Shown: one piece after another, positions 1 to 64,000 of the stretch
Numbering within the stretch: the stretch's first letter is position 1
Layout: each line of letters starts with the position of its first letter
From: an uncultured Bacteroidota bacterium
GTDB taxonomy: Bacteria; Bacteroidota; Bacteroidia; NS11-12g; UBA9320
Assembly (NCBI GenBank): GCA_937124965.1
Contig: CAKZLB010000010.1
Span: 62,001-126,000 of the forward strand
Direction of reading: 5' to 3'
Length of the DNA: 64,000 nucleotides
Notes under the pieces: model-generated
What the model was told of the DNA's origin: nothing
Database searches by the model: none
The model's input: only the letters and a program-made list of their open reading frames with translations
Program-made: the position numbers and the translations under genes

Positions 1-3000
1 ATGGCAACTCGGGCTTCAAGTGTAAATGCAGGATTTTCAAGACCTAAATCTAGTTCGCTAATTGAAAATGCGAATTCGTCATCAACAACCCCAATAAGTA
101 CACTTGCTTTTACATCGACTTTTAAACCTTTAATTGGGAACCCAACTCCTCCACGAATACCAATGGCCCAATCTGTCTTTGATTCTTCGACGAGGTCGTC
201 TGGTCCACCCAGGTTTGCAGGAATCTCAGTAACTTCTCCATTCTGAAGCATTGCAGCCATTTGGTCGAAATTGGCTTCATATCCTATATTGACAATTAGC
301 GCATCAACCTTTACAACCACAACTCCAAAGTCGATTTCTTTATTCGGTCTGGCTGCTAGGAACAAAGACCAATCAGCTGTCTTCAAACTGAAAAGCTGAA
401 TCTCAATTGGAAATATTTTGGATTTAGCAGCTGTATCTGGTGGAGCATTTGGTTGCGTAGCTGCTTTGTATTCTAGTATTCCAGATGCAGATAGCTCAAA
501 TGTTTTTTCACTGAAATTAAATTCGAAAGCAATTGCTGCATCTCCTTCAGTTTTAAAGGTCAACCCTTTTACAGAGAAGCCTTTTTCAGGTAGTTGGAAT
601 TCTCCACCTAACGTTACGCCCTCTGCTTTATTTACGAAGGAAAGTGATATAATTTTCAAGGCATCCTTCATTCCTGCTGTATCAATACCTTCAGGTGTTC
701 GCTGACGGGGTTGTCCTGGTGTGGTTGTCTTTTTTTGTGTTAACCAAACCAAACCTCCAAGTGTTACCCCGCAATTGGTTGTACCCAACCCCTCAATACC
801 GATATTAGTAATCTTGGTATTGATTTTCTGTAATCGCATTTCGAATGGTTTTGTTTCAGAAATATCAAATCCAATATCTATTGCATACAGGTTGTTTTGA
901 ATGTTAAAGACATCCATCGTCATCATACCATTACTATCGGCCATTTGCGAAACACCTTTTGGTATTTGGAAGAACCCTTCCATTTTCATGGCATCAGCGT
1001 CAATAATTACTTTGTTACGATCAATACTTAACCTTAGCGGTCCGAACAATGGTATTCCGATGGTATCTTCACTGTAGGTTTCTTCAACGTCAAAATGTAA
1101 TTTGAATATTTTGGTGTCCGTTAACGAGTTAATTGTCACCTCCTCTGGAACCGCAATACTTATCAAAGACGAAAGAGGGGCTCCTTCAGGGTCATCTACT
1201 TCAAATGGCTCAAACTGATCATCTTTGTCCATTTTGTCAATATCGAGTGCTGAATCAAGAAGGAATGCATCGTATGGAAAGCCATTTAGTATCTTTTGTA
1301 CATGAGCTCTTGCGTATGAAGCCGCCCCAAATACAGTTTTTGTTCTCGTGCCTTTAATTACGCCTATTTCGTAATCTTCTTCGTCTTCAAGGTTTGTAAG
1401 GTGAACCTCTTCAACTTCTACAGGTATGCCGCCATACACTTTCATTTGCATAGTGGCTGTTTCAAAACCAATATCCTGTGTTGCAAAAGCATTCCCGTCA
1501 TCATCTTGTAGTTCAACCAAAACATTTTTAAATTCTAACTCTTCTTCACCATCCATCGGTGTAAAAACATCGTTTTCTGGTACCGTAAGTTTCCCTGAAA
1601 TTTTAACAACATTTGGCTTCTCAGGGTCATCAACAACTTGGCTAGTAGTCTCAACGGCAAATCCGCTCAAGTTAGTTACGGGAGCACTGAAGATCTCTTC
1701 AAGTTTAAATTCGATATTACCCGCTTTTAGCTCTTCCATGGAGAGCATTTTAGTTTCAGAGTTATATTTTTCTAGTTCAAATGATACCTTCACGGAAGTC
1801 GTGCTTCCCATTGGAATAAGAGCATCACAGATTCCATTTTTGTCAGATTCTCCATTAACATCAAGCCCCTCTACATTAATCTTAGCTCCTTTTAAAGCTT
1901 TTTCTTTTTTCAATGAAATAACCTTAAAGTTTGCTAGAATCCCTTTTTCAACCTCAAGAATTACACTTTGATCTTCTCTAGCATTATTTAGTAAGTCAAA
2001 ATTCGTTTCGGTAGTGGCGAACATACTGCCGTCTTCAAGTCGTCGAGCTACAATAACATATCTTCCAGGAGTGCCAATATATCGTACACTACCACCTTTC
2101 TCGGACTGAAGCCTTGCCACTGCAACTCCGTTGCGACGTAGTTCGACTTCTGCATCAAGTATTTCTGATTCTCCTTTTACTTTAATGGTGATATCAACTG
2201 CTCTTGGAACTGGAGTCAAAACAACCTCATTCAAGTCTATTAATCCTGCAATTTGCTCATCGGAAGTTGTTCTGATTTGAGTATAGATTACAGACAATGA
2301 TTCCTGATCTTTTCCTTGCATCAAAAGTCCTGCCGTTACAGGGCTACTATTTGCTTTACTGTATGCCGCAATACTTGTCGTGGCACTAACAGCTTTACCC
2401 CATTTAGATGCTGCGTTAGATTCCCCAAGGTTAAGATTCTGTAACTTAAAATTGCTCGCAGGAGATTTATATTCCTTATAACCATCAGCTGTAATTTTAA
2501 TCACACTTGACATGGAATAATCTCCCTGAATAAGAAAGAATCCTTTGCGAGTTGTTCTAACAGGACTTCTTGAACCGTCTACTTGAACTTGTGCGTTTTC
2601 AACTGGAAACCCATCTGCATCCTTTAATAAACCGACGTAGGTAAATGTTTCTGAATTAAGATTAAAATCGTATTCAAGTGCTTGCTTATTAGCAACAGTA
2701 ACTTCACCAGTAAATGGTGCTGGTGAGAGACTGTAATTCATTAGCATTACACCAACCGTGACGCCTTCTTTCAAACGTGGCAAGTCAACATGGTATGCTC
2801 CTGTTTCGTCAGTCATTGTGGTATACACTTGATATTCACCGCGCGCTAACCCAGAAGTGGCTTTACCAATTATACCAGAAATCGGCACTTTTACTTCTAT
2901 TCTAGCTTGCTCAATCGGTTTTTTAGATAGTGAAGCAATACCAGAAATTGAATGCGGTGTTTGTTTAAACGTTAAACTCGTTTGAAGCCTAACAGCTTCT

Positions 3001-4916
3001 TGGACATTAGCCGCAGGCAAAAATTGCTCACCAAAACCATCCCCATAAATTCTTAGGTAATAAGCTCCAAGTACGTTGGTTGTTTGCAGGAGCGCAGGGG
3101 CTGTTCCGTTATGCTCAATTGTAGTAATTACGTTATACGATTTATTGTTATGCTCAAGAGTGGTAAGGCCTGAGTAGCCCATTTGTCCACCGATTTCGCT
3201 GTAACTTCTATTCCAAGCATTTGCTTCAAGAAGTACGTCAACTTTCAGGTTCTTTATTTCAGTCTCCGTCAGCGAAGTTGAATAGATAGCGGGACTATAC
3301 TCCATACTTCTGGCCAGAAGCATAACTGGTTCAACTTTTACGATATAACCCTTCTCATTAAATACGGGCGTTATTTCTTGAACAATTGGATTGAAGAACC
3401 CAGTTGGGTGACTAACTTCCAACTCATACGTTCCTTCTTCTTTTGAAATCGAAAATGCGTAGTTTCCTTGGTCGTCAGTTTCCACCATTTCAACCAAGTT
3501 TCTTTCACCTTCATTTTTGAGAAATAGTTTTATATCAGCTCCAGGCAAAATTTTTGCCGCTGATAAATCTGTCGGGGCTATAAGTTCTTCTTTATTGTTT
3601 AATGAAGCATCTGTAGATACAAGATTTACTTGCGACGAAGGTTGTCCACCTGCGAAAGCCCAACGAACCATACCAGAAACTCCAATTGCTTTTGATGCTA
3701 AAATATCGTTTAAAGCAGGGTTAACAGAGTCGCCTTTCTCAACTTCAGTATTTGAGGAAGCTTTTGCTGGAATATTTAAACTGACTTGTTCTCCGACCAT
3801 TTCAGACCCGTCAGAACAGATGTATGTAATCCAAAATACATATTCCGTATTGGGCTGAAGGCCTCCAATACTTGTCTGCAGACCATTGACAGTTGAATAC
3901 TTTGGAATTGCATTTGGAAGATTCTTTGGTCGATATTTGATTTGATACGTTTCAACGTCTTTGCACTTTTTCCAAGATAAGTTAACAATGCTTCGATTGA
4001 GAGAAGTGTTCTCAAATGCAGGAGTAGGACAATCTGTAGTGTAGTAGAAACTGTAAATGTCGCTGTATCCGTTGTTCCTAAATTCATCGAAATCTTGATT
4101 TAAGTCGACCGGTACTAGTCGTACACGCCAACCATAACGTTTTCCTGGTATAAGAAGTGGTTGACCTGGACCATAAATAAGCGTTGTCGCAGTTTGGGTT
4201 GTTTTGTACAGTACACGAGATGATACAAATGCAGCATTAGGATCTACTTTTTCATCCAATAGCTCAACTAATTCAAATTGGTATTGGGTATTCGTTGCGC
4301 TATTTGGACTGTTTTGATGACGTGGTGTCCAGTTAAAAACAAGAAACTGACTTGCTTTTTCAGCAACTCTTTCATTATTCGCAGGAACATTTAGCAATGG
4401 AGGTTCAGTTAAACTCAACCATGCCATGGCGCATTGTCCTGGTTGACTTACCACTCGATTAGTTGGAACTTCAACCACATCAAAGCAGAAAGAATATAGC
4501 CCTTCGGGTAACTGACCTTGACTAAGATATTGCTGAGGCGAAAGGCCTTGAAATTTTAAATTATTAGGGTTCAAGTATTGCTCTAAGTCATTCAATGTTA
4601 GTCTTGTAGGAACACCAGGAGACAGTTCTATTGGGATGTAAATCTTTGACTCGTCTGTTGTCAATAAGACTGTATTACTCGAAATAGTAACACGCAATCG
4701 TACACGCAAGGTGTTTTGCTGTAAATCCCTGTTGGTAAGCGTAACAATCAATTTTGGAGTGACACCTGTGTAATAATCTGTCAACGATAAACTTGGTGGA
4801 CTAATAATTTGTGGCTGCACCTGAACAGGATATTGTGCTTGAACAGAAAGTCCTGTTACAAACAACATCACTAAAGTGACAACAATCCCTTTTATTCGAC
4901 TAATGTTGGTCGGCAT
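1..4916 (-). CDS. Giant secreted FN3/TANFOR-like protein, C-terminus cut by left edge
   Basis: An open minus-strand frame of about 1638 codons runs from ATG at 4916 off the left edge without a stop. Residues 1-28 form a signal peptide ending SVQAQ. The N-terminal part (YPVQVQPQIISPPSLSL, LTNRDLQQNTLRVRLR, NPNNLKFQG, NWTPRHQNSPN) resembles a large conserved family of Bacteroidota secreted proteins often named TANFOR-domain or fibronectin type III proteins. A clear FN3-like domain lies near residues 295-385. It is followed by several carboxypeptidase-regulatory-like beta-sandwich repeats, for example around 455-510 and 750-800, and then a long region with no named domain. The family role is unproven; a surface or gliding-related structural role is inference. 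It lies 30 bp downstream of the next minus-strand gene and may be cotranscribed with it. The C-terminus, where any sorting signal would sit, is outside the window. Confidence 0.85.
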   Translation of the reverse strand, partial: MPTNISRIKGIVVTLVMLFVTGLSVQAQYPVQVQPQIISPPSLSLTDYYTGVTPKLIVTLTNRDLQQNTLRVRLRVTISSNTVLLTTDESKIYIPIELSPGVPTRLTLNDLEQYLNPNNLKFQGLSPQQYLSQGQLPEGLYSFCFDVVEVPTNRVVSQPGQCAMAWLSLTEPPLLNVPANNERVAEKASQFLVFNWTPRHQNSPNSATNTQYQFELVELLDEKVDPNAAFVSSRVLYKTTQTATTLIYGPGQPLLIPGKRYGWRVRLVPVDLNQDFDEFRNNGYSDIYSFYYTTDCPTPAFENTSLNRSIVNLSWKKCKDVETYQIKYRPKNLPNAIPKYSTVNGLQTSIGGLQPNTEYVFWITYICSDGSEMVGEQVSLNIPAKASSNTEVEKGDSVNPALNDILASKAIGVSGMVRWAFAGGQPSSQVNLVSTDASLNNKEELIAPTDLSAAKILPGADIKLFLKNEGERNLVEMVETDDQGNYAFSISKEEGTYELEVSHPTGFFNPIVQEITPVFNEKGYIVKVEPVMLLARSMEYSPAIYSTSLTETEIKNLKVDVLLEANAWNRSYSEIGGQMGYSGLTTLEHNNKSYNVITTIEHNGTAPALLQTTNVLGAYYLRIYGDGFGEQFLPAANVQEAVRLQTSLTFKQTPHSISGIASLSKKPIEQARIEVKVPISGIIGKATSGLARGEYQVYTTMTDETGAYHVDLPRLKEGVTVGVMLMNYSLSPAPFTGEVTVANKQALEYDFNLNSETFTYVGLLKDADGFPVENAQVQVDGSRSPVRTTRKGFFLIQGDYSMSSVIKITADGYKEYKSPASNFKLQNLNLGESNAASKWGKAVSATTSIAAYSKANSSPVTAGLLMQGKDQESLSVIYTQIRTTSDEQIAGLIDLNEVVLTPVPRAVDITIKVKGESEILDAEVELRRNGVAVARLQSEKGGSVRYIGTPGRYVIVARRLEDGSMFATTETNFDLLNNAREDQSVILEVEKGILANFKVISLKKEKALKGAKINVEGLDVNGESDKNGICDALIPMGSTTSVKVSFELEKYNSETKMLSMEELKAGNIEFKLEEIFSAPVTNLSGFAVETTSQVVDDPEKPNVVKISGKLTVPENDVFTPMDGEEELEFKNVLVELQDDDGNAFATQDIGFETATMQMKVYGGIPVEVEEVHLTNLEDEEDYEIGVIKGTRTKTVFGAASYARAHVQKILNGFPYDAFLLDSALDIDKMDKDDQFEPFEVDDPEGAPLSSLISIAVPEEVTINSLTDTKIFKLHFDVEETYSEDTIGIPLFGPLRLSIDRNKVIIDADAMKMEGFFQIPKGVSQMADSNGMMTMDVFNIQNNLYAIDIGFDISETKPFEMRLQKINTKITNIGIEGLGTTNCGVTLGGLVWLTQKKTTTPGQPRQRTPEGIDTAGMKDALKIISLSFVNKAEGVTLGGEFQLPEKGFSVKGLTFKTEGDAAIAFEFNFSEKTFELSASGILEYKAATQPNAPPDTAAKSKIFPIEIQLFSLKTADWSLFLAARPNKEIDFGVVVVKVDALIVNIGYEANFDQMAAMLQNGEVTEIPANLGGPDDLVEESKTDWAIGIRGGVGFPIKGLKVDVKASVLIGVVDDEFAFSISELDLGLENPAFTLEARVA

Positions 4917-4946
4917 AATGTTTAAAATTTCAGTTGTAAATAGTTT

Positions 4947-7900
4947 TTAGTTGATAACGATTCGTTGAATCAAGTTTCCTTGAGGTGTTTCCAGAATCAT
5001 AATATATACCCCAACTTGTAGGCTAAGTGTATATGGTATTTCATATTCTTTGGCACCTTTTTCTGTTCGGTCATCCACGGTAATACTCGTGTTGGCATCT
5101 AATATTCGAATTCGAACATCGCTTTCAGCACTTAAAATTATCCGTGTAGTAAATTGACCGTCAGAAGGATTTGGATAACTCACAAATTCTCGAATAAACG
5201 GTGAGCGTCCTTCCACTTTTGGAAGGTCAGACCCTTTTAACACATAAATAGATTTTGACGAAAAGTTTGAGCAATTATCCTTAAATGTTTTAAGTCCAAT
5301 GTCGTATGATCCAGAATCAGCAAATTGAATAAGTAGCTCACTAGAAGTGTCTTTTAGAACAGTAATCCCCGGAACGGAAGGTAAAACCCAACGACTACTG
5401 TCTGGGGTTTCTTTCGAGATGTTTACTATACTAACGTCCGTATTGCTGATGAGTTGTGTGGCAATGACAAACTCAGCATCGATTTCGGCGGGGACAATAT
5501 TGGTGTTTACGGTGATAACAGAATCGCAACCTGCATCGTTCGGTATTGTTTGAGTAAAGATACCGGTAGCATTGTAGTTTTGTCCATTTACTTCAACTGA
5601 ACCACACCCTGAAACGGATATTGAAGAAGCGCTTGACGTACTAATTGTTAATTGAAGTTGTGCAACACTATCGCAACCTACGGAGTTTAGTGTCAAATAT
5701 TCATACGTTCCAGATTGATTATATGTAGAGCCATTCCAACTAAAACTATCACAATTAGCTACTGTGGTTGTCGACGTAGTTCTGTCTCGTTGGGCTTTTA
5801 TTATTTTAGAGCTAACACTTTGACCAAAGCTATTGTATGATCGTACTCTGAAAAAGATGTTATCAGTTGTAGCAACGTATTCGCTTGTATCTAATCCCAT
5901 GTCTTTGTTGGTATAATCACCAACAGTTTTGGTAAACAATGAATCGGTTGCAACGTCAATTACAAAACCCGTTACCTCAGGGTCTTTATTCCATCGAAGG
6001 GTAAAACCAGAACAGCCAGCATCACTCGCACCATCTAAAGCGGTTGGTTTAGATGGAACCCCGGCAGGTGTAAGACCACATACAGCAAATATTCCAGTTC
6101 TTGAACTAGAGTTCACTTTCTTAAACTTCAGTTTAGTGACAACTTTGGTGGCGTTTACATCAAGCTCGCTGTCGTAAAGCCGAGGATTATCAACACTAAC
6201 CGTATCATAGTTGTCTGTTGTTCTCTGAACTCGTCCAAACCCCTGGATCGCTGGGTTCGATCCGCCGTACCAATCAGCAACTGTAAACGTTTTTGCCTGA
6301 GTTGTTCCATCACTATAAGTAACGGTCACATTGAAAGACGATGCTCCTTCAGCACTGGCAGAGAGAATTATGAGCTTATCATAGACGTCAGCTAAATCTA
6401 GAGTCAATTCTCCACTATCAGATCCAACAAGAAGTAAAACATTGTCTTTGGTGTAATCCATTAGTTGATAATTCACACCTGGATTAGATGCGCTTAAAAT
6501 TTTGCCGTCATTGGGAATTCCAAACCGACCCTCTGCAGCGCCATAACGAAATTCTTTTGTAAACAGCACATAATCTGAAAAAGTACCATTAGGAAAGTCA
6601 AAAGTATTAGTGGTAACTTGTGAAACATCTTTATTTGTCCCTTCAGCCACCAAGTCTGCGTTAAATCCAGATAATGAAATTGCAACAAAATCGGAAGCAT
6701 CAATTCCTAGCTTAACTCTTATTACATTAGAGTTGACGCTCTGACCTGCACTGTTATAGGCTCGAATTCGATAGTACAGTGTTGGAGCAGAAGTGCTGAC
6801 ATTCAGAGTAGTTACATTTCCAACATCCTTATTAATATACCCTTTTACAAGATTTTCTTGAGTGAATTCCCCATCAGTTGAAACATCGATAATATATCCC
6901 GTTGCTTTATCAACAGAATTCCAGTTTGCTGTAAAACCTGTTCCGTTAACCAAATTGGTTGCAGCCGTTGCAACGGGCCAGTCTGGCACTCCTGAAGGGG
7001 TCAGTCCACAAACGGCAAAAATACATGAGCGTGAGGATGAGTTTGTTTTTTTAAACAAAAGCTTGGTGACAACCTTAGCTGGGTTTAATTGAAGGATGTT
7101 ATCATATAAGCGTGGATTTTGCGGATCGTCATCAAATCCTCCATTTACTCGAACACGTCCAAAACCTTTTATAGCCGCATTATCTCCACCATACCAATCA
7201 GGTACAGCAAAAGTAACAACCTCTGTAGAGTTGTCACTATAAAATGCGGTCACCGCAAATGAAGAGGAACCTTCAGCACTTGCCGATAAAATTGCCATTT
7301 TCTGAAAAACGCCAGGTTCCAAAAGAACCAGTGTGTCGCTTTCACTGCCCGTCAGTATTAGAACATTATTTGAATCGTATGGCTGCAACTGATAGATAAC
7401 ACCTTTGTTTGAAATACTTTCAATGACCCCATTGTCAGGTAAACCAAACTGGCCACCTGATGCGCCATATTTAAAAAACTTGGAATACATCACATTTCGA
7501 CCTGATGACAGAGGATTGTCCATGGATGTTGATGTTACTTTTGCTGGATCGGTACCAGATTCTGCAATTACGTCATTATTAAATCCAGTCAACTTGAGTG
7601 GAACAAAGCCTTCGCCCAACGCTTCTTCAAATACACCAATACTGGGTGGAGCGAATCGGTAGGCTCCTCTAATGTCGTATTTGGGAGCGTAACTAGCGGA
7701 CCCAGCTTCTGCTAAATCAGATTCCGCAGCTAACGTATAACCATCGTCTGACGTGCCCCAGATTCCGTCAGTACCAACTGGATCGACAGGGTTTTTAAAT
7801 ATATCTGTGGTTGACTTAGCGCTTAGATCAACTTTTGTGTTTGGCCAATCAGTTGGTCGAAAGTCAACCGCATTGTTTGTGGAATTACTATTTAAAGTTC

Positions 7901-8771
7901 CAGTTGCCGTTGATTTGCCGTTGGCGTTTACATTTCCATAAAATGCAGAATTGTAGATAATCGACTCGCTATTGTCATTGTGAGTCGCACCTACAAAAGT
8001 GCTGGTAGATACATTAAAAACGAAACTGCAATTAATTAGTGTAATAACTGAGTTTGAGAAGTTTGTCATAGCCCCACCAACAGACGCAGTATTGGCGGAA
8101 AACAAGACGTTGCGAAATTCTGGTTTAGATGCATTCCCATTATGGACACCACCGCCATAGGTTCTTGCAACGTTTTTATGAAAAACAACATTTTCAATTT
8201 TCGGTGACGAGGATTCGTTTGATAATGCCGCGCCATAATTTCTTGCAAAAGTTTGAGAACCGAAAGATATGGACCCCGATCCATTAGCTTTACCAGCAAC
8301 AATCGTAAAATTTCTAATGCTGGCAGAAGAACTTAGATTAGCAGTAATCAAAACATGATACGCGCTGTCACTTGCAATACCTGACGTTACTAAATCACCT
8401 GACAAAACAGAAGATGCGCCTGCTTGATTATCAGAAGTTGTGTTCCAACCACCACTGAGCGTAATATTTTTGTTTAGGTAAAATGCCCTGTCTCTTGGAT
8501 CAGCACTTGAACCATTTGGGAACGCATTCGGATAATAAGTACCGAAGGCGACTCTAATTTCATCACCACTGTTAGATGCATTGATGGCCGTCTGTAAATC
8601 AGAATATGCGGTTGTCCATGTGAGTCCATTGTTCGTAGTAGAAGAGACATTAACGTCTACATAAATAATTGCACCCCAAGAAGCAGTGCTGATACAGACA
8701 AATAAAAACATTGTCATGCTCATAAACAGGAAACTGTTTTGGAGAGACTTTAATGAAATGATGGTACGCAT
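4947..8771 (-). CDS. T9SS-sorted surface protein: beta-helix, two WYGG modules, two FN3 domains
   Basis: 1274 residues. Residues 1-33 are a signal peptide. Roughly 35-385 read as a right-handed parallel beta-helix (YVDVNVSSTTNNGLTWTTAY, then many short N-rich turns). Two homologous modules of about 210 residues follow (about 387-597 and 694-904). Each carries a QLxxYxxxNVL segment, SASAEGxSSF, DWYGG and IFAVCGLTPxGVP, and each is followed by an FN3-like domain (TGYIIDVSTD, TGFVIDVATD). Near 998-1100 are two Cys-rich repeats of the CDSF/GCDS type common in Bacteroidota surface proteins. The last 80 residues (YPNPSDGQF ... GVYIMILETPQGNLIQRIVIN) are a T9SS type A sorting domain. The protein is therefore probably exported and attached to the cell surface. 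Its ligand or activity is unknown. Confidence 0.9.
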   Translation of the reverse strand: MRTIISLKSLQNSFLFMSMTMFLFVCISTASWGAIIYVDVNVSSTTNNGLTWTTAYSDLQTAINASNSGDEIRVAFGTYYPNAFPNGSSADPRDRAFYLNKNITLSGGWNTTSDNQAGASSVLSGDLVTSGIASDSAYHVLITANLSSSASIRNFTIVAGKANGSGSISFGSQTFARNYGAALSNESSSPKIENVVFHKNVARTYGGGVHNGNASKPEFRNVLFSANTASVGGAMTNFSNSVITLINCSFVFNVSTSTFVGATHNDNSESIIYNSAFYGNVNANGKSTATGTLNSNSTNNAVDFRPTDWPNTKVDLSAKSTTDIFKNPVDPVGTDGIWGTSDDGYTLAAESDLAEAGSASYAPKYDIRGAYRFAPPSIGVFEEALGEGFVPLKLTGFNNDVIAESGTDPAKVTSTSMDNPLSSGRNVMYSKFFKYGASGGQFGLPDNGVIESISNKGVIYQLQPYDSNNVLILTGSESDTLVLLEPGVFQKMAILSASAEGSSSFAVTAFYSDNSTEVVTFAVPDWYGGDNAAIKGFGRVRVNGGFDDDPQNPRLYDNILQLNPAKVVTKLLFKKTNSSSRSCIFAVCGLTPSGVPDWPVATAATNLVNGTGFTANWNSVDKATGYIIDVSTDGEFTQENLVKGYINKDVGNVTTLNVSTSAPTLYYRIRAYNSAGQSVNSNVIRVKLGIDASDFVAISLSGFNADLVAEGTNKDVSQVTTNTFDFPNGTFSDYVLFTKEFRYGAAEGRFGIPNDGKILSASNPGVNYQLMDYTKDNVLLLVGSDSGELTLDLADVYDKLIILSASAEGASSFNVTVTYSDGTTQAKTFTVADWYGGSNPAIQGFGRVQRTTDNYDTVSVDNPRLYDSELDVNATKVVTKLKFKKVNSSSRTGIFAVCGLTPAGVPSKPTALDGASDAGCSGFTLRWNKDPEVTGFVIDVATDSLFTKTVGDYTNKDMGLDTSEYVATTDNIFFRVRSYNSFGQSVSSKIIKAQRDRTTSTTTVANCDSFSWNGSTYNQSGTYEYLTLNSVGCDSVAQLQLTISTSSASSISVSGCGSVEVNGQNYNATGIFTQTIPNDAGCDSVITVNTNIVPAEIDAEFVIATQLISNTDVSIVNISKETPDSSRWVLPSVPGITVLKDTSSELLIQFADSGSYDIGLKTFKDNCSNFSSKSIYVLKGSDLPKVEGRSPFIREFVSYPNPSDGQFTTRIILSAESDVRIRILDANTSITVDDRTEKGAKEYEIPYTLSLQVGVYIMILETPQGNLIQRIVIN

Positions 8772-9088
8772 AAGAATAATTGAATTTGCAATTAATCATA
8801 TTTGTGTCATGCGAATTAATTTTTGGGATAAAAAACTCCTTTTAGGGATAGAAAACATTGTTGTGCTCATGAATGATTGCAGATTTTATCACCTGAATTC
8901 TAACTTTGTGACAGAATCGTTTGATACTTGATTCTCGCGAGTAAACGATCTATTTCTCCATTGCATTTTTGAGTATGAATCGTAAAAGTGCTATGTGCAA
9001 GCTTCTATTTCAAAAAATTAATTAAGCTACGAAACAGTAACAAGAAACATTTCATTTATTTACAAGTAGTAACAGGAAGTTAAAATCA
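8772..9088. other. Divergent intergenic region, 317 bp
   Basis: AT-rich spacer between the divergent beta-helix protein gene and the LytTR-type kinase gene. It holds one clear Bacteroidota-type -7 motif on the plus strand at 8901-8908. I see no RNA gene, repeat or convincing small ORF here. A plus-strand frame that overlaps the 5' end of the minus-strand gene is antisense noise. Confidence 0.5.
8901..8908 (+). promoter_or_regulatory. Putative -7 box TAACTTTG upstream of the histidine kinase
   Basis: TAACTTTG matches the Bacteroidota sigma-A -7 consensus TAnnTTTG exactly. A TTG lies 21 bp upstream (8877-8879), in the position of a -33 element. The implied leader to the kinase start at 9089 would be about 175 nt, which is long, so the assignment is tentative. 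Confidence 0.35.
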
Positions 9089-10837
9089 TTGAGGTTAAAA
9101 AAGGCCATAGCGTTTTCATTGTGTTACTTGGGATTAATTTTTCAGGCTAATTCTCAGATTCCGCTTGAGAAAATACTTCTAAAAGCAGATAGTTTTGGTT
9201 CAATTGAACAATACGATTCCTGTCATCGCTTACTTGGAAAGGTAATTTTAATGTATTCAGAGGGTAATGCTAAGCAAAAAGCAAGTATTCGAGGGCACTA
9301 CTTAAAAGCACTTGATTTTCAATGTTACTACTTTGGAGAGGAAGAACGAAATGTGAAATCGGCAGAAGTGGGCTTGCAGTTAGTAGACCTTGCCCAACAA
9401 TATAATTACCCGAATATTGAGTCTACTGCCCATTTGTCTTTAGCTTTAGTTTATGAGAAAATGGGTAAAATGACAAAATGTCGAAATCATTTAAACAGTG
9501 CAAATAATCTGATAGAAACCAATAAACTAGATGCACTTGTGGCCTATCATAGTGTCCGTTTTAGTAGTTATTTGAGATTGATTGGTGAACCTGATTCTTC
9601 AAAATTTTACGCTGAACAAGCCATCGAATATGGTGAACGTTTTAACCAAACTAAATATGTAGCTGACGGATATTTTTTACTGTCATCCTACTTCCGAAAG
9701 GATTCCGATAAATCAATAGAGTATTACATTAAAGCGGCTGAAGCCTTTCGCGATTTGGGGAAATTGTCGGCAGTAGCATTTATGTATGGCAATGTGTCTA
9801 GATCCTTGCATGACAAGGGAGATTTTGAGAAAAGTAAATTGTATTCGGATACAGCTCTTTCTCTATTAAGGCAATCGCCTAATCCAATACCATCATCGAT
9901 GTATCTCCATAGAGCGGAAGTTTTGAGAGACATGGGAAAGTCGGATGAGGCATATATTCAGTTGGAGAACGCAATGGACATGTATAGTAAAGAATTGGCG
10001 AGAGAACAAGAGACAAAGGTAACAGAGCTCACTCTTGAGTATAAAACAGCAAAGCAAAATCAGATTATCGAACAACAGATTGAGCTAAATAAATCTGAAA
10101 GGAAGCGCTTTATTGGAGCCATGGTGATTCTCCTTATCCTTGTCATGGTGGTAGTTTTATATTTTATCGCCAACAGGAGAATTAAAAACCAAAATCGATT
10201 AATTAGTGAGAAAACACAAGAACTAGAAGAGTCTGTAAAACAGAAGGATTCATTACTCCATGAAATACATCATCGATTAAAGAATAACCTACAAATGGTA
10301 GTGAGTCTCCTTGATATTCAAAAACGTAACAACAATAATAAAAGTCAAGAGGAAATATTGAATGAGACAAAAAATAGGATATTATCAATGTCTTATTTAC
10401 ATACACATTTGTATGAAAACGACGATTTCTCAAATATTAATATTGAACAGTATTTAAGAGATATTTCACGGTTAATAAATCAGTCGTATCACAATCAAAA
10501 GGTTCGTATTGAGATAGATTCAAGAGCAGTTCATTTAAGCATCGACAAATCGCTACCGTTAGGTTTGATCGTCGTTGAATTACTGAGTAATAGTTTTAAG
10601 TACGCATTTAAAACAACTCCAAATCCTGAAATACAGATCAGAATTGTCAAGAATGAGAACAAACCATACCAGTATCGTTTAATTTATAAGGACAATGGTT
10701 CAGGGTTTAAAGAGGAAAGAAATACCGTTTATGAAGGGGTTGGTTTAAAATTAATTTATGGTTTTGCAGAACAATTAGATGGAGTTGTTAAATTTGAGAC
10801 CAACAAGTGTATGTGTGTAACACTTGATTTTTCTTAA
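9089..10837 (+). CDS. TPR sensor histidine kinase, HisKA_2 type
   Basis: 582 residues, TTG start. An N-terminal signal-like segment (about 5-22) is followed by tetratricopeptide-like helical repeats (about 30-320). A coiled stretch and one membrane helix (FIGAMVILLILVMVVVLYFI, about 345-366) come next. The cytoplasmic kinase has the phosphoacceptor motif LLHEIHHRLKNNLQ (HisKA_2 family) and HATPase motifs VELLSNSFKYAF, YKDNGSGF and GVGLKLI. The periplasmic TPR part probably senses a protein or envelope cue; the signal is unknown. The LytTR regulator starts 10 bp downstream and is the likely phosphotransfer partner. Confidence 0.9.
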   Translation: MRLKKAIAFSLCYLGLIFQANSQIPLEKILLKADSFGSIEQYDSCHRLLGKVILMYSEGNAKQKASIRGHYLKALDFQCYYFGEEERNVKSAEVGLQLVDLAQQYNYPNIESTAHLSLALVYEKMGKMTKCRNHLNSANNLIETNKLDALVAYHSVRFSSYLRLIGEPDSSKFYAEQAIEYGERFNQTKYVADGYFLLSSYFRKDSDKSIEYYIKAAEAFRDLGKLSAVAFMYGNVSRSLHDKGDFEKSKLYSDTALSLLRQSPNPIPSSMYLHRAEVLRDMGKSDEAYIQLENAMDMYSKELAREQETKVTELTLEYKTAKQNQIIEQQIELNKSERKRFIGAMVILLILVMVVVLYFIANRRIKNQNRLISEKTQELEESVKQKDSLLHEIHHRLKNNLQMVVSLLDIQKRNNNNKSQEEILNETKNRILSMSYLHTHLYENDDFSNINIEQYLRDISRLINQSYHNQKVRIEIDSRAVHLSIDKSLPLGLIVVELLSNSFKYAFKTTPNPEIQIRIVKNENKPYQYRLIYKDNGSGFKEERNTVYEGVGLKLIYGFAEQLDGVVKFETNKCMCVTLDFS

Positions 10838-10847
10838 CTAGTAATTT

Positions 10848-11546
10848 ATGCCCCAAGACATCAACTTACTTTTAGTTGAAGATGAGTTTTTAAATCGGTT
10901 GTATACGAAGAATACACTGGAGTCTTTTGGGTACAACTCAATCTTTGAAGCAAGAAGTGCAGAGGACGCTCTGAAAATATTAGATAAAGAAAAAATTGAC
11001 TTCGCAATTCTTGATATTAATCTAGGCTCAGGTAAAGAAGATGGGTTATCCTTGGGTCGTAAAATTAACGAAAAGTATAAATTTCCATTTGTATACCTTA
11101 CGGCTTACGGGACAAAGCAAATGCTTCAGAAGGCTAAATCGAATAACCCTTCTGGTTTTTTGGTTAAACCATTTACCGAAATTGAACTTTTAGCATCTAT
11201 TGAACTTGCAGTTAACAATATCCCAAACTTGCAACCAACCGATACGGATAATGAATTATTGGTTAAGCAAAATGATAAGTATGTGAAGTTGTCTGTTGCA
11301 GCTATTGTTTACCTTGAAAGTGATAAAAACTACTTACGAGTGGTGACTGAAAACGACACGTATAAATATCGTTGTACGATTAAAAAAGTTCTGGAACTAC
11401 TCAACAAACAGGATTTCATCCAAATCCATCGTGCATTTGTTGTTAACCGTCGTTTTGTAAATAATTTCTCGTTAGACGAAATTCAGTGCGGAGAATATGT
11501 ATTACCAGTATCTAGAAATTATCGTGATCAATTACAGCTTAAGTAA
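10848..11546 (+). CDS. LytTR-family response regulator
   Basis: 232 residues. A CheY-like receiver occupies residues 1-125, with the acidic pocket LLVEDE, the phosphoacceptor Asp in FAILDINLG, the conserved Thr in YLTAYG and the Lys in FLVKPF. A LytTR DNA-binding domain follows (about 140-232: VYLESDKNYLRVV, FIQIHRAFVVNRRFV). It sits 10 bp after the HisKA_2 kinase, so the two form an operon and a cognate pair. LytTR regulators bind direct repeats near their target promoters. The divergent T9SS gene upstream of the kinase is a plausible target, which is inference only. Confidence 0.93.
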   Translation: MPQDINLLLVEDEFLNRLYTKNTLESFGYNSIFEARSAEDALKILDKEKIDFAILDINLGSGKEDGLSLGRKINEKYKFPFVYLTAYGTKQMLQKAKSNNPSGFLVKPFTEIELLASIELAVNNIPNLQPTDTDNELLVKQNDKYVKLSVAAIVYLESDKNYLRVVTENDTYKYRCTIKKVLELLNKQDFIQIHRAFVVNRRFVNNFSLDEIQCGEYVLPVSRNYRDQLQLK

Positions 11547-11567
11547 GTAATCTTCAACGGCTGTCCT

Positions 11568-12176
11568 TTATTGCCCGCAATTTTCGTGTTCACCATTCAG
11601 AATTTCTTCCAGATCACTAGGAGTTATGTATTGTGCAGTGTACGAAGCCCCTTCCGTTGTAAGCGATTTATGAAATGCTCTCATATGATTTCTCGAACCA
11701 CAAGCTAACTTTTGATACACAGACAGAATAGTTGGATTGTCTGTGTTTGATTCGAATTTTGATATGTCATGTATATCCAAGTCTTCAATTGTTGCACCAA
11801 TCGTGTAAGCATGAACTACTGAACTATCTGAGATCTTCGTTAACTCATTGTATAAATTTTGCAATTCTTGATTTTCAAAAATACCAGGCTCATTATTGGA
11901 AATGGGGTCTGCTATTCCGTATGTATTGAGCAATGTTAAAACCTCGTCCATATGTCGCTGTTCGCTTGATGAGATATTAGAAAAAATTTGCTGATTGTAT
12001 GTCGTATGGGAATGTAAGTAAACATCACGTGCTAATTTTTCCTCTTCTCTCAAAAATTGGAGATCCGATTTTTCTTGGTTAGTGAGTGTTACTACAGGCT
12101 CTATTATTTCATCATCTTTATCTTTACACGATGAGAATGATATTACGGCTAAGGACAGAAGTATTAAGTATTTCAT
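11568..12176 (-). CDS. DUF2202 ferritin-like lipoprotein
   Basis: 202 residues from the internal ATG at 12176. I chose this start because it gives a clean lipoprotein signal, MKYLILLSLAVISFSSC, with the lipobox Cys at residue 17. An upstream ATG at 12224 would add 16 residues that break this signal. The body matches the DUF2202 pattern: EEKLARDVYLH, SSEQRHMDEVLTLL, GIADP, YTIGATIEDLDI, CGSRNHMRAFHKSL. DUF2202 proteins are four-helix, ferritin-like in fold, and the E/H-rich helices could bind metal. Function is unknown; an envelope location is inferred from the lipobox. It is convergent with the LytTR gene, which ends 21 bp away. Confidence 0.85.
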   Translation of the reverse strand: MKYLILLSLAVISFSSCKDKDDEIIEPVVTLTNQEKSDLQFLREEEKLARDVYLHSHTTYNQQIFSNISSSEQRHMDEVLTLLNTYGIADPISNNEPGIFENQELQNLYNELTKISDSSVVHAYTIGATIEDLDIHDISKFESNTDNPTILSVYQKLACGSRNHMRAFHKSLTTEGASYTAQYITPSDLEEILNGEHENCGQ

Positions 12177-12251
12177 AACGTTTTTTATATTCAAAACATC
12201 AAATGTGCTGTGTGGTTTGCCCAAAATGGATGATAGTCGTCAGATGTGATA

Positions 12252-12265
12252 GTGACTTATGTCAA
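12252..12265. promoter_or_regulatory. Possible CRP/FNR-type half-palindrome
   Basis: GTGACTTATGTCAA contains TGAC-nnnn-GTCA, an inverted repeat with the architecture of CRP/FNR-family operators. It lies about 75 bp upstream of the DUF2202 lipoprotein start. The sequence is short and may occur by chance. Confidence 0.2.
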
Positions 12266-12460
12266 TGATAGTGAGCCAACTACACGAAACATGTTTTCCG
12301 TATTCGTGAATTTTCGACCATTACTAAGCCTCTAAAACAGTGTTTGTTGAACATATAATTATTTACAAAACATCCTATGTGTCAAACGTAACAGTGGCAT
12401 TATTTTTACCGAATTCTAAGCATTTTAAAACAAAATGGTCTCAACTACATTATTTATATC

Positions 12461-13099
12461 ATGAGCATATTAAAGAACCCTGCAGCAGAATTTTGGAACG
12501 AAAGGTACAAGCAATCAGAATTCGCCTATGGGCTTGAACCTAGCACATTTTTGGTTAAACATCTTTCAAAAATACCAACTCATGGAAACGTATTATTTCC
12601 TGCTGAGGGTGAAGGACGGAATGCAGTTTATGCGGCCACCAAAGGACTGAACGTTGAAGCATTCGATTATAGCAGCGAAGGGAAAAAGAAAGCACTTAGT
12701 TTTGCACAAAAACATGAAACAACAATAGAATACCATGTTGGAGACTTAGAAGAACTCGAATTTGAACCAATCAGTTTTGATGCCGTTGTGTTAGTGTATG
12801 CACACTTTTTACCGGAAATACGAGAGCGATATCACCGAGAATTTGTCGATTTGTTAAAACCAGGTGGCTTCATTATCCTCGAGGCATTTAATAAGAAACA
12901 GCTGGAATACAATTCAGTAAACCCAAAATCTGGTGGACCTAAAACAGCTGATATGTTGTTCGATAAAGAAATCCTTCGAAGCGATTTTTCTGAACTTGAG
13001 GAAGTAGAGTTGTTAGAAGAAATAACTCACATTAAAGAAGGTCAATACCATGATGGTGAGGCATCACTGATTCGATTTTTGGGCAAAAAACATTTGTAG
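12461..13099 (+). CDS. Class I SAM-dependent methyltransferase, TehB-like
   Basis: 212 residues. The fold is recognisable from FWNERY near the N-terminus, motif I VLFPAEGEGRNAVYAA, the acidic end of beta-2 in VEAFDYS, VGDLEEL, the motif IV region FDAVVLVYAHF, and the post-motif LLKPGGFIILEAF. It resembles the small TehB or tellurite-resistance-like methyltransferases found widely in bacteria. The substrate is unknown. It appears monocistronic, with a 236-bp upstream gap and 124 bp before the next gene. Confidence 0.85.
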   Translation: MSILKNPAAEFWNERYKQSEFAYGLEPSTFLVKHLSKIPTHGNVLFPAEGEGRNAVYAATKGLNVEAFDYSSEGKKKALSFAQKHETTIEYHVGDLEELEFEPISFDAVVLVYAHFLPEIRERYHREFVDLLKPGGFIILEAFNKKQLEYNSVNPKSGGPKTADMLFDKEILRSDFSELEEVELLEEITHIKEGQYHDGEASLIRFLGKKHL

Positions 13100-13223
13100 T
13101 TAGATGTGACTATTTTTTCCAAATCTGGTAAAAGGTTATTGTTATTTGAACTATAATACTAATCTTTGCACCGTTTAGAGGCTCTAGCCAACGAACACTA
13201 CTACTACACTACTTAAAATTATT

Positions 13224-14117
13224 ATGATGAAAAATCTAAAGATTCTTTCCCTACTTATCCTTGTTTTTACTTTTTTTAACGCGTCCGCTCAAAACTGTGG
13301 GTATGTTGACGATTTTAGAAAAACGGTGGTCGACAATGGTGACAGCACGTCCACTTACAACTTTGAAATTGATGTTAAAACGACATCAGGAGGGAGCAAA
13401 AGTGTTCGAATGCGTATCGATTGCAACAGCTACCTATTTGAAAGTAACGAATGTCTAAAAACTGGAACTTCCGTTATTACGTATTATTATGGTCCGTATA
13501 CACTTGCGCACTCAGTGTGTAATGTTTCACCATCCATAATCTGGACGGGTCATACAAATGATAAATGTGGAGGCGCAACATGTATCGGAGAAACGATTAC
13601 TTTGCCAGTAACCATGGTTGACTTTAATGCAGTTCGAACTGGTCAAAAAGTCGTATTGGATTGGTCCACTGCTTCCGAAATCAACAACAAAGGTTTTGAG
13701 GTATATCATAGTACAGATGAAATTGTCTGGAATAAGATCGGCTGGGTTGACGGTAACGGCGATAGTTACAATTTGAATACCTACACTTTTGTTCACGAGA
13801 ACCCTACTGAAGGACAAAATTTCTATCAACTAAAACAAATTGATTTTGATGGTCAATTTGACTTTACTTCAATTACTTATGTTAGGTCAATTCATGATTC
13901 TAAGGACAAAAAAATATCTGTTTTTCCTAATCCGTTCGACAATAAGATTTCAATTTCAGGAGAATTTGAGTCTATAAAGGTTTTATCACTTTCTGGTAAG
14001 GAAGTGCAAGTTACAATTGCCAATAAAACAATAGACACCAGCAATTTACTGCCGGGTATTTACTTTATTGAAGCTACCACCGAATCCGGTGTAGAAACTA
14101 TCCGAGTGATTAAATAA
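13224..14117 (+). CDS. Small T9SS-sorted secreted protein
   Basis: 297 residues. Signal peptide 1-22 (NASAQ cleavage). Residues 23-125 are a Cys-containing beta domain I do not recognise. Residues 128-225 are the common pre-sorting module LPVTMVDFNAVRTG ... WSTASEINNKGFEVYHS ... FYQLKQIDFDGQF, shared with the proteins at 22973-27259 and 54685-57102. The tail (VFPNPFDNKISI ... LPGIYFIEATTESGVETIRVIK) is a T9SS type A sorting domain. A strong terminator follows 20 bp after the stop. A motif resembling a -7 box lies near 13163-13171 with one extra base of spacing. Confidence 0.88.
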   Translation: MMKNLKILSLLILVFTFFNASAQNCGYVDDFRKTVVDNGDSTSTYNFEIDVKTTSGGSKSVRMRIDCNSYLFESNECLKTGTSVITYYYGPYTLAHSVCNVSPSIIWTGHTNDKCGGATCIGETITLPVTMVDFNAVRTGQKVVLDWSTASEINNKGFEVYHSTDEIVWNKIGWVDGNGDSYNLNTYTFVHENPTEGQNFYQLKQIDFDGQFDFTSITYVRSIHDSKDKKISVFPNPFDNKISISGEFESIKVLSLSGKEVQVTIANKTIDTSNLLPGIYFIEATTESGVETIRVIK

Positions 14118-14136
14118 CTCTAGAATATAACGTATC

Positions 14137-14175
14137 AAAAAGCCTCACGCCACAACGGTGTGAGGCTTTTTCTTT
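14137..14175 (+). terminator. Rho-independent terminator after the small T9SS gene
   Basis: A perfect stem AAAAAGCCTCAC / GTGAGGCTTTTT with a short loop, followed by a T-rich tract. It separates the upstream secreted-protein gene from the cbb3 oxidase operon. Confidence 0.9.
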
Positions 14176-14213
14176 TGGATTTTTTTTATTTACTGACGAT
14201 TATCATATATTGG

Positions 14214-14229
14214 TCTGATTGCAATCAGA
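14214..14229. promoter_or_regulatory. FNR/CRP-type operator upstream of the cbb3 operon
   Basis: TCTGATTGCAATCAGA is a perfect 16-bp palindrome. Its core TGAT-nnnn-ATCA matches the FNR/FixK consensus TTGAT-nnnn-ATCAA except for the outermost pair. Its centre (14221.5) lies about 41-42 bp upstream of the start site predicted from the -7-like motif at 14251-14258, the class II activator position. cbb3 operons are commonly under FNR/FixK control, so an oxygen-responsive regulator is the likely ligand. Binding itself is inference. Confidence 0.6.
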
Positions 14230-14250
14230 TGACATGCTTCCGCAGTAAGC

Positions 14251-14258
14251 AACCTTTG
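14251..14258 (+). promoter_or_regulatory. Putative -7 element of the cco operon
   Basis: AACCTTTG differs from TAnnTTTG by one base. It would place the transcript start near 14263-14266, only a few bases before the ccoI ATG at 14270. A weak -7 box is consistent with a promoter that depends on the activator site just upstream. Confidence 0.35.
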
Positions 14259-14269
14259 TCGCCTAACAA

Positions 14270-16630
14270 ATGGAGCCTACCACCTCATATAAAGTTAATC
14301 AGCAATGTGCGTTTTGTAATGAAACGTGCACACAAGGAGACACGATTGTTCGACATGATCAAACGTTCTGTTGTTTTGGCTGTGCAACATTGTATGATGT
14401 TCAAAATAATCTAGGAGGTTTTGAATGGTCTGACGACGAAATTTCAATCGAATACAAACAGTATGATTTGCCAGAGGTGTTTAATCAATTGGTTGATTTT
14501 CAAAATGATAAAATCTATAAAGTCTCTGTAAGTCTACCTGAAATCCATTGCTCGTCGTGTGTTGAACTGTTAGAAGATCTGCCTGAATTTGATGAAGCGA
14601 TTCACACCAGCCACGTAAATTTTGAAGAACGCACGTTAACGGTAACGGTTGGGAAGTCATTCGGCTTAGCTCATTTATCTATGTTATTGGATAAACTTGG
14701 GTATCCACCACAGTTTAACGTATCTAAGAAAGCATCGCAAAAGAGAAAAAAAACGCAGACGGAGTTACTGCGTAAAGTTGCAGTTGCAGGTTTTTGTTTT
14801 GGCAACAGCATGATGTTTAGCATGCCCCATTATTTCGGCTTATCTATATTGGGTGATACATTCTTTGCTGGATTATTTCGGTATTTGAACGTAGGCTTCT
14901 CTGTACTAGTGTTGGCCTATCCAGCACGAGATTACTTTGTAACAGCATACCAATCTGTTCTTCGTAAAAAATCACACATCGACATTCCAATCGTTTTGGG
15001 GATTTTGGCTATTTGGATTTGGAGCATGTATGAAATATTTTCAGGAACTGGCTTCGGTTATTTAGATTCATTAGCAGGGCTTATTTTCTTTTTATTGGTT
15101 GGAAAATGGTATCAAAACAAGGTTTATAGTAGAATCACTTTTGAACGATCAATTCACGACTTTTTGCCAATATCTGTTCGAAGAAATAATGCAGGTATTA
15201 CAGATTGGGTTCGCGTGAATGAACTGAGCATTGGTGACATAGTTGAGGTAAAAAATGGAGAAGTAATCCCTGTTAATGGAGTTCTGAAGTCTGGAAAGGC
15301 AGTTATCGACTATAGTTTTGTAACTGGCGAATCTGTTGCAGAACGCACTGCCGTTGGCCAACCAATTTTTATTGGGGGAAAACAAACTGGAAGTACCATT
15401 CTTATTGAAATCACTGAAAAGCAAGATACTGCAAAAATCTGGTCAGCATGGAAAACGCCGAAAAAGCAGGAAAAATCTGAAAGTCATTGGACGACAATTG
15501 TGAGCATGTACTTCACTCCTTTGGTCTTACTCATTGCATTTGGGTCGTTAGCGGCTTGGTATTTTATTGATGCTTCAAAAGCGCTATTTGTCTTCTCCTC
15601 AGTGCTAATCGTCGCATGCCCATGTGCATTGGCATTGTCAACCCCATTTACGTTAGGAAGCATTGTTCGGGTACTCAGTAAAAATGAATTCTATTTGAAA
15701 TCTTCTGACTCTATTGAAAAATTAGCCGAAGTTGATCATATCGTTTTTGATAAAACTGGAACCCTTACTGACAGCGCATCAAGCAAAGCAATAGTTATAG
15801 AAGATTGTCTTACTCAAACTCAACAAGCTTGGGTAAAATCCATTGTTAATCAGAGCAATCATCCATTAAGTCAAGGGGTTTTTAATCATTTTAAAAATAT
15901 AGAGTGTATAGAGGTTTCCGAGGTCCAAGAGATTGAAGGAAAAGGAATCCAAGGAATCGTTGATGACCACCTCATTTTGGTCGGATCTGCGGCATTTATT
16001 GGTGTAACCTCCAACCACACTTCATCAGAGGTTTATGTGTCAATTGATGGAGATGTCAGAGCACATTTTGGTTTTGGAAACCAATATAGAAAAGGAATCA
16101 AATCATTCTTTAAATCGCTTAGTCAAAAAGCACGACTTTCTGTGTTGTCGGGCGACAATGATAGTGAGGCTGATACATTAAAATCGTTGTATCCGCACTT
16201 TCAAACTGTACGATTTAACAATTCTCCCAATGCAAAAAAGGCGTTCATAGATGAGTGTCATTCTGCGGGAGATCACACAATGATGATAGGCGATGGCTTG
16301 AATGATCAAGTGGCCTTACATCAAAGTGATATAGGTATTGCAGTTGCCAATACCATCAATGGGTTTTATCCAAGTTCTGATGGGATTTTAGTAGCCAATA
16401 GTTTTGAGAAACTACCACGGTTGCTAGAGCTTACTAGGTACTCGGGAAGCGTATTGAAAACGAGTTTAGCATTTTCTGTTTTTTACAATTTAATAGGAAT
16501 TGCCTTTGCGGTTGCTGGGAGTTTAACACCAATAGTGGCAGCTATCTTGATGCCACTAAGCTCTATAACTGTGGTAGGTTTGGTGACCGCATTGGTATCC
16601 TTAAAAGCAAAAAAACTAAGATTATTATGA
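14270..16630 (+). CDS. ccoI: Copper-translocating P-type ATPase of cbb3 oxidase assembly (CcoI)
   Basis: 786 residues. The Cys-rich N-terminal domain (about 13-38, CAFCNETC and FCCFGC) and an HMA-like CSSC motif near residue 95 are typical of CcoI/FixI. The P1B ATPase core has the transmembrane copper motif CPC in VACPCALALSTPF (about 449), the phosphorylated Asp in DKTGTLT (about 494), a TGES-like FVTGESV and the hinge GDGLNDQVAL (about 673). It supplies copper to the CuB centre of cbb3 oxidase by moving it across the inner membrane. It is the first gene of the operon and overlaps ccoS by 4 bases. Confidence 0.95.
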   Translation: MEPTTSYKVNQQCAFCNETCTQGDTIVRHDQTFCCFGCATLYDVQNNLGGFEWSDDEISIEYKQYDLPEVFNQLVDFQNDKIYKVSVSLPEIHCSSCVELLEDLPEFDEAIHTSHVNFEERTLTVTVGKSFGLAHLSMLLDKLGYPPQFNVSKKASQKRKKTQTELLRKVAVAGFCFGNSMMFSMPHYFGLSILGDTFFAGLFRYLNVGFSVLVLAYPARDYFVTAYQSVLRKKSHIDIPIVLGILAIWIWSMYEIFSGTGFGYLDSLAGLIFFLLVGKWYQNKVYSRITFERSIHDFLPISVRRNNAGITDWVRVNELSIGDIVEVKNGEVIPVNGVLKSGKAVIDYSFVTGESVAERTAVGQPIFIGGKQTGSTILIEITEKQDTAKIWSAWKTPKKQEKSESHWTTIVSMYFTPLVLLIAFGSLAAWYFIDASKALFVFSSVLIVACPCALALSTPFTLGSIVRVLSKNEFYLKSSDSIEKLAEVDHIVFDKTGTLTDSASSKAIVIEDCLTQTQQAWVKSIVNQSNHPLSQGVFNHFKNIECIEVSEVQEIEGKGIQGIVDDHLILVGSAAFIGVTSNHTSSEVYVSIDGDVRAHFGFGNQYRKGIKSFFKSLSQKARLSVLSGDNDSEADTLKSLYPHFQTVRFNNSPNAKKAFIDECHSAGDHTMMIGDGLNDQVALHQSDIGIAVANTINGFYPSSDGILVANSFEKLPRLLELTRYSGSVLKTSLAFSVFYNLIGIAFAVAGSLTPIVAAILMPLSSITVVGLVTALVSLKAKKLRLL

Positions 16631-16797
16631 AAATATTGGTACTTCTCATATCGGTTAGTGTGCTAATGGCATTACTGTTTTTGATCCTGTTTATCAAGGC
16701 TCAAAAGAACGGTCAATTTGAGGATTTGGAATCCCCATCTTTTAGAATTTTAAACGAAAAAAATAAAACTGGATATAATGCAAAAAGAAAAATTTAG
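16627..16797 (+). CDS. ccoS: cbb3 oxidase maturation protein CcoS
   Basis: 56 residues, MKILVLLISVSVLMALLFL then IKAQKNGQFEDLESPS. One N-terminal membrane helix is followed by the conserved GQFEDLESP motif of CcoS, a small protein needed for cofactor insertion into cbb3 oxidase. The ATG overlaps the ccoI stop in an ATGA arrangement. Its own stop lies 20 bases inside the ccoNO gene, so translation of the three genes is probably coupled. Confidence 0.93.
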   Translation: MKILVLLISVSVLMALLFLILFIKAQKNGQFEDLESPSFRILNEKNKTGYNAKRKI

Positions 16798-18922
16798 TTA
16801 TGACAACACGATCGTAAGGAATTTTGCGGTCGCCACTATGGTGTGGGGAATTGTTGGGATGCTGGTTGGTGTAATTGCCGCAACTCAATTATTTGAACCA
16901 GGAATGAACCTCGGATCGCGGTACACTACATTTGGTAGAATTCGCCCATTACACACCAATGCAGTAATCTTTGCTTTCGTCGGAAACGCAATTTTTATGG
17001 GTGTTTACTACTCACTTCAACGTTTGTTAAAAACAAGAATGTTTAGTGATACCTTAAGTAAAATTCACTTCTGGGGATGGCAATTAATTATCGTTGCAGC
17101 TGCAATCACATTACCTTTAGGTATTACCACATCTAAAGAGTATGCTGAATTGGAATGGCCAATCGACATCGCAATTACCTTAATCTGGGTAGTATTCGGA
17201 TGGAACATGATTGGAACAATTTTCAAAAGACGAGAAAAGCACATGTATGTTGCTATTTGGTTCTATTTAGCTACTTTCTTAACGGTTGCTCTCTTACACG
17301 TAGTTAATTCGTTTGAATTACCTATTTCATTCTTAAAGAGTTACAGTTGGTATGCAGGTGTTCAAGATGCGCTGGTTCAGTGGTGGTATGGCCACAATGC
17401 TGTTGCATTCTTTTTAACTACTCCTTTCTTAGGGCTGATGTATTACTTTATGCCAAAGATGGCTGATCGCCCAATTTATTCGTATAAATTATCGATTCTT
17501 CACTTCTGGTCTTTGATTTTCCTTTACATCTGGGCAGGTCCTCACCACTTATTGTATTCATCACTTCCAGATTGGGCTCAAACCTTAGGTGTTGCCTTTT
17601 CGGTTATGTTGATTGCACCAAGTTGGGGTGGTATGTTAAACGGACTATTAACCTTGCGTGGAGCATGGGATAAAGTTCGTGATGATGCACGATTGAAATT
17701 CATGGTAGTTGGTTTAACCGCATATGGTATGTCAACGTTTGAAGGACCAATGCTATCGTTGAAAAACGTAAATGCTATTGCTCACTTTACGGATTGGATT
17801 GTAGCTCACGTACACGTTGGCGCATTGGGATGGAACGGATTCTTAACCTTTGGTATTTTATATTACTTAATTCCAAAGCTGTATAAGACCAAGTTACATT
17901 CAAAGAAATTGGTTTCAACACACTTTTGGTTAGGAACACTTGGAATTATTTTCTACGCTGTACCAATGTACATTTCTGGAGCAACACAAGGGTTAATGTG
18001 GAAGCAATTTACTGCGGAAGGTTTACTTAAATATCCAACTTTCTTATCAACCACCTTGCAGATTATACCTATGCACATGTTACGTGCACTTGGAGGTTTA
18101 ATTTATTTAGCGGGAGCAGTAATCATGGTTGTTAATATATACAAAACGATGAAGGCTGGAAGCTTACTGCGTAATGAAGATGCTGAAGAGTATCCAATGG
18201 CGAAAGAAGATCCAACAATGGTAACCGCTGGTTACTGGCACAGATGGATTGAAAAACGTCCAACGCAATTTATAGTATTGTCGTTTATCGCTGTTGCGAT
18301 TGGGGGCGCTGTAGAATTTTTACCAACGTTCTTAGTCAAGTCTAATGTAAAAACCATTGAATCTGTAACACCGTATACGCCACTCGAACTTGAAGGTCGA
18401 GACATTTATATTCGTGAAGGATGTAACAATTGTCACAGTCAGCTTGTCCGGCCGTTCCGATCCGAGACAGTTCGATATGGGGAATACTCAAAAGCAGGAG
18501 AAAACGTCTATGACCATCCGTTCTTATGGGGTTCAAAACGTACTGGTCCTGATTTGTCAAGAGGAGGTGTTCCAAATGGTAACATGTACAAAAGTGCGGC
18601 GTGGCATTATGATCACATGATGGCGCCGGGTGATATTTCAACAGGCTCTATTATGCCAAGTTACGGCTGGTTGTTTGAAGATGATATCGACGATTCTCAA
18701 ATTGAAGATAAAATTTCAGCCATGAGGACGCTTGGAGTTCCTTACCCAGATGGATACGAGCAAATAGCTAAAGCTGACTTGGAAAAACAAGCCAAGAAAA
18801 TCCAAAAGGAGCTTATTGAAAACAAAAAACCGATAGGCGAAAAGAAGGAGATTATAGCACTTATAGCCTACTTGCATAAGTTGGGTAGAGATATTTCTGT
18901 AGACACTAATAACGATAAATAA
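16778..18922 (+). CDS. ccoNO: Fused cbb3 cytochrome c oxidase subunits I and II (CcoNO)
   Basis: 714 residues. Residues 1-480 are the CcoN catalytic subunit with many membrane helices. The heme and CuB His ligands are visible in RPLHTNAVIF, WWYGHNAVAFF, GPHHLLY and DWIVAHVHVGALG. Residues about 495-714 are CcoO, with a membrane anchor and a monoheme cytochrome c site CNNCH (Cys549 to His553) plus a Met in GSIMPSYGW. CcoN and CcoO are usually separate; the fusion is the usual arrangement in Bacteroidota. It forms the oxygen-reducing core of the high-affinity terminal oxidase in the inner membrane. Confidence 0.97.
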   Translation: MQKEKFSYDNTIVRNFAVATMVWGIVGMLVGVIAATQLFEPGMNLGSRYTTFGRIRPLHTNAVIFAFVGNAIFMGVYYSLQRLLKTRMFSDTLSKIHFWGWQLIIVAAAITLPLGITTSKEYAELEWPIDIAITLIWVVFGWNMIGTIFKRREKHMYVAIWFYLATFLTVALLHVVNSFELPISFLKSYSWYAGVQDALVQWWYGHNAVAFFLTTPFLGLMYYFMPKMADRPIYSYKLSILHFWSLIFLYIWAGPHHLLYSSLPDWAQTLGVAFSVMLIAPSWGGMLNGLLTLRGAWDKVRDDARLKFMVVGLTAYGMSTFEGPMLSLKNVNAIAHFTDWIVAHVHVGALGWNGFLTFGILYYLIPKLYKTKLHSKKLVSTHFWLGTLGIIFYAVPMYISGATQGLMWKQFTAEGLLKYPTFLSTTLQIIPMHMLRALGGLIYLAGAVIMVVNIYKTMKAGSLLRNEDAEEYPMAKEDPTMVTAGYWHRWIEKRPTQFIVLSFIAVAIGGAVEFLPTFLVKSNVKTIESVTPYTPLELEGRDIYIREGCNNCHSQLVRPFRSETVRYGEYSKAGENVYDHPFLWGSKRTGPDLSRGGVPNGNMYKSAAWHYDHMMAPGDISTGSIMPSYGWLFEDDIDDSQIEDKISAMRTLGVPYPDGYEQIAKADLEKQAKKIQKELIENKKPIGEKKEIIALIAYLHKLGRDISVDTNNDK

Positions 18923-18930
18923 GTAGAACT

Positions 18931-19104
18931 ATGTCAGAATTATTAGGAAACGTAACAGGAGCTGATATTTACTTAATCATCTCATTAATCATCTTCATTG
19001 GCGTGTTTGTCATGGCTACAATTTATATGATAATGATGCCAAAGGAACTTGTAAAAACTATTTCAGAATTACCACTAAACGAGAAAGACAAATATGAAGA
19101 ATAA
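18931..19104 (+). CDS. ccoQ: Small cbb3 oxidase subunit CcoQ-like
   Basis: 57 residues, MSELLGNVTGADIYLIISL and one long membrane helix to IYMIMMPKE, then a charged tail. Size, single helix and position between ccoNO and ccoP fit CcoQ, which stabilises the oxidase complex. CcoQ sequences are poorly conserved, so the call rests mainly on context. Its end overlaps the ccoP start at 19094 by 11 bases. Confidence 0.85.
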   Translation: MSELLGNVTGADIYLIISLIIFIGVFVMATIYMIMMPKELVKTISELPLNEKDKYEE

Positions 19105-20050
19105 TATCATAAAAACGGCTTTAACGATGGTCGGTCTACTTGCGATACAAACGGTGTTTGGGCAATCGCTTGAAGACATTAATGCAGCAAATGAGAGTTA
19201 TGAATCATTTAACATTTCACTGGCGACTGTCTTATATATTTTCGCAATCATTTTAGTCCTTATTGCAGCAGGAATGATGCTGGTTGCTGTTCATTTGAAG
19301 AGATACTTGAAAGGCGAATTGGGTGAAGAATACTCCAAACGTCAACCATTTTGGGAGAGAGTATTTCAGATCAAGCCAGTTGCGTCGGATCAAGATACGG
19401 TTATTAATCATCCGCACGATGGAATCTATGAGTTGGATAATCCTCCGCCACCTTGGTTTATGTTCTTGTTTTATGGAACAATGGCGTTTGCGGTGATTTA
19501 TTACATTCGATTCACCTTTACAGATTCCGGCTATACCCAAGCTGAGGAATACGCTGAAGAAGTTAGAATTGCTGAAGAAGAGAAATCTAAATTCTTAGCA
19601 ACTGCAGGAGACATAGTTGATGAATCAACAGTTACTCTTCTTACTGAAGAAGCGGATTTAGCAAAAGGAAAACTAATTTTTAATGCAAACTGTGTTGCTT
19701 GTCATGGTGAATACGGAGAGGGAATTAGTGGTCCTAACTTGACTGATTTGTATTGGAAATATGGTGGAGACATCAAAGATGTTTTTGAAACTGTGAAGTA
19801 CGGACGGCCAGGAGGAATGCAGGCGTGGGCGCAAAATATGCCACCTAAAAGCTTACAAGCAGTTGCTAGTTATGTTATTAGCTTGGAAGGAACAAAAATA
19901 CCTGCAGGTATAACACCAAAGGCTGCTGAAGGTGATTTATATGATCGCAATGCTGCGTCTACAGAAGAGGCGACCGAAACAACACCTGAAGAAGATGCGG
20001 TTGAAGATACTGCAACCGAAGAAATATCTGAAGAAACAACAACAGAATAG
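19094..20050 (+). CDS. ccoP: cbb3 oxidase subunit III, monoheme CcoP
   Basis: 318 residues. A signal-like N-terminus is followed by two membrane helices (about 42-68 and 118-140), the conserved PPPPWFMFLF segment and one cytochrome c domain with CVACH (about residue 200) and a Met in QNMPPKS. Proteobacterial CcoP is diheme; only one CxxCH is present here, as in other Bacteroidota. The last 45 residues are a Glu/Thr-rich low-complexity tail. CcoP passes electrons from periplasmic donors to CcoO and CcoN. It is separated from ccoG by 2 bp. Confidence 0.94.
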   Translation: MKNNIIKTALTMVGLLAIQTVFGQSLEDINAANESYESFNISLATVLYIFAIILVLIAAGMMLVAVHLKRYLKGELGEEYSKRQPFWERVFQIKPVASDQDTVINHPHDGIYELDNPPPPWFMFLFYGTMAFAVIYYIRFTFTDSGYTQAEEYAEEVRIAEEEKSKFLATAGDIVDESTVTLLTEEADLAKGKLIFNANCVACHGEYGEGISGPNLTDLYWKYGGDIKDVFETVKYGRPGGMQAWAQNMPPKSLQAVASYVISLEGTKIPAGITPKAAEGDLYDRNAASTEEATETTPEEDAVEDTATEEISEETTTE

Positions 20051-20052
20051 AA

Positions 20053-21459
20053 ATGGGTAATTCCACACAAAACGATAATTTTAGGGAACACCTGGGTAAT
20101 CAGACCACTGAAGGTAAGCGCATCTGGCTGTACCCTAAAATTATTAAAGGAAAGCTTTATAAATACAGAACGTATTTAAGTTGGTTTTATTTAGCATTCT
20201 TTTTTCTTGGACCATTCATTAAGATCAATGGTTATCCATTGTTGTTATTGAATGTCTTAGAACGACAATTTGTAATTTTTGGCCAACCTTTTTGGCCACA
20301 AGACTTCCACTTTTTGGTCTTGTTGATGATTACGGCAATTGTATTTATTGTATTATTTACAGTTGTATATGGTCGTGTGTTTTGTGGTTGGGTTTGTCCG
20401 CAAACGATTTTTCTGGAAATGGTTTTCAGAAAGATAGAGAATTTCATCGAAGGGAATTCCATCAAACAAAAAAAGTTAGATGCAATGCCTTGGAATAGAG
20501 AAAAAATCACCAAAAAGGGTCTTAAATTTTTAGCGTTCTACGGTGTTTCGTTCCTCATCGCAAATACGTTTCTAGCCTACATTATTGGTTGGGAAACACT
20601 TTGGGCAAAAATTACTGGACCATTTATGGATGGATTGCCGGCATTGTTAGGGCTTTTGGTTTTCACTACGGTATTCTATTTAGTGTTTGCAAAAGTTCGA
20701 GAATTGGTTTGTATTATGATTTGTCCATACGGACGATTACAAGGTGTAATGTTAGATCCCAACAGTATGGTTGTAGCTTACGACGATGAGCGCGGCGAGC
20801 CAAGGGGAAAGATCAAGCGAAATGAGAATCAAGACCATAAAGGTGATTGTGTAGACTGTAACTTATGTGTTGATGTTTGTCCAACAGGGATTGACATTAG
20901 ACATGGTACTCAATTGGAATGTGTAAACTGTACGGCGTGTATAGATGCATGCGACAGTGTTATGGAGAAAATCAAGAAACCAAAAGGGTTAATTCGAATC
21001 GACTCCATTAACAATATTCGTAATAAAACAGGGTTTAGCTTTACACCAAGAATCATTGCATATTCTGTTGTGATGGTCATTTTGTTGGGAGTTTTTACTT
21101 ACTTATTAGCAAGTAGAACCGACGTAGAAGCACATGTATTACGAATACCTGGACAAACATATTTTGAGGAACCTAATGAGATAATCAGCAACATGTACAA
21201 CCTTGAAATGGTGAACAAATCCTTTGATGACAAGCGATTTACTATGAAGGTGGTTAATGATGGTTATGATTTAATTGTAGCAGATACGAACGCTGGTCTT
21301 TCGGCAAATACAGAGATGAAACGTGTCTTCATGCTGAAGAAAAAGGAAAATACCATAACGGAATATAAGGAGCGGGTTGAGGTTGAAGTCTTTATTGACG
21401 ATAAGCCATTAAAAACATTTGAAACAACGTTCTTTGGACCAATTAACATGGAGGAATAA
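20053..21459 (+). CDS. ccoG: cbb3 oxidase accessory ferredoxin-like protein CcoG (RdxA/FixG)
   Basis: 468 residues. Membrane helices carry the conserved CGWVCPQ motif (about 115) and CIMICPYGRLQG. A 2[4Fe-4S] ferredoxin-like domain follows with CVDCNLCVDVCPTG and CVNCTACIDACD (about 262-300). A C-terminal periplasmic Ig-like domain of FixG type completes it. CcoG is reported to reduce Cu(II) for delivery to cbb3 oxidase. It begins 2 bp after ccoP and its stop abuts the fixH start. Confidence 0.94.
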   Translation: MGNSTQNDNFREHLGNQTTEGKRIWLYPKIIKGKLYKYRTYLSWFYLAFFFLGPFIKINGYPLLLLNVLERQFVIFGQPFWPQDFHFLVLLMITAIVFIVLFTVVYGRVFCGWVCPQTIFLEMVFRKIENFIEGNSIKQKKLDAMPWNREKITKKGLKFLAFYGVSFLIANTFLAYIIGWETLWAKITGPFMDGLPALLGLLVFTTVFYLVFAKVRELVCIMICPYGRLQGVMLDPNSMVVAYDDERGEPRGKIKRNENQDHKGDCVDCNLCVDVCPTGIDIRHGTQLECVNCTACIDACDSVMEKIKKPKGLIRIDSINNIRNKTGFSFTPRIIAYSVVMVILLGVFTYLLASRTDVEAHVLRIPGQTYFEEPNEIISNMYNLEMVNKSFDDKRFTMKVVNDGYDLIVADTNAGLSANTEMKRVFMLKKKENTITEYKERVEVEVFIDDKPLKTFETTFFGPINMEE

Positions 21460-21873
21460 ATGAATTGGGGAAAAGGTCTTGTGGTAAGCATGTCGCTTTT
21501 TATACTCTTTATAATTGGCTTAGTTTTTTTTATGCTTCGACATAATGACGCATTATACGAAGAAGACTATTACCAAAAAGGAGAGGAACATACCGAAACG
21601 ATGAAAGCTGAAGGAATTGGTGGCGAAATAAAAATAGTGTACTCCGCACCACAGCTCACCATTAATCTGCAAGAAATTGGTTTGGTTTCTAGTGTTACAT
21701 TAAAACATATGGGAAATAGTGCTTACGACAGGCAGGTTACAAATGATTCACCAGAAGAGAAACAGGTGTTTACCCTTGAGTTAAAAGACTTGGAGAACGG
21801 AATTTGGTATGTTGAAATTAATGGGAAAATTCAGAATAAGACCTTTTTTAGGAAAGAAAAGCTTGTGATATAA
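21460..21873 (+). CDS. ccoH: FixH/CcoH family assembly protein
   Basis: 137 residues. One N-terminal membrane helix (about 8-27) precedes the conserved stretch NDALYEEDYYQKGEEH and a periplasmic beta domain. This is the FixH pattern, a membrane protein needed for stable cbb3 oxidase assembly. It starts immediately after ccoG and overlaps the next ATG by 1 base. Confidence 0.9.
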   Translation: MNWGKGLVVSMSLFILFIIGLVFFMLRHNDALYEEDYYQKGEEHTETMKAEGIGGEIKIVYSAPQLTINLQEIGLVSSVTLKHMGNSAYDRQVTNDSPEEKQVFTLELKDLENGIWYVEINGKIQNKTFFRKEKLVI

Positions 21874-22550
21874 TGATTTGGGCTGCGATACTTTTAGGAC
21901 TTGGTGGATCGTTGCATTGCGCAGCGATGTGTGGACCTTTGGTGTTTTCAGTTCAGTCAAAATGGGGTGTAAATGGAATTAATTTTCCGGTAATTGCCTA
22001 TCACTTGGGTAGGGTATTGGCGTATGTGGCTCTTGGTTTTGCATTTACGTTAGTCAAAGTGCCTGTTCATCTATTTGATTTACAACAATACATCGCCTTA
22101 ATTTCAGGAATAATTGTATTACTGTTCGTTTTTAAGAATAGGATTCCAGGTATCAAACAACTCATGGGTTGGATTTCAGCGGGCTTGTCAAAAGCCATGA
22201 GTAAACATTATCACAAAAAGAACAGTTTGCCGTTTATTGGTTTTTTGAATGGATTACTGCCATGTGGATTAAGTTACGCAGCGGCAGCGGTATCTGTTAG
22301 TCAGTCTAGCGTTTCAGAGAGCTTATTATTTATGATGTTCTTTGGGTTGGGTACAATTCCAATGTTTCTCATTGGTTCATATATTGGCAAAAAGGTTAGT
22401 TTTAAATCGGTTCGATATCTGAACAAATATGTCAATTATTCAATGATTGTCGTAGGGCTTCTGTTAGTTCTTCGCGGTTCTGGTTTAAACATTCCATACA
22501 TCAGTCCGGATGTCGCATCTGAGACAGGTGAGGTGGAGTGTTGTCATTGA
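21873..22550 (+). CDS. Sulfite exporter TauE/SafE-like membrane protein of the cco operon
   Basis: 225 residues with about six membrane helices. LGGSLHCAAMCGPLVF near the N-terminus is the His/Cys motif of the UreH/DsbD_2-like SafE branch. FLNGLLPCGLSYAAAA supplies a second Cys in a half-repeat. Members of this branch are often found at the end of Bacteroidota cco operons, and their metal-binding His/Cys residues suggest copper or nickel handling, but this is unproven. The C-terminus ECCH could also bind metal. It is the last gene of the operon. Confidence 0.87.
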   Translation: MIWAAILLGLGGSLHCAAMCGPLVFSVQSKWGVNGINFPVIAYHLGRVLAYVALGFAFTLVKVPVHLFDLQQYIALISGIIVLLFVFKNRIPGIKQLMGWISAGLSKAMSKHYHKKNSLPFIGFLNGLLPCGLSYAAAAVSVSQSSVSESLLFMMFFGLGTIPMFLIGSYIGKKVSFKSVRYLNKYVNYSMIVVGLLLVLRGSGLNIPYISPDVASETGEVECCH

Positions 22551-22972
22551 TTAGTGTGAGGATTCGTAAAAGTAATGCTGTCTTCTCTGCGTTTTGGGTG
22601 TAGGAGTGATGGTGTGACTATTGCTATAATATCACTTCACTATTTGTTACCCTAATCTTGAAAAAATTGAAATTGAATTAACGTATAAACCTGAGGTCCT
22701 TTCGACTTTATTGGTTTTTGCTATACAACGCTTTCTTGTTTTACGAAAAAAAATACTTCTTGTCCTAAGAAGTATTTGAAGTAGCCCGCTATGAATGATG
22801 ATCGAACCTAGGTTATAACATTTTTTTTATTTTCAATTTTTTGTATACTTGTCTATAGATAGTATTAGTAATCAGGGTCTTCGTTATAGTTAACTAGGCA
22901 ATCTTGACACCTAATTGTACTAATTCCAAACGGGTGTGTAATAGAATCGAAGGCTCGTTGCAAGGTGTAATT
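22551..22972. other. Intergenic region with hairpin and tRNA-like 3' fragment
   Basis: About 420 bp between the cco operon and the FG-GAP gene. It holds a hairpin at 22750-22777 and, on the minus strand at 22781-22813, a short sequence resembling a decayed tRNA 3' end. No ORF looks real here apart from the in-frame TTG extension (22904) of the FG-GAP gene. Confidence 0.5.
22744..22777 (-). terminator. Hairpin terminator read on the minus strand
   Basis: The inverted repeat AATACTTCTT / AAGAAGTATT with a short loop has an A-run on its left side. On the minus strand it is therefore a stem followed by T8. On the plus strand it lacks a T-run but may still end cco transcripts. Confidence 0.55.
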
Positions 22973-25900
22973 ATGAGAATCAATAACCAGCTTCGTGTTC
23001 GCAGAATACGTTTTATCCAATCAATTTCCTGTATCACTTTTAGTGCATTTACACTTTTAACAATACCACAGCTTGTGCAAGCACAAGCTGTAGAACTTCC
23101 CGAAAACGTCACAACCAGTTGGTGGGAAGCTGTCCAAACAGACATCACACAACGTGAGTATCACTTTTCTTCGGAAGACCAAATCACGTATCGCGCTCCA
23201 AATAGAGCCAACGACTTAGTGGCTTTTGTGCAACCGGGTAACTTCGAAATGGAACCTCGCTTGGACTCACTTGACGACTGGAAAGCATCTATAAGACTGG
23301 AAGGTTTTTATGCCGATGGTATAAAACTTTATTCGTCGGAACCTTCGAACCAACTTAAAATCAACGCAGATGATAATCGTGTTGTGTTCGATTACCTACA
23401 TTTTCAGGAAGAGTACATCAACAACAAAGAAGGTTTACGCCAAAACTTCATCTTAAAGCACGGCCCAACCGATGTAAACGAGATTGAAGTACGGTTAAAC
23501 ATAGCCGGATTAATCCCCAACAAGGTACATAATTCCGAAATCCATTTGTGTCAACGCCAACAAGGCAAGCTCGAAACACAAATCATTTATAAAGACCTGA
23601 ATTGTTGGGACGCAAACAATCAAAAAATCGATGCGCATTTTGAGGTGACAAAAAATGAGGTGCGCATTCAGTTGAAGAACACTAAAAGCTTGGCATACCC
23701 TATTACTATAGACCCCATAAGCAGTTCCAGTTCCACCACACTGCAAGAAGACCAAGCTGCGTCATTATTGGGATGGTGTGTTTCGTCTGCAGGTGATGTA
23801 AATGGCGATGGATATAGTGATGTGATTGTGAGCGCTATAGATTATGATAAGGGTCAATCAAATGAAGGTGTCGTCTTTCTTTACCTTGGATCGGCTACGG
23901 GTATTTCAAACTCAAGTGCACAAACCATCCAAAGAAATATTGCAAATGCTCGATTAGGTCATTCTATAGCCTGTGCAGGTGACGTTAATGGAGATGGGTA
24001 TAGCGATATAATTATTGCTCCTCAAAATTACACTAACGGGCAATCTAATGAAGGTACAGCGTATGTCTATCATGGAAATGGGACAAATCTCAGTTTTGCA
24101 ACCCAACTTGAAATAAACCAGGCAAACGCTTATTTCGGAAGAAGTGTAGCTTCTGCCGGCGATGTGAATGGAGACGGTTATAGTGATGTTATAGTTGGCG
24201 CATATTTGTATGATAATGGACAATCAAATGAAGGGGCTGCGTTTGTATTTCATGGTTCGAGTTCCGGGGTGTCTACAACAGCAGCAACACAGCTAGAAGA
24301 AAATAGTTCGGATTCAGATTTTGGATTCTCAGTTGCATCTGCAGGAGATGTCAATGCAGACGGATACAGTGATGTTATAGTGGGTGCCTATTCTCATGAA
24401 AGTGGTCAAACTAATGAAGGGTTGGCTTTTGTTTATCACGGATCCGCTATTGGAATATCAACCTCGGCAACAACAACATTACAAAAGAATCAAACCGGTG
24501 CTTGGTTTGGTTACTCTGTCTCATCGGCAGGTGATGTGAATGGAGATGGTTATAGTGACGTAATAGTGGGTGCGAGACTCTACACTAACGGGCAATCTAA
24601 TGAAGGTTGTGCCTTTGTTTTTCACGGCTCTGCCTCAGGTGTTAGCACAACGTCTTCGGTAACATTAGAGGCAAACCAGGCTAGTTCGTGGTATGGTGTA
24701 TCAGTTTCATGTGCTGGCGACGTTAATGGAGATGGTTTCAGTGATGTAATCGTAGGAGCCCCATATTTTGACGCAGGTGGAACAGATCGAGGCATGGCTA
24801 GGGTATATCACGGTTCTGCATCTGGCATAAATTCGACCTATGCAACCCAAATCAATAAAACTCAAAACAGTACTGAATTAGGTTTGTCGGTAGCCTCTGC
24901 TGGCGATGTTAACGGTGACGGTTACAGCGATGTGATTGTCGGTGCAAATCGTTACAACGCTGGTCAATCCGTAGAAGGGTGTGCTTTTGTCTACCATGGC
25001 TCTTCAACTGGTGTTAACTCATCGCTTAAGGCGTCAATGGAATCTGACCAAGCTAATGCCTATTTTGGCTATTCAGTTTCCAGTGCAGGGGATGTAAATG
25101 CAGACGGATACAGCGATGTGATAGTTGGTGCGCGATACTACGACAATGGAGAAACCAATGAAGGTGCTGCGTTTGTTTACCACGGTTCTTCTAGTGGATT
25201 GTCTACCACTGCTTCTACGTTTCTCGAACCAGACCAAACTGGGGCTGATTTCGGATTTTCCGCAGCCGGAGCCGGCGATGTCAATGGTGACGGTTACGAT
25301 GACGTGATTGTTGGAGCTTACCGATACGACAATGGACAAACTGATGAGGGCGTTGCCTTCGTTTTTCATGGATCCTCATCAGGAATTGCAACAACGGCAG
25401 CCACAACTCTGGAAGAAAATCAGGCCGATGCACAGTTTGGCTACTCTGTTTCTACAGCAGGTGATGTTAATGGTGATGGGTACAGCGATGTGATTGTTAG
25501 CGCGAGGTATTATACACATGGTCAATCCTATGAAGGGGCTGCGTTTGTATACCATGGCTCTTCATCAGGCATTAATTCTACCTACGCTGCCTTTATGGAG
25601 GAAAACAAAGCTGCTGCCAATATGGGTCGTAGTGTTTCCTGTGCCGGCGATGTAAACGGTGATGGCTACAGTGATGTGATTGTTGGGGCAGATAATCATA
25701 CAAATGGTCAAGCGAATGAAGGTGCCTTTTATGTTTATCATGGTTCATCTACCGGCATCAACACAACAGCTGCCACCAGTGTTGAATCTAACCAATCAAG
25801 TGCCAACCTTGGTCGTTTTACCTCCTGTGCAGGTGACGTTAATGGCGATGGTTATAGTGATGTAATTGTGGGAGCCGTAAATTATGATAATGGCGAAACA

Positions 25901-27259
25901 GACGAAGGTGTTGTTTTTGTTTACCATGGTTCTTCTTCAGGAATTAGCTCTACTCCAACCACTACGCTCGAAGAAGATCAAGCAGGTGCTTCATTTGGAC
26001 AATGTGTTTCTTCAGCAGGAGACGTAAACGGTGATGGCTATGCTGACGTAATTGTTGGCGCCATATATTATGATAATGGTCAGACTGACGAAGGAGCTGC
26101 CTTCATTTACCTTGGGTCTTCTTCTGGTTTATCAACCAACGCAGATGTGAGGCTTGAAGCAGATCAAGCAGACGCTAATTTCGGACAGGCAGTGGCAGGT
26201 GCGGGAGATGTAAATGGTGATGGTTTTAGCGATGTAATCGTAGGTTCCAATCTTTATGAGAATGGTCAAACAGATGAAGGAGCAGCCTTCGTTTATCATG
26301 GCGGCGAATCCGATGGATTACCCAATCAAATGCGGTTCTACGATAATCTCTCAGCTACCAGATTAACAGCAGGTTATTTGTCGAACGATAGCTTTGCTGT
26401 GGGTTTGAATCAGAAATCGTATTTAGGACGACAAATAGGTAGACTGGTTTTCGAAGTTGCCACTGCCGGTTCTGCATGGACATCCGGTAGCAACGGCCAA
26501 CTTTCTAACAGTGTTGCTGCTTCAGATACCGGTGATTTTACCGACTTAACCACCACCGGTACGGTTCTGAAAAAAATGACGCCAATGATCTCAGGTTCTC
26601 ACAACGTCCGAGCGAGAATTGAATATCAAAAGACCAAAGCCATTACTGGCCAAGTGTATGGTCCGTGGCGTTACTTTACAAATAGCATCAACGGAATGGC
26701 CCACTCTCCACTTCCTGTCGAGCTCACTTCGTTTGACGCTTATGCCCTGGGTGAAACAGCTATGTTGCAATGGACTACCGCTTCCGAGATCAACAATTCT
26801 CATTTTGTGATTGAACGAATGGTGGAAAGTGGTAAATGGGTACCAATTGGCCGAGTTGAAGGAATGGGTAACACTCAGCAAAAACATAACTACGAATTTA
26901 TAGACAACAACCCGGCGATTGGTAAAAACTTCTATCGTTTAAGACAGGTGGATTTTGACGGGAAATTTGAGTTTTCGCCAACCCGACTAGTAGAATTTAA
27001 AGTGCACTCTCCAAAAGAAGTTGTGGTTTTTCCTAACCCAACAACTTCGGTCATTTATGTGGCAAGTGATGAAGAAATATCAACCATAACCATTCGAAGT
27101 ATGGATGGACGAGCTCTTCAAGTTCATGATAACGTGTTACGTAATACGTTTGAAATAACGTTGTCTGATGTACCCATGGGTCTTTATACAATGGAGATTG
27201 ATCTAAGAGACGGAGAGAAAACAATTGTAAAGCGTATTAGTGTTCATCCGGCAAACTAG
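22973..27259 (+). CDS. FG-GAP (integrin-alpha-like) repeat protein, T9SS-sorted
   Basis: 1428 residues from ATG 22973, chosen because the signal peptide (basic RVRRIRF, hydrophobic core, ending VQAQA) starts cleanly there. A TTG at 22904 would add 23 residues. Residues about 264-1112 hold 14 tandem FG-GAP repeats of about 60 residues. Each has the calcium-loop motif AGDVNGDGYSDVIVGA (two have NADG), as in integrin alpha beta-propellers. Two seven-bladed propellers would account for 14 repeats. Then follow a beta domain, the LPVELTSFDAY ... TTASEINNSHF module and a T9SS tail (VFPNPTTSVIYV ... IVKRISVHPAN). Likely a calcium-dependent surface adhesin; the ligand is unknown. Confidence 0.9.
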   Translation: MRINNQLRVRRIRFIQSISCITFSAFTLLTIPQLVQAQAVELPENVTTSWWEAVQTDITQREYHFSSEDQITYRAPNRANDLVAFVQPGNFEMEPRLDSLDDWKASIRLEGFYADGIKLYSSEPSNQLKINADDNRVVFDYLHFQEEYINNKEGLRQNFILKHGPTDVNEIEVRLNIAGLIPNKVHNSEIHLCQRQQGKLETQIIYKDLNCWDANNQKIDAHFEVTKNEVRIQLKNTKSLAYPITIDPISSSSSTTLQEDQAASLLGWCVSSAGDVNGDGYSDVIVSAIDYDKGQSNEGVVFLYLGSATGISNSSAQTIQRNIANARLGHSIACAGDVNGDGYSDIIIAPQNYTNGQSNEGTAYVYHGNGTNLSFATQLEINQANAYFGRSVASAGDVNGDGYSDVIVGAYLYDNGQSNEGAAFVFHGSSSGVSTTAATQLEENSSDSDFGFSVASAGDVNADGYSDVIVGAYSHESGQTNEGLAFVYHGSAIGISTSATTTLQKNQTGAWFGYSVSSAGDVNGDGYSDVIVGARLYTNGQSNEGCAFVFHGSASGVSTTSSVTLEANQASSWYGVSVSCAGDVNGDGFSDVIVGAPYFDAGGTDRGMARVYHGSASGINSTYATQINKTQNSTELGLSVASAGDVNGDGYSDVIVGANRYNAGQSVEGCAFVYHGSSTGVNSSLKASMESDQANAYFGYSVSSAGDVNADGYSDVIVGARYYDNGETNEGAAFVYHGSSSGLSTTASTFLEPDQTGADFGFSAAGAGDVNGDGYDDVIVGAYRYDNGQTDEGVAFVFHGSSSGIATTAATTLEENQADAQFGYSVSTAGDVNGDGYSDVIVSARYYTHGQSYEGAAFVYHGSSSGINSTYAAFMEENKAAANMGRSVSCAGDVNGDGYSDVIVGADNHTNGQANEGAFYVYHGSSTGINTTAATSVESNQSSANLGRFTSCAGDVNGDGYSDVIVGAVNYDNGETDEGVVFVYHGSSSGISSTPTTTLEEDQAGASFGQCVSSAGDVNGDGYADVIVGAIYYDNGQTDEGAAFIYLGSSSGLSTNADVRLEADQADANFGQAVAGAGDVNGDGFSDVIVGSNLYENGQTDEGAAFVYHGGESDGLPNQMRFYDNLSATRLTAGYLSNDSFAVGLNQKSYLGRQIGRLVFEVATAGSAWTSGSNGQLSNSVAASDTGDFTDLTTTGTVLKKMTPMISGSHNVRARIEYQKTKAITGQVYGPWRYFTNSINGMAHSPLPVELTSFDAYALGETAMLQWTTASEINNSHFVIERMVESGKWVPIGRVEGMGNTQQKHNYEFIDNNPAIGKNFYRLRQVDFDGKFEFSPTRLVEFKVHSPKEVVVFPNPTTSVIYVASDEEISTITIRSMDGRALQVHDNVLRNTFEITLSDVPMGLYTMEIDLRDGEKTIVKRISVHPAN

Positions 27260-27403
27260 GTCTTTCTCGTTTGATTTACAGTATTCGCTTCTTTATTTCC
27301 TCTTCGAATGATGGAGGGTATTGTGATTTTCAAATATCCCAATCTACATTCTAAAGTATCAATTTTAGATCTTTCACGTTACATTTTCAACATCGCAAAA
27401 ACC

Positions 27404-27411
27404 TATCTTCG
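27404..27411 (+). promoter_or_regulatory. Possible -7 box close to the kinase start
   Basis: TATCTTCG differs from TAnnTTTG by one base and lies 7 bp before the ATG at 27419. If used, the mRNA would be nearly leaderless. It also favours the internal ATG over the upstream ATG at 27308. Confidence 0.25.
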
Positions 27412-27418
27412 CCATCCA

Positions 27419-29284
27419 ATGCTGATGGCCATTTCACACATTAATCACCATTTACGTTGCAGACGAAAAGGTCTGCTGTTTTTTCTTATTTTTTGTGTCT
27501 TTCTGTGCTTTTATAAGTCGGCTACTGCAACGCAACCGCGCTATAAAAAACTTTTGGCAACTGCATATCATTGTGAAACGGATAGTTGTTTTCAAGCCAC
27601 TCTGCTCAGCACCCAACCCGCTCTCACATCAGATACAGCTCGAGCATTTCAGGATTACATCCGATACTTTTATTATTTAAAAACTGAGAGGTTTGACAGC
27701 GCAGATTACTATTATCCTATGGCTATTGCATTTGATTACAAAATCAAAAATTGGCCAATCTACTTTAACACAATCAATGCGCGAATAAATTCTCTTCGCG
27801 ACCGTGTGTTTTACGAGCAGGCGTTAATAGAGTTGAGAGAGGCAATAAGCATCGCAAAAATGCATAACTGCTTGAGTAATCAAGCCATTTTATTAACGGA
27901 TTTAGGCCTAGTATACCATGAAATGGGCTTATACGCCGATGGTGTGAAACACGCAAAAGAAGCACTTAGTATTTTCAAAAATCTGCCAGACCAACAAGCT
28001 GGTTATATGGGGGCAATCAACACCATTGCCATCAACTTCGATGATTGGGAAAAGCCTGATAGTGCGCTTTTCTATCATTATATAAACGTCAATCTTGGAT
28101 TCGAAAATGTTCCTTCAAGCACCGCGGCATCTACCTACAACAACATCGGCAACACTTACTTAAAACAACAACAGCTGGATTCTGCCATACGCTATTTCAA
28201 TAAAGCCCTAGCCATAGCACAGGTAACGCAGAACGTAAACAACCTGGCAACGGTGTACAACAATCTTGGCGACATCTACCTGCAACAAGGTAAACCGGTT
28301 CAAGCAAAGCACGTTCTGGATAGTGCATTGGTTTATGCAAACATTTCTCAATACGCAAAAATTGAGAAACTGCGGGATGTGTACAATACGTTGTGTCGAT
28401 ACTATCAAAAAACGGGTGATATGGCCAATGCGTTTGAATACCAAAGTTTATTTATCACCTATCGCGATTCGCTTCGAAATATGGAGCAGATACAGCAAAT
28501 CAAACGACTTGAATTACAAGCGCAAACGGCAAAAAAGGATGAAGAGATTGCGAAATCGAAGCTTGAGATCAAGAATCGAAACCTATGGATTATAGGAATC
28601 TCTGCCATTGTTTTCTTACTCGTTGTATGGGTTCGCCAACTACAGTTAAAACGTCAACGAGTAGCGCAAGAAGCCACGCTGAAACTACAAGAAGAACGAC
28701 TCAGGATTTCTCGTGATCTACACGACAACATTGGTGCGGAGCTGTCTTACATCACATCGGTAATAGATCAGAAGGCATACAACCAACAAGATCCCGAGCG
28801 AAAGAAAGAATACGATTTACTGAGTGACTCATCACGTCGCGCCATGAGCCAACTGCGCGAGACCATTTGGGCGATTAAGACCAAAGACATCACGCTACAA
28901 AAGTTTGGGGAAAAGCTTTCCGAGTTTAAGTCAACCTATGCATCTATTGATTCATTAACAATTGACGTGGATGCAGTAAAATCAGATTTAAAGCTTTCGC
29001 CTGCAATGGTAATAAACCTCTATCGTGTTTGTCAGGAGTCAGTTACCAACGCCATAAAACACAGTAATTGTTCAACCATTGAAATTAAGTTGACAGTCGA
29101 AAATCACTCAATAAATTTGACCGTAAAAGATAATGGAGTTGGTTTTGATTCCAACTCCATTGATATGGGCTACGGTCTTCAAAACATGGAAGAACGAATC
29201 CAAGAATTAAATGGGACGTTTACTTTAAACAGTGCTCCAAACCATGGAACGACTGTACAAGTAACAGCGCCGCTTTTTTACTAA
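27419..29284 (+). CDS. TPR sensor histidine kinase, HisKA_3 (NarX/DesK) type
   Basis: 621 residues from ATG 27419. That start gives a basic n-region and hydrophobic signal or anchor (GLLFFLIFCVFLCF). An in-frame ATG at 27308 would add 37 residues. The extracytoplasmic part has TPR repeats (about 80-370, e.g. SNQAILLTDLGLVYHEMGLY, STYNNIGNTYLKQQQLDSAI). One membrane helix (LWIIGISAIVFLLVVWV) is followed by the kinase: RISRDLHDNIGAELS phosphoacceptor, CQESVTNAIKHS N-box, KDNGVGFD, and GYGLQNMEERI. The likely partner is the NarL-type regulator at 30799, although a minus-strand gene lies between them. Its stop is 2 bp from the convergent gene's stop. Confidence 0.9.
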   Translation: MLMAISHINHHLRCRRKGLLFFLIFCVFLCFYKSATATQPRYKKLLATAYHCETDSCFQATLLSTQPALTSDTARAFQDYIRYFYYLKTERFDSADYYYPMAIAFDYKIKNWPIYFNTINARINSLRDRVFYEQALIELREAISIAKMHNCLSNQAILLTDLGLVYHEMGLYADGVKHAKEALSIFKNLPDQQAGYMGAINTIAINFDDWEKPDSALFYHYINVNLGFENVPSSTAASTYNNIGNTYLKQQQLDSAIRYFNKALAIAQVTQNVNNLATVYNNLGDIYLQQGKPVQAKHVLDSALVYANISQYAKIEKLRDVYNTLCRYYQKTGDMANAFEYQSLFITYRDSLRNMEQIQQIKRLELQAQTAKKDEEIAKSKLEIKNRNLWIIGISAIVFLLVVWVRQLQLKRQRVAQEATLKLQEERLRISRDLHDNIGAELSYITSVIDQKAYNQQDPERKKEYDLLSDSSRRAMSQLRETIWAIKTKDITLQKFGEKLSEFKSTYASIDSLTIDVDAVKSDLKLSPAMVINLYRVCQESVTNAIKHSNCSTIEIKLTVENHSINLTVKDNGVGFDSNSIDMGYGLQNMEERIQELNGTFTLNSAPNHGTTVQVTAPLFY

Positions 29285-29286
29285 GT

Positions 29287-30711
29287 CTACTGTTTCTCAA
29301 TTAGAATAGGTAACGATTCAACAGTTGTTTCAGTTGTTATTCGAACCCAGTAACATCCAGAACTCAAGTGATGATTGTCCAACTGTACAGATTCTGCATT
29401 CGTAGTGTTTGATGATAACACTACTCCACGAACGTCGATAACCTCAATCGTTTTGTTACCTTCAGGTAGGTTTGCAATGGTAAAAAAACTTGACGACGGA
29501 TTTGGGAAAACATTAACCTTACTTAGTGTTGTGTTGCGTACTGAGGAATTTTGGCTTGGTGTTGTAAGCGCTCCTGTATACTTGGTAACGGTTACCTTAT
29601 TGCCATTCGCTCCATCTTTAAAAATAGCGTATAACGTTCCAGCAGATCCAAACTCAATCTTCCCACGATACGCAGCACCATCCGATGCCTTATCCCCAAC
29701 TTTTTGCCATTCATTACCATTGAATGCAAATACTTCCAGATTCTTAGTGCCGTAATATGATATAGCTACCGTATCTGATGGAGAAATGGCCATATCGAAA
29801 CCTGAAACGGAACGAGGAGTTATAGTTTCTGGACCAACCGCTACCCAACTTGTACCGTTGAACATGCGCACAGAACCACCACCACCAAAAATTCCATCTT
29901 TGGTATAGCTGTGGTAAAACGCCACATAAGGATTTCCTTTGCTATCAAATTCAAGACTGACATCGCTTGTCTTCCCCCAAGAAACGCCACGTTCTCCTAC
30001 CAATTGCCATTCATTTCCTACACGTTTACTCACCGAAATTCGGTCGTTTAAGTTGAAGTTTGAATTCGTATCCAACGTTGTATCATGATACACGATGTAA
30101 AGTTCATCATTTGGTGAAAATGCCATATCGTAAATACCCAACGACCGAGAATTTGGCGATGGATTACTAATGGAAACGTACGGTTTCAATAACGAGTCAA
30201 AGTGCATAATCATAAAGTCAGAATTGAACTGCTTGTTGTTTAACCCCACATAAGGCAAACCGTTGGAGTTAAGTGTCATAACGATATTTGTTGAATAATT
30301 TCCGTTAATTCCTTTGTGTTGCATGCCATATTCCCGCCAGTTTAGGTTCGCATCGTTCAAGTCGTTCAGCATTACCCTCGTTCCATAGTTAAAATTATAA
30401 TCTCTGAACGCCAAGATTGGGTTCCCATTTGGCAGAACATCGAGATTAAAAAGGTCAGATGTGCTCCCAGAAAAACCTGCAGCCGCACCAAAGCTGGTCC
30501 ATTGCCCGCTTTTTAAAACCTTAGTTTGTGCCCGGCGATTCATTTTCAAATCGGCGAATGCCACATAAACAATAGAATCTTCATGGGTTGCGATATCAAA
30601 CTGATCGACTTCGTTGGACGTGGCTTGAGTATTTCCCACAACCTCCCAATTTTGTGCAGAAACCTGGTTTACTGCAGCAATCATAAGTATAAGTACAAGT
30701 GCTTTTTTCAT
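29287..30711 (-). CDS. T9SS-sorted beta-propeller-like secreted protein
   Basis: 474 residues from ATG 30711, where a standard signal peptide begins (MKKALVLILMIAAVNQVSAQ). An ATG at 30741 would add 10 residues. The body has repeated blade-like segments such as DIATHEDSIVYVAFAD, VLPNGNPILAFRDY, NSNGLPYVGLNN, FDSKGNPYVAFYH and ISPSDTVAISYYG, suggesting a seven-bladed propeller. The tail (VFPNPSSSFFTIANL ... SSGCYWVRITTETTVE) is a T9SS sorting domain. It lies in reverse orientation between a sensor kinase and its likely regulator, convergent with the kinase and divergent from the regulator. Confidence 0.87.
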   Translation of the reverse strand: MKKALVLILMIAAVNQVSAQNWEVVGNTQATSNEVDQFDIATHEDSIVYVAFADLKMNRRAQTKVLKSGQWTSFGAAAGFSGSTSDLFNLDVLPNGNPILAFRDYNFNYGTRVMLNDLNDANLNWREYGMQHKGINGNYSTNIVMTLNSNGLPYVGLNNKQFNSDFMIMHFDSLLKPYVSISNPSPNSRSLGIYDMAFSPNDELYIVYHDTTLDTNSNFNLNDRISVSKRVGNEWQLVGERGVSWGKTSDVSLEFDSKGNPYVAFYHSYTKDGIFGGGGSVRMFNGTSWVAVGPETITPRSVSGFDMAISPSDTVAISYYGTKNLEVFAFNGNEWQKVGDKASDGAAYRGKIEFGSAGTLYAIFKDGANGNKVTVTKYTGALTTPSQNSSVRNTTLSKVNVFPNPSSSFFTIANLPEGNKTIEVIDVRGVVLSSNTTNAESVQLDNHHLSSGCYWVRITTETTVESLPILIEKQ

Positions 30712-30751
30712 GAGGTCAAAGTTGGAAAGGACGTTGCGCAAATGCTATACG

Positions 30752-30759
30752 CAAAAATA
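30752..30759 (-). promoter_or_regulatory. Putative -7 box TATTTTTG for the propeller protein
   Basis: On the minus strand TATTTTTG, followed by CG, matches TAnnTTTG exactly and gives a leader of about 33 nt before ATG 30711. No clear -33 TTG is visible. The 87-bp gap is shared with the divergent regulator gene. Confidence 0.45.
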
Positions 30760-30786
30760 CGTATGTCATCTAATGAGATAAGAGCG

Positions 30787-30794
30787 CATCTTTG
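30787..30794 (+). promoter_or_regulatory. Possible -7 box of the NarL-type regulator
   Basis: CATCTTTG (then C) differs from TAnnTTTG by one base and ends 4 bp before the regulator ATG, which would make the mRNA leaderless. Tentative. Confidence 0.25.
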
Positions 30795-30798
30795 CTAA

Positions 30799-31452
30799 AT
30801 GATTCGCATTGCGATTGCCGAAGACATAACACGATTGGGTATAGCCCTCAAGAACAAGATTGAACTGTTTCCAGATTTTGAGGTAGTCTTTATTGCGTCA
30901 AACGGTAGGAAGCTTATTCAAGAATTGCACAAAGAGCAACAGGTAGATGTTGTTTTCATGGACATCAATATGCCTGAAATGAACGGAATTGAAGCTACTC
31001 GTTGGGTTTGCTCTCGGTGGCCGCATATTAAAGTGGTGGTGTCTACGGTATACGACGACGAGGACCACATTTTTGAGGCCATACTTGCGGGGGCTATTGG
31101 TTACTTGCTAAAAGACGAGCGACCAGAATTTATTGCTCAATCCATTCGAGAAGCGGTGGCAGGTAGAGTTCCGATGAGTACAAACATTGCGCGGAAATCG
31201 TTGAATTTAATACGCAATGGGAAAGCGCAGCATAGGCAACCGATAGATTACGGCTTAACGCAGCGCGAAACGGAAATTCTAGAACACCTGAGTACGGGTT
31301 TAAGTTACCAACAAATTGCAAGCAACTTAGAAATCAGCATGGGTACTGTTCGCAAACACATCGAGAATATTTACCGGAAACTGCAGGTAAATAACAAGGT
31401 AGACGCAATTCGGAAAGTTGAAGGAAAGGTGAGAGATAGTGCGGATGAATGA
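30799..31452 (+). CDS. NarL/FixJ-type response regulator
   Basis: 217 residues. Receiver domain (1-125): acidic pocket AIAEDI, phosphoacceptor Asp in VVFMDINMPEMNG, VVVSTVYDDED, and Lys in YLLKDE. LuxR-type helix-turn-helix (about 150-212): LTQRETEILEHLSTGLSYQQIASNLEISMGTV is followed by RKHIENIYRKLQV. It is the likely partner of the HisKA_3 kinase that ends at 29284 and is transcribed divergently from the T9SS gene between them. Its DNA target is unknown. Confidence 0.93.
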   Translation: MIRIAIAEDITRLGIALKNKIELFPDFEVVFIASNGRKLIQELHKEQQVDVVFMDINMPEMNGIEATRWVCSRWPHIKVVVSTVYDDEDHIFEAILAGAIGYLLKDERPEFIAQSIREAVAGRVPMSTNIARKSLNLIRNGKAQHRQPIDYGLTQRETEILEHLSTGLSYQQIASNLEISMGTVRKHIENIYRKLQVNNKVDAIRKVEGKVRDSADE

Positions 31453-31454
31453 TT

Positions 31455-31477
31455 TTGAATAAACTAGAGTTATTCAA
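31455..31477 (+). terminator. Weak hairpin after the regulator gene
   Basis: TTGAATAA / TTATTCAA is a perfect 8-bp inverted repeat with a 7-base loop, directly after the regulator stop. It is AT-rich and lacks a strong T-run, so termination would be inefficient. Confidence 0.35.
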
Positions 31478-31661
31478 CATTTTGTTTTCAGGCCATCCAC
31501 GGTTTTAAACGTTAAAGGTGAGGTGAGTGCCTATGTATACAGTTGTAAAACCTTTTTGACCTGACGTTTATTTGCTTTTCCGTCTTAGAAAATATGTATA
31601 TATGGTTTTAGTTTGAAACCTCAAGTAAAAATAAACTTGACGTAGGTATTGCCAATTCAAT

Positions 31662-31694
31662 AAAAAAACCTCCTCGCCTGAAGACGAAGAGGTT
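31662..31694 (-). terminator. Terminator of the CHRD protein gene
   Basis: On the minus strand, AACCTCTTCG and CGAGGAGGTT form a 10-bp stem with one mismatch, followed by T7. It lies 23 bp past the stop of the CHRD gene. Confidence 0.8.
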
Positions 31695-31717
31695 CTTAAA
31701 ACCGAAATTTACCACTA

Positions 31718-34700
31718 CTAAATTTTTATAAACCGTTCTGAAAATGTGCGGTTGTTGCCTTGTATTAATACAATGTACATTCCAGTGTTGAACGTAGAAA
31801 TGTCAATTGAATTTGATTGTTGAATTGCATTTGTATAAACCTCTACACCTCTTGAATCCACAACTTTAATCGTTGTAAAGTTTGATGGGTTTTCAATGTC
31901 AACTGAAATAGTTGTACTCGCAGGGTTCGGGTAAAGCTTTGCTGAAATTGTAGCTAAGTCTGAATCAATTCCAACTGTTTCAGGAGCTTCTGGACACATT
32001 GTTTCATCATCAATCTGACCTCTGATTTCACCGTTAGGATTTGATGCAGTATGAACATTAACGTAAGCATTACCCTCTTTAATGATTCTGAACATTGATG
32101 TGTCATATGCAGAACTAGTATCAGCATAGGCGAAGTAATTGTTACCAGACAATGTTAAACCAAATAATACACCACCCGTCGCTCCAACTTCACCTTCATG
32201 AATGTGAGCTGCAGTTGCTTTTTCAGTAAGATTGTTATTTACCATCATCATGTGCATGAATGAATTGTCGCGATCGATAGCCAAAATTGTTGTACCGTAA
32301 CCTGTGCTCATTACAGCAGGAACTTGTTGTTCGCCACATTGGTTAAACGTGTACCCATTGCGTGCCATAGTATATAATTGACCTCTAATTTCTCCGTTTG
32401 GAAATGCTAATGTGTGAGCATTTACATATAAATCACCAGTGTTTAATGACGCAAGAACAGATGCTGTCAAATCAGCTTCTACAAAGGATCCTACTGCTAA
32501 TTTTCCGGTAATTCCTGAAGATAAGTTTAAAGCAACTCCTCCTGAATTTCCAACACTCCCATTATGAGCGTGTATTGCAGTTATGTTTCCACTTAAACCG
32601 GCAGCTTGTACCCAATAGTCCATGTTTTCCATTTTATAATCTAACTGAAATATCGCAAGTCCTTTTGAAGTTGTATTAGTCTCAGGAATAGATTGAGCAC
32701 CGTTCATCCAAGACTCATAGACGAATCCATCAGCAAGGTTCAATTGACCTCTGATTTCACCACCTGCGTTCATAGCTGTGTGAATATTGATATAAATGTT
32801 TCCCGCCAATAGATCGTCTAGGAAATCTGTTGGATCAACGGTTCCCATAATCGTGTTTCCATCTATCATAGTTGTCAAGTTAACAACCACACCACCATTT
32901 GAACCCTTTGCTGCATTATGTAAATGAACTCCTGTAATTGGACCAGTTAAGTCATCATAAACGACTTTCATGCGTAATTCTGTGTTGTTATTTGCTAAAT
33001 AAAAGTGACCAAGTCCTGCACCTAAAGTTACTACTGGTGGCACTTCTTGTGTTCCATTAATATCAGCAATAAAAGAAGTCTCTGTTTCTAACATTAACTG
33101 TCCACGGATTTCACCATTTGGATTATCCTTTGTATGAACATTTAAATAATACATACCCATTGCAAGTTTCTCTATATCTAAATCTTTCCATTCGGCAGTT
33201 ATTTGATTTCCGTTAACATTTGAAGAAAGGTCGACAACCACAGAACCATTTGATCCAGCTGCAGCTTCGTGGATGTGAGCACCCATAAATTCGGAACTCA
33301 ATCCTGTGAACGTTGCATTCAACGTAGCAGTTTTCATATCTTTTGAAAGTAAAACACCAATGACACCTGTCGCATCGGTCATAACCGCTGGCACTTCGTT
33401 TGCTCCTGATAATCGGGCAGTAAATAACATTTTCCCGTTGAATTCCGCATCAAAAGGAATCATTCCATTTTCGATAATATCTGTATTTAATTTTAAGAAA
33501 CCTCTATCAGACTGGCCTCTTAGTTCACCTCCAGCGTATGCGGCTGTGTGAACGTTTACATACATAGTTTCATTTCTAAGTTGTAATGAATTTGTTGTGG
33601 AAAACGCAGTACTACTAGATGATTTCCAGTATCCGAAAGCACCATCGTAGTTATTTTTAAGATCAAATGAATTGGTTAAATTGAAAACCACACCACCATT
33701 TGACCCTATAGCAGCATTATGTAAATGCGCACTAGTGATTGGACCAGATAAATTGTCAACCACAAACATATAATGTGCATTGCTCTGATTTCTGTCAACG
33801 GATATGATTCCAACACCTACGCCATTGGTAAAGGATACTGGCACTTCTTGAGAACCTGTAAGGTCAAATGAATATCCTTCTCTTGCGGTTCTGTATAGCT
33901 GACCTCTTATTTCTCCAGCTGCGTTAAGTGTAGTATGAACGTTGATATATGCTCCTCCCTCTAATAGGGTGTGAATTACGTCTTTAGTCAACGATGACCC
34001 AGTCACCATTCCTTCAATCCAGTTTCCTTTAATTCCACTGCTTAAGTTTATTAGAACACCACCTGAAGTTCCTACTGCACCTGAATGGATATGTGCGGCT
34101 GTTATGCTTCCTGAAAGGTCTGAACCCAAAAACGAATACCATAACGTATCCATTGTTGTATTTAAAGCCATATGCCCTGTGCCAACTGCAGTACTGCCAA
34201 TAACTGGGGTAGTCTCTTGATCGGTTGATAGTTTGGAGTCAAACGCTAGTCCTTTTGTTTTGAACAATTGACCTCTAATTTCACCATTTGCATTTGCGGT
34301 TGTGTGAATGTTAATGTATACCTCACCACTCATTATTTTTCCGAGCAATGTCTTATCTGTTGAAATATCAACAGTCCCTGATAACATTTTTCCATTGATT
34401 CCGGACGCTAAGTTAACCAACACACCACCTGTTGAGCCCACAGCTCCTTCGTGTAAGTGAGCTGCTGTAATCGTATCGCTTAAACCTTCTGTAGTCACGT
34501 AATACGTTAAAGTAGATTTGTCGATACTAACATCAAATATTGCTGCACCCATAGCGTTTCCTGAAACACTATGATTTTGTTGAGCAGTGTCTAACGAAGC
34601 ATAAAATCCCAAATCTGTTTCAAGATTTAGTTGACCACGAATTTCCCCATTTGGGTTATCTTTTGTGTGAACGTTCAAGTAATATTGGCTAGACAATAAT

Positions 34701-35065
34701 CCTGAGATAAATGCCTTATCGATACTTGAAGAAGGAATCGTTCCTTTAATTTGATTGCCCTTTATAAAGGATGATAAATTAACAGCAACTCCACCGTTAG
34801 AACCCATCATTCCTTCATGAATATGAATTCCGGTAATTGGGCCAGATAGGCCGTTTACGACGATATTGAAATTAACGCTATCCATATCTTCGTTCATGGT
34901 AAAACTCGCCAGACCGACAGCACTTGTGCTTACTGGTGGCACCTCCTGATCGCCTGTTAATTTTGCGGTTACTAATAATTCTGAGCTAAGATGATTGGCT
35001 GCAGAATGTAAAAATGCCGTGCACATAATGAGCATGGCTAAAATCGTTTTGTACATTGTATTCAT
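31718..35065 (-). CDS. Eight-domain CHRD protein, T9SS-sorted
   Basis: 1115 residues. A signal peptide (about 1-23) is followed by eight tandem CHRD (chordin-like) domains of about 125 residues. Each has a TGDQEVPPV-like start, a GxIxxxHIHEGxxGxNGGVxxxL core and a YxNVHTxxNPNGEIRGQL end. Domains 4 and 8 share special features (a VDRN/IDRD strand and an ARxGY lead-in). Domains 5-8 repeat the order of 1-4, so a four-domain block was probably duplicated. The C-terminus (LYPNPASTTISV ... FNTGMYIVLIQGNNRTFSERFIKI) is a T9SS sorting domain. CHRD domains occur in many bacterial secreted proteins; their ligand here is unknown. Confidence 0.93.
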   Translation of the reverse strand: MNTMYKTILAMLIMCTAFLHSAANHLSSELLVTAKLTGDQEVPPVSTSAVGLASFTMNEDMDSVNFNIVVNGLSGPITGIHIHEGMMGSNGGVAVNLSSFIKGNQIKGTIPSSSIDKAFISGLLSSQYYLNVHTKDNPNGEIRGQLNLETDLGFYASLDTAQQNHSVSGNAMGAAIFDVSIDKSTLTYYVTTEGLSDTITAAHLHEGAVGSTGGVLVNLASGINGKMLSGTVDISTDKTLLGKIMSGEVYINIHTTANANGEIRGQLFKTKGLAFDSKLSTDQETTPVIGSTAVGTGHMALNTTMDTLWYSFLGSDLSGSITAAHIHSGAVGTSGGVLINLSSGIKGNWIEGMVTGSSLTKDVIHTLLEGGAYINVHTTLNAAGEIRGQLYRTAREGYSFDLTGSQEVPVSFTNGVGVGIISVDRNQSNAHYMFVVDNLSGPITSAHLHNAAIGSNGGVVFNLTNSFDLKNNYDGAFGYWKSSSSTAFSTTNSLQLRNETMYVNVHTAAYAGGELRGQSDRGFLKLNTDIIENGMIPFDAEFNGKMLFTARLSGANEVPAVMTDATGVIGVLLSKDMKTATLNATFTGLSSEFMGAHIHEAAAGSNGSVVVDLSSNVNGNQITAEWKDLDIEKLAMGMYYLNVHTKDNPNGEIRGQLMLETETSFIADINGTQEVPPVVTLGAGLGHFYLANNNTELRMKVVYDDLTGPITGVHLHNAAKGSNGGVVVNLTTMIDGNTIMGTVDPTDFLDDLLAGNIYINIHTAMNAGGEIRGQLNLADGFVYESWMNGAQSIPETNTTSKGLAIFQLDYKMENMDYWVQAAGLSGNITAIHAHNGSVGNSGGVALNLSSGITGKLAVGSFVEADLTASVLASLNTGDLYVNAHTLAFPNGEIRGQLYTMARNGYTFNQCGEQQVPAVMSTGYGTTILAIDRDNSFMHMMMVNNNLTEKATAAHIHEGEVGATGGVLFGLTLSGNNYFAYADTSSAYDTSMFRIIKEGNAYVNVHTASNPNGEIRGQIDDETMCPEAPETVGIDSDLATISAKLYPNPASTTISVDIENPSNFTTIKVVDSRGVEVYTNAIQQSNSIDISTFNTGMYIVLIQGNNRTFSERFIKI

Positions 35066-35196
35066 AATTCTGTTTTTTCTGTTGTATTAGGTTATACGAG
35101 AAAAATGAATGGCTGGATTTTGGAGTTTAAAATTTTTTTTAACGATGTGTTTAATAGGTTTATTTAAGTAGAGTAGAATTTCTGCTCAATTATGAA

Positions 35197-35262
35197 AAAA
35201 CGTCATTCAGAGGTTCTGCCCGTCGGCAAACGGGAAGAAACCGAAGAATCTTTTGACGTTTT
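35197..35262. repeat. REP-like palindromic element
   Basis: The termini are perfect inverted repeats, AAAACGTCA and TGACGTTTT. An internal hairpin CCCGT-cggca-ACGGG-type sits at 35219-35234. The phrase GTCATTCAGAGG ... CCGAAGAATC resembles dispersed intergenic repeats seen in several bacterial phyla. Only one copy is in this window. Confidence 0.5.
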
Positions 35263-35514
35263 GAATTCGAGTGTTTTGATGTAATGAAATGAGTAACGTT
35301 GGTGAAAACACCAACTGGGGCGCGGGGATGTATTAGTTTAGAATCTTAGGATATTGTAACTTGCAAATGAAGATTTGGGTGGCAGTGACAAACTTATTTA
35401 GTGGTATTTAGTGTTAAAATTAAGTTCAATGACTGATTTTAAAACCAAAACTAAATCCGAATATATTACTAAAATGATTCAGTCGTTGCATTTCTTGCAA
35501 GGTGATGTTCTGTA

Positions 35515-35543
35515 TTCGTTCGGGATGCGAAATCCCAAACGAA
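35515..35543. repeat. Intergenic hairpin
   Basis: TTCGTTCGGGAT and ATCCCAAACGAA form a 12-bp stem with one mismatch around a 5-base loop. No T-run follows, so it is not a standard terminator. Purpose unknown. Confidence 0.35.
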
Positions 35544-35830
35544 CTGAAATTATTACAATGAATCAAATTGGTCAATTTTAATCAATGTTATAAAAGATTG
35601 AGCACATAAAGAAGATCGTTCAACAAATCGTAAGATACTTCGGGTTTTCTTGTATGTGAAAAGGTAGGCCTATGGTTAAACCTTTTAACAGACGTTTTGA
35701 GGATGATTGCATTTTGTAAGTTCTATTTTCCGACTAAATTCATCAATCGTATAATATACCTCAAATGGGTAATTGAAACTCAACTTAGGTAAATCAACAT
35801 TTGTCATTCAATTATTAAAGTGAAATAGTT

Positions 35831-36403
35831 ATGAAAACAACAAACGTTCTTTACCTACTTATTGGCTTTTTTGCCTTAACCGCATGCGTCTCGTGCAAAG
35901 ACGATGGAGAGACCACAACGCCTAACGACTCCAATTCGGGCACAACACTTCCCGATCTAGTTGTGGATTTAACCGCTACTGAAAACGGCGCTATCATCGA
36001 AAAAATTCAATTTACAAATCCAAAACAAACTAGTACCACAGCATCTGGAAATGGCAGTTACAATGCCTCAGTTGATCTATTCTCCTTAAATGTTTTAGGT
36101 CAGATTGGTAGTGCGGGCCCTAGTTTCGGTTTTACAGGTGCCACTGGTGGTGTGAAAAAAGGTATTTACGATGTGGCTATGGATAATAGGGTTTGCACGT
36201 ATGCAACAAGCACGCCTGAAGTATTCCTAAATGGTTCTGGTACCGTAGAAATTACAGAGGCAACGCTTTATGCAAACGCGGGTATTGGCCTAAAAGAGCA
36301 CTTCTGCGATTTTAATGTTGATGTTGTACTACAATCTACCGATAAATCGAGATCGATACAGGTGAAAGGTACCATAAAAGGTGTGAATATTAAAGAAAAC
36401 TGA
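35831..36403 (+). CDS. Hypothetical lipoprotein heading a signalling operon
   Basis: 190 residues. MKTTNVLYLLIGFFALTACVSC is a lipoprotein signal. A Thr/Asn/Ser-rich linker (about 25-45) precedes a beta-rich domain of about 140 residues that I do not recognise. The T9SS protein starts 1 bp after its stop. Together with the downstream sensor kinase and regulator it forms an apparent four-gene operon, so it may be a partner of the secreted protein or of the sensor; this is inference. Confidence 0.82.
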   Translation: MKTTNVLYLLIGFFALTACVSCKDDGETTTPNDSNSGTTLPDLVVDLTATENGAIIEKIQFTNPKQTSTTASGNGSYNASVDLFSLNVLGQIGSAGPSFGFTGATGGVKKGIYDVAMDNRVCTYATSTPEVFLNGSGTVEITEATLYANAGIGLKEHFCDFNVDVVLQSTDKSRSIQVKGTIKGVNIKEN

Positions 36404-36404
36404 T

Positions 36405-38144
36405 ATGACCAAAACAATACTATTCGTCGGCTTGCTGATAGTTTATCAATTTGCAGCTGCAGCGTGGGATAACGTTGAAAACAATCAAAAAGTTGCCTAC
36501 TTAGATGGCGCACAATACAATCAGTGTGTGGTGCCCGACAACGAGGGTGGTTGCTTTGTGGTATGGCAAGATACCCGATTAGCAGATAATTTAGACCAAA
36601 TAGTAGCCCAGCATTTTGATTCATTGGGCAACCCATCTTGGCAAGAAAATGGAATTTACCTAGCACCAACTGCAAACGTACAGCGATATGTTCAGGCTTT
36701 TGGAGATGGCAACGGAGGCTTGATAACACTATGGGCCGACCATCGAGACTCAATTGGCCCCACAAGCAGAAATGTTGATCTATGGGGTCAACGCGTAGAC
36801 AAAAGTGGAACGTTGCAGTGGGGAAACTTAGGTAAATTGTTGGTCGGAGAAAAAGGAGAACAAAATATACCACTAACAATTTCTAATGGAAAAGATGGGT
36901 TTATACTAGCGTGGAAAGATGGTGGCGATGTTCCAAGCGGACGACAATCGGGTTACTGGATGCAACGATTTGACGTAGCAGGCAATGAGCAATGGACTAA
37001 AGGTGGCCACATGATTCATCAAGTGAGTAATGTATTTTCAAGCTCACGCCAATGGACAATGTGCTCGGATGGAACAAACGGCGCAATTTTAATCTTCACC
37101 GAGAGCGGTGTCAATACGGAACAAGCTTCAAATATCTATGGACATCGAGTAGACGCGACCGGTACACGTTATTGGAAACCCGATATCGATACAATTGCAG
37201 GAAGCTTTTTTATTGAAAGAGGATTTCCAATTAACAAAGGAAAAGGGAATGACAATTTTCCTATTGTCGAACTCGGAGAAGATGGTTTTGTGTACATATC
37301 ATGGCAAGGAAAACGAGAAACAAGCTGGCAACATGGTGCATTATTTGCCCAAAAAATAACCGTGAATGGAGACTTTTTGTGGGCCAAAGAGGGTGTTCAA
37401 ATTTCCACTACATCCTTAGATGCATCCAACCAATTCGACATGTTACTTGATCATAATGGCGGTATCTTTTTTAACTATATCGTCGATAAATCCAATAGAC
37501 GAGATTTAATACGGTTTGATACTGCTGGAAAAAAGAGCTGGGTTTCTCCTGTTACAATTAACGACGACATGATTGCGATAAGTAGAATGAAGCGTGTACA
37601 TCAGAATAAAATGTATGTTGCATGGATTGAAACGGAACGAAATCAGAACAGCGAAAACGCCATTGTCGTTCAGTGGTTTGATACGTTAGGGAATAAACTC
37701 TTGGAGGGAAACGCTGTTATTTCTACCTATCCGGAAGATAAGGCTAGCATTGTTATTGAAACCGGATTAAACGACGAACTTTTTTGTGTTTGGGGTGATT
37801 ATCGAAGAACAAATGGACAATCATCCAGCAACGCAGATGTCGATTTGTTTATTCAGCGGTTTGTGTCCTCTAAAACGGCTGGAATTCAGAATAATATTAC
37901 ACAAAGTGGTTATTTCTGGGTGATAGATAGCGAAACAAGTATTCAGTTTATTACCAATAACTTACGTTCGGAGATTGGTCAACTTTATGTGATAGACATG
38001 ATGGGAAAAACGTGTGTTTCGACAGCCGCTGTATCACTAAATCAGTCCGTCGAAATTGAAGCTAGTTCGATGGCATCAGGCATATATACGGCAATTTTGC
38101 AAACGAAAAATGGTACACACACTCTAAAATTTTACCACCGATAA
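36405..38144 (+). CDS. T9SS-sorted repeat protein in the signalling operon
   Basis: 579 residues. Signal peptide 1-20. Blade-like repeats share a W-x-D/G-x-R signature: FVVWQDTR, ITLWADHRD, ILAWKDGG, YISWQGKR and FCVWGDYR, which suggests a beta-propeller. The C-terminus (FWVIDSETSIQFITN ... MASGIYTAILQTKNGTHTLKFYHR) looks like a T9SS sorting domain, although the usual PNP motif is missing. It lies 1 bp after a lipoprotein gene and 59 bp before the sensor kinase start used here. Confidence 0.8.
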   Translation: MTKTILFVGLLIVYQFAAAAWDNVENNQKVAYLDGAQYNQCVVPDNEGGCFVVWQDTRLADNLDQIVAQHFDSLGNPSWQENGIYLAPTANVQRYVQAFGDGNGGLITLWADHRDSIGPTSRNVDLWGQRVDKSGTLQWGNLGKLLVGEKGEQNIPLTISNGKDGFILAWKDGGDVPSGRQSGYWMQRFDVAGNEQWTKGGHMIHQVSNVFSSSRQWTMCSDGTNGAILIFTESGVNTEQASNIYGHRVDATGTRYWKPDIDTIAGSFFIERGFPINKGKGNDNFPIVELGEDGFVYISWQGKRETSWQHGALFAQKITVNGDFLWAKEGVQISTTSLDASNQFDMLLDHNGGIFFNYIVDKSNRRDLIRFDTAGKKSWVSPVTINDDMIAISRMKRVHQNKMYVAWIETERNQNSENAIVVQWFDTLGNKLLEGNAVISTYPEDKASIVIETGLNDELFCVWGDYRRTNGQSSSNADVDLFIQRFVSSKTAGIQNNITQSGYFWVIDSETSIQFITNNLRSEIGQLYVIDMMGKTCVSTAAVSLNQSVEIEASSMASGIYTAILQTKNGTHTLKFYHR

Positions 38145-38203
38145 TTTTGTTCCTCAAGGGTTATAAAATATATTGTCCTATTGATTTGCTTAGCTTGGTT
38201 GGA

Positions 38204-41200
38204 ATGAAAACACGGTTACACATTGGCATATGGACAATTTTGGTGCTTTTTATATTACCACAGAAAGCTATTGCACAATCTGATTTGCGATTTCACCATT
38301 TGTTGGTAGGAAGTCAAAACAATGCTGAAATCGCGGCAATGGATATGTGTCGCGATGATTTTGGTTTTTTATGGATTGCAACATACAGAGGTCTCGCTAG
38401 GTTTGATGGGGATGAAATGACGCTGGTATCGTTTAGTAAGCCAGGCGGAATAGATTATGGACGCCTAGAAATTCATCAAATGGTACCTCTAAAAAATGGA
38501 CAGTTACTGCTAGCAACTGCGCGCAAAGGGTTGTTTATCTATCACACCAAGAACGGAGATTTCGAAGTGTTTAATTCAACAAATAGCACGCTTAGAAGTA
38601 ATCAAATACGTGGAATTTGTGTAGATAAAACCGGAATAGTTTGGATTACCAGTGAGGCAGGTCTTGATTTTATGAAACTGAACGATCGTACCATTTACCC
38701 TTTTGCACAAGCCAATCAGCAGTTTAATGCCAATGCTATTTTCAGTATGCATATGTCTCGGCGAGAACAACTTTTTGTTGCTACGCAAACGGGGGTGTTC
38801 AAACTTGAATCATGGCAAAATAATCAGCCTCAAATGAAAATGGTTTCGTCATTAACTGGTGTGTCCCACCTTTCTGAACGTGTTTCAGGAGAATTATGGA
38901 TGGCCACTCGGCAAGGAGACTTATTTCGATGCGATATCAGTAACAATGAAATAATTGATAGCTTTTTGGCTACCGACAACCGAAATGCACTTCCACACGC
39001 CATAATTCGAACCGTTTTTACAGATCGTAAAAATAGATTATGGGTGGGTACCCGCGATGGGCTTGCTTTATTCGATGAGGAGTCGAATGATTTCACAGTG
39101 TACAAACACATAGAGGGAAACTACAGTAGTTTAACCAATTCCACGGTAAACGGGATTTACGACGATGACATGGGTCAGGTTTATTTTTTAACACAATCGG
39201 CCATTGATTTTATTTCACCTAATTCAAAACCCATTTCTGTATTAAACCTCCAATCGGTCGATAGCACAAGTCCACTTCTTACCGATCCACTTTGCACTTA
39301 TAGAGATTCACGTGGAAGATTATGGATGGGGACATCAAAAGGTTTAGCATTCGTCGATCATAATCAACGTTCACTGTTGCAACAAGGAAGTGGTTCGTGG
39401 CAAAGTAACTACGTTTTAGAAGTGCTTGAATTGCCAAATGGTGACCTCTATTTTGCAACGAGCAAAGGACTGGCACTATTGACGAAAGAAAATTACGACG
39501 CACTTGACTTTTTCTTCTTTCCTTTCAGAAATAGACAGTTTGAGGGTGAAGGAGCAGCTTCGTTTCTAATTACTGATTTACATTATGACGGCAACGGTTT
39601 TCTGTGGATGTCGACCAATAATGGATATTCTCAATTCAATGTTACAACCCATGAGTTTCAATCGGCGAGGGATGAAGGGGAGTCAAGCGCATCAGGTGGT
39701 GGCAATGCCATGAATAAAATCATTGTCGACCAACAAGGAAACCTCTGGATTGGCACGAGAAATTCCGGATTGCGTTTTATTGCCAAAGGCAATGCCTTCC
39801 AGAAAAACAAAATGTGCTATATAGTCAATGATCCAACTGTTGGAACTTCGTTAAGTAATGACGCCGTAACCGATATTTTCGAAGACAAACAGGGGAAGAT
39901 ATGGGTTTCTACCTATTACGGATTAAATCGTTTGGATACGTTGTTTTACCCAAACGAACCAGCTAAATGCAGAGTATCGTTTACACGTTTTGGGAAAGAT
40001 TTGGGTTGGCAAACGGAGGTATTTAGCAGTGTTCAGCAAGATCAAGCGGATTTTTTGTGGGTTGGGTCCTTAGGTGGACTCTATCGTTTTAATCCACAAA
40101 AATCTGAGATTAACCATTATGCAATTCCAGATGGTTTAATTTCCGATGGAGTTATGGCAGACGGCCTAAAACTGTGTTCCGATGGTTACATGTATGTATC
40201 GATGCGCAACGGTGCTTCCTGGTTTCATCCAGATTCACTCGCATTGAGCAATGCACCTCCTTCAAAGCCCATTATAACACACTTTGCCCTATTTAACGTG
40301 GAAGTTCCGACCAGCGTAACGGCATCGGCTAATGCTCCTTTATTTTTGGTAAATGGGATATCTTACACCAAGGAAGTTTCCTTAAAACACGATCAAAATG
40401 TGATCACTATTGGATTTACAGGATTAGACATTTTAAACGTTTCCAAGCAGCGTTATCGCTATATGTTGGAAGGATTTGAACGCAATTGGGTTGAGTCGGG
40501 ATACGAAAACTCAGCTACCTATACCAACTTAAGTCCAGGAGATTACACATTTAAAGTCATGACCACAAACGGAGATGGAATTTGGTCACCAACAGCCGCG
40601 ACGTTATCCATAATAGTGTTGCCACCTTGGTATCAAACTTGGTGGGCTTACATTCTTTTCGCGCTCGTTTTCGTTAACCTTGTCTGGGCTTATGTCAAAA
40701 CACGCATTGCAATCGTAAAGCGAGAAATGAACATTCGAATGGAAGGAGAGAAAAAAGTAAATGAAGCACGAATGGAAGAGCGCGAATTTATGCGACAAAA
40801 AAACGCCAGAGACTTTCATGATGAGACCGGTGTAAAGCTAACTCGTATAAACTTACTTACCACCGCTGCGAGTCAAAAATCCCAGAATCAACAGGTAAAA
40901 GACTGTTTGAAACAGATTGAAATTAATACGAAAGATTTGACCGGAAGCATGCGCGACTTTGTGTGGTCACTTGATCCGCAAAAAGATACGCTATCGTCTA
41001 TTTTACAGAGACTTCAAGATTTTGGCAACCAGTTATTTGAATATTCCGAAACTGCGTTTATTACTCAATCGTCATTTAGCGAGTGGCAACACATCGAATT
41101 AAGCTTTGATTCAAAATTTCAGTTATTGTTAATCTTTAAAGAAGCCATGAACAATGTTTCAAAGTATTCTCAGGCAGAATCAGTACAATTGAGCTGCAAA

Positions 41201-41401
41201 GAAAACGACGAAGGGATACTTATCTCCCTAACCGACGATGGAGTGGGTTTCGATCCGTCCATATCACGCGAAAGTTATGGGTTAAAGAATATGCAGCAGC
41301 GTGCAAACAAGTTAAATGCTAGGTTGGATATTTCGTCGACAATTGGTGAAGGATCAAGCGTGATAATTGTGCTACCAAAACCAAAACAAGACAACCACTA
41401 A
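38204..41401 (+). CDS. Two-component regulator propeller sensor kinase (Reg_prop/Y_Y_Y)
   Basis: 1065 residues from ATG 38204, which begins a clean signal peptide ending KAIAQ. A TTG at 38147 is possible but less likely. The periplasmic part has many Reg_prop blades (GFLWIATYRGLARFDG, GIVWITSEAGLDFM, NRLWVGTRDGLALFD, GRLWMGTSKGLAFVD), probably two propellers. Then come a Y_Y_Y domain (about 710-800, YRYMLEGFERNWVESG, LSPGDYTFKV), a membrane helix and a HisKA_3-like kinase: NARDFHDETGVKLTRI, FKEAMNNVSKYSQ, TDDGVGFD, YGLKNMQQRA. Unlike the hybrid regulators common in polysaccharide loci, it has no fused receiver or AraC domain. The regulator follows 5 bp downstream. Confidence 0.93.
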   Translation: MKTRLHIGIWTILVLFILPQKAIAQSDLRFHHLLVGSQNNAEIAAMDMCRDDFGFLWIATYRGLARFDGDEMTLVSFSKPGGIDYGRLEIHQMVPLKNGQLLLATARKGLFIYHTKNGDFEVFNSTNSTLRSNQIRGICVDKTGIVWITSEAGLDFMKLNDRTIYPFAQANQQFNANAIFSMHMSRREQLFVATQTGVFKLESWQNNQPQMKMVSSLTGVSHLSERVSGELWMATRQGDLFRCDISNNEIIDSFLATDNRNALPHAIIRTVFTDRKNRLWVGTRDGLALFDEESNDFTVYKHIEGNYSSLTNSTVNGIYDDDMGQVYFLTQSAIDFISPNSKPISVLNLQSVDSTSPLLTDPLCTYRDSRGRLWMGTSKGLAFVDHNQRSLLQQGSGSWQSNYVLEVLELPNGDLYFATSKGLALLTKENYDALDFFFFPFRNRQFEGEGAASFLITDLHYDGNGFLWMSTNNGYSQFNVTTHEFQSARDEGESSASGGGNAMNKIIVDQQGNLWIGTRNSGLRFIAKGNAFQKNKMCYIVNDPTVGTSLSNDAVTDIFEDKQGKIWVSTYYGLNRLDTLFYPNEPAKCRVSFTRFGKDLGWQTEVFSSVQQDQADFLWVGSLGGLYRFNPQKSEINHYAIPDGLISDGVMADGLKLCSDGYMYVSMRNGASWFHPDSLALSNAPPSKPIITHFALFNVEVPTSVTASANAPLFLVNGISYTKEVSLKHDQNVITIGFTGLDILNVSKQRYRYMLEGFERNWVESGYENSATYTNLSPGDYTFKVMTTNGDGIWSPTAATLSIIVLPPWYQTWWAYILFALVFVNLVWAYVKTRIAIVKREMNIRMEGEKKVNEARMEEREFMRQKNARDFHDETGVKLTRINLLTTAASQKSQNQQVKDCLKQIEINTKDLTGSMRDFVWSLDPQKDTLSSILQRLQDFGNQLFEYSETAFITQSSFSEWQHIELSFDSKFQLLLIFKEAMNNVSKYSQAESVQLSCKENDEGILISLTDDGVGFDPSISRESYGLKNMQQRANKLNARLDISSTIGEGSSVIIVLPKPKQDNH

Positions 41402-41406
41402 CTAGA

Positions 41407-42048
41407 ATGGTAGACTTAACAAAGATAATAAGTGTAAGTATTGTCGAGGATGACCCTGTTATTCGTGAGCAACTAGCATTATTGATTAACGAATCGGAAG
41501 ATATTGGCTGCGTAAGCGTGTTTGCAAATGCAGAAGACGCCATGATTGGTTTGGTCCAAGAGCCTCATCAAGTAGTATTAATGGACATTGGGTTGCCGGG
41601 GATGTCTGGAATAGAACTCGTAAAGCGCATAAAGCCCGAAATGGACAAGACTGATTTTTTGATGTTAACAGTGAGTGAAGACGATCAACACGTGTTTAAC
41701 TCGATATGCGCTGGGGCGACTGGATACTTGTTAAAAGAAACACCTTCAGAGCATATACTTAAGGCCATACGCGAAGTGAAAAAGGGGGGAGCACCTATGA
41801 GCGCTGGCATTGCAAGGAAAGTAGTAATGAGTTTTCGCGAACCTAATCAATCAGAAACCATGCTTTCTGCTAGGGAATTAGAGGTCTTAAACATGTTATG
41901 TGACGGGTTAAACTATCGGGTAATTGCACAGAAACTATTTGTAAGTGGTCATACTGTTCGCGCACATATCAAAAACATTTACAAAAAATTGCATGTTCAT
42001 TCGCGTGCAGAGGCTGTAAAGTCGGCAATCCGTCAAAAGTTAATTTGA
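41407..42048 (+). CDS. NarL/FixJ-type response regulator
   Basis: 213 residues. Receiver domain with VEDDP, phosphoacceptor Asp in VVLMDIGLPGMSG, FLMLTVSEDD and Lys in YLLKET. LuxR-type helix-turn-helix near 148-205 (LSARELEVLNMLCDG, NYRVIAQKLFVSGHTVRAHI). It lies 5 bp after the Reg_prop kinase and is certainly its partner. The operon's own lipoprotein and T9SS genes are plausible targets. A small GC hairpin at 42096-42110 follows. Confidence 0.94.
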   Translation: MVDLTKIISVSIVEDDPVIREQLALLINESEDIGCVSVFANAEDAMIGLVQEPHQVVLMDIGLPGMSGIELVKRIKPEMDKTDFLMLTVSEDDQHVFNSICAGATGYLLKETPSEHILKAIREVKKGGAPMSAGIARKVVMSFREPNQSETMLSARELEVLNMLCDGLNYRVIAQKLFVSGHTVRAHIKNIYKKLHVHSRAEAVKSAIRQKLI

Positions 42049-42095
42049 GCGTAAAAAGTGAAACTAGCGTTTACTACCATATTGGAATAAAGAGT

Positions 42096-42110
42096 GCGGT
42101 GGCAAACCGC
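42096..42110. terminator. Small GC hairpin between convergent genes
   Basis: GCGGT-ggcaa-ACCGC sits between the regulator gene and the convergent YqgE gene. There is no long T-run, so efficiency is uncertain. Confidence 0.3.
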
Positions 42111-42166
42111 CATTTCGTTTATCAGTAGGTCGTTCAAAAATCCTCAATCTACAATCTTCTGCCTTC

Positions 42167-42724
42167 TCAATTCAGTCCTGGGTCAATCGGGCTATCAACC
42201 AACATCGCGTATTTTCCACCAAGGCGTCTCATGGCTTTTTTCCAAAGCTCGGTAGAATCTATGTTTGCATTAAAAACCATAGCACTTCCAATAGTTGAAA
42301 CAATCCAAGCTTCTTCCTCTAATTCATCCTCCAATTGATGAGGCCCCCAGCCTGAATAACCGGCAAAAAACACAAAACGATTGGCTAATTCGGGGGATTT
42401 TCGGAGAATGTCAAAGGCTTTTTTAAAATCACCTCCCCAATAAACATCCGGCATGATTTCTTTGGATTCTTCGATAATATTGGCTCCGAGTGAATGAATA
42501 AAATGAAGTGTATCGACCTGAACAGGGCCACCTTGAAAAATGACTGATTCGGGCAGTGTGTCGTCTTTTAATGCCACGTTTATTGTTAAGTCAATGGCAT
42601 TATTTAACACAAAACCAAAACTACCTGCTTCATTGTGCTCTGCTAATAGAACGATGGAACGAGCAAAGTTCGGATCTCTTAAAAATGGATCAGAAATCAA
42701 GATGGTACCGGATGATGGCTTCAT
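42167..42724 (-). CDS. yqgE: YqgE/AlgH family protein
   Basis: 185 residues. Conserved family features are visible: LISDPFLRDPNFARSIVLLAEHNEAGSFGFVLN at the start region, FQGGPVQVDTLHFIH, YWGGDFK, RFFAGYSGWGPHQLEDEL-like and W near the middle. YqgE proteins are small and soluble, and their molecular role remains unclear. Its ATG overlaps the stop of the upstream Nramp-like gene by 4 bases, so the two are cotranscribed. Confidence 0.93.
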   Translation of the reverse strand: MKPSSGTILISDPFLRDPNFARSIVLLAEHNEAGSFGFVLNNAIDLTINVALKDDTLPESVIFQGGPVQVDTLHFIHSLGANIIEESKEIMPDVYWGGDFKKAFDILRKSPELANRFVFFAGYSGWGPHQLEDELEEEAWIVSTIGSAMVFNANIDSTELWKKAMRRLGGKYAMLVDSPIDPGLN

Positions 42725-43998
42725 GGTTTAAACAATATGTAAATATAAATTCCTCCTAAAATCAACAGAAAAAGTACACCTAAATAGGCAACACCGAATT
42801 TCCACTTTGGCCAAAACCCTTTCGGAAGTTGTTGTCTGACAATCATAATTCCAAATAGGGCTAAAATTGGAGCCGTAAGAAATGAAAAACTTGTAGCGAC
42901 AGTCACCATTTGCTTCATGTCTTTAATGAAAAATTGGAGAAGCACAAGTGCTCCAAGTGCAATCACAAAAAGCCAAGCAATGCGAATATTATTCATTGAC
43001 GATGATGGCATATTTGCAGATACCTCAGTTTCTATTGTGCTGTTATTGCTCGTTGAATTCCAAATTGTTCCAATACGTGTGAGCACTCGTGGCATGGCAT
43101 CTAAACAGGTTAGTGTGGTGCTAAACATGGTGGTAAAAGCGGCAATAGCTATTACCCAATACGACCATGGGCCAATGCTCGTGACATAAATATCAATGAG
43201 TTGCTGAGCATACGCCACGCCACCGGAAGCCAATTCAGCTCCAGTACCATAAATCACATTAGCTCCGAGAACTAAAAATGAAATACCGAGTAACGCCGTT
43301 CCCCAAAATCCAACCCTGAAATCGAATAGGGAAGAAGTAGGTTTTTGTTTCGGGTTATTTGCGAAGCTTTCTTCGCTCCAGATAGAATGCCAAATGGATA
43401 TGTCGAGCGGTGCAGGCATCCAACCTAAAAAGGCAATTAGAAAAACTAAATCAGATATTTCAAAAAAGTTAAATATTTTTCCTGGTTCCAAATCATTAAC
43501 TGGAGCCACGTAGGTAAATGATGACACCAATGCGATTATGGTCGTAATAGATAAGGTTACCATGATAACCTTCATTAATTTATCTAAAACGGAGAAGCGA
43601 CCAATGGCACTGATTGACAAACAAATAACCAATAAAATTGCGCTCATGGCAACAGGACTGATAGGTATTTGAGTGATTTTAATTGCTAACCCAGCGGTAA
43701 CGATGGTTACGGCAGCTTGAATAGTAAACATGGTTGCAACAGTTAATATAGCAACGATTGCTAACGCCCACTTACCAATTTTAGCATAGCCATGAAGGAG
43801 GTTGTTGCGTGTTAGTTGAGCATATTTTGGTCCTAGTTCAAAAAACGGGTATTTGAATATGTGGGCCAAGATTATTCCAATGATGAGTATATATCCATAT
43901 TCGGCACCCGCCTTCGTTGATTGCACGATATGCGAGACACCCACAGCGGCTCCTGCGTAAAGTAAACCAGGTCCTAACGCCTTAAGTTTTGAAAGCAT
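42721..43998 (-). CDS. Nramp-like transporter lacking the canonical DPGN motif
   Basis: 425 residues with about 11 membrane helices. The overall pattern is Nramp/MntH-like (LGPGLLYAGAA at helix 1, GWMPAPLDISIWHSIW at helix 6). Canonical Nramp transporters coordinate Mn or Fe through Asp and Asn of a helix-1 DPGN motif. Here that position reads GAAVGVSHIVQST, with no Asp/Asn pair, while the helix-6 MP is kept. The substrate may therefore differ from Mn/Fe, or may not be a divalent metal; this is unresolved. It is followed by a 4-base overlap with yqgE. Confidence 0.85.
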   Translation of the reverse strand: MLSKLKALGPGLLYAGAAVGVSHIVQSTKAGAEYGYILIIGIILAHIFKYPFFELGPKYAQLTRNNLLHGYAKIGKWALAIVAILTVATMFTIQAAVTIVTAGLAIKITQIPISPVAMSAILLVICLSISAIGRFSVLDKLMKVIMVTLSITTIIALVSSFTYVAPVNDLEPGKIFNFFEISDLVFLIAFLGWMPAPLDISIWHSIWSEESFANNPKQKPTSSLFDFRVGFWGTALLGISFLVLGANVIYGTGAELASGGVAYAQQLIDIYVTSIGPWSYWVIAIAAFTTMFSTTLTCLDAMPRVLTRIGTIWNSTSNNSTIETEVSANMPSSSMNNIRIAWLFVIALGALVLLQFFIKDMKQMVTVATSFSFLTAPILALFGIMIVRQQLPKGFWPKWKFGVAYLGVLFLLILGGIYIYILFKP

Positions 43999-44032
43999 GG
44001 GGAAAGATAATTTTTTTATAGAAAAATCACGT

Positions 44033-45511
44033 TTAACGGTTAACCATAATTTTTTGAGATGAAATGCCCCGAGAAGTTACTATTTCAATATTATAGATAC
44101 CATTAGTCAAACTACTAACATTGACTTCGTTTTTGCTGTAATCTAAATTGGTCTTTTGACCCGAAATATTAAATGCATGTATTGATAAAATCGGTTGCTG
44201 CGATTCTACAATTAAGACATTTTTACACGGATTCGGGTATAGTTTAAGTGGTTCTTCAATGTAAGGTTCTTCTATGCCAGTATACCGCCATTCAGATTCA
44301 GCAAATTCGCATCCGTTTGATGTTTTAAAATAATATTGTGTTATGAAATGAGAGTGGCAACGAATACATGTCCCAGCAGAAATAAATAAATTGGTAACGC
44401 CAAAACCTTGTGTACTTTGCGTAACACGGTTTTGATCGTAGCCCGATTGTATAAAAATCGCACTGTCACCATATGAGTAAAAATATTCAATATTACCTTG
44501 TTGGTGTTTAACTAGTTTAGAACACATTACCCGATACTGAGGTAAAGCTCCTGAGACACTCCAATATTGAGTATCTGAATATATTTTAGTTGGGATTAGA
44601 TTGAATATATCGGAATCCATGGTTGGATGATTTTTTATTTGCGTGCCTAATTCCATCTCAGTATCTACGCTTGAAAGCCTATATGGAGAAGTGGGATCAG
44701 GGAATGTGTAAGGATATGGGCCCGGAATATACTGAACGCCTTCAAGTTCTATTTTGAACTTACCAAGATTACCCGTAAGTCCCGTACAGGTCCACTTTCC
44801 AACAACAGATTTATATCTTGTGTCGGAGTCTGAAAAATGAAATTCGGAACCGATTTCAGGCTTAAAAAACTCTTTAAAAGTCATTTCCTTAAAACCAAAA
44901 AATTCTACTTCTTTGATGTTTCTTATGTCTTGGTGGAGGGTAATTAAATCAAACCAAACCGGAGACTTAACAAGTCCAAATTTTTTAGAAAGAATTAGTT
45001 GATATGTTATAGTGGATTTATCTTTTTTATTAAAAACCATCAACTCATCCGTCCGCAACGAATCATTACCGTTTTTAGTCAGCTTTTGAGTTTTAGAAGT
45101 TATATAGAAGCGATCATCATCCAATACTAGAAATGTAGAATCGTGGGCTTTATTTTTAAATCGAAAAGTAGTTGTGGGAATTTTACCAGCATGAGATTCC
45201 ACAAATTTCAGTTCCGTAAAAGAGTCGGTAACTAAAGCCCACTTACCGAAATTAGAGTTACTTGTTTGAAGCTTGAGATAATGTATAAATCCATTGCTTA
45301 TAAATGTATCCAATCTAGCAAACCAGCCTAAATCTATGATTGTAGTGTCTTTTTTTCGTTCGTATTGTCTAAAATCAATGCCCCTAATGAAAACGGAATC
45401 TTCGATGGGGTTCGTGTAATAGCGCAAACTGTCAAGTGGAAACATTTGCCAATTTTGGGCAAAGGCATTTGAACAAAAAAGAATGAGAAGTAAGATTAGT
45501 GCTGGTCGCAT
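44033..45511 (-). CDS. T9SS-sorted secreted protein with a single CxxCH
   Basis: 492 residues from ATG 45511, where a signal peptide begins (MRPALILLLILFCSNAFAQ). A longer frame from 45619 adds 36 residues that overlap the gapA terminator and are unlikely. The body is beta-rich and unrecognised. It carries CIRCH near residue 390, which could bind heme c or be a chance pattern. The C-terminus (LYPNPCKNVLIVES ... LTNGIYNIEIVTSRGISSQKIMVNR) is a T9SS sorting domain. Confidence 0.85.
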   Translation of the reverse strand: MRPALILLLILFCSNAFAQNWQMFPLDSLRYYTNPIEDSVFIRGIDFRQYERKKDTTIIDLGWFARLDTFISNGFIHYLKLQTSNSNFGKWALVTDSFTELKFVESHAGKIPTTTFRFKNKAHDSTFLVLDDDRFYITSKTQKLTKNGNDSLRTDELMVFNKKDKSTITYQLILSKKFGLVKSPVWFDLITLHQDIRNIKEVEFFGFKEMTFKEFFKPEIGSEFHFSDSDTRYKSVVGKWTCTGLTGNLGKFKIELEGVQYIPGPYPYTFPDPTSPYRLSSVDTEMELGTQIKNHPTMDSDIFNLIPTKIYSDTQYWSVSGALPQYRVMCSKLVKHQQGNIEYFYSYGDSAIFIQSGYDQNRVTQSTQGFGVTNLFISAGTCIRCHSHFITQYYFKTSNGCEFAESEWRYTGIEEPYIEEPLKLYPNPCKNVLIVESQQPILSIHAFNISGQKTNLDYSKNEVNVSSLTNGIYNIEIVTSRGISSQKIMVNR

Positions 45512-45550
45512 GTTCCGAAGATACACATAAAGAATTTCTTTTAATAACCC

Positions 45551-45585
45551 ACAAAAAAAGGCGCTACACAACGTGCGGCGCCTTT
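45551..45585 (-). terminator. Terminator of gapA
   Basis: On the minus strand, AAAGGCGC and GCGCCTTT form a perfect 8-bp stem followed by a T-run (seen as A7 on the plus strand). It begins 18 bp past the gapA stop. Confidence 0.85.
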
Positions 45586-45602
45586 CATATAATTTATTTT
45601 GA

Positions 45603-46598
<996 letters not shown>

Positions 46599-46623
46599 TT
46601 AGTGTTTGTTTTAGAAATGGGTG

Positions 46624-46631
46624 CAAAGGTA
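46624..46631 (-). promoter_or_regulatory. -7 box TACCTTTG of gapA
   Basis: On the minus strand TACCTTTG (followed by CAC) is an exact TAnnTTTG match. It gives a leader of about 30 nt before the gapA ATG at 46586. No distinct -33 TTG is visible. Confidence 0.55.
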
Positions 46632-46672
46632 AAATTTTTAAAAAATATGTTGTTGATTTATAGAAATATTTA

Positions 46673-46680
46673 TTCCTTTG
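46673..46680 (+). promoter_or_regulatory. Possible -7 box of tRNA-Glu
   Basis: TTCCTTTG (then C) differs from TAnnTTTG by one base. It would start the tRNA precursor near 46686, just before the left arm of the inverted repeat 46688-46695 / 46726-46733. Confidence 0.35.
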
Positions 46681-46741
46681 CAGCCTTGAAAATCGGAAGG
46701 AAGCGTTTGCAAGAGCAACACTCCACGATTTTCGATGACTT

Positions 46742-46813
46742 GGCCCCTTCGTCTATCGGTTAGGACGCCAGGTTTTCATCCTGGAAAGAGGGGTTCGATT
46801 CCCCTAGGGGCTA
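46742..46813 (+). tRNA. tRNA-Glu (anticodon UUC)
   Basis: A full cloverleaf can be drawn. The acceptor stem is GGCCCCT / AGGGGCT, the D-stem GTC/GAC, and the anticodon stem CCAGG/CCTGG with loop TTTTCAT (anticodon TTC at 46775-46777). The T-arm is AGGGG-TTCGATT-CCCCT and the discriminator is A. CCA is not encoded. A terminator follows 17 bp downstream. Its 3' end is duplicated at 50051-50075. Confidence 0.96.
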
Positions 46814-46826
46814 CAAACAAAGTAGC
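46801..46826 (+). repeat. Left copy of the tRNA-Glu 3'-end direct repeat
   Basis: This 26-base stretch spans the tRNA T-stem, acceptor 3' side and 13 bases downstream. It matches 50051-50075 at 23 of 26 positions (two substitutions, one deletion). It ends in the inverted repeat GCTAC-aaacaaa-GTAGC. Confidence 0.6.
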
Positions 46827-46830
46827 ACTG

Positions 46831-46862
46831 ATCCCGCTCCTAAAAAGAGCGGGATTTTTTTT
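46831..46862 (+). terminator. Terminator of tRNA-Glu
   Basis: ATCCCGCTC / GAGCGGGAT perfect 9-bp stem with a 7-base loop and a T8 tail. Confidence 0.9.
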
Positions 46863-47162
46863 GTTTAAGATTTTGGGGTTATTCCTGACATGGTTAATTC
46901 TTTTTACTTACTGGATACGCATCTTATTAACTTTTAAATAGCTCCTATGGCTTCCTTGTTGCCATGAATCATTTCAGAACGTTAGTCCTACTGATGTCTA
47001 TTATGGAAAAGCAAAACAGACGTTTAAGCAAATAAGTATAACTAAAACCTTAAATGCAAGAAAAATGCAGTATCAAAAATTAAACTTATTTTAGCAATAA
47101 ACTCTATCTTAACACTTTAACATAAACGTAAAAATTTCACTGGCGACGAACAATTAGAAATT
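46863..47162. other. AT-rich spacer after tRNA-Glu
   Basis: About 300 bp with no gene-like frame. It carries the presumed promoter and leader of the VCBS-repeat protein gene, but I cannot point to a consensus -7 box. Confidence 0.4.
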
Positions 47163-49721
47163 ATGAAAATAAAAAAAATCATATCATTGTACTGTGTTCT
47201 TCAACTGATACCTAAAACAACCTTTCCTAAGAATTTGAGAAATAAAAATTATCTCAAGTACATGATGTGCTTTATTTTGTTCTTTTCTTCTGTCTCGGTA
47301 GGCATATCTCAAGATCCTCTTTTTGCTAAAAACCCTCGCTTGCTCACCCTTAGAGCAAATGGAACCTATGAAATTTATTTAGCCGATTTGGATCATGACG
47401 GTGATCAGGACATTATCACTTCTATGGAATACTACTACAGAGATCAACTAGCTTGGTTTGAAAACAGTGGTTTGGGGGTCTATGGCCAGGAAAACTTAAT
47501 CTCAGCGGTTGAACCTTATAAAGATATTCAGAGAATGACAGTTGCTGACTTGGATCTAGATGGATTCATGGATGTAATCGCTGTTGATAAGGACAAGGGC
47601 CACCTCATCTGGCATCGCAATATGAAAGATAGCTTTAGCGAGGCAATCATTATTTCAACATGGGCTGATTTAATGGTTTCAATTGAAACAGGGGATATTG
47701 ATGGAGATGGTGATATAGACATTCTTTTTGGTCAGATGAATGGAGATAAAGTAGGTTGGTTCAAAAATGAAGGTTCTGGTGTTTTTATCAGACGCACCAT
47801 ATCTATTTCGATTAATATGATTAAAGAGGTACGATTGTCTGATATTGATGGTGATGGCGATTTGGATGTTATTTCTGCCTCCTATACCGATAATAAAATA
47901 GCCTTCTACAAGAACAATGGAACTGGGTCTTTCGAAAAGCAGAAAATAATTAGTACAGATGCGTTTCGTGCAATTAGACTTAATATAGCTGATTTGGATG
48001 GAGATGGTAGACCCGATGTGATTTCAAGTGCGCAGGGGGATGGTCAAATTGCCTGGTATAAAAATATAAATGGGGATAGTTTTAGTTCTAAGATGATTGT
48101 TGATTCACTCTACATGGGAGCTAAAGACATTGAAATGGTTGATATTGATCTTGATGGTGATGTAGATATACTTGCAGCTCATCAGCCCACAAATCAAGTA
48201 TTGCTTTACAAAAACGATAGCAAAGGCAATTTTTCTTCTGCTATCGTACTGGCTACAAGGCATAAAGTGGAACTCTTGTATCCCGCTGATATGGATGAAG
48301 ATGGCGATATTGATATAATTGTTGGATCAGATCTGGACGATGAATTTGTTTGGTTAGAAAACTTACAAAATGATCAAAATGTAGCAGGTGAAATTTTCTA
48401 TGATATCAATGGGAGTGGCAAAAGAGATTATTTTGAACCGGCTATTCTGTATGGAAGGGCGACAATAACACCAAAAAACGGGACCTATTCGATGAATCAA
48501 ATTGGAAAGTATAGTTTTCAAGTTGATACAGGTCGTTACGTAGTCAGCTACGATTCCCTGTCTTTAAAGAATTGGAAGTTTTCGGACGACTCATCATCTT
48601 ATACTATACAAGTTGATAAGGGAGTCAAACACAATAGGTTGGATTTTGGTTTTCGCCCTAAATATTTGAAATCACAATTTAAGCTCGAGTCACATGCAGC
48701 ATCACCAATATGTGGAAAGAGTTCTTCTATGACATTTAGTATTTACAACAGCGGTACTACATACTCAAATGGGGTGTTATGGATAACACTTGATCCTCAA
48801 ATTGCTGAATATTACTTTCACCTTGAACCAGATACGACAAGCGGGAAGCGTTTTGGTTGGAAGTATCAATACTTGTACCCCAGCCATAGGTTCGAGGTGT
48901 CGTTAGACATCAAAACGCCCTCTTATGATGGCTTGAAATTGAAGAATATTATCGAATCGGACTATACCGATAATCTAGGTCAAAAGACACTACATGAAGA
49001 ACTCAGTTATGTAGTTAACTGCCAAACGAACTCCTATTATAAAAGTCTTGAAGAAACAGATGGTGAGAATCAAGGTTATGCTTTTAGAGAAGACTTCCTT
49101 AACTATTCACTCGAATTTCAAAATACTGGAACAGATACGGTAAGAAGTGTTACCCTTATTGACACCCTCGATCCATCTCTTAATCCGCAGTCCTTTCACA
49201 TAGTCGGGAGCAGCCATCTCCGTAATTTAAAAGCGGAGCAGGATGGTTCTGTTGTACGCTTTTTCTTAGATTCAATCCGCTTGATTGATAGTGCGAGTAA
49301 TTTTGACCAAAGTAGAGCTTATATACGATATCGGGTTAAACCAAAATGGTCAATCAAAGACAGCACTATAATAGACAACACAGCACATGTAAAATTCGAC
49401 ATTAGTTCATCCTATAAAACTACCAATACTGTTTCGGTTGTGGTTGTGCACAATCCAGATCTGAGCGTAGAAGATGAAGAGCTACAGTTTTTAATTTGGC
49501 CGAATCCAGCGGATGAGTTTATTTATATCGATGCAGACAATTGGTCTGATTCCAAATTAATAATTTACAATCAACTTGGGCAGATTCAGTATGAGGCCGT
49601 GTTAGGTAATTCATCTACTCAATTGTATAGTCACAACTGGGAAGCAGGGGTTTATTTTGGTTTACTCTCCCATCCCGATGGTAGGTCTTCATGGAAAAAG
49701 TTGCTTATTAGTCATCATTAA
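47163..49721 (+). CDS. VCBS/FG-GAP-like repeat protein with DUF7619-like domain, T9SS-sorted
   Basis: 852 residues from ATG 47163. An ATG at 47262 is an alternative, because MMCFILFFSSVSVGISQ looks like the signal core. Residues about 65-415 hold roughly seven VCBS-like repeats with calcium-loop motifs (DLDHDGDQDII, DIDGDGDIDILFG, DLDGDGRPDVISS, DMDEDGDIDIIVG) and a recurrent W-F/Y-x-N strand. A short SdrD-like segment (about 420-500) and a DUF7619-like domain (about 620-770, ETDGENQGYAF, NYSLEFQNTGTDTVRSVTLIDTLDPSL) follow. The tail (LIWPNPADEFIYI ... WEAGVYFGLLSH) is a T9SS sorting domain. It lies inside the segment bounded by the tRNA-Glu 3'-end repeats. Confidence 0.9.
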   Translation: MKIKKIISLYCVLQLIPKTTFPKNLRNKNYLKYMMCFILFFSSVSVGISQDPLFAKNPRLLTLRANGTYEIYLADLDHDGDQDIITSMEYYYRDQLAWFENSGLGVYGQENLISAVEPYKDIQRMTVADLDLDGFMDVIAVDKDKGHLIWHRNMKDSFSEAIIISTWADLMVSIETGDIDGDGDIDILFGQMNGDKVGWFKNEGSGVFIRRTISISINMIKEVRLSDIDGDGDLDVISASYTDNKIAFYKNNGTGSFEKQKIISTDAFRAIRLNIADLDGDGRPDVISSAQGDGQIAWYKNINGDSFSSKMIVDSLYMGAKDIEMVDIDLDGDVDILAAHQPTNQVLLYKNDSKGNFSSAIVLATRHKVELLYPADMDEDGDIDIIVGSDLDDEFVWLENLQNDQNVAGEIFYDINGSGKRDYFEPAILYGRATITPKNGTYSMNQIGKYSFQVDTGRYVVSYDSLSLKNWKFSDDSSSYTIQVDKGVKHNRLDFGFRPKYLKSQFKLESHAASPICGKSSSMTFSIYNSGTTYSNGVLWITLDPQIAEYYFHLEPDTTSGKRFGWKYQYLYPSHRFEVSLDIKTPSYDGLKLKNIIESDYTDNLGQKTLHEELSYVVNCQTNSYYKSLEETDGENQGYAFREDFLNYSLEFQNTGTDTVRSVTLIDTLDPSLNPQSFHIVGSSHLRNLKAEQDGSVVRFFLDSIRLIDSASNFDQSRAYIRYRVKPKWSIKDSTIIDNTAHVKFDISSSYKTTNTVSVVVVHNPDLSVEDEELQFLIWPNPADEFIYIDADNWSDSKLIIYNQLGQIQYEAVLGNSSTQLYSHNWEAGVYFGLLSHPDGRSSWKKLLISHH

Positions 49722-49870
49722 TGTTTTGCCTCTTTAAACCTTATTACCAACTCTTCATAACCTTCGGTTACAGAAGGAATGAATATTCGATCATTAGCAT
49801 CTAGACTTTCAGCAGGGCTAACGGGCCAATGATTGTGGTTTGCGCTTCTACATCTATTTGGAGAAGGAAT
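49718..49870 (-). pseudogene. Orphan C-terminal coding fragment
   Basis: A minus-strand frame of 50 codons ends at TAA 49718-49720 and is preceded in frame by TAG at 49871-49873, with no ATG. The translation has natural protein composition (NHNHWPVSPAESLDANDRIF, then IPSVTEGYEELVIRFKEAKH), unlike random AT-rich sequence. I read it as the surviving C-terminus of a decayed gene. The family is not recognised. It overlaps the stop of the VCBS gene by 3 bases and lies just inside the right tRNA-end repeat. Confidence 0.5.
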
Positions 49871-50050
49871 CTAAGACCTGACAGTTTATTATCAAATAGT
49901 TAAAAGGTTTTAATAACCATCTCAAGATATAAAAATTAGTAGTTGATTATTAAAATCACCATCAGAAATAATCCCAACATTAATCTGATGAAGTCTCAAT
50001 TCAAACTTCGTGATTAATACTTAACCAAAAGAAAAATGTCCGACATAAGG

Positions 50051-50075
50051 CTCCTAAGGGCTACAAACAAGTAGC
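50051..50075 (+). repeat. Right copy of the tRNA-Glu 3'-end direct repeat
   Basis: Matches 46801-46826 at 23 of 26 positions, including the GGGCTACAAACAA core and the GCTAC ... GTAGC inverted repeat. No tRNA 5' half precedes it, so it is a 3'-end fragment. This is the classical form of an attachment-site duplication left by integration at a tRNA gene. Confidence 0.6.
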
Positions 50076-50077
50076 TT

Positions 50078-50115
50078 AAACCCTTGTAAGTCAAGAACTT
50101 GCAAGGGTTTTTATT
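50078..50115 (+). terminator. Terminator following the tRNA-end copy
   Basis: AAACCCTTG / CAAGGGTTT perfect 9-bp stem, with AAGT/ACTT pairing extending inward, followed by a T-rich tract. Confidence 0.8.
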
Positions 50116-50121
50116 TTAGTT

Positions 50122-50150
50122 GTGGTCGGTTTGGTGGTCGTTTCGCGACC
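50122..50150. repeat. GTGGTCG direct repeats plus inverted CGACC
   Basis: GTGGTCG occurs at 50122-50128 and 50134-50140, 12 bp apart. CGACC at 50146-50150 is inverted relative to them. Short spaced repeats of this kind next to a tRNA-derived junction could be integrase arm or core sites; this is inference. Confidence 0.35.
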
Positions 50151-50477
50151 TTTTAGGTATTAATCGAATAATTTAGATAACTAGGGTGGCTAACTATTGA
50201 TAGACAGTATCTATCTAATGGACAACATGAAATGAATGAAAGTCCTTTACATATAGACGGTAATGTATGAATGAAAACAGCTTGTCCGTCAACCGATGAA
50301 AACACACATATAAACACAAGATTGGTAAAACGTTCTCTTGGATTTTGGAATCTAACTAACGACAAATTATTTAGGTAGACTAGATAGTAAGCAAAGAAAG
50401 GTGGTTTTATCGTACTTCAGCGGTTTAACATGCAACTTACCAATCTCCAAACTTTATAGAAAAGAACATGAAGTATT

Positions 50478-53400
50478 TCAATGAAGAATAACACGCTGAA
50501 TGTATTGAGTCCGACCAGTTTGCTGAAGCACCACGAAGTATGCCCCCGCTTGCAAATGATCTGTATGAAGCAGACTGTGTAACTCATCAATTTGTTGGAC
50601 GAGAACCTCTTGCCCATACTGATTGTAAAACGTAACCGTCAATTCTGAAACACCTTGTGGGACTCGGATGTTCAATACAGATGTTGCTGGATTCGGATAC
50701 ATCAGGTAAGCCGCCTCCGGGAACAAGTGTATGACTTCAACAAGATCTTTCACCGAAACATAAACAGTATCATTACCTTGGCAACCATTGCTGTCTGTAA
50801 CTTGCACATAGAATTGTTCCGAGCTGTCCAGTTGGTTGCCAAAAACTATCAATGTGTCTCCTGAAGAACCATCGCTCCACAAGTATTCTGCGTAAGGCGC
50901 GTCAGTGCTGAGATGCAAGATCTCATCCTTTTTAATGATCACGTCTTGCCCGAGGTTGGGTCGAGGTTCTGGATGTATTTCGACAAAAATTGTATCGGTC
51001 GAAGCTTCGCAACCCTGAGCACTTGTCAACAATGCGTAGTAATCTCCAGTAGTCTCGATAATGACATCGCTGGTTGTATCACCAGTATTCCACGCAAATG
51101 CATAATCCGTATTGTTTGTTTCAAGACTGTAACTCTGGCATGCCACCGTGTCGTTGCCAAGATCAAAATATGGCGACGGATAAATTTTTACATAAATGCT
51201 ATCGAAATTGTCACCACAATGATTGCTACGTTTCGCCCAGTAAATGCCGGTATTTTTAACTGTTAATTGTTCCCCAGAACTTCCATTACTCCATTGATAG
51301 TCTGCATCTTTTGATGCACGCAACACAACAGAATCACAGGCAGAAGTGTCGGCCCCTAACTGAACAGCTGGAATGGTATCCAAGCTTACGAAAATGCTAT
51401 CTGAAAATGTACCGCAAGCATTGGTCGCCTGTACCCAGTAATTTCCAGACTGCTGAACGGTTGTGCGGTTACTGGTAGCGCCAGTATTCCATAAAAAACT
51501 GTCAATGGGTGCTGTAACTGTCAATGTATCATTCAAACAAAGACTAGTGTCCTTCCCTAGGTTAAGGTGTAGCATTTGTTCTACCTTAATGTTTATAGAG
51601 TCCGTTTGCACAACACACGAGTTTGTAACCTGAGCCACATACAGGCCACTTTTGGTAACCTTGATGTTGTCTGACGAATCTCCTGTATTCCATTGGTAAT
51701 GTGCACTTGGCACACCCGTTTTTAGAATTATACTGTCACAAACGGTAAGGTCAGGTCCAAGAGTGAGCGTCGTAAACTTGCTTTCCAATACACCAATAGT
51801 AGGGCTTTTGGATTCGCGCTTTTTACCTTCAATGTCTCTGGTCACATCTGGGATTGATGTTCCTGCATTGAACAACTTTCCTTCACAAATAACATAAGAC
51901 GAGTCGTTAAAGAAATTTGGATCAATCGAAACGGATCTAATGTCCTTTTTGGAACTAATCCGCCAGTCTATTAGCGATTGAAGTTTTGCCCCATTAAACC
52001 CTAGGTACTTGCCTGTGGTATAATGGTCGTTATAATCAATAACATTACCTGTTAGATCAGTGCTTGTGATGTATATTGTATAGCCACCACCACGGTTGGC
52101 GAATAAGTTATTCTGAATTTCGAGGTTGTGCGAGTAATTCCCCCGAAAAACCTTGCTCAACGTGTCGGAAGCTATAAGATCAATGGTGTTATGTAGGAAT
52201 CGCAGTCGGTCACAATAATTGGTGTAAATGCCTTCGTTGTAGAGCCCACCAGCGGCAATACTGGTATGTGGCTGAATGTAATTGTTGGCAATAATCCCTT
52301 TTTTTTCAAGAGACGACTCACAATAGTACATCTCCATTCCGCGAATAAATGTACCCTGAATTATATTGTCGGTCACTTCTATATCATCACTGCAAATACT
52401 CATGTAGATGCCGTTGAAAGGTGTCCCAAGCTCCGCCCTTATTTCATTTCCCCGAATTTTGGGAGAGTTCTGATATTGAAGGTAAACAGAAACGTACAAC
52501 TGATTCAGAAAAAGATTGCTATCCAGAACAACACCTTGCCCAAGATTATTGACTCCACGAGCATAAACACCAAACGAACCATTTCGAAAAACACTATGGT
52601 GGAATACATTACTCGAATCGGGAGAATCGCCAGCATAAACAAGTGCCCCATAATTCTGACTTCCAATAATTCCTGTTGGTGCATTGAATGCACAGTTTGT
52701 AAACAGGTTGTTTGAAGCAACATTGGTCAGGCGAATAGCAGTACAATAGTAATAGTTACCTTTTGGGTTGAAGGTAATATTTCGGGTGGTTACATAATCA
52801 GTCCCGTTGAAGAAGAAAATATAGTTGCTGCTTGGGTCCTTAATGGAATAGGAAATCACGACAGAATCGCGATGGCCTTTCTCAGATTGAATTGTAATAG
52901 TATTAATTGCTGATGCACCCCGAATCTGATTCAGTTTGATTTGTTCGTTATAGTTGCCGGTTTTAATTTTAAACACTATGGGACCACAAATTCCACGTTG
53001 GTTTAACGCTTCAGCCATGGCAGAGAGGGTTGGAAAATCAGCAGTAGATGATCCAACGGTGTATGTTCCTGCTTCCAATGGCACAAATACGGATTCAAGG
53101 AAGAATGTATCATTGACTACAATTGTATCCCGACCTCCATTCGGTGAAGTTGTCCAGCATTTGATATCTTTTGCAGAATCAGGTCGTAGGATACTGGATG
53201 CAATGCTAAAAGTATCGGTCTCATAGGTCTTGAGAGAACCTGTCCATTTGTAGGTTAAGCTTATGCTTCCATTAATCATCAGTGGGACATTCACTTTAGA
53301 AATGGTATTGCCTCCGAAGTTTTTCATGGTTACCTGCAGTGTACTGTCACAAGTTAAAAAGCTGGTAATGCCAGCATCATTGGTATGGGCTGGAAGGCAT

Positions 53401-54353
53401 GCAAGGGAATAAAGTAGGCTGTCTCGAACGGTCGAATGTATGGACTTACGCATTCGGTCGATTTGACCTTCGGTAAATCGATCAAAGTTGGTGCAGTAAC
53501 TCATGTAGTTCTTCCGATTGTTCAACCAGTCGTAAGAACTGGTACATGGGTTGTGCGGTTGACAGTTACCTTTCCCTAGGTCAACTGATGGAGGGGTATC
53601 GCAAACTTTGTCGTCCATGGTTGAGCAATTTTTGGTGCTCGGACACGAAGAATAAGTCTGTTCGAATACGTGATACAGATTGAGTCCATGCCCTATCTCA
53701 TGAGTCAAAATTGGGTTGTAATAATCGATTTTTCTAGCAGCCACTGCGGCTCCATCATACGGGTCAACTTTTGTACCAGGGAAATATGCATACCCAGCAA
53801 AGTTCACAATATTATGAACGATCCATACATTATAGTATTCGGTTGTCGGCCACTTTGATAGGTCTTTAACATCATGCTCGTAAGCGCCAGGTTGTCCTTT
53901 AAACATGGCCATACCGTAGGTACTAAATCCAGTTAAAGAAGATCCATCGATCCGATTGATACCAGTAGTAAAGTTTCCATTTGGATCACGAACAGCCAGA
54001 CAAAATCGAATTTTGGTGTCTGGTCCTGCACCAATCTTTCCAGCATAACGATCGTTTACACCTTTAAGAGCTTCATATATCATACTATCACTGAGATTCG
54101 ATCCGGCGCCTACGGATTCTCCTAAATGAATAATATGGAATACTATGGGTATGGTGATGATGGTATCCTTACTACTAATCCCTTGCTGGTCATTGTAGTG
54201 AAGAATTTCTTCCTCTAAGCGAGAAACGTCATTGCGAAAAGTTGTATCACCAAGTTTTAAGCGGTGAATCGAATCTGCACCACAGAAATAGTCTTGAGCT
54301 AAAACTGGCAAGAAAAACAAGGTTGCCAACAGGGGTATAAACCAGCGAACCAT
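50478..54353 (-). CDS. Secreted M43 (pappalysin-like) zinc metalloprotease with beta-helix, Ig-like repeats and T9SS tail
   Basis: 1291 residues from ATG 54353, where a signal peptide begins (MVRWFIPLLATLFFLPVLAQ). ATGs at 54401 and 54440 are possible. The protease domain has the zinc site HEIGHGLNLYH (about residue 216) and a Met-turn in NYMSYC, typical of metzincin family M43. The cleft Cys residues CDTPP and CTNFDR are family features. A CARDB-like domain, a right-handed beta-helix (about 430-800) and five Ig-like repeats follow; each repeat has LGxDxxxC and an xxWNTG/WSDG strand. The end (MYPNPATSVLNIRV ... LQAGAYFVVLQQTGRTQYIQRVILH) is a T9SS sorting domain. A cell-surface or secreted protease; the substrate is unknown. 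Confidence 0.9.
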   Translation of the reverse strand: MVRWFIPLLATLFFLPVLAQDYFCGADSIHRLKLGDTTFRNDVSRLEEEILHYNDQQGISSKDTIITIPIVFHIIHLGESVGAGSNLSDSMIYEALKGVNDRYAGKIGAGPDTKIRFCLAVRDPNGNFTTGINRIDGSSLTGFSTYGMAMFKGQPGAYEHDVKDLSKWPTTEYYNVWIVHNIVNFAGYAYFPGTKVDPYDGAAVAARKIDYYNPILTHEIGHGLNLYHVFEQTYSSCPSTKNCSTMDDKVCDTPPSVDLGKGNCQPHNPCTSSYDWLNNRKNYMSYCTNFDRFTEGQIDRMRKSIHSTVRDSLLYSLACLPAHTNDAGITSFLTCDSTLQVTMKNFGGNTISKVNVPLMINGSISLTYKWTGSLKTYETDTFSIASSILRPDSAKDIKCWTTSPNGGRDTIVVNDTFFLESVFVPLEAGTYTVGSSTADFPTLSAMAEALNQRGICGPIVFKIKTGNYNEQIKLNQIRGASAINTITIQSEKGHRDSVVISYSIKDPSSNYIFFFNGTDYVTTRNITFNPKGNYYYCTAIRLTNVASNNLFTNCAFNAPTGIIGSQNYGALVYAGDSPDSSNVFHHSVFRNGSFGVYARGVNNLGQGVVLDSNLFLNQLYVSVYLQYQNSPKIRGNEIRAELGTPFNGIYMSICSDDIEVTDNIIQGTFIRGMEMYYCESSLEKKGIIANNYIQPHTSIAAGGLYNEGIYTNYCDRLRFLHNTIDLIASDTLSKVFRGNYSHNLEIQNNLFANRGGGYTIYITSTDLTGNVIDYNDHYTTGKYLGFNGAKLQSLIDWRISSKKDIRSVSIDPNFFNDSSYVICEGKLFNAGTSIPDVTRDIEGKKRESKSPTIGVLESKFTTLTLGPDLTVCDSIILKTGVPSAHYQWNTGDSSDNIKVTKSGLYVAQVTNSCVVQTDSINIKVEQMLHLNLGKDTSLCLNDTLTVTAPIDSFLWNTGATSNRTTVQQSGNYWVQATNACGTFSDSIFVSLDTIPAVQLGADTSACDSVVLRASKDADYQWSNGSSGEQLTVKNTGIYWAKRSNHCGDNFDSIYVKIYPSPYFDLGNDTVACQSYSLETNNTDYAFAWNTGDTTSDVIIETTGDYYALLTSAQGCEASTDTIFVEIHPEPRPNLGQDVIIKKDEILHLSTDAPYAEYLWSDGSSGDTLIVFGNQLDSSEQFYVQVTDSNGCQGNDTVYVSVKDLVEVIHLFPEAAYLMYPNPATSVLNIRVPQGVSELTVTFYNQYGQEVLVQQIDELHSLLHTDHLQAGAYFVVLQQTGRTQYIQRVILH

Positions 54354-54684
54354 AGCCAAAGGTAGCCAACCTCTATTTTGAACTGAATATCTTGTAGTCA
54401 TAAATCCGTCATGAATCCGTTGGTTTCTTTCACATCGCAATCGTTTATTCTCCGATACTTAGCATGAATAAAAAATGTTTACACATTGATCAATGCCTAT
54501 TGGTTTAACATAAGGGAATATTAGTAACAGCTTTAACAAATACACAAGGTGTATTCCATTTATAAAGTCTATTTAAAGTTACGAAATGTTATATAACTGG
54601 ATAAATATGAACCCTCATATTCTGCCTTATAAAAGCCCTAAACTATCTTGAATTTTACATTAATCAGAAATAAAACAAGATTAC

Positions 54685-57102
54685 ATGAACCGACTTTCAA
54701 AACTTATCGTTCTAATTACCTTATTTTACTTTACTTCAAATGAATCAATGTCAACTAATTGGGCAATTGGTGTTGGTTCAACATCCAGCGATGAAGGCGT
54801 AGATATTGTCGTAGATGCTAATAGTAACACATATATAACAGGACATTTTAGTGGCACTGTAGATTTTGATCCAAGTGGCGGCACAGCGAATTTAAGTTCA
54901 AAAGGTAGTACAGATATTTTTGTAGCTAAATACGATTCAACAGGTGCATATGTTTGGGCAGTAGGAGTAGGTTCAACATCGTATGATTATGGAAAATCTA
55001 TAGCATTGGATGGTTCTGGAAACGTGTTGATAGCGGGGTATTATCAGGGAACAGTAGATTTTAATCCAGGAAGTGGCACGACAAATTTAACGTCAAATGG
55101 GCACAACGATATTTTCATTTTAAAACTAACATCATCTGGGACATTTAGTTGGGCGATAAGTATGGGTGGGACGTCATCAGACCAAGCGTATTCAATAGCG
55201 GTAGATGGTTCAAACAATGCCTATATAACTGGAGTAATCATTGGGACTGCAGATATGGACCCAAGTGGGAGTACGGCTAACCTTACTTCTAATGGGAGTT
55301 TTGATCTGTATGTAGCCAAGTACAATTCATCAGGAGTTTATCAGTGGGCAAATAATATTGGAGGAACATCCACGGATGTTGGTTATGGTATAGCAACAGA
55401 TGCATCATCTAATGTTTATGTAACCGGATATTTTCAAAGTTCAGCAGATTTTGATCCAAGTGGTAGTACAGCGACTCTTGTTGCAAGTGGAGTTGAAAGC
55501 TATATTGCCAAGTATAACTTATCTGGAGCCTATGTTTGGGCACATGAGATTGGAGGCAGCTCAAGTGATTATGGGTATGACGTAGCGGTAGATGGTTCAA
55601 ACAATGTACTAGTAACGGGGAAGTCTAGTGGCACAGCGGATTTTGATCCAAGTGCCAGTACGCATAATTTAACCTCATCAGGTAGTACAGATGCATATAT
55701 TTTAAAGTTGTCGTCTACTGGAACCTTTATATGGGCAAAAGCTTTAGGAGGTAGCTCAAGTGACGAAAGCAATGCAATCGCGATAGATCAAAATGACAAC
55801 GTGTTTGCGGCTGGATCATTTTATGGTACAGTCGATTTGGATCCTGAAATTACTACCTCAAACTCTACCAGTAATGGTGCGTACGATATTTTTACAGTTA
55901 AAATAGCTGAACCAATTGTTTGTACCGATACAAATGTATTGCCGACAGCTCTCAGTACAACTTATACTGGTAGTTATTGTAATACAAACACCAGCACAGG
56001 TTGGACTCATTACTGCTCATCTGATGACGAACTTCTACTCTCACTGAAAATTGGAAGTTCTGGAGCGATTGTCGATGCAGATTCTGTTCGGCTAAAACTA
56101 GGCAGTAGTTCCGTTTTTTCTTCAACAGAAACTGGAGGTATGATTGGAAATACAGATGGTTATTCAATTATTGATAGAAGATGGGACGTAACCCCGACGA
56201 CACAACCAAGTAATGGAAATGTGGGTGTACAATATAATTTCACGAACGACGAATATGATGACATTGTTTCGGCACTAGCTGGTTTAGCTAGTCCTAGCAC
56301 AATTGATACAGTTACCCAATTAAACATGTTTAAAGCAACTGCTGGAAGTGCATTTGCGGATCCACATACGGTTTCAGGTATAGTTTTACATGATAGCAAT
56401 GTCCCAGGTACAACACATTGGATGCACTCAATTCACGGCACAGAAGATCATATTGCTGAATTCGAGGTAGCTACTTTTTCTGGTGGTGGAGGCGGAGGCG
56501 GTGGCGGTGGCGGTGGAGGAAGTGGTCCTGCGCCGTTGCCAGTAGAACTAATCCAGTTTGATGCCACTGCAATAGATAACAAACAAGCAATTTTGAACTG
56601 GACGACTGCAAGTGAAACCAACAACAGTCATTTTGTTGTTGAAAGAAGCTACTCGGGAGTCAATTTTAGACCTATTCATTATGAAATTGGAGCTGGAAAT
56701 TCGTATAACATGACTATATACGAATACATTGACCAAGATATTGAGAACAATCCAAGCTTAGTCTATTACAGATTAAAGCAAGTCGATATGGATGGTTCAT
56801 TCGAGTATTCTGAAGTTAAGAGTGTACGTTTTACACGAGAAAGCAACGATAAGGTTGGGACAGTATTGCCAAATCCATTCAATAATCAATTAACCGTAAT
56901 TGTTTCATCACAAGTAGTCGATATAATACAGGTTGATATTTTTGACGTAATGGGACATAAGGTATTCACATCAGAATTGGTTTCTGAGAGAGGCAACGAC
57001 AGACATTCTGTTGATGTTAGGCATTTGCAAAAAGGATCATATACATTGGTTTTGACTTCACCTATGCAAAGTCAATGCATACAAATCATTAAAGTTGAGT
57101 AG
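54685..57102 (+). CDS. SBBP-like beta-propeller protein with poly-Gly linker, T9SS-sorted
   Basis: 805 residues. A signal peptide (about 1-22) is followed by six tandem repeats of about 66 residues (residues 25-410) with the signature WAxxxGGTSSDxGxxIAxDxSxNVYVTGxFxGTxDFDPS, typical of SBBP-type propellers. Residues about 415-590 form a separate beta domain. A run of 13 glycines (nucleotides about 56482-56520) acts as a linker. Then come the LPVELIQFDA ... TTASETNNSHFVVERS module and a T9SS tail (LPNPFNNQLTVIV ... LQKGSYTLVLTSPMQSQCIQIIKVE). Surface protein of unknown function. Confidence 0.88.
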   Translation: MNRLSKLIVLITLFYFTSNESMSTNWAIGVGSTSSDEGVDIVVDANSNTYITGHFSGTVDFDPSGGTANLSSKGSTDIFVAKYDSTGAYVWAVGVGSTSYDYGKSIALDGSGNVLIAGYYQGTVDFNPGSGTTNLTSNGHNDIFILKLTSSGTFSWAISMGGTSSDQAYSIAVDGSNNAYITGVIIGTADMDPSGSTANLTSNGSFDLYVAKYNSSGVYQWANNIGGTSTDVGYGIATDASSNVYVTGYFQSSADFDPSGSTATLVASGVESYIAKYNLSGAYVWAHEIGGSSSDYGYDVAVDGSNNVLVTGKSSGTADFDPSASTHNLTSSGSTDAYILKLSSTGTFIWAKALGGSSSDESNAIAIDQNDNVFAAGSFYGTVDLDPEITTSNSTSNGAYDIFTVKIAEPIVCTDTNVLPTALSTTYTGSYCNTNTSTGWTHYCSSDDELLLSLKIGSSGAIVDADSVRLKLGSSSVFSSTETGGMIGNTDGYSIIDRRWDVTPTTQPSNGNVGVQYNFTNDEYDDIVSALAGLASPSTIDTVTQLNMFKATAGSAFADPHTVSGIVLHDSNVPGTTHWMHSIHGTEDHIAEFEVATFSGGGGGGGGGGGGGSGPAPLPVELIQFDATAIDNKQAILNWTTASETNNSHFVVERSYSGVNFRPIHYEIGAGNSYNMTIYEYIDQDIENNPSLVYYRLKQVDMDGSFEYSEVKSVRFTRESNDKVGTVLPNPFNNQLTVIVSSQVVDIIQVDIFDVMGHKVFTSELVSERGNDRHSVDVRHLQKGSYTLVLTSPMQSQCIQIIKVE

Positions 57103-57403
57103 CTTTATCGTAGTGAGGTGGGTAATATCCCAAAATATGTTGACGAGTAAAAAGGAGGAACCACTCATAAAAGAAATAGCGAGCTAAATGACCTAAACCC
57201 TCATAAGTAGAGGTATTCTAAAAGCCGTGTATTGCATGAAAGTTGTGTTGGTTATGACGAATAGGCAAACTTACAGTTGCTTATGAAGGGGTGATTAATT
57301 AGAGGCTCGTTTATTGAAATTTCTAATAACCTGAGTTCGATTATTATTTATGTTTTCTCCCTACTAAGTATCAATTGTACAGTTTAGATCCGTGATTCCA
57401 ATT
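57103..57403. other. Intergenic spacer, 301 bp
   Basis: Lies between the convergent SBBP and beta-helix protein genes. I see no strong terminator hairpin, RNA gene or credible ORF. Confidence 0.4.
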
Positions 57404-59779
57404 TTATTTAATGATCATAATATTCATCAGTACACGGTTTTTACAACCATCAATGGCAATAAAATAAACTCCGCTCGGCAGATTGATTGGAATTTTCGTT
57501 TCTCCAGAGCTTAAAGTTTCACGTAATACTACCTCGCCAATATTGTTGGAAATGGTTGCAATTTGTTTGGAGGTGCAATCACCACGAAGGTCAGCTATGG
57601 TTAATTCGTTAATTACAGGGTTGGGATAAATTGCCCAATCCTTATTCGTTGACACGAAATTGTGGCTCAGAGGTTTCGAATTAACATTAAAAAAAGCCGT
57701 ATCTGTCGCACTTAAATGGTACGCAACTACATAACCATTATAAAGACTATCTTTAGTCCGTGAGTATTCATGTTGGGCAGTATAACCGTGTGCTGTGTCT
57801 CCATCTCCAAAGTGCCAAATTAGAGAATCGTAACAATAATAATGTGCTTGGAAGTAATAGGTTGACAACCCATAGTGACTAATGTCAATTGGATAGGCAA
57901 GAATCGGCTTCGGGTCTACATAATATGTAAATTCATCTGTGATTGTGTCACAACCTGGGATTTCAATGCGGTAAGAATAGGTTATTGATGAATCTGGCCA
58001 AGTTCTGAAAGTGTAATGGTTGGTGGAATCAAAAAGATAGGTAGTTGGAGTCCAGGTATAAGTTGCTCCAGGGGTAAATCCCAATGTGATGATTACGGTT
58101 TCATGGCATAAACTGGAGTCAGATGTAATCTTATTTGGTTTGAAATGTTCAATAACCAAATGAAATGAGTCGATGACATTTTGTATGGTATCAAGTAGTC
58201 TATAGGTTGTTGTTTTATTTGGTTTAAACGTCGTTTTATTATTAGCTGTATCAATGGTCACAGTTGACGATGGCTGCCAATTGCTTTGATTGCCGTTTCC
58301 ACACGAATTTAAAACAAACTGATCCCCACAATTTATCTTCATTTCGCGTCCATTTAGTGATTTTGAAACACAAAGTTCATGAATTCCTAGTGTTGGGGTG
58401 TAAGGTCTAATTGTAGAGTCGAAGTCTATCAACACTTGAGGGATGTGCTTGCCTTTCTCAATGAGTAATGGATTCGTAGCATATCCTTGGGCATTATACA
58501 TAGGGTCATAATTGTACGGATGTTTATCACGATCACCACCCACTGGATAATAATTATTATGACTAAAATCGTGAAACAAGAACCCATAATCAGGGTTGGT
58601 TCTAAAGAGATTATTATATGCTTTGAAGTCACCATGTCCGTAACCCAATTTCAACGTTTCTTCGCAATTGTTGTTAAACATAAAAAGATCAGAAAAGCCA
58701 TTGGAAACATTACCACCGACTATATTATTGTAAACGTACACCTTCGTGGAGAAAGAGAAATACAACCCGCCATACAATTTATTGTTTGTGAATGTACATG
58801 GACCTCTACTGAATTCAAGACTGCCATAAGTAATGTTTCCTTCAATCAGGGTGTGGACATAGTTAGTAAAGTCGCCAGTACCATGGAATTCATTCCCTTG
58901 GATGAGTCGTGGGTTAAAATCTTGAAGTTCAAACGATGACCCAATGAAGTTGTTAAGAATGTAAGGCGTTGAAATATCAATTTCTAAATTTTCTCTTTCT
59001 AATGTATCTCTGAAACTACAAAATTGTAGTGTATCCAAATTTTCAATGTCAACGTTGTGATAAGCGATGTTTCTACCGAAATAAATCTTACCATTATAGC
59101 TAACGCTGAGGTCAATTTGAGACAAAAATGTATTATCATATACCTCAAGTAAGGTGGTATGATAATCGCTTCTAAGGGAGTATAAACCCTTATTAAACAC
59201 TTTATTCCCACTACAGATTAAGCCACTACGACCTTCAATTGTTATTCCATATCCATTGCCTAATAGAACGTTATTAGTCAATTTCGGTGGATTGGAATCG
59301 TAATTGGATCCTTTTACGAAAATACAGGATGCTTGGTGATCTTGAACACTATCATTGCTCTTAATAATACAGTTACTGACCACACTGCTCATGGCTTGAC
59401 TCAAGTACAGAGTGCATTGCTTTCGGTCAATAGCTTCAGAATACATAATAATCCTGTCCACGACAACATGACTCCCGCTGATACTAATAGCCGATGATAA
59501 TCCGTAACCAACAAAGTAAACGTCCATAGTGTCCTTTGATTCAGGACGAATGGTCAAAGAGTCAATGAATAAATTTAAACTAGGATAAATCCCAGGTTTG
59601 AATTCAAGGGTAATCTGACCTTGGGTCGTTGAGTCCCTAAAAGCAAGATAGACGCTATCCATATTCATGAAATCAGCTGTGCTATCACCCACAGTATATA
59701 TTCCTTGGTATTGTGCAAACCCCGTCGTATTTGTTAGGAATGGTATTAGGAAAATCAGGAGAATATGAATGGTTTTCAT
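57404..59779 (-). CDS. T9SS-sorted beta-helix protein with PKD domain
   Basis: 791 residues from ATG 59779, where a signal peptide begins (MKTIHILLIFLIPFLTNTTG, ending FAQ). An ATG at 59842 would add 21 residues. YTVGDSTADFMNMDSVYLAF opens a right-handed beta-helix (about 30-480), the same opening as the beta-helix part of the M43 protease gene. Two Ig-like segments follow, then a PKD-type domain with WHFGDGDTAHGYTAQHEY (about 665). The C-terminus (IYPNPVINELTIADL ... LPSGVYFIAIDGCKNRVLMNIMIIK) is a T9SS sorting domain. Likely surface-attached; function unknown. Confidence 0.88.
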   Translation of the reverse strand: MKTIHILLIFLIPFLTNTTGFAQYQGIYTVGDSTADFMNMDSVYLAFRDSTTQGQITLEFKPGIYPSLNLFIDSLTIRPESKDTMDVYFVGYGLSSAISISGSHVVVDRIIMYSEAIDRKQCTLYLSQAMSSVVSNCIIKSNDSVQDHQASCIFVKGSNYDSNPPKLTNNVLLGNGYGITIEGRSGLICSGNKVFNKGLYSLRSDYHTTLLEVYDNTFLSQIDLSVSYNGKIYFGRNIAYHNVDIENLDTLQFCSFRDTLERENLEIDISTPYILNNFIGSSFELQDFNPRLIQGNEFHGTGDFTNYVHTLIEGNITYGSLEFSRGPCTFTNNKLYGGLYFSFSTKVYVYNNIVGGNVSNGFSDLFMFNNNCEETLKLGYGHGDFKAYNNLFRTNPDYGFLFHDFSHNNYYPVGGDRDKHPYNYDPMYNAQGYATNPLLIEKGKHIPQVLIDFDSTIRPYTPTLGIHELCVSKSLNGREMKINCGDQFVLNSCGNGNQSNWQPSSTVTIDTANNKTTFKPNKTTTYRLLDTIQNVIDSFHLVIEHFKPNKITSDSSLCHETVIITLGFTPGATYTWTPTTYLFDSTNHYTFRTWPDSSITYSYRIEIPGCDTITDEFTYYVDPKPILAYPIDISHYGLSTYYFQAHYYCYDSLIWHFGDGDTAHGYTAQHEYSRTKDSLYNGYVVAYHLSATDTAFFNVNSKPLSHNFVSTNKDWAIYPNPVINELTIADLRGDCTSKQIATISNNIGEVVLRETLSSGETKIPINLPSGVYFIAIDGCKNRVLMNIMIIK

Positions 59780-60239
59780 GGTATGTCCGAAGATAAGATT
59801 TTTTTCGTGTAATGGTATATTGGATAAAACACTCAGGCCCATTTAATACCAAAAATGATCAGTTTTATCATGATGATATATTAAATGAAAAAAACTGTAC
59901 TTTGGACCTTACGGCTTTTTCAAGCTTACTCTTCAAATAAACTGAAATGGTGGGAAGTTGCAAAACATGTTGAATTGACTTTAATAAGTAGCTCTAAAAT
60001 TTGATATAACGCAGCTTCCCTCAATCACAAAACTTATACGGTGTATAATCCTTATTTTACACCCAAAATAAAAGCGTCAACCGAAGTTAAATGACCACCA
60101 GATAGCCAGACAATAAATGCGTTGAATTTTTAAATTTGACATAACTTTACGCTGAAGCATTAAAGTAGAAAACGTACTAAACGCTATTCGTACAACTATT
60201 TCTATGACAGAACTGTCTTTGTATTAACACAACACTGTA
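59780..60239. other. Divergent intergenic region, 460 bp
   Basis: Between the beta-helix gene and the IgGFc-binding-like gene. It contains an inverted repeat GGTGTA (60040-60045) / TACACC (60058-60063) and a near-consensus -7 motif TAACTTTA with an upstream TTG around 60124-60151. A 39-codon frame at 59885 is probably spurious. Confidence 0.4.
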
Positions 60240-62537
60240 ATGAATGGCACCAAGAACCAATACCGCCTGAGGAAGACTTTTTTCCTTTGCCTCCTGTTCG
60301 TGGTATCTGGGAAAATGGTAACTGCACAAACGTTCACCAGCTCTGGAATTGATTTCTGGCTTGCCTATCCAAAGTTCATAGACCTACAGCAGGCCGATTA
60401 CATTTTGTATATTTCTTCTAAACAACCAACTTCTGGAACGGTATCTATTCCAGGAACGACATTTAAACAAGAGTTTACAACAACTGCTTCAAAGGTTTTA
60501 AAGGTTCAAGTTCCGTCATCATTTGCAACAATTGATAAGGCAGAAGTTGTTATGAATTTGGGTATTCATGTGGAGTCAAAAAATCCTATATCGCTTTATG
60601 GTGGGACCATTCACAAAGCACGAAGTGAAGTCTCTTTAATTCTACCCACTCAGAGCTTATCCAACGAATACAGGGTTCTTACGTATCCAACACAAAGCAA
60701 AAACAACACTCTGTGGAAATCTGAATTTATTGTGGTGGCGACTCAAGATAAAACGCGCATTACTATTGTTCCTTCGTGCAAAACAAGTACGAATCGGGAG
60801 CCTGAAATACCGTTTTCCATCGAACTTGATCAAGGCGAGGTCTACATGGTGCAGGCTAAAGCGTTGGGCGACGATGTTTCAGGTACGCATATATTTACAG
60901 AAGATGACTCCAAAAGAATCGCCGTTTTTGCTGGTCATGAATGGGCAACTGTATTGTGTGGTACAAATTCTGACCCACTATACGAGCAAATGCTGCCAAT
61001 CAATACTTGGGGAAAGTCGCACATAGTACCAAGTACTCCAAAAGCGGGAAAAGATGTTTGTCGGATAATGTCTGCTAGCAATAACAACACGATTACAATA
61101 AACGGCAAGCCTGATAAAACACTCAACGCTGGTGAGGTGTACGAATTTGCATATACGAGCACCATATTGGTGGAAAGTTCAAATCCAGTTGCGGTAGCAC
61201 TTCTCACCATAACAGCAGTAAAATGCAGTAATCATCCATATGGGGATCCTTCTTTGATTCAGATCAACTCGAACGAACAAATGCTGTTGGATTCTATTAC
61301 TTTTTTTACGGTTGGAGACTACAATATTTTTGAGAGTCACATAATTGTTGTAACACGCACAACCGATACTTCTTTGATCGAACTCAACCAAAATAAATTA
61401 AGTGGTTTCAAACAGTTAGAAGCCAACCCTAACTACAGTTATCTGTCCGTTCAAGTTCCGATTGGGTCGCAGCAACTAACTTCCACTGGTTGTGGTTTTT
61501 TGGCATACACAATTGGACTAGGTGATGCAGAGTCATATGCTTATTCAGCAGGAGTTTCTGTGCTTGATTTGACGTGTGGTATTTCTATTTTAGGTAAAAA
61601 TGAAGAATGTAATACCCTTCTCACAAAGGAAGAAATCACCTTTAAACCATGTATCGAAAAATCAAAAAATCAATATGAATGGTTGTTTAGTGATGGAGAA
61701 ACAAGTTCGGAACGGAACGTAACAAGAAGATTTGAAAAACCAGGGGCATATTGGGTTCGATTAATCACCAAGAGTGCCTGTCATTTGGACACAAATTATA
61801 GTCAACTTGTAGTAAAAGATTTTACGCCTACTTTTTTTCCTGATACGACAATTTGTATTTCCAACGATCCAGTTTTTATTTCCGTTGAAAAAGAACGATT
61901 TGTTCAATTCCTCTGGAATGATGGAAACAAACTGGGCACACGAGAAATTGACAAATCAGGAAACTACTTTGTGGAAATTGAGGATAGTTCAGGATGCTCG
62001 TTTATTGATTCGTTTGAGATCAGACTGATACAATCACCAAGCTTGGCAAATCCGGATAGTGTTTTACTTTGTTTGGGTGAGAAACTTAATATCAGTGCTT
62101 CTGCGGAAGCGTCGGAGTTCACGTGGAGTAATGGATCAACTGGCTCAGAAATTACCCTTGAAAACTTTGAAGGAGAACTATGGGTTTATGCTAAAAACCA
62201 GTGTGGGGTAGACTCTGGCAAGGTAACAGTTCAACTCACAGACTGTTACTGCAACATTATTTTTCCAACAGCATTCTCCCCAAACGATGATATGCTAAAT
62301 GATGAGTTTGGGCCGGTTTGGGATTGTAAAAAGTTGTTTGACTATGGTTTATCAATATATAATCGGTGGGGTGAAAAAGTATTTCAAAGCACGCAAATTG
62401 AAGAAGCTTGGGATGGCACAATCAACGGTGTTCCTGTACCAGCAGGATTGTATCTGCGAGTTAATTTTTATATTGGTTTTGTCAATAACCAAAAGCGCAT
62501 CATTCAAGATAACGGGACGGTATTTTTGATGAGATAA
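60240..62537 (+). CDS. IgGFc-binding-like surface protein with PKD domain and T9SS type B tail
   Basis: 765 residues. Signal peptide 1-30 (GKMVTAQ). Residues about 35-445 match the IgGFc-binding family pattern: GIDFWLAYP, PISLYGGTIHKARSEVSLILP, LSNEYRVLTYP, SEFIVVATQDKTRITIVPS, AVFAGHEWA. A PKD-like domain (about 470-525: YEWLFSDGETSSERNVTRRF) and two Ig-like repeats follow. The C-terminus (CYCNIIFPTAFSPNDDMLND, SIYNRWGEKVFQS, WDGTINGVPVPAGLYL) is the gliding-motility-associated type B sorting domain, not type A. The IgGFc name is historical; in environmental Bacteroidota it more likely marks an adhesive surface protein. Confidence 0.92.
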   Translation: MNGTKNQYRLRKTFFLCLLFVVSGKMVTAQTFTSSGIDFWLAYPKFIDLQQADYILYISSKQPTSGTVSIPGTTFKQEFTTTASKVLKVQVPSSFATIDKAEVVMNLGIHVESKNPISLYGGTIHKARSEVSLILPTQSLSNEYRVLTYPTQSKNNTLWKSEFIVVATQDKTRITIVPSCKTSTNREPEIPFSIELDQGEVYMVQAKALGDDVSGTHIFTEDDSKRIAVFAGHEWATVLCGTNSDPLYEQMLPINTWGKSHIVPSTPKAGKDVCRIMSASNNNTITINGKPDKTLNAGEVYEFAYTSTILVESSNPVAVALLTITAVKCSNHPYGDPSLIQINSNEQMLLDSITFFTVGDYNIFESHIIVVTRTTDTSLIELNQNKLSGFKQLEANPNYSYLSVQVPIGSQQLTSTGCGFLAYTIGLGDAESYAYSAGVSVLDLTCGISILGKNEECNTLLTKEEITFKPCIEKSKNQYEWLFSDGETSSERNVTRRFEKPGAYWVRLITKSACHLDTNYSQLVVKDFTPTFFPDTTICISNDPVFISVEKERFVQFLWNDGNKLGTREIDKSGNYFVEIEDSSGCSFIDSFEIRLIQSPSLANPDSVLLCLGEKLNISASAEASEFTWSNGSTGSEITLENFEGELWVYAKNQCGVDSGKVTVQLTDCYCNIIFPTAFSPNDDMLNDEFGPVWDCKKLFDYGLSIYNRWGEKVFQSTQIEEAWDGTINGVPVPAGLYLRVNFYIGFVNNQKRIIQDNGTVFLMR

Positions 62538-62764
62538 ATCAGAAAAATACACGCCAATAGTATTTGTCTAAAGTATTGTAATGGTGTTGATTAGACGATG
62601 AATGAGGTCTTCAATTCGTCTGTTCATAGAAATTGGTGGTAGTCGAATTTTAGCCTGAAACATGATGTGTCTGAGTAGTCAATAGGGATTATCTAGTATC
62701 ACCACAGATGTTAAGGGTAAATTTAAATTTTTCATAATTTATTAGAATTAATGTGACAAAATCA

Positions 62765-62772
62765 TAATTTTG
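62765..62772 (+). promoter_or_regulatory. -7 box TAATTTTG of the lipoprotein gene
   Basis: Exact TAnnTTTG match giving a leader of about 22 nt before ATG 62802. No clear -33 TTG is visible. Confidence 0.45.
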
Positions 62773-62801
62773 GCGTTCAAAATTTTAATAAATTAAATTA
62801 C

Positions 62802-63392
62802 ATGAAAAAATTCACAAATTACGCTATGCTTGCTATGTTCATTTTGTCTCTTACTTCACTAGTAAGTTGTAGTAAGAAAGGCGAAGATGATCCATTTTTA
62901 TCCTTTAAATCAAGAGACACGAGACTCGCAGGAGATTGGACATTGACATCAATGGATGGTTCAGCAAAATCAACTTCTGTAGTGAGAGGAACTACCACAG
63001 AAAACTCAACAGTCGTTACATACTCTGGATCTGAGCAAACGACAACACCTTCAACAGGAAATCCAAGTACCAAAAAATATACCCTTTCATTAGTCATTGA
63101 TAAGGATGGAACAATAACATATACGCATGAACGCTTTAACACTGACGGCGAATCAACAGGGGTTTCTACCATTCAAGGTTCTTGGAACTGGGAAACTACA
63201 GGTAAACGTAAATCAGGTATTAATATAGATATTAGTGGACCAAGTGACCTTCCTTTAATGGGGTCTTGGGATGTTACTCAGTTGAAGAATAAGGAAATTG
63301 TTTTTTCTAAATCTACACGTGTAGAAACTTCAAGTAACGATGTGGAAAAAGAGGACATTAGTACCACTTCAATTACATTTACTGGTAAGTAA
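62802..63392 (+). CDS. Lipocalin-like lipoprotein, hypothetical
   Basis: 196 residues. Lipoprotein signal MKKFTNYAMLAMFILSLTSL ending VSC (lipobox Cys at 23). The mature part starts with a charged linker, then LAGDWTLTSMDG and GSWNWE, which are reminiscent of the lipocalin-like domains of Bacteroidota lipoproteins. Between them is a Thr/Ser-rich stretch. Likely anchored in the envelope; the ligand is unknown. It stands alone, with its own promoter. Confidence 0.78.
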   Translation: MKKFTNYAMLAMFILSLTSLVSCSKKGEDDPFLSFKSRDTRLAGDWTLTSMDGSAKSTSVVRGTTTENSTVVTYSGSEQTTTPSTGNPSTKKYTLSLVIDKDGTITYTHERFNTDGESTGVSTIQGSWNWETTGKRKSGINIDISGPSDLPLMGSWDVTQLKNKEIVFSKSTRVETSSNDVEKEDISTTSITFTGK

Positions 63393-63698
63393 AAAATACT
63401 GTGTTTGATACCTCAGTAATACAAGGGTGATGACAATTTAGTCACAATCTTTACTGAGTGCACTTAACGAACATAATGCGATAGCTTAAAACAAATGCAC
63501 TTCTACAGTAGTCTTTTGACTGGTTTCAAAAACATATAATTGAGACTTACTTTTTTAGCTTAGATGCCTACCACTGAATAGCCGAAGCATTAAACGTGTT
63601 CAAAGAATAATAAGTTCAAATTCGATAAAAAGCCCCGGCAGATCAATCTGTCGGGGCTTTTTCTTATTGCACTTTAGGTAGACGAGTTCAGCATACTT
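63393..63698. other. Intergenic spacer with terminator
   Basis: About 300 bp between the convergent lipoprotein and NlpC/P60 genes. The only recognisable element is the terminator at 63627-63665. Confidence 0.5.
63627..63665. terminator. Bidirectional terminator
   Basis: AAAAGCCCCGGCAGAT / ATCTGTCGGGGCTTTT is a 16-bp stem (one G-U-type mismatch) with A- and T-runs on both sides, so it can end transcription from both convergent genes. Confidence 0.9.
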
Positions 63699-64000
63699 CT
63701 AATCAATCACACGTACGACCTTCACAAATCGCTTTGTATAATATGGGCTGGTCAGACTTGTAATAACCACCGCTTTTTGTCCTCCTGAAGTAGCATGAAT
63801 GAAATCGCTATTCATACCGTCAGCTTTTGTAACGATTCCAACATGTCCAATCTCATTTCGCGTAGGACTCATAAACACCAATATGTCACCTTTTTGAGCA
63901 TCATTGATAAGAATTTCTTGTCCGTAGTTTTTGTAGTCTTTTGAACTTCTTGGAACGGAAATGGAAAAATGTTGAAACACAAAATATACAAAGCCCGAGC
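63699..64000 (-). CDS. NlpC/P60 family peptidoglycan hydrolase, N-terminus cut by right edge
   Basis: About 100 residues are visible and the frame is open at the right edge. Upstream of an internal GTG at 63980 the frame continues as SGFVYFVFQHFSISVPRSS, the NlpC/P60 catalytic segment. The codon split by the edge ends in GC, consistent with the catalytic Cys of CSGF. The His motif is in GHVGIVTKADG, followed by FIHATSGG. The enzyme is expected to cleave peptide bonds in peptidoglycan stems, in the periplasm or at the cell surface. Any signal peptide or extra domains lie outside the window. Confidence 0.9.
   Translation of the reverse strand, partial: SGFVYFVFQHFSISVPRSSKDYKNYGQEILINDAQKGDILVFMSPTRNEIGHVGIVTKADGMNSDFIHATSGGQKAVVITSLTSPYYTKRFVKVVRVID

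Follow-up and report, generated by a model that had tools for sequence, protein, structure and literature searches.

A displaced tRNA-Glu 3' end in an uncultured Bacteroidota bacterium, the possible trace of a tRNA-targeted insertion

Displaced tRNA ends are a standard sign of islands made by integrases. The two ends of Islander-type islands are marked by a whole tRNA gene and a displaced fragment on the same strand, an arrangement that is shared by the locus described here (excerpted text of PMC4383910). For Islander, a tyrosine integrase gene must lie within the island, and the islands it reports have length peaks at 13.6 and 39.9 kbp (same excerpt), whereas our interval is only 3.2 kb long and holds no integrase. 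Two other systems resemble the GIY-YIG nuclease units described below. SegB, one of the free-standing GIY-YIG homing endonucleases of phage T4, targets a tRNA intergenic region and, according to a title cited in the excerpt, is needed for the T4 tRNA region to be inherited preferentially (PMC2988022). Like the units reported here, though not the locus itself, SegB is a GIY-YIG gene among tRNA genes; it is however phage-borne, and the excerpt of PMC2988022 makes no mention of a broken hairpin-bearing tRNA copy, tandem units or bacterial chromosomes. In fungal mtDNA, mobile endonuclease ORFs replace the 3' end of atp6, atp9, cox2 or nad3 (excerpt of PMC3630166). As in the GIY-YIG units, the insert carries a new end for the gene and the native one lies displaced behind the nuclease ORF, but the genes involved are mitochondrial protein genes and a junction hairpin goes unmentioned in that excerpt.

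The repeated tRNA-Glu end and the DNA it encloses

The window analysed here is a 64-kb stretch of an uncultured Bacteroidota bacterium (NS11-12g; UBA9320), covering positions 62,001-126,000 of contig CAKZLB010000010.1 in assembly GCA_937124965.1. This 4.09-Mb genome (the own genome, G000) was compared with 38 other genomes. ARAGORN found one tRNA in the window, tRNA-Glu(ttc), and the features around it are as follows.

45603-46586, minus strand: GAPDH gene (Pfam Gp_dh_N/Gp_dh_C), the tRNA-Glu neighbour that anchors the locus in relatives
46742-46814, plus strand: complete tRNA-Glu(UUC) (ARAGORN), the sole copy found in the genome
46803-46826, plus strand: left repeat copy, tRNA 3' end with flank (alignment)
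46830-46863, plus strand: terminator-like hairpin 3' of the complete tRNA, GATCCCGCTC..GAGCGGGATTTTTTTT (read from the sequence)
47163-49721, plus strand: intact 852-aa ORF with FG-GAP_3 repeats, DUF7619 and a T9SS C-terminal sorting domain (Por_Secre_tail), presumed cargo (Pfam)
49722-50052, no strand assigned: non-coding or decayed stretch with no recognisable family (Pfam, six-frame HMM, tblastn)
50053-50075, plus strand: right repeat copy, apparent displaced tRNA-Glu 3' end (about nt 62-73) with flank, lacking the 5' half (alignment, genome-wide pattern search, tRNA survey, resampling)
50076-50118, plus strand: terminator hairpin TTAAACCCTTGTAAGTCAAGAACTTGCAAGGGTTTTTATTTT, presumed native tRNA-Glu terminator (similar hairpins in relatives)

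Local alignment of CCTAGGGGCTACAAACAAAGTAGC (46803-46826) with CCTAAGGGCTACAAACAAGTAGC (50053-50075), which lie 3.2 kb apart on the same strand, gave 22 matches, one substitution and one one-base gap, close to the 23 of 26 matches counted in the initial annotation of this DNA. The tRNA contributes 12 nt of the repeat, with one mismatch, and a further 11-12 nt lie past the tRNA end. The alignment score of 19.0 exceeded the maximum of 16.5 reached in 1000 shuffles of the local stretch, and the ungapped score was 15, against a highest value of 12 when 10 kb were resampled 60 times with a Markov model. The genome-wide search that the initial annotation had proposed was performed with the pattern CCTANGGGCTACAAACAA, whose N was positioned after both copies had been seen; it returned only the two window copies at 0 mismatches and seven other places, each with 3 mismatches, while the reversed control pattern matched at five places with up to 3 mismatches. 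Outside the two copies, the 18-nt core of the repeat was found nowhere in the genome with fewer than 3 mismatches. These results confirm that the repeat between tRNA-Glu and 50053-50075 is real. As had also been claimed, the right copy is without a tRNA 5' half, and no residue of one was detected upstream of it (local score 8.0 against a shuffled mean of 7.1, p 0.26); it looks like the displaced native end of tRNA-Glu. A GCTAC/GTAGC inverted repeat past the tRNA, described earlier, is present in both window copies, in G002 and at one G004 locus, and G009 retains CTAC/GTAG alone. It was rejected as a recombinase site because it is missing from G008 and G012.

The interval contains a single intact ORF, at 47163-49721. 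Its matches in the 38 other genomes were 20-35% identical over part of its length, with no close homologue among them, and one match in the own genome was 40% identical over 235 aa. Conservation of the 3.2-kb content throughout the family, named in the initial annotation as one case against an inserted element, was thus not seen. A decayed coding fragment reported on the minus strand at about 49722-50050 had no Pfam match above the cut-off (best GH99, E 0.097) and was dropped; the other parts of that description, one T9SS repeat-protein gene and no integrase, were borne out. A six-frame HMM search, with an integrase model built from the own genome's eight PF00589 (tyrosine integrase) matches, and tblastn (best E 0.01, over the tRNA stretch) revealed no trace of an integrase or a GIY-YIG gene there. 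All eight PF00589 matches are off the window's contig, and the PF01541 (GIY-YIG) matches of the own genome are on other contigs. The interval between the copies also has no serine recombinase, the sole own PF00239 match being on another contig, C13. No step in base composition was observed at the insert (35-38% GC inside, 35-44% around).

Hairpins and the tRNA-Glu locus in relatives

Directly behind the right copy stands the hairpin at 50076-50118, and similar hairpins at nine other places were examined. Four of these lie behind a complete tRNA (tRNA-Asp in G000, G001 and G008, tRNA-Lys in G019), two behind a displaced tRNA end (G002 and G003) and three have no adjacent tRNA (L102, L106 and L110). 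The best match outside the own genome, among the 38 others, was in G008, a member of another genus, where tRNA-Glu runs directly into a hairpin of this type (83% over 60 nt, E 1.4e-11). The empty-site comparison suggested earlier has a candidate in G008, but no proof, because the hairpin recurs elsewhere and is without a tRNA at three of the nine places. We infer that the hairpin at 50076-50118 is the native terminator of tRNA-Glu. The hairpin at 46830-46863, behind the complete tRNA, is unlike it and presumably arrived with the insert.

GAPDH is found beside tRNA-Glu in 20 of 29 loci (L002-L030), including all 17 of the same family. Past the tRNA, the DNA varies among the readable relatives (G004, G008, G009, G012 and G015), with a serine recombinase, an HTH_17 protein and a Fic protein recognised by Pfam, and transposase-like and rnf-like genes recognised by eye. 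In six genomes (G002, G005, G010, G019, G028 and G029) the contig breaks at most about 300 bp from the tRNA-Glu 3' end. When the tRNA-Glu loci fetched from other genomes were searched for relatives of the eight own integrases, there was no match. In G004, a 531-aa serine recombinase with Resolvase and Recombinase domains abuts tRNA-Glu. The hairpin at this junction, AAAGCGGAATA..., also lies behind tRNA-Met in G002 and, in G001, behind an orphan tRNA-Glu end, and a similar hairpin start follows tRNA-Glu in G005 and G010; it may be a mere shared terminator. G004 has three complete tRNA-Glu loci, which appear to be GAPDH loci that were duplicated or mixed within a single assembly, and the other relatives in the same search had at most one full-length match.

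Displaced tRNA ends with and without nuclease genes

We surveyed the tRNAs of the own genome for displaced ends up to about 9 kb downstream, contig permitting; some tRNAs, such as tRNA-Arg(acg) at L198, are near the end of their contig. In G002 the survey covered the tRNAs within 18 fetched loci, out of 29 G002 tRNAs; G001, G003 and G004 fell outside the tRNA-by-tRNA survey. A complete integrase-bearing case was found at tRNA-Val of the own genome (G000:C42:35103 to about 42630), with a tyrosine integrase at C42:41224-41655 and a displaced tRNA end 7.4 kb downstream that is followed by a terminator. This element shares with the window locus a displaced tRNA 3' end and terminator in the same orientation, but differs in its length of 7.4 kb, its integrase and its exact 46-nt duplication, which halts at the tRNA end. 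Displaced ends without a visible recombinase occur in G002 at tRNA-Ala and tRNA-Arg and in G003 at tRNA-Met. The tRNA-Ala of G002 provides a parallel to the window locus, with a small cargo, two displaced ends that begin at nt 59 and nt 62, and no recombinase seen by eye. A tRNA-Ala piece in the own genome (nt 28-43) is not a 3' end and was regarded as chance.

A clade of small GIY-YIG nucleases from Bacteroidota and neighbouring phyla was tRNA-adjacent in 27/30 and 65/80 loci, all picked by similarity. The proteins are tiny (about 85 aa) and have eight invariant columns across 17 sequences, including Y5, G18, R26, H30 and E62, in keeping with the Tyr, Arg, His and Glu that are conserved in GIY-YIG nuclease domains. 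A cultured carrier is Pedobacter helvus, which has a tRNA-Met unit (L277) with a protein of roughly 80-90 aa; the G008 protein matches Pfam GIY-YIG with an E of 2.9e-17. The units often have a complete tRNA on one side and a broken copy with a hairpin on the other, and are sometimes in tandem. Forty-six small GIY-YIG matches, picked by hand, were examined, and at least one further match (G025:C4:258492) was missed. In 34/38 Met-type loci, 308-398 bp separate the tRNA from the first broken copy, and in 35/39 the hairpin ends at most 3 nt from the broken piece. In 14/38 the whole tRNA and the broken one are followed by the same 20 nt, and a repeat past the tRNA end is therefore normal for the GIY-YIG kind. 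Within the same genus, tRNA-Asp is empty in G001 and filled with a GIY-YIG unit in G002. In G008 and G009, from two sister genera, GIY-YIG genes adjoin tRNA-Glu; the displaced piece in G009 is the 5' part of the tRNA (nt 1-22), and none was found at the G008 locus. The own genome has a decayed unit at C74:115675, with broken pieces of initiator tRNA-Met identified by eye. We found no description of these units in the literature. Since GIY-YIG units leave displaced tRNA ends too, such ends do not prove an integrase. The premise of the initial annotation, that tRNA-end repeats mark integrative elements, is weakened by units that leave the same sign.

Origin of the window locus

We tentatively read the window locus as a decayed or non-autonomous tRNA-targeted integrative element, with a probability of roughly 0.42. 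A mobile piece of about 3.2 kb would have entered the 3' end of tRNA-Glu, bringing with it a new last dozen tRNA bases and a terminator. The tRNA-Glu would have remained whole because the insert supplied this replacement end, and the native end and terminator would have been shifted to 50053-50118. At present the element would carry a single gene, for a secreted T9SS repeat protein, and lack a recombinase, implying that it either lost its integrase or was mobilised in trans. The insertion event, its direction and a tyrosine recombinase as its agent are inferences, and several observations favour the reading as a whole. The repeat exceeds chance by a wide margin and has no counterpart elsewhere in the genome, the hairpin family lies behind tRNAs or displaced ends at six of nine places and follows tRNA-Glu in G008, and the cargo ORF is without a close homologue. 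The variable DNA and the contig breaks near tRNA-Glu in relatives, together with the tRNA-Val and G002 tRNA-Ala cases, also favour an insertion. Against it stand the lack of an integrase in the interval and of kin of the own integrases at relatives' tRNA-Glu loci, the short and imperfect tRNA part, and a match that, unlike that of tRNA-Val, overruns the tRNA. The hairpins without a tRNA, the even base composition and the presence of GIY-YIG genes and a serine recombinase at relatives' tRNA-Glu also count against it. On checking, the tRNA-less hairpins and the missing integrases at relatives' tRNA-Glu slightly lowered our confidence in this reading, and chance similarity was rated marginally higher than at first. 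The earlier reading as a degraded or non-autonomous element is thus partly supported: it retains the apparent displaced tRNA end and the unshared content, but gained no integrase trace.

It is unlikely that the locus is instead the footprint of a GIY-YIG unit that split the tRNA and lost its nuclease. Such a unit would duplicate part of the tRNA, leaving one copy whole and a broken copy with the native terminator, and the T9SS gene would have arrived with it or later. The nuclease genes at tRNA-Glu of G008 and G009, the displaced piece in G009, the filled and empty tRNA-Asp pair, the decayed unit in the own genome and the shared 20-nt flanks at Met-type loci are consistent with this origin. 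However, the interval between the whole and broken tRNA has no small GIY-YIG ORF or other GIY-YIG signal, and its 3.2 kb contrast with the roughly 330 bp of each unit. The right copy is not abutted by a hairpin in the way of the units, the nearest inverted repeat (ATGTC-C-GACAT, arms 5, weak) stopping 5 nt before it, and the sole Glu-type unit with a piece, in G009, displaces the 5' part and not the 3' end.

We consider it quite improbable that the right copy is a decayed second tRNA-Glu, left by a tandem or dispersed duplication and now set apart by unrelated DNA, although the match takes in flank past the tRNA and G004 has its three complete loci, apparent assembly duplicates. This alternative of the initial annotation gained no support: the 5' half is untraceable, the genome tRNA surveys found no second tRNA-Glu in the own genome, a complete copy at the right repeat in relatives, named earlier as a contrary finding, was not seen, and apart from G004 no searched relative has more than one full-length match. 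A serine-recombinase element carrying the tRNA-Glu 3' end is more doubtful still. The enzyme abutting tRNA-Glu in G004 and the recurrence of its junction hairpin at tRNA-Met and at an orphan tRNA-Glu end speak for it, but the interval has no such enzyme and that hairpin does not occur beside either copy of the window repeat. Chance similarity of the two copies is hardly credible, for although the repeat is short and displaced ends at a score of at least 14 were found for 5/56 tRNAs against 1/56, 2/56 and 0/56 in three controls, which did not have to satisfy the added requirement of 10 nt or more within the tRNA, the repeat is unique, exceeds both randomisation tests and is directly followed by a hairpin of a tRNA-associated family.

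A broader, and rather improbable, proposal is that the displaced tRNA-Glu end in the window, those of G002 at tRNA-Ala and tRNA-Arg and that of G003 at tRNA-Met are old footprints of undescribed, phylum-wide GIY-YIG mobile units, which would enter tRNA genes, carry the threatened tRNA part and leave a hairpin-marked broken copy, here having brought or attracted cargo.

Taken alone, the window locus is a modest case of a small integrase-less tRNA insertion carrying a secreted T9SS protein, and tRNA-targeted insertion is one way in which T9SS proteins may travel between Bacteroidota. The GIY-YIG units outweigh it in importance. They are candidate homing elements, and they bear on island-finding methods and tRNA annotation. 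If they do home to tRNA genes, they would be a common selfish element of bacterial chromosomes, with a clear anatomy, a tRNA isotype preference and a filled/empty pair.

The tRNA-Glu repeat and the DNA it encloses

The tRNA-Glu locus was examined in the window's own genome (G000; 4.09 Mb in 79 contigs), where the window is C10:62001-126000, and in relatives (G001 onwards).

46742-46814, + strand: tRNA-Glu(UUC), sole tRNA in the window
47163-49721: intact ORF with FG-GAP_3 repeats, DUF7619 and a T9SS sorting domain
50076-50118: terminator hairpin, directly 3' of the right repeat copy

The tRNA-Glu gene lies head to head with a GAPDH gene, a pairing found in 20 of 29 relative loci (L002-L030), including all 17 of the same family. 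As a side observation, three such loci with differing downstream DNA lie on one contig of a relative (G004:C1 at 228k, 270k and 481k; L042, L044 and L043), representing either duplication or a mixed-strain assembly. The 3'-terminal 12 bases of the tRNA and the next 11-12 bases are repeated on the same strand at 50053-50075. An 18-nt core of this repeat occurs with fewer than three mismatches at these two places only in the whole G000 genome, and the repeat score was out of reach of shuffled controls, bearing out the downstream duplication of the tRNA 3' end described in the initial annotation. The second copy had also been said to lack a tRNA 5' half, and nothing resembling one was detected upstream of it.

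The enclosed DNA had been described as holding one T9SS repeat-protein gene and no integrase; our searches agree, finding one intact ORF and no integrase, GIY-YIG or serine recombinase gene. The best matches of the ORF are partial, with 40% over 235 aa elsewhere in its own genome, and 20-35% in other genomes, 14 of 38 of which yield any match at E 1e-10. A decayed coding fragment had been reported as well, for which no family was recognised above the cut-off. GC content shows no step at the insert.

Displaced tRNA ends and the origin of the locus

Nine hairpins similar to that at 50076-50118, obtained by similarity search, were inspected in context. A complete tRNA directly precedes the hairpin in four (tRNA-Asp in G000, G001 and G008, tRNA-Lys in G019) and a displaced tRNA end in two (tRNA-Asp of G002, tRNA-Met of G003), while three have no adjoining tRNA (L102 in G000, L106 and L110 in G015), the L106 hairpin lying 1.5 kb downstream of tRNA-Glu. 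The tRNA-Glu of G008 continues straight into such a hairpin (83% over 60 nt, E 1.4e-11). We regard the right copy with its hairpin as the original end of tRNA-Glu, and everything from the left repeat up to 50052 as incoming DNA. Given that such hairpins recur, the support from G008 for this reading is one of kind only.

In G000, displaced 3' ends were sought at the 32 tRNAs, within the reach of the contigs. Together with the surveyed part of G002, a displaced end at a score of at least 14 was found for 5 of 56 tRNAs (Glu, Val, Ala with two pieces, Arg and Asp), against 1, 2 and 0 of 56 in controls that were spared one filter imposed on the real hits. Another was seen by eye at tRNA-Met of G003. 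For Glu, Ala, Arg and Met the displaced end starts near nt 59-62 of the tRNA, and the tRNA-Ala case resembles the window in its small cargo with no recombinase visible by eye. The tRNA-Val of G000 carries a complete tyrosine-integrase element, with a 46-nt displaced tRNA end 7.4 kb away, a terminator, and the integrase between.

L185 3103 to about 10630 (G000:C42): tRNA-Val element, 7.4 kb

Beyond tRNA-Glu the DNA differs among the readable relatives (G004, G008, G009, G012 and G015), with a Fic gene in G015 and a serine recombinase in G004, where it adjoins the tRNA (L044 10081-11676, - strand); the integrases of G000 have no relative at these loci. Separately, the G004 junction hairpin (AAAGCGGAATATG...) also stands behind tRNA-Met of G002 and, in G001, behind an orphan tRNA-Glu end whose neighbour looks by eye like a ruvB gene; tRNA-Glu of G005 and G010 is followed by a similar start (L044; also L040, L049, L050 and L216).

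According to the available part of PMC4383910, a regenerated tRNA and a displaced fragment mark the ends of tRNA islands, and the anatomy of the window locus conforms to this rule. Islands in that account require an integrase, whereas none was found on searching the window locus, which we therefore do not file as a proven member. Our tentative reading (probability about 0.42) is that the locus works like a decayed or trans-mobilised tRNA-targeted integrative element. It is unlikely to be the footprint of a GIY-YIG unit, a small nuclease gene beside a tRNA; such a unit occupies a tRNA-Asp in the genus, but no nuclease of this type was found in the interval. Somewhat less probable is a decayed second tRNA, which would be missing its entire 5' half. 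A serine-recombinase element, as the G004 neighbour might suggest, is more doubtful still, the interval having no such gene. Chance repetition is very improbable given the uniqueness of the core and the shuffled controls.

Small GIY-YIG units beside tRNA genes

A tRNA-Asp locus is filled in G002 and empty in G001, two species of the window's genus.

L104 6286-6360, - strand: filled tRNA-Asp allele
L105 6305-6379, - strand: empty tRNA-Asp allele

The G002 site holds a small GIY-YIG ORF, not an integrase; the broken piece of tRNA-Asp (its nt 55-75) begins 366 bp downstream of the tRNA, and the native terminator was displaced along with it. This ORF led to a PF01541 search of 39 genomes, G000 included, in which 24 of the 46 small GIY-YIG ORFs examined had a tRNA within 1 kb. 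An HMM of 17 tRNA-linked proteins matched 127 of 198 genomes, spread over the phylum, and revealed tandem arrays, with at least eight units spaced by about 365 bp in one genome among the matches listed. At 27 of the 30 loci returned with this search a tRNA lies on the same strand within 600 bp (23 plus L237, L243, L260 and L261, in which the start of the tRNA and the edge of the match share 11-22 nt), and at none of the 30 was a tRNA seen on the opposite strand. This proportion applies to the loci scoring highest with a model trained on tRNA-linked proteins, not to GIY-YIGs in general.

A separate scan of GTDB genomes used three Met-type proteins as queries, and the best 80 of 186 relatives were kept. 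Among these 80, a tRNA lies within 600 bp in 65 (58 called tRNA-Met), directly upstream within 250 bp in 60, with two opposite-strand tRNAs in total; a broken piece lies on the nuclease's far side in 46. Four of the 15 loci lacking a tRNA in the 600-bp range have a contig end no more than 400 bp away. Among the carriers are Pedobacter, Mucilaginibacter and Niastella, as well as MAG records with the labels KSB1, Cloacimonadota, Ignavibacteria and Balneolaceae. At one locus, L345, the neighbouring tRNA is one of the copies with a hairpin: the selenocysteine tRNA predicted by ARAGORN at about 4886-4964 is a tRNA-Met split by a TCCGCC..GGCGGA hairpin, and such copies may be misannotated elsewhere too. 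G000 itself has a decayed unit (L156, G000:C74:115675-115884) followed by initiator tRNA-Met pieces split by a hairpin (by eye), with no tRNA predicted by ARAGORN in the 5.5 kb of sequence covered.

The Met type is ordered as whole tRNA, terminator, GIY-YIG ORF, broken tRNA copy and flank. The broken copy mostly runs from ..TCATA (or ..TCTTA) into a hairpin, such as TCCGCC-n-GGCGGA, and then from tRNA nt 47-49 to the end. The displaced 3' piece starts at nt 46-50 in 35 of 39 loci, and the hairpin abuts it in 35 of 39, compared to 10.3% of 780 random positions. The sixth hairpin pair (n = 53) is C-G in 39, T-A in 10, and G-C, A-T, C-T and C-A in one each; the finder required five of six pairs, which biases the paired share and, to a lesser degree, the change of pair type. 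The distance from the tRNA to the start of the first broken copy is 308-398 bp in 34 of 38 loci; a further 25 loci where a tRNA lies upstream had no such piece in the available sequence, several owing to contig ends. In some units the ORF stop codon falls inside the D-arm of the broken copy (L301, L302, L306, L316 and L346). In a mirror type, seen at tRNA-Arg, tRNA-Ala and tRNA-Glu (the last in G009), the nuclease and a broken 5' part lie upstream of the intact tRNA.

In a tree of 94 proteins, built on few columns and with many weak forks, 12 small GIY-YIGs without a nearby tRNA group together (support 92), and another 20, from the remaining 82, lack one within 300 bp. Overall, the labels cluster (37 changes against a shuffled mean of 54.2, 0 of 200 as low); the Asp and Ala labels alone are not.

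The nuclease would cut an uninvaded tRNA gene, and repair would then copy the unit into the cut gene; the tRNA part carried by the unit would keep one gene whole, and the broken, hairpin-marked copy would be the displaced native part. The nearest models, in the available parts of the sources, are intronless homing by the T4 Seg enzymes (PMC2988022) and gene-end replacement by mobile ORFs of fungal mitochondria (PMC3630166). Protection of the restored gene from the nuclease and the role of the hairpin are unexplained by the simplest homing model, which speaks against it. Among the papers listed by searches of open-licence literature, none deals, by title or start of abstract, with GIY-YIG units linked to tRNA genes in bacterial chromosomes. 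The available part of a 2006 GIY-YIG survey (PMC1564403) makes no mention of them. This clade of small GIY-YIG genes beside tRNA genes (L267-L346, L237-L266, L145-L184, L104, L046 and L047, all outside the window) apparently represents undescribed tRNA-splitting mobile units of the Bacteroidota and neighbouring phyla.
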